From contig JAQWAM010000015.1 in the NCBI GenBank assembly GCA_028707675.1, forward strand, positions 1 to 11,473: 11,473 nucleotides of DNA. The letters are read 5' to 3'. Of this stretch, positions 1 through 11,473 are shown piece after piece. The position numbers and the translations under genes are program-made. The first letter of the stretch is position 1. Each line of letters opens with the position of its first letter. This DNA is from Kiritimatiellia bacterium. Its GTDB lineage: Bacteria; Verrucomicrobiota; Kiritimatiellia; RFP12; UBA1067. The notes under the pieces are model-generated. The model was not told the DNA's origin and ran no database searches. It saw only the letters and a list, made by a program, of their open reading frames with translations.

Positions 1-108
1 CTGACCGAGGCCCGCGGCAATTATTACCGGGCGCTGTATGACCACAGCGTCGCGCGCCTCTCTCTCGCGCACGCGACGGGTGTGCTTGGCAAGGAGCTGG
101 AGGAATGA
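1..108 (+). CDS. TolC-family outer membrane efflux protein, C-terminal end only (partial)
   Basis: Only the last 35 codons are inside the window, in frame from base 1 to the TGA at 106-108; the gene starts to the left. The visible residues include NYYRALYDHSVARLSLAHATG followed by a short charged tail. This fits the last helix of outer-membrane efflux proteins (OEP/TolC family), where a helix with regularly spaced Tyr/Ala/Leu ends in a small hydrophobic-Gly segment. Its stop overlaps the start of the adaptor gene (ATGA at 105-108), which implies translational coupling and supports the channel role: TolC-type proteins are the outer-membrane partner of adaptor-RND pumps. The family call rests on this short tail plus operon context, so it is likely but not certain. 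Confidence 0.7.
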   Translation: MTEARGNYYRALYDHSVARLSLAHATGVLGKELEE

Positions 109-1310
109 TGAAGCGTATCTTGAAAGCCCTTTTTTATTTGCTGGCGGCAGCGGCCATTGTCTTCGGGGCTTGGCGGGTCTACCTGCTGGCTGACAAGAAA
201 GCGAACCCTCCCGCCGAAAATAAGGGGAGCGACGCGTTGCCGGTGCGGGTGGACATTGCGCGAACCGGCTGCGTCACCAACGCGATCAAGCTGACCGGTT
301 CGCTGGAGGCGGTGCGCACGGTGGACGTGATGCCGAAAATATCCGGCCGGCTGGAGCGTCTGGCGCTGGACGACGGCACGCCGGTATGGGAGGGCCTGGC
401 CGTGTCCAACGGTCAGGTGATAGCGGTGCTAGATCACCGCGACATCAAGGCGCGCCTGGCCGAGGCGAACGCTGCGGTCAAGACCGCGCGGGCGGCGCTT
501 GAGACGGCGAAGGTGGTTTTGAAGGACCGCGACCGCGAGCGCAAGCGCATGGAGAAGCTTTTCGCGGAAGGGTCCACCACCGAGCAGCAGCGCGATCTGG
601 CCGGCACCGCGTACGAGCAGGCCGTCACCGGACTGGCGCAATCCGAGGCGCAACTGGTGCAGTCGCTGGCTGCCGCGGAGGTGATCGCGGTCAACCTGTC
701 GGAGGCTTTCATCCGCGCGCCGATGGACGGCGTGGTCAGCGCCAAATACGCGGATCCCGGGGCGATGGTAAACGCGGCCACCAGGATCGTGCGGATCATA
801 CCGATGGACGAGCTGAAATTCCTTATCGCGATTCCGGGGCCGTACCTGCGCCATCTCACGGAGGGCGTGACGGAAGTGGTGCTGATGTCCGACGCCCTTC
901 CGGGGCAAAGTTTCTCGGGGGTGATCGCGCGCATCTATCCTTCGGTGGATCCGGTCACGCGCACAGCCACGGTGGAGGTGCGCATCGCCAACAAATGCGG
1001 GCAGACCGGCGGTTGGCTGCTGCGTCCGGGACTTTACGCGGAAGGGCGCATAATATTGGAGGTCAAACGCGATGTGGTGACGCTGCCGGCGGACGTGGCG
1101 CTGCGGCGCGGCGAGCGGTTTCTGGCCTTTGTGGTAAAGGACGGACGCGCGGAGACGCGCGAGCTGATTGTCGGCGCCCGCGACGGCAACACGCTTGAGA
1201 TCCGCGAGGGGCTGCGGGCGGGCGAGCAAGTGGTGGTGATGGGTCAGCACCGGCTCGCAGACGGCAGCGCGGTGACGCCGGCTGATGATGGCGAAAGGCG
1301 GAAGGAGTAG
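105..1310 (+). CDS. RND efflux periplasmic adaptor (membrane fusion protein, HlyD/AcrA type)
   Basis: This 401-aa protein would bridge the inner-membrane RND pump and the outer-membrane channel in the periplasm. Residues about 5-24 form one hydrophobic N-terminal segment (LKALFYLLAAAAIVFGAW) that acts as signal or membrane anchor; no lipobox cysteine is seen. Next come a lipoyl-like half (about 65-112, with VMPKISGRLERL), a long charged Ala/Glu/Arg-rich alpha-hairpin coiled coil (about 113-197), the second lipoyl half (IRAPMDGVVSAKYADPGAMV, about 203-225), a beta-barrel (about 240-320, with VDPVTRTATVEVRI) and a membrane-proximal domain to about 395. The order and length match the AcrA/MexA family. 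Two ATGs lie in tandem (105 and 108); the first overlaps the stop of the upstream channel gene, with GGAG-type ribosome-binding sequence at about 93-104. The permease gene follows after 2 nt. The substrate cannot be read from the sequence. Confidence 0.93.
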   Translation: MMKRILKALFYLLAAAAIVFGAWRVYLLADKKANPPAENKGSDALPVRVDIARTGCVTNAIKLTGSLEAVRTVDVMPKISGRLERLALDDGTPVWEGLAVSNGQVIAVLDHRDIKARLAEANAAVKTARAALETAKVVLKDRDRERKRMEKLFAEGSTTEQQRDLAGTAYEQAVTGLAQSEAQLVQSLAAAEVIAVNLSEAFIRAPMDGVVSAKYADPGAMVNAATRIVRIIPMDELKFLIAIPGPYLRHLTEGVTEVVLMSDALPGQSFSGVIARIYPSVDPVTRTATVEVRIANKCGQTGGWLLRPGLYAEGRIILEVKRDVVTLPADVALRRGERFLAFVVKDGRAETRELIVGARDGNTLEIREGLRAGEQVVVMGQHRLADGSAVTPADDGERRKE

Positions 1311-1312
1311 TC

Positions 1313-4300
1313 ATGCGACTGCCGGAACTGGGGGTCAGGCGCCCCGTCTTCACGCTGATGGTGTTCATCGCCATCCTCGTGCTTGGCGGCGTGTCGCTGA
1401 CGCGCCTGCCGGTTGACCTGTTCCCGGAAATCGAGATCCCGTCGGTCACGGTGATCACGCAGTGGCCGGGCGCGAGCGTGGAGGATGTCGAGGGCCGGGT
1501 GACCCGCGTGATCGAGAACCAGCTCAGCATCGTCAACAACCTCGATGAGGTCAGCAGCCTGACGCGCGAAGGAGTTTCCGCTATCACCTGCATGTTCGAC
1601 TGGGGCACGAATCTGGAAGAGGCCTCAAACGACATCCGCGACAGGGTCAGCGTGGCGCGGCGCTACCTGCCGGACGACATCGAAGAGCCGATCATCTACA
1701 AGTTCAACAGCTCGGCGATGCCGATTCTGGTCTTCGCCGCCACAGCCAAAGAATCGTGGGAGAAGCTGTTCGATCTGGTGGAGGATGATCTGGGCGACGC
1801 GCTGAAGCGGCTGCCGGGCGTCGGGGCGGTGAATGTCTACGGCGGTCTGCACCGGCAGATCAACATCGACATCGATCCGGTGAAGCTGGCGGGATACGGT
1901 CTTAACCTTGAAGACATCGAGGCCACCATCGCCAACGAGAACCTCACGCTGCCGGCCGGCACCATCAAGACCGGTTCCATCGAGTACACCGTGCGCGTGC
2001 CCGGCGAATACGAGGACCCCGAGGCTGTGCGGGACATCGTAGTCAAGCGCGGCGGCGGGGCGGCCATATACTTACGGGATGTGGCGAATGTCTACGACGG
2101 GTTTGAGGAAGCCACCCGGCTTTCCGGCGCTAACGGACGGCAGAGCGTGATCTTCATTGTGCAGAAGCGTTCTGGCGCCAACACGATGAACGTCTGCCGG
2201 ACGGCGCGGGCGGAAGTGGCGGCGTATCTGGAATTCCTGCCGCAGGATGTGAATATCGTGAATGTTATGGACTCCAGCGACTTCATCCGCAATTCGCTGC
2301 GGAACGTGAGCAAGACCCTGCTCTGGGGCGGTGTTTTTGTGTCTTTGATGACGTTTCTTTTTCTGCGCACAGTGCGCGCCTCGCTGGTGATAGTGCTGAC
2401 CATTCCCTTCTCCCTGAGTATCGCCTTCTTCTTCATGTATCTGCGGGGCTGGACGATCAACATCATCTCGCTCTCGTCTCTGGCCGTGGCGGTCGGCATG
2501 GTGGTGGACAGCACGGTGGTGGTGCTGGAGAACATCGACCGTCTGATGCGCCGCGGTGAAGGACGCGCCGAGGCGGCCATCCGGGGCGCCGGTGAAATGA
2601 CACTCGCGATAACGGCCAGCACTTTGACCACGGTGGCGGTGTTTGTGCCGCTGGTGTTCGTCTCCGGCATGTCGGGCATCTTCTTCGGGCAGTTAGGCGG
2701 GATCATCGCCGTGACGCTGGGAGCGAGCCTGCTGTGCGCACTGATGCTGACGCCGATGCTGGCTTCCAAGCTGCTGCGCGAGAACCGGGGACAGGTGGGC
2801 GGCGGCCGGGCGGGGCGCGCCTTGTACCGTTGGAGCGAAGCGGCGTTTGAGCGCGTGGAGAACGGGTACGCGCGGGCTCTGGGACTGGGATTGCGGCATC
2901 GTGGCACGGTCTGCCTTGCGGCGTTCGCGACACTATGCTTTTCGCTGGCGCTTTTTCCGCTGATAGGGTCGGAGTTCTCGCCGGATACCGACTCGGGAGA
3001 CCTGACGGTCAACTTCGAACTTGCGCCCGGGACGCGCGTGGAGGAGACGGCGCGGATTTGCGAGGAGATCCGGGAAACCGGGGTGGCTCTGATCGGCGCG
3101 GAGAATATCGTCAACGCGCGCTGGCGTTGCGGTGACTCCAAGTTCGGGTCATCGCGCCAGGGCTCGCACATCGGACGCACCGAGTTCAAGCTGATACCGA
3201 TGGACAAGCGCGCCTTCAGCGCCCGCGACGCCGGCCGCAAGCTGCTGGACAAGCTGCGGAAACGGCCGGAATTCGTCAAGACGCACATGACGACGGTTAA
3301 CCGGCAGATGGGGCGTTTCAGCGGCGCGGGCAAGCCGATCGTGGTGGAGATACTGGGGCATGACCTGGAAGAGTCGCGCCGCGTTGCTGAAGAGATCAAG
3401 GATCTGTGCGAAAGCGTGCCCGGGGCGAAAGACGCCAGCATCAGCATGGACGAGGGCCGTCCGGAGCTTCTCGTCAAAGTCGACCGGCTTAAACTCGCCA
3501 CGCTGGGTTTGAACGTTGCGGACGTGGTGGGAACGGTGCGAACCCTGTTCTACGGCAAAGAGGCGTCCGATTACCGGGAGGGCGAGAACGAGTACTGGTT
3601 TTTTATGCGGCTGAAAGAGACCCGGCGGGCCGAGCTGGGGGATATCCTTGATTCGGAGGTGGTCTTGCCCGACGGACGGCGGGTGCGGGTCGACACGATC
3701 GCCGAGGTGGCGCAGGATCTCGGGCCGCTCAACATCGAGCGCAAGGACCAGGAGCGCATGGTCGCGGTCGAGGTTGACTATTTCGGGCGTTCCATCGGGG
3801 ATGTCGCCTCCGACATTCAGAAACGGATCGAAGACGAGGTCGTGCTGCCTGCGGGCATGCGCGTGACATACGGCGGCATGGTCAAGGAGCAGGCCGAAGC
3901 CTTCGCCGACCTGACCTGGCTGACGGTGTTGAGTCTGGTGCTGGTGTACATGGTGATGGCCGCGCAGTTCGAGTCGCTGCTGCATCCGTTCGTGATCTTT
4001 CTGGCGCTGCCGTTCGCCTTTTCCGGCGTGCTGCTGGGGTTGTTCAGTTTCGGCATGACCTTCAACATGTTCAGCGTGATCGGCATCATCCTGCTGGTCG
4101 GCACCGGCGTCAACAACGGCATCGTGCTGGTGGACACCATCAACCAGACCCGGGCGCGCGGCGAGGCGCTGACGGACGCTGTCCGCCACGGCTGCAAACT
4201 GCGGCTGCGCCCGGTGCTGATCACGACGCTGACTACCATCTGCGGCATGCTGCCGCTGGCGATGGCCGGGGGCGAGGGTTCCGAGACTTGGAAGCCGATG

Positions 4301-4417
4301 GGCGTGACCGTGATCGGCGGGCTCACCTTCAACACTCTGGTGACTCTGATCCTGGTGCCGGCCCTGTACAGCCTTTTCAACCGGGACAGCGCGCCGGGAG
4401 TTCAAGAAGGCGGCTGA
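1313..4417 (+). CDS. RND multidrug/solute efflux permease, HAE1 (AcrB-like) family
   Basis: This is a complete 1034-aa inner-membrane proton-driven exporter, the usual length for AcrB-type pumps. Membrane segment 1 (about 11-30) is followed by a large periplasmic domain, segments 2-6 (about 333-480), segment 7 (about 528-548), a second periplasmic domain, and segments 8-12 (about 865-1020). The internal duplication is visible. Segment 4 carries VGMVVDSTVVVLENIDR, with D399 at the place of AcrB Asp407 and S400 at the place of Asp408. Segment 10 carries GTGVNNGIVLVD, with N934/N935 where AcrB has Lys940 and its neighbour. Such single-Asp, Asn-Asn forms are found in many HAE1 pumps outside the AcrB core group, so activity is not excluded. 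The lack of the CzcA-type heavy-metal signature favours HAE1 over metal export. The ATG is 2 nt after the adaptor stop and has GGAG at 1304-1307. The 3' end overlaps the convergent kinase gene by 16 bp. Confidence 0.95.
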   Translation: MRLPELGVRRPVFTLMVFIAILVLGGVSLTRLPVDLFPEIEIPSVTVITQWPGASVEDVEGRVTRVIENQLSIVNNLDEVSSLTREGVSAITCMFDWGTNLEEASNDIRDRVSVARRYLPDDIEEPIIYKFNSSAMPILVFAATAKESWEKLFDLVEDDLGDALKRLPGVGAVNVYGGLHRQINIDIDPVKLAGYGLNLEDIEATIANENLTLPAGTIKTGSIEYTVRVPGEYEDPEAVRDIVVKRGGGAAIYLRDVANVYDGFEEATRLSGANGRQSVIFIVQKRSGANTMNVCRTARAEVAAYLEFLPQDVNIVNVMDSSDFIRNSLRNVSKTLLWGGVFVSLMTFLFLRTVRASLVIVLTIPFSLSIAFFFMYLRGWTINIISLSSLAVAVGMVVDSTVVVLENIDRLMRRGEGRAEAAIRGAGEMTLAITASTLTTVAVFVPLVFVSGMSGIFFGQLGGIIAVTLGASLLCALMLTPMLASKLLRENRGQVGGGRAGRALYRWSEAAFERVENGYARALGLGLRHRGTVCLAAFATLCFSLALFPLIGSEFSPDTDSGDLTVNFELAPGTRVEETARICEEIRETGVALIGAENIVNARWRCGDSKFGSSRQGSHIGRTEFKLIPMDKRAFSARDAGRKLLDKLRKRPEFVKTHMTTVNRQMGRFSGAGKPIVVEILGHDLEESRRVAEEIKDLCESVPGAKDASISMDEGRPELLVKVDRLKLATLGLNVADVVGTVRTLFYGKEASDYREGENEYWFFMRLKETRRAELGDILDSEVVLPDGRRVRVDTIAEVAQDLGPLNIERKDQERMVAVEVDYFGRSIGDVASDIQKRIEDEVVLPAGMRVTYGGMVKEQAEAFADLTWLTVLSLVLVYMVMAAQFESLLHPFVIFLALPFAFSGVLLGLFSFGMTFNMFSVIGIILLVGTGVNNGIVLVDTINQTRARGEALTDAVRHGCKLRLRPVLITTLTTICGMLPLAMAGGEGSETWKPMGVTVIGGLTFNTLVTLILVPALYSLFNRDSAPGVQEGG

Positions 4418-7400
4418 TCCAATATCTCGCGCACCTTGCGCGCTAGGTCATCGAGGCTGAAAGGCTTGCTTATAAAGTTGACGTTCTCCTCCAGTATGCC
4501 GTGGTGCGCTATCACGTTCGCGGTGTATCCGGAAAGATAGAGGCAGCGCAGCGCGCCGTAATCCGCGCGCAGGCGTTCGGAAAGCTCGCGGCCGTTCATG
4601 CCTGGCATGACCACGTCCGTCACGAGCAGGTCGACCGCGCGAGCTTGCTCCGCGACCATGCGCAAGGCCGCTTCCGGCGTTTCCGCTGGCAGGACCGTGT
4701 AGCCGATCTGCCTGAGGAAGAGGCACATGGTCTCGAGGATCGCTTTTTCGTCCTCCACCAGCAAAATTGTCTCAGACCCGCCCGTCCGCTGCGCGCTCGC
4801 GGCGGGTTCCGTCCGCGCTTCCAGTGCCTCTGTGCTGACCGGCAGATAGATGCGGAAGGTCGCGCCCTTTCCCGGCTCGCTGTAAACGTTGATGAACCCG
4901 TCGTTCTGTTTAATGATGCCGTAGACGGTGGCCAGGCCGAGTCCGGTTCCCTGCCCGGCATTCTTTTTCGTAAAGAAGGGCTCGAAGATATGCGAGACGG
5001 TCTCCCTGTCCATGCCGCAACCGTCATCGCTGACCGCCAGCACGACATACTCGCCGGGGCTGGCTTCGGCATGTTGACGGATGTAATCGGGGCAGATGGT
5101 CGTGTTGGCTGTTTCAATGATGATCGTGCCGGTGCCGCTGATCGCGTCCCGCGCGTTGACGCAAAGGTTGGCGATGATCTGGTCGATCTGGCTCGGGTCG
5201 ATCTTGACCGGCCGCAGTTCGTCCGCGGGGCGCCACTTAACGGCAATGTCTTCGCCGATCAGGCGGGGGAGCATCTGGAGCATGCTGGCGACCGCCGCGT
5301 TCAGGCTGATGACTTTCGGCGCGACAGTCTGCCTGCGCGCGAAAGCCAGAAGTTGGCGTGTCAGGTTTGCGGACCGTTTCACCTCGCGGAGGACATCGTC
5401 CAGCAATTCGCGGGCGGGCCGGTTGTCCTCGACCAGCTCCCGGCAAAGTTCGGTGTAGCCCATGATGCCCATCAGCAGATTGTTGAAGTCATGCGCCACG
5501 CCGCCGGCCAGCCGCCCGATCGAATCCAGCTTCTGCATCTGCAAAAGCTGTGTTTGGAGGGCGTCTCGTTCTTTTTCAGTCTGAAGGCGCGCGGTGATGT
5601 CTCGCGAGGTTCCCTGCAGCATGACAGGCTCGCCCGCGTCGTTGAAAATCACCCGGCCGTGAATTTCTATGGGTACCGCGTGACCGTCCCGGTGCAGGAT
5701 CTCGGCGACCAGGTACACGCCCTTGTCAATAGGGCCGCGCGCGATTTCCCGAACGATGACTTCATTCAAGGCGGCCAACTGCCTGTCATCGAAGTGCTGA
5801 GAGAGGTGGGTGCCAATGAATTCATCAGGCTTAAAGCCGGTCAGTTGTTCGGTAGCCGGGTTCGCGTAGGTGAACACCAAATCCATATTCAACGACCAGA
5901 TCATATCTATGGTCTGATCGGCCAGCAGGCGGTGTTTCTTCTCGCTTTCTCCCAGCGCTTCTACCACTTGGCGCAGATCGGCGGTGCGCGCGGCGACCTG
6001 CCGCCGCAGGTTCCATGACCAGGCGAGCGCCAGCAGCGCCGCTATCAGCAACGGAACGCCGACATACGCGACATATTTCAGCGCCTTGAGCCAGCCGACG
6101 GGTTCCGGCTCGTAGGCGCCGAACCAGCGGTCATAGATCTTCTGGTACTCGCCGCTGGCCTTGACCGCGGCGAGGCCGTCGCTGATTTTCGCCAATAGCG
6201 CCTGCCGGCCTTTTGGCACGGCATAGCCGTAGTCCGCCGCGTAAAAGGCTTGTCCGCTGAGTTTTAGGTTGGGCCAGCCATGTTTGTGCATAAAGTACAA
6301 CGCGCACGGCCGCGTGACAAGCCCGCACAGGTGCCGACCTTCTGCAACACCGCGCAGAACATCCTCTTGTGTCGCCACGGTGGTCACGCGGGCCCGGATT
6401 CCGCGCGTGCGCAGATCTTCCAAAATAACGTCGCCGGCTTGGACCACCAGGTCGAGCCCCGTCAACGCATCGAGGGTTTCAGGCAAGGGACCTGTGCCCT
6501 GGCGCATGACGCTGACGCAATTCACGACCATGAACCGAGGGCTGAAATCCAAGAACTGGGCGCGTTCCTGCGTGTAGAACATGCCTTGGATCGCGTCGAT
6601 TTCGCCTTTTCTCAGGGCCTTGACGGAGTCCGGCCAGTTGCCGAGTTGGATGCGGACGTCCAGGCCGACTTCGCGCGCGATGGCTTTTGTCAGATCCACG
6701 TCAAAGCCGCACGGACGGCCGCGTTCGTCGAGATATTTGAACGGCGGGAAATCACGGCCGCCGCCGATGATGATGGCGCGGTCGGAGGGAAGCTCCATCG
6801 ATGCGAACCATTTGGCGTGCAGGCGGCGGCGGGTTCCGTCGGCAATGGCCAGCGCAAGACCTTCGTTCAACAACGCCAAGGTCGCGTGGTCGCCCTTCCG
6901 CACCGCGAAACAGAACTGCTGGGAGAAACCGGGAATGGGCGGGTTCAGGGTTTTCAGATTCTTCAAGGGGGTTTCTTGAAGAATTCGTCGGGCGACGAGG
7001 TTTTGGGCCACCACCGCGTCACATCCGTTAGTGGCCAGCAGCCGGAAGGCGTCCGAGAAGGTCGGCGTCGTGATCAGGACAATGCCATAATCTTCCCGCC
7101 GCAGGAACTCATCCGTGTTGTCCCCCCGCATTACGCCGACACGCCGGCCGCGCAGGTCTGTCAGCGTCTGAATGCCGGACGAGTCCTGACGGACCACGAT
7201 GGCGCCGTGCATGGTCAGGTAGGGCACGGTGAAGTCGAACGCCGCCTCCCGTTCCGGCGTGCGCCCGACCAGCGGCAGCGCATGGATCTCGCCGCGCTCC
7301 AGCATGCCGCGCACCTCGGCCCAGGCGCCGGTGCGGAACTCGACCGAGCGCCCCATCTTGGCGAGCGATTCGCGCATAAGCTCCACGGAGAAGCCGTCCG

Positions 7401-7584
7401 CCCGGCCGTCGTCATGTACAAGGCAGAAAGGCGGGTAATCGACCTCGCAGCCGGACAAGATGTGTTCGGGAGGCTCCTCTTGCGCGGGCAGCCAACAGGA
7501 CAAGGCGGCAGCCAGACAAGCCAGACGGCAAGCCTTATGCTTTTTACGGCCCAGCCGTCCACTTGATAATCGAGGCATATTCAT
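4402..7584 (-). CDS. Hybrid sensor histidine kinase: two periplasmic SBP_bac_3 domains, TM, PAS, HisKA, HATPase, receiver
   Basis: This 1060-aa protein looks like a BvgS/EvgS-style sensor for small periplasmic solutes. In order: an export signal (basic stretch, then a hydrophobic core at about 18-35); Venus-flytrap domain 1 (about 42-265, VDYPPFCL and GRTPEREAAFDFTVPYL); Venus-flytrap domain 2 (about 268-492, GGGRDFPPFKYLDERGRPCGFDVDL); one transmembrane segment (about 505-526); a PAS domain (about 550-670); HisKA with the phospho-acceptor His698 in GRLAGGVAHDFNNLL; HATPase_c with N-box NLCVNARDA near 802-810, DDGCGMD near 855 and GQGTGLGLA near 880; and a receiver domain (about 935-1055) with acidic VEDE, phospho-acceptor Asp990 in TDVVMPGMNG and Lys1040 in ISKPF. 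The AHDFNN H-box is the NtrB-like type, not that of BvgS, and no HPt domain follows, so its output partner is unknown. The ATG at 7584 has GGGAG upstream at 7596-7600; an ATG two codons in has poorer spacing. The gene is convergent to the efflux operon. Confidence 0.94.
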   Translation of the reverse strand: MNMPRLSSGRLGRKKHKACRLACLAAALSCWLPAQEEPPEHILSGCEVDYPPFCLVHDDGRADGFSVELMRESLAKMGRSVEFRTGAWAEVRGMLERGEIHALPLVGRTPEREAAFDFTVPYLTMHGAIVVRQDSSGIQTLTDLRGRRVGVMRGDNTDEFLRREDYGIVLITTPTFSDAFRLLATNGCDAVVAQNLVARRILQETPLKNLKTLNPPIPGFSQQFCFAVRKGDHATLALLNEGLALAIADGTRRRLHAKWFASMELPSDRAIIIGGGRDFPPFKYLDERGRPCGFDVDLTKAIAREVGLDVRIQLGNWPDSVKALRKGEIDAIQGMFYTQERAQFLDFSPRFMVVNCVSVMRQGTGPLPETLDALTGLDLVVQAGDVILEDLRTRGIRARVTTVATQEDVLRGVAEGRHLCGLVTRPCALYFMHKHGWPNLKLSGQAFYAADYGYAVPKGRQALLAKISDGLAAVKASGEYQKIYDRWFGAYEPEPVGWLKALKYVAYVGVPLLIAALLALAWSWNLRRQVAARTADLRQVVEALGESEKKHRLLADQTIDMIWSLNMDLVFTYANPATEQLTGFKPDEFIGTHLSQHFDDRQLAALNEVIVREIARGPIDKGVYLVAEILHRDGHAVPIEIHGRVIFNDAGEPVMLQGTSRDITARLQTEKERDALQTQLLQMQKLDSIGRLAGGVAHDFNNLLMGIMGYTELCRELVEDNRPARELLDDVLREVKRSANLTRQLLAFARRQTVAPKVISLNAAVASMLQMLPRLIGEDIAVKWRPADELRPVKIDPSQIDQIIANLCVNARDAISGTGTIIIETANTTICPDYIRQHAEASPGEYVVLAVSDDGCGMDRETVSHIFEPFFTKKNAGQGTGLGLATVYGIIKQNDGFINVYSEPGKGATFRIYLPVSTEALEARTEPAASAQRTGGSETILLVEDEKAILETMCLFLRQIGYTVLPAETPEAALRMVAEQARAVDLLVTDVVMPGMNGRELSERLRADYGALRCLYLSGYTANVIAHHGILEENVNFISKPFSLDDLARKVREILDQPPS

Positions 7585-7599
7585 CTATGTGTCGCTCCC

Positions 7600-7627
7600 A
7601 ACCAATCATGCGCAACCAATCATGCGG
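7600..7627 (-). repeat. Tandem direct repeat, two 14-bp units, in the kinase leader
   Basis: On the + strand AACCAATCATGCGC (7600-7613) is followed at once by AACCAATCATGCGG (7614-7627), so 13 of 14 bases are repeated. The pair sits 16-43 bp upstream of the kinase ATG and downstream of the proposed promoter, hence inside the predicted 5' leader. It could be a binding site for a regulator (two sites 1.3 helical turns apart) or a recent slippage duplication. What is seen is the repeat; any role is inference. Confidence 0.7.
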
Positions 7628-7863
7628 ATTTTCCTCTACACGAAGCAGTGTAACAGGTCGCCGCGATTCGGGCAATCAGGTTGATGCCGCGTAAAGCGCA
7701 CCAAGCAAATCAATTTGACCCTGACATGATTTCTTGGCGCATTATCGCGGACACGTCTGGACGCATAAAATCGTGGGCGGCGGCTAAGTTTTCACGTCGT
7801 GGCGAGCGGCGCGCGTTTTTTTTGAACGCACGGTCATTTAAGACAGGCAGCGTGTTCTCCGCT
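7628..7863. other. Intergenic region between the kinase promoter and the ATPase remnant; no gene seen
   Basis: Apart from the kinase promoter at 7647-7675, no convincing gene is seen here. A 67-codon open frame on the + strand (7681-7884) has no clear ribosome-binding site, an odd composition and no family resemblance, and it runs into the antisense of the ATPase tail. A GC-rich stretch followed by eight T (about 7797-7823) resembles a terminator on the + strand, but I could not pair a solid stem. The DNA is less GC-rich than the flanking operons. Confidence 0.5.
7647..7675 (-). promoter_or_regulatory. Predicted sigma70-type promoter of the hybrid kinase gene
   Basis: On the - strand TTGCCC (7675-7670) is separated by 17 bp from TACACT (7652-7647). 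The -10 box is preceded by TGT, giving an extended -10 (TGnTACACT). Transcription would start near 7640 and leave a leader of about 55 nt holding the 14-bp repeat pair and the GGGAG ribosome-binding site. The match is good for a housekeeping promoter, but it was found by eye and the sigma factor preferences of this organism are unknown. Confidence 0.45.
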
Positions 7864-8741
7864 TCAGGTTTCATGCACGGTTGATGATTTCACTGTAGCG
7901 CCGATGAGTTCATCGACCTTTTTGAAATTCACACAACGAATCTTGCCGAGAGTAGGTATCAAATCGCCTGCATAGACAATGGCCGGCGAGGCAACGTTAC
8001 CCGCGAAGGATAGAAATTATTAAAATAGCCCGGTAATCTGAACACGATGTAACTCGCCTCGAGCACAGACAGCCATGAAGACAAGGCCACAGATGACACT
8101 CCGACATCGTTAGACAGGCTGCTCAAATTTACAAGTTGCCCCACTCTCCCGGCCAGCAGCTTAACAAACACTTCAAAAGCGTGCTGATTGGACAGGTTGA
8201 TCAGTTGTCTGACATCTCTCTCGACATAGGTGCGATAGTAGTTGGCGTACAAAAGTTCCGGGGCCACATGCTCATCATAGATGCGGGGCATGAAGCCCTT
8301 GAAAATATAGTCATCCCGGTCCATGGTTATGCCGGCTCTCTCCAATTCGGCAATGGAAAGCGGCAGCAGCTCGAGGATGGCGGCGCGGCCGGCGAGAGAC
8401 TGAGAGATGTCAGTCCGCAGGCCGGGTTGATGCGACCCGGTAAGAATGAATTGGCCGTTCTTTTTGGTTTCGTCAGACATCACTTGGATGGTACTCAGCA
8501 ACTCCGGAGCCCGCTGGATTTCATCCAAAATGATCGGGCACTTGTACTGATGGAAAAACTCGACCGGATCCATCTTCGCCAACTGCCGTAACGCAATGTT
8601 TTCGAGGTTGACGTAAGTGTGGTTAGGGAAATGGTGTTTGGCAAGTGTGGTCTTGCCTGACTGCCGCGGTCCCATGATGGAGACCACCCGAAAAGACTTC
8701 GCCAATTTGTCCAAATGGGATGTGATGGCACTTTCGATCAT
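7864..8741 (-). pseudogene. COG1373-type AAA+ ATPase (AAA_14/DUF4143), broken by an internal frameshifting deletion
   Basis: The intact open frame from the ATG at 8741 codes for 260 aa, but only about the first 243 (to GYFNNF, ending at 8013) match the family. Walker A is GPRQSGKTT (about 24-32), Walker B is IILDEIQ (about 70-76), then LTGSHQ and LAGRAAILELLPLSIAELE; ASYIVFRLPGYFNNF is the start of the second (DUF4143) half. The final residues of that frame, up to the TGA at 7959-7961, are out-of-frame sequence. In another frame the bases from 8007 down to a TGA at 7864-7866 encode 47 residues starting FAGNVASPAIVYAGD, which fit the C-terminal end of this family (xxYLVYGGD...). So about 100 residues, including the family's usual FYDTGLA and nuclease-like EIDxxxE regions, have been lost with a frame change. 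Members are usually near 380-400 aa. Translation start is clear: an AAGGAGGT-type site at 8747-8754. The gene is more AT-rich than its neighbours, suggesting transfer. A 260-aa NTPase fragment may still be made. Confidence 0.85.
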
Positions 8742-9037
8742 GGTTCACCTCCTTGAACAATCGTAGCCGTTCACGGGGGGGGCGCGGGGTTCCCGATGCA
8801 AGTTGGTGCTTCCGTGCGCCTCGATGAGAACGGGCGTCTTCCCTAACTCGATCAAGTGCGTATCTGATTAAGGGTGGCGGTTAAGAAAGTGTCCGCTTAA
8901 GAGCGCTGACACTCCGCATCTACCCTTCGTCGCAACACTTCAACCCCACACTTGCCCGGTTACGCTTACTCGATTCCGTCTTGCCGCGCGAACGATGCGA
9001 TCCGCCCGGCGTCCCTGCGGCGGGGGCGCCGGGCCCA
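8742..9037. other. Non-coding region between ATPase remnant and transposase, with possible IS-end sequence
   Basis: No established gene is found here. From left to right it holds the strong ribosome-binding site of the ATPase (8747-8754), a run of eight G (8775-8782), a 36-codon open frame on the - strand with a TTG start (8855 down to a TGA at 8745-8747) ending inside that ribosome-binding site, the hairpin at 8889-8912, and the sequence GTAAGCGTAACCGGG on the - strand (8969-8955). GTAAGCG is the type of sequence IS66-family terminal repeats begin with, but here it points away from the transposase gene, so the left end of the mobile element cannot be fixed. Confidence 0.5.
8889..8912. repeat. 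Imperfect inverted repeat (hairpin, 9-bp stem, TAAG loop)
   Basis: GTGTCCGCT (8889-8897) pairs with AGCG (8902-8905) and GACAC (8908-8912), leaving a TAAG loop and a two-base CT bulge. There is no T tract on either side, so it does not look like an intrinsic terminator. It lies about 125 bp beyond the transposase stop and about 150 bp upstream of the ATPase, so it could be a recombinase or regulator site or part of an insertion-sequence end. Confidence 0.5.
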
Positions 9038-10522
9038 TCAGCCCAAGGCGGGCAACAGGGAGGGCGCGGGTTCGCCGCGGAAGTGCGCCCGCACGGCCGC
9101 GAGGATGAACGCGAAGGCGGACCGGCCCTGCATCGCGCAGGTGCCGACCACCGTCCAGAGCCGTTCGCAGGTCTCACGGCCCTTGAGGCTGCGCGTGCCT
9201 TGCGTGATGCGCCGGTCGATCACCACGAAGCGCACGGCTTGCTCGGCGAGGTTGTTGGTGGGGCCGATGCCGGGCGTGGTGATGAACGCGAAGTAGACCT
9301 TGCCGTTTTCGCGGAAACGTTTGGCCATGTTGAAGGCTTCGCGCTTGAGTTCCTTGCCGTCGGCGTCCAGGCGGGAGGGCACGTCGCGCAGCGCCTCCTC
9401 CAGGATGCGGTCGCGCGCGTGTTCGAGCGCGCGCCGGAAGGCGGCCGGATCGGTCTCGTCGCGGCGGTGGATGACCTTGAACATTGCCTTGACCGCCGCG
9501 AGAAGCCGCTGGCCATAGGCGCGCGTTTCGGCGTCGGGCAGCCCGGCCAGGAACTTGATGTCGCGGATCAGATGGGCGATGCAGAACTGCACCGTGATGC
9601 CGAAGTCACCCATGTACTTGTGGTAGGCGGAGAAGTAGTCGCAGCCGAGCACGCCGTCGAACTCCTCGCCGAGCACATCGAGCAGCACCTGCGAGCCGCG
9701 GGATTTGTCGATTCTGAACAGCACATACAGTTCGGCGCGGAACACCCAGGTCCAGAACTTCCCGCCGTTGTCCTTGTGGCCGGTCTCGTCCACGTTCAGC
9801 GCCTGCTCCAGGGGCAGCCGTTTGAGCAGTTCCTCGTAGGGCGCCTCCAGCGCGGCGGAGGCCTTCGCGACGACCTTGCGCAGGTGGCCGCGCGAGACGT
9901 TTTCGCCCAGCACGTCGCGCACGAACGTGCGGATCGTCGAAAAGGAGGCGTGATCCACGGCCTTCATGTACGCGACCAGCGCGGTGAGCCGCTCCTTGAA
10001 CAGGCCTTCCTTGACCACCGCTTCGGGGAAGGGGTGGTAATGGACTTTCTGGCAGCGCCCGCACCAGACCGGATAGGAGCGGTGCTCTTCCTTGAAGACG
10101 ACGACCTTTTCGATCTCCATCTGCTGCTGCACGCGCGGCGGTTGATCGAGGAACTGCACCTCGGCGTTGCCGCACTCCGGGCAGGTTTCCAACCGGTACT
10201 CGTGGAAGTTCTTGATCTCCGCTTCCGGGAAGGCCGGGCGCTCGTGCCGGGGATGGCCGGGTTGCGCGCCGATCTTGCGTTTGCCCCGTTGTCGTTGCTG
10301 CGGCTTGGGGCGTGTGATGTCCGACGACGGAGGCTTGCTGGAGTTGGTGGAGTTCTTCGAGAGCGTTGCCACCTTGGTCTCCAGATCGGCCACCTTGCGC
10401 AGCAGCAGATCGATCTGCCGCTGCTGCGCCTCGACGCGCGCGGCCAGATCGCAGATCAGCCGGGCCGCGGCCTCCGGGTCGCCGAGGCAAAGGGCCAGCG
10501 CTTGTTCAAACGATATCGCCAC
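9038..10522 (-). CDS. tnpC: IS66-family DDE transposase (TnpC-like)
   Basis: This 494-aa protein would catalyse cut-and-join of the surrounding element. An N-terminal leucine-zipper-like coiled coil (about 18-55) is followed by the IS66 hallmark NSSKPPSSD (about 60-68), a basic linker with GKRKIGAQPGHP, and a zinc-binding domain with C114-x2-C117 and C154-x2-C157. The DDE catalytic core shows Asp245 in LNVDETGHKDNGGKFW, Asp295 in VLGCDYFSAYHKY and Glu427 in TNNLAEQAVRFV. Length and motifs match full-size IS66 TnpC, so the enzyme looks intact. The open frame continues upstream to 10768, but that part is the shadow of the overlapping druA-like gene. I choose the GTG at 10522, which gives MAISFEQALALC and has GGGAGG six bases upstream (10529-10534). 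It overlaps the end of the upstream gene by 17 nt, so the two are probably translated together. No TnpA or TnpB gene is visible, though the window ends 83 bp upstream of the pair. Confidence 0.93.
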   Translation of the reverse strand: MAISFEQALALCLGDPEAAARLICDLAARVEAQQRQIDLLLRKVADLETKVATLSKNSTNSSKPPSSDITRPKPQQRQRGKRKIGAQPGHPRHERPAFPEAEIKNFHEYRLETCPECGNAEVQFLDQPPRVQQQMEIEKVVVFKEEHRSYPVWCGRCQKVHYHPFPEAVVKEGLFKERLTALVAYMKAVDHASFSTIRTFVRDVLGENVSRGHLRKVVAKASAALEAPYEELLKRLPLEQALNVDETGHKDNGGKFWTWVFRAELYVLFRIDKSRGSQVLLDVLGEEFDGVLGCDYFSAYHKYMGDFGITVQFCIAHLIRDIKFLAGLPDAETRAYGQRLLAAVKAMFKVIHRRDETDPAAFRRALEHARDRILEEALRDVPSRLDADGKELKREAFNMAKRFRENGKVYFAFITTPGIGPTNNLAEQAVRFVVIDRRITQGTRSLKGRETCERLWTVVGTCAMQGRSAFAFILAAVRAHFRGEPAPSLLPALG

Positions 10523-11390
10523 GCAACGCCTCCCGGAAGTTCGCCGCCAGCGGATACAGATACACATCCTTGACCGGCACGTGAATGCGCGTGTGCCGGT
10601 CGTTGCGGGTGCGGCCCCGGGTCTCGCCCAGCCGCCGCCAGTTGGCCGCACGGTAGCACGTGCCCTTGAACCGCGCGCGGTCCACGAAGGTCTCCAGCGC
10701 ATGCACCGGATGCCCGTACTTGGCCTGCCAGTCGGCGCGGATGCGCCGGGCGATGAGGCCCAGCACATGGCTGGCCAGATGCGGGACTTGCACCCAGCCG
10801 GGTATCAGAAAACGCGTGTTGTTCGTCAGGCGCTGCAGATTGCGTTCGCGCGCGGGGCGGTCCCAACCGATGAAGGCGTCGCGGTCCGCGCACTTCCAGG
10901 CCGCCGACCCGAACAGCACGCAGGCCACCGGGCAACCGTGCCGGTCCCGCACGAGGTAGCGGATGTTCTCGCCGACCGTGTTGCGATGGCCGAGGTAGTG
11001 CTCATGGGCCAGCAGGCCGAGGAAAAGACGCGCGTCGGCCGAGCCCGGCGCGACGATGCTCACGGCCAACGGTTGCAGGTCGCGCAACGCGCCGCGGATC
11101 GGTTCGTCCGGCGGCGCGATCGGTTCGGCCAGCCGGTTGCGTCGCCCGTTGGGCGAAGGCGCGCGCCGCGCAGGCAATCGCAGATGCCCCGCCCGTTCCA
11201 GTTTCAGCAGCAGCGTGCGCGCCGCCATGTCCTTTGGGCGGCCTTGCGCGTTACGCCAGTCCCAGCACGCGCACAGTTCCCGGCTCAGGCGCGTGCGGTT
11301 CCATTCGGGATGCGCGTTCAACAGACCGAGAATCAGATCCATGTCCGACACGTCGAGTCGCCGCCCCTGTATGACCATGACGCTTGCCAT
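10506..11390 (-). CDS. DUF4338 (DruA-like) protein coupled to an IS66 transposase
   Basis: I recognise this roughly 294-aa protein as DUF4338, the family of DruA from the type I Druantia anti-phage system. The N-terminal part (LDVSDMDLILGLLNAHP, then RTLSREL-like RLSRELCACWDWRN and DMAARTLLLKLERAGHLRLP) resembles a small helix-turn-helix. After a Pro/Arg-rich linker comes the conserved core with LLAHEHYLGHRNTVGENIRYLV, a short strand (CVLFGSAAWKC), RDAFIGWD, LTNNTRFLIPGWVQVPHLAS, ETFVDRARFKGTCYRAANW and a GRTRNDR tail, ending PVKDVYLYPL. The molecular activity is not established. The start is uncertain: ATG at 11390 is annotated, ATG at 11378 (MVIQGRR) is at least as similar to family N-termini, and a TTG at 11408 is possible; none has a clear ribosome-binding site. 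The stop overlaps tnpC by 17 nt. No druBCDE gene, in particular no DruE helicase, is in the window, so a complete Druantia system is not shown. Confidence 0.85.
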   Translation of the reverse strand: MASVMVIQGRRLDVSDMDLILGLLNAHPEWNRTRLSRELCACWDWRNAQGRPKDMAARTLLLKLERAGHLRLPARRAPSPNGRRNRLAEPIAPPDEPIRGALRDLQPLAVSIVAPGSADARLFLGLLAHEHYLGHRNTVGENIRYLVRDRHGCPVACVLFGSAAWKCADRDAFIGWDRPARERNLQRLTNNTRFLIPGWVQVPHLASHVLGLIARRIRADWQAKYGHPVHALETFVDRARFKGTCYRAANWRRLGETRGRTRNDRHTRIHVPVKDVYLYPLAANFREALRGDIV

Positions 11391-11456
11391 GCCGGAACAG
11401 TACGGCAAACGCCGCGATGAGTCCAGTCAAAAATCTTTTTTTTTCGCTTGCGCTTC

Positions 11457-11473
11457 GGGGGGGGGGGGGGGGG
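11457..11473. other. Run of 17 G at the sequence end, probably an artefact
   Basis: The sequence ends in an uninterrupted G run directly after a nine-T run (11436-11444) and GCTTGCGCTTC. Homopolymer G at a contig end is typical of low-signal two-colour sequencing reads or an assembly break in a repeat, so these bases should not be trusted. The 66 bases between the last 17 and the druA-like start contain a TTGACT hexamer (- strand, 11430-11425) that might be a -35 box, but no well-spaced -10 box was seen. Confidence 0.6.

What the first reader, a model, noticed from the sequence alone, without database searches (positions are those of the whole stretch)
9038..11390. DruA-like (DUF4338) gene translationally coupled to an IS66 transposase
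The two genes overlap by 17 nt with a good internal ribosome-binding site (10529-10534) for a GTG start, which suggests evolved co-expression and not chance neighbours. DruA is known from the type I Druantia defence system, yet no helicase (DruE) or other dru gene is here. IS66 elements normally carry TnpA and TnpB as helpers; here DUF4338 takes that position. It may be a transposition accessory factor or a target/host-range factor, and the defence protein may derive from such a transposon gene. The overlap and motifs are seen; the role is inference.
Basis: partly seen in the sequence, partly recalled or inferred. Interest (0 to 1): 0.75.

Follow-up and report, generated by a model that had tools for sequence, protein, structure and literature searches.

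The report
Jumping gene with Mom-like partner enzyme
This is a small mobile DNA element whose transposase gene is paired with a second gene that looks like an enzyme for chemically modifying DNA; similar genes are paired or fused with several unrelated kinds of transposase, so a gene usually filed under phage defence is here part of a transposon.

Summary
Window 8763-11473 is most of an IS66-type insertion sequence; its other end lies on contig C45 of the same genome. The two ends carry matching inverted repeats and are flanked by the same 8-bp target duplication, GAACAATC, so the druA-like gene is inside the element. It overlaps the transposase gene by 17 nt.

The pairing is widespread. A same-strand transposase lies just downstream of (or fused to) the druA-like gene in 32 of 37 testable loci of one set and 43 of 52 of another, but upstream in 1 of 30 and 0 of 46. 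Partners: IS66, ISAs1, IS4/Tn5-type, IS701, IS1634, ISKra4, one Tn7-like element.

Inference: a Mom-like DNA acyltransferase that serves transposition. It is not a Druantia system. Whether Druantia's DruA came from transposons is unresolved (AU p 0.80).

The parts
8755..8762 (.). 8-bp target-site duplication GAACAATC; the second copy is at C45 (locus L204) 101-108
8763..8776 (+). terminal inverted repeat on the transposase side, GTAGCCGTTCACGG; the partner GTAACCGTTCACGG is at C45 87-100 (-). 13 of 14 positions match
   Evidence: homology with L002 ends at 8762
8868..8903 (.). repeated TTAAG motifs near the end (more copies in L002); possible protein-binding sites, untested
9038..10522 (-). 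IS66-family DDE transposase, 494 aa, GTG start
   Evidence: Pfam PF03050 E 5.9e-37, NCBIfam NF033517 E 2e-81
10506..10522 (-). 17-nt overlap of the two genes
10529..10534 (-). Shine-Dalgarno-like GGGAGG for the transposase, inside the druA-like gene
   Evidence: read
10506..11390 (-). DruA-like (DUF4338) protein, 294 aa, ATG start
   Evidence: Pfam PF14236 E 5.4e-36
10521..11093 (-). Mom-like GNAT domain, residues about 100-290; Ser207 codon at 10770-10772, His131 codon at 10998-11000
11151..11390 (-). N-terminal helical domain, residues 1-80, helix-turn-helix-like by weak matches only
11457..11473 (.). homopolymer at which the contig breaks, inside the element

Best explanation
An IS66-type insertion sequence that encodes two translationally coupled proteins: a DDE transposase and a DruA-like protein with a Mom-like GNAT domain. 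Shown: both genes lie inside one unit with inverted repeats and an 8-bp target duplication; related druA-like genes stand directly upstream of, or fused to the N-terminus of, transposases of six IS families plus one Tn7-like element; the domain has the GNAT fold, is related in sequence to phage Mu Mom, and keeps most of Mom's invariant residues, including serine at the position of Mom Ser124. Inferred: it is a CoA-dependent acyltransferase that modifies DNA (by analogy with Mom, the N6 of adenine), delivered to the transposon ends or the target by the transposase beside or attached to it, where the mark helps or protects a step of transposition (protecting transposon DNA from host nucleases, marking donor against target, or setting target choice). 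Which of these, I cannot tell. My odds: part of the transposon 0.97; dedicated to transposition rather than cargo 0.8; enzyme acting on DNA 0.45.
Against: No chemistry was shown. Foldseek's own order puts other acetyltransferases first and Mom is not among its 50 listed rows. The hhalign E-values are for single pairs, with no negative control against other GNAT profiles. Four of 11 Mom proteins have Thr where Mu Mom has Ser124; 8 of 56 transposon-linked rows lack the Tyr of the HY motif. The window's element is a single copy in this genome, so mobility rests on the TSD. 9 of 52 testable places in set 2 have no transposase by my HMMs (one of them, L129, has a broken IS4-type gene 1 nt downstream); set 3 (Pseudomonadota) has 7 of 20, and of 29 Bacillota loci looked at (of 68 rows listed) 8 have a clear and 5 a distant transposase, 7 are full-length Druantia-type and 9 other. 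My transposase HMMs were built from the same loci, so family names are independent only where NCBIfam or Pfam checked them.
Confidence: 0.6

Rival explanations
1. Protein acetyltransferase. The DruA-like protein acetylates the transposase or a host factor (for example to time or limit transposition) and never touches DNA.
Against: The residue pattern shared with Mom (HY, R, S, D/E, GxxYxA) extends over the domain and to the C-terminal strand, and Mom is the top-scoring chain.
Confidence: 0.25
2. Cargo. A selfish passenger, such as an anti-restriction or defence gene, that gives element or host protection but plays no part in transposition.
For: Mu uses Mom against restriction (PMC10286901 and PMC12926258, passages). 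DUF4338 domains also sit in defence-type proteins: DndF fusions (PMC10853773, passage), AAA/STAND fusions here (L161, L163), Druantia (L156).
Against: Fixed place and direction upstream of unrelated transposases, overlapping starts, and fusion into one polypeptide in ISAs1, IS4 and IS701 elements; cargo genes are usually variable.
Confidence: 0.15
3. Non-catalytic DNA-binding helper, taking over the TnpB/TnpA role, with the GNAT domain used as a scaffold.
For: HTH-like N-terminus by weak matches; TnpB is absent in the window's genome.
Against: Active-site positions are conserved in up to 56 of 56 rows; the N-terminal domain is missing from the matched part of the ISAs1 and IS701 fusions, where only the GNAT part is kept; TnpB and DruA coexist in 5 of 51 loci.
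Confidence: 0.15
4. Chance neighbours.
For: None found.
Confidence: 0.01

Closest known systems
IS66 family insertion sequences
   Same: Transposase domain, inverted repeats beginning GTA, 8-bp target duplication
   Different: No TnpB in the window's genome; an added DruA-like gene overlapping the transposase gene
Phage Mu Mom (Mom family of GNAT DNA-modification enzymes)
   Same: Fold, profile-level sequence relation, HY / R / S(T) / D / GxxYxA positions; Mu is also a transposing element
   Different: 16-18% identity; extra N-terminal domain; coupled or fused to transposases of other kinds; activity untested
Druantia type I DruA
   Same: Shares the PF14236 region (97 columns, Prob 97, E 8e-11)
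   Different: Druantia DruA is about 400 aa, lacks the Mom-like residues in my alignments of three proteins and shows no profile match to Mom; no other dru gene lies on the window's contig
DUF4338/GNAT domain fused to DndF (PMC10853773, passage seen)
   Same: Same Pfam domain, read there as GNAT
   Different: Defence context; no transposase

Membership tests
IS66 family | IS66-type DDE transposase | tested here: met
   PF03050 and NF033517 over their cut-offs
IS66 family | terminal inverted repeats and 8-bp target duplication (the 8-bp rule is recalled) | tested here: met
   GTAACCGTTCACGG / GTAGCCGTTCACGG and GAACAATC twice
IS66 family | TnpB helper (absent from some IS66 members: recalled) | tested here: not met
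   PF05717: 0 matches in G000 (genome 81.6% complete). I file it as an IS66-transposase element without TnpB
Mom DNA-modification family | GNAT fold related to Mu Mom | tested here: met
Mom DNA-modification family | conserved residues of Mom | tested here: met
   Tyr of HY in 48 of 56, Asn in 42 of 56
Mom DNA-modification family | match to the family profile at a safe E-value | tested here: inconclusive
   phrog_1384 E 0.0018 over residues 230-264 only
Mom DNA-modification family | modifies adenine in DNA | not testable with these tools
   needs biochemistry
Druantia type I | DruA by the PADLOC model | tested here: not met
   E 5.2e-4, 17.2 bits, 53 residues only, against E 4e-80 to 1e-211 for the three full-length DruA proteins L155-L157
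Druantia type I | other dru genes beside it | tested here: not met
   long window ORFs are HlyD, AcrB, a sensor kinase and an AAA_14 protein; contig only

The most novel reading that the evidence does not exclude
DruA-like proteins are a mobile class of Mom-like DNA-modifying enzymes that have repeatedly become the dedicated partner of unrelated DDE transposases, by operon or by fusion, so that chemical marking of DNA is a step of transposition in many ordinary insertion sequences; Druantia's DruA is a distant, catalytically altered relative.
Probability: 0.4. Interest if true: 0.9.

Novelty: new variant of a known kind. Interest (0 to 1): 0.75.

Why it matters
It gives a testable function to DUF4338/DruA, which the papers I saw describe as unknown or only as a GNAT domain, and suggests that base modification may take part in IS transposition, which I did not find described in the searches made (open-access PMC papers only; ISfinder and similar sites were not available). 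It also warns that PF14236 hits alone should not be called Druantia: in the phylum sample 43 of 63 places carry a transposase next to or fused to the domain.

Full report
The 294-aa product of window 10506-11390 (-) matches Pfam DruA, and the 494-aa product of 9038-10522 (-) is an IS66 transposase. They overlap by 17 nt and the transposase GTG has GGGAGG six bases upstream.

The window is a whole contig (C148) of an incomplete genome (469 contigs, 81.6% complete). Homology between the window and L002, which encodes a 93% identical DruA-like protein, stops at window 8762, just outside GTAGCCGTTCACGG. That motif (GTARCCGTTCACGG) occurs twice in the genome: here, and as GTAACCGTTCACGG near the end of contig C45. 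C45 positions 1-100 run collinear with the druA-side end of L002, and beyond the repeat C45 reads GAACAATC, the same eight bases that lie outside the repeat in the window. The inserted unit therefore runs from window 8763 through both genes to C45 and is about 2.8 kb long (L002's copy: 2837 bp).

In relatives, 10 of 25 loci searched have terminal repeats beginning GTA that enclose both genes; one of these, L013, has an exact 8-bp duplication (GTTTCAAT), L008 one with a mismatch; the other eight have none, or lack flank. The Thiodictyon plasmid pTs485 has a DUF4338 gene and a Tn5-type (IS4) transposase inside 33-nt repeats (76% complementary) with a 9-bp duplication, GGCCCTGGG, and the flanks carry the two parts of an annotated DUF2235 gene (duplication read by eye); an IS91-type element has landed between the two genes.

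How general is it? Set 1 is the 46 loci found by similarity to the protein alone: 32 have a transposase on the same strand directly after it (26 by my IS66 HMM, of which L021 is unconfirmed; ISKra4 3, one doubtful; ISAs1 2; IS1634 1), 9 are cut off by the contig end, 5 have none and are fragments. Set 2 is the 63 places over the Pfam cut-off in 387 genomes of the same phylum (the window itself is one of them): 43 have one (ISAs1 26, IS4 8, IS66 7, IS701 1, IS1634 1), 8 are cut off, 9 have none, and 3 are not recognised by my DruA HMM and are left out of the 52. The same count upstream gives 1 of 30 and 0 of 46, and none lies on the opposite strand on either side. Set 3 is 20 places in 398 Pseudomonadota-sample genomes (two rows below cut-off dropped; its L070 repeats L023 of set 1): 7 with a transposase, 3 cut off, 10 others, among them Druantia-type proteins, AAA/STAND-type fusions and fragments. 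In 299 genomes of a Bacillota sample I looked at 29 loci of 68 listed rows: 8 clear transposases, 5 with a transposase distantly like IS1380/ISH3 and below NCBIfam's cut-off, 7 full-length Druantia-type proteins (not checked with PADLOC), 9 others. The share thus differs between phyla.

Family names were checked with curated libraries on representatives: IS1634 (L023), ISAs1 (L031), IS4 (L058), IS66 (L024, L029) and ISKra4 (L158) are over NCBIfam cut-offs, L027 (ISKra4) and L044 (ISAs1) are below them; ten long fusions are IS4 (8) or IS701 (2), all over cut-off; 23 of 24 shorter fusions match ISAs1 at E <= 1e-3, some below its cut-off. L157 is Tn7-like, with TnsA, TnsB-type, TniB and TniQ genes followed by a full-length DruA overlapping TniQ by 7 nt. 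Some fusion elements are themselves mobile: four near-identical copies (at least 99.9% over 1.9 kb) lie at different places in G112, and three others have repeats with 9-11-bp duplications.

TnpB (PF05717) is absent from the window's genome. In 5 of 51 loci tested it lies directly upstream of the DruA-like gene (agreeing), so the order TnpB-DruA-TnpC exists and the loss of TnpB is not a condition of the pairing.

Three full-length DruA proteins from Druantia-type or Tn7-like loci (L155-L157) lack the Mom-like residues in my alignments and show no profile match to Mom, while the transposon-linked set matches them over 97 columns. The trees do not settle the branching order: AU p 0.797, with the tree holding all transposon-linked rows together 13.9 log units better than the free search.

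Mechanism. Shown: one mobile unit, coupled genes, recurrent partnership including fusion, Mom-like domain with conserved residues, purifying selection. Inferred: the domain is an acyltransferase acting on DNA and serves transposition. Fusion argues for action at the transpososome; the element's small size and recurrence with DDE transposases of different families suggest a step common to them, such as protecting or marking the ends or the target. I cannot choose among these with sequence alone.

Literature: ten full-text searches of open-access PMC papers. Of the nine papers I looked into passages of four (PMC8565338, PMC12774648, PMC9148166, PMC7242445) and saw the others as listings; the three DUF4338 papers were seen as passages. 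None described an IS with DUF4338.

Noticed in passing
L157 3622-12412: Tn7-like transposon with TnsA, TnsB, TniB and TniQ followed by a full-length DruA, a 404-aa protein (NurA-like by eye, no Pfam hit) and a HerA-like ATPase; L155 has a similar DruA, 412-aa, HerA-like set.
   Followed up: partly
L160-L163: DruA domain inside proteins of 680-1281 aa, one with an AAA_16 and one with an nSTAND3 match; the Pfam match comes in two stretches. These look like defence-type fusions without a transposase.
   Followed up: partly
window 7959-8762: The element sits just upstream of the start (8741) of an AAA_14/DUF4143 gene (PADLOC candidate PDC-S01, E 3.5e-61) that stops early, at 260 aa, with only 70 of 160 DUF4143 positions matched.
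   Followed up: partly
window 8868-8903; L002 2721-2881: Repeated GTAAG/TTAAG/TTAACCG motifs, roughly 10-25 bases apart in L002, between transposase stop and inverted repeat; possible binding sites.
   Followed up: no
L029 1744-2208: An extra 154-aa ORF with no Pfam match between the DruA-like gene and the IS66 transposase.
   Followed up: no
L061 5870-8540: An IS91-type transposase with a site-specific integrase gene inserted between the DUF4338 gene and the Tn5-type transposase of a larger element.
   Followed up: no
L217, L218, L220, L223, L234: DruA-like genes followed by a DDE transposase only distantly like IS1380/ISH3 (below cut-off), perhaps an unnamed IS group in the Bacillota sample.
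   Followed up: partly
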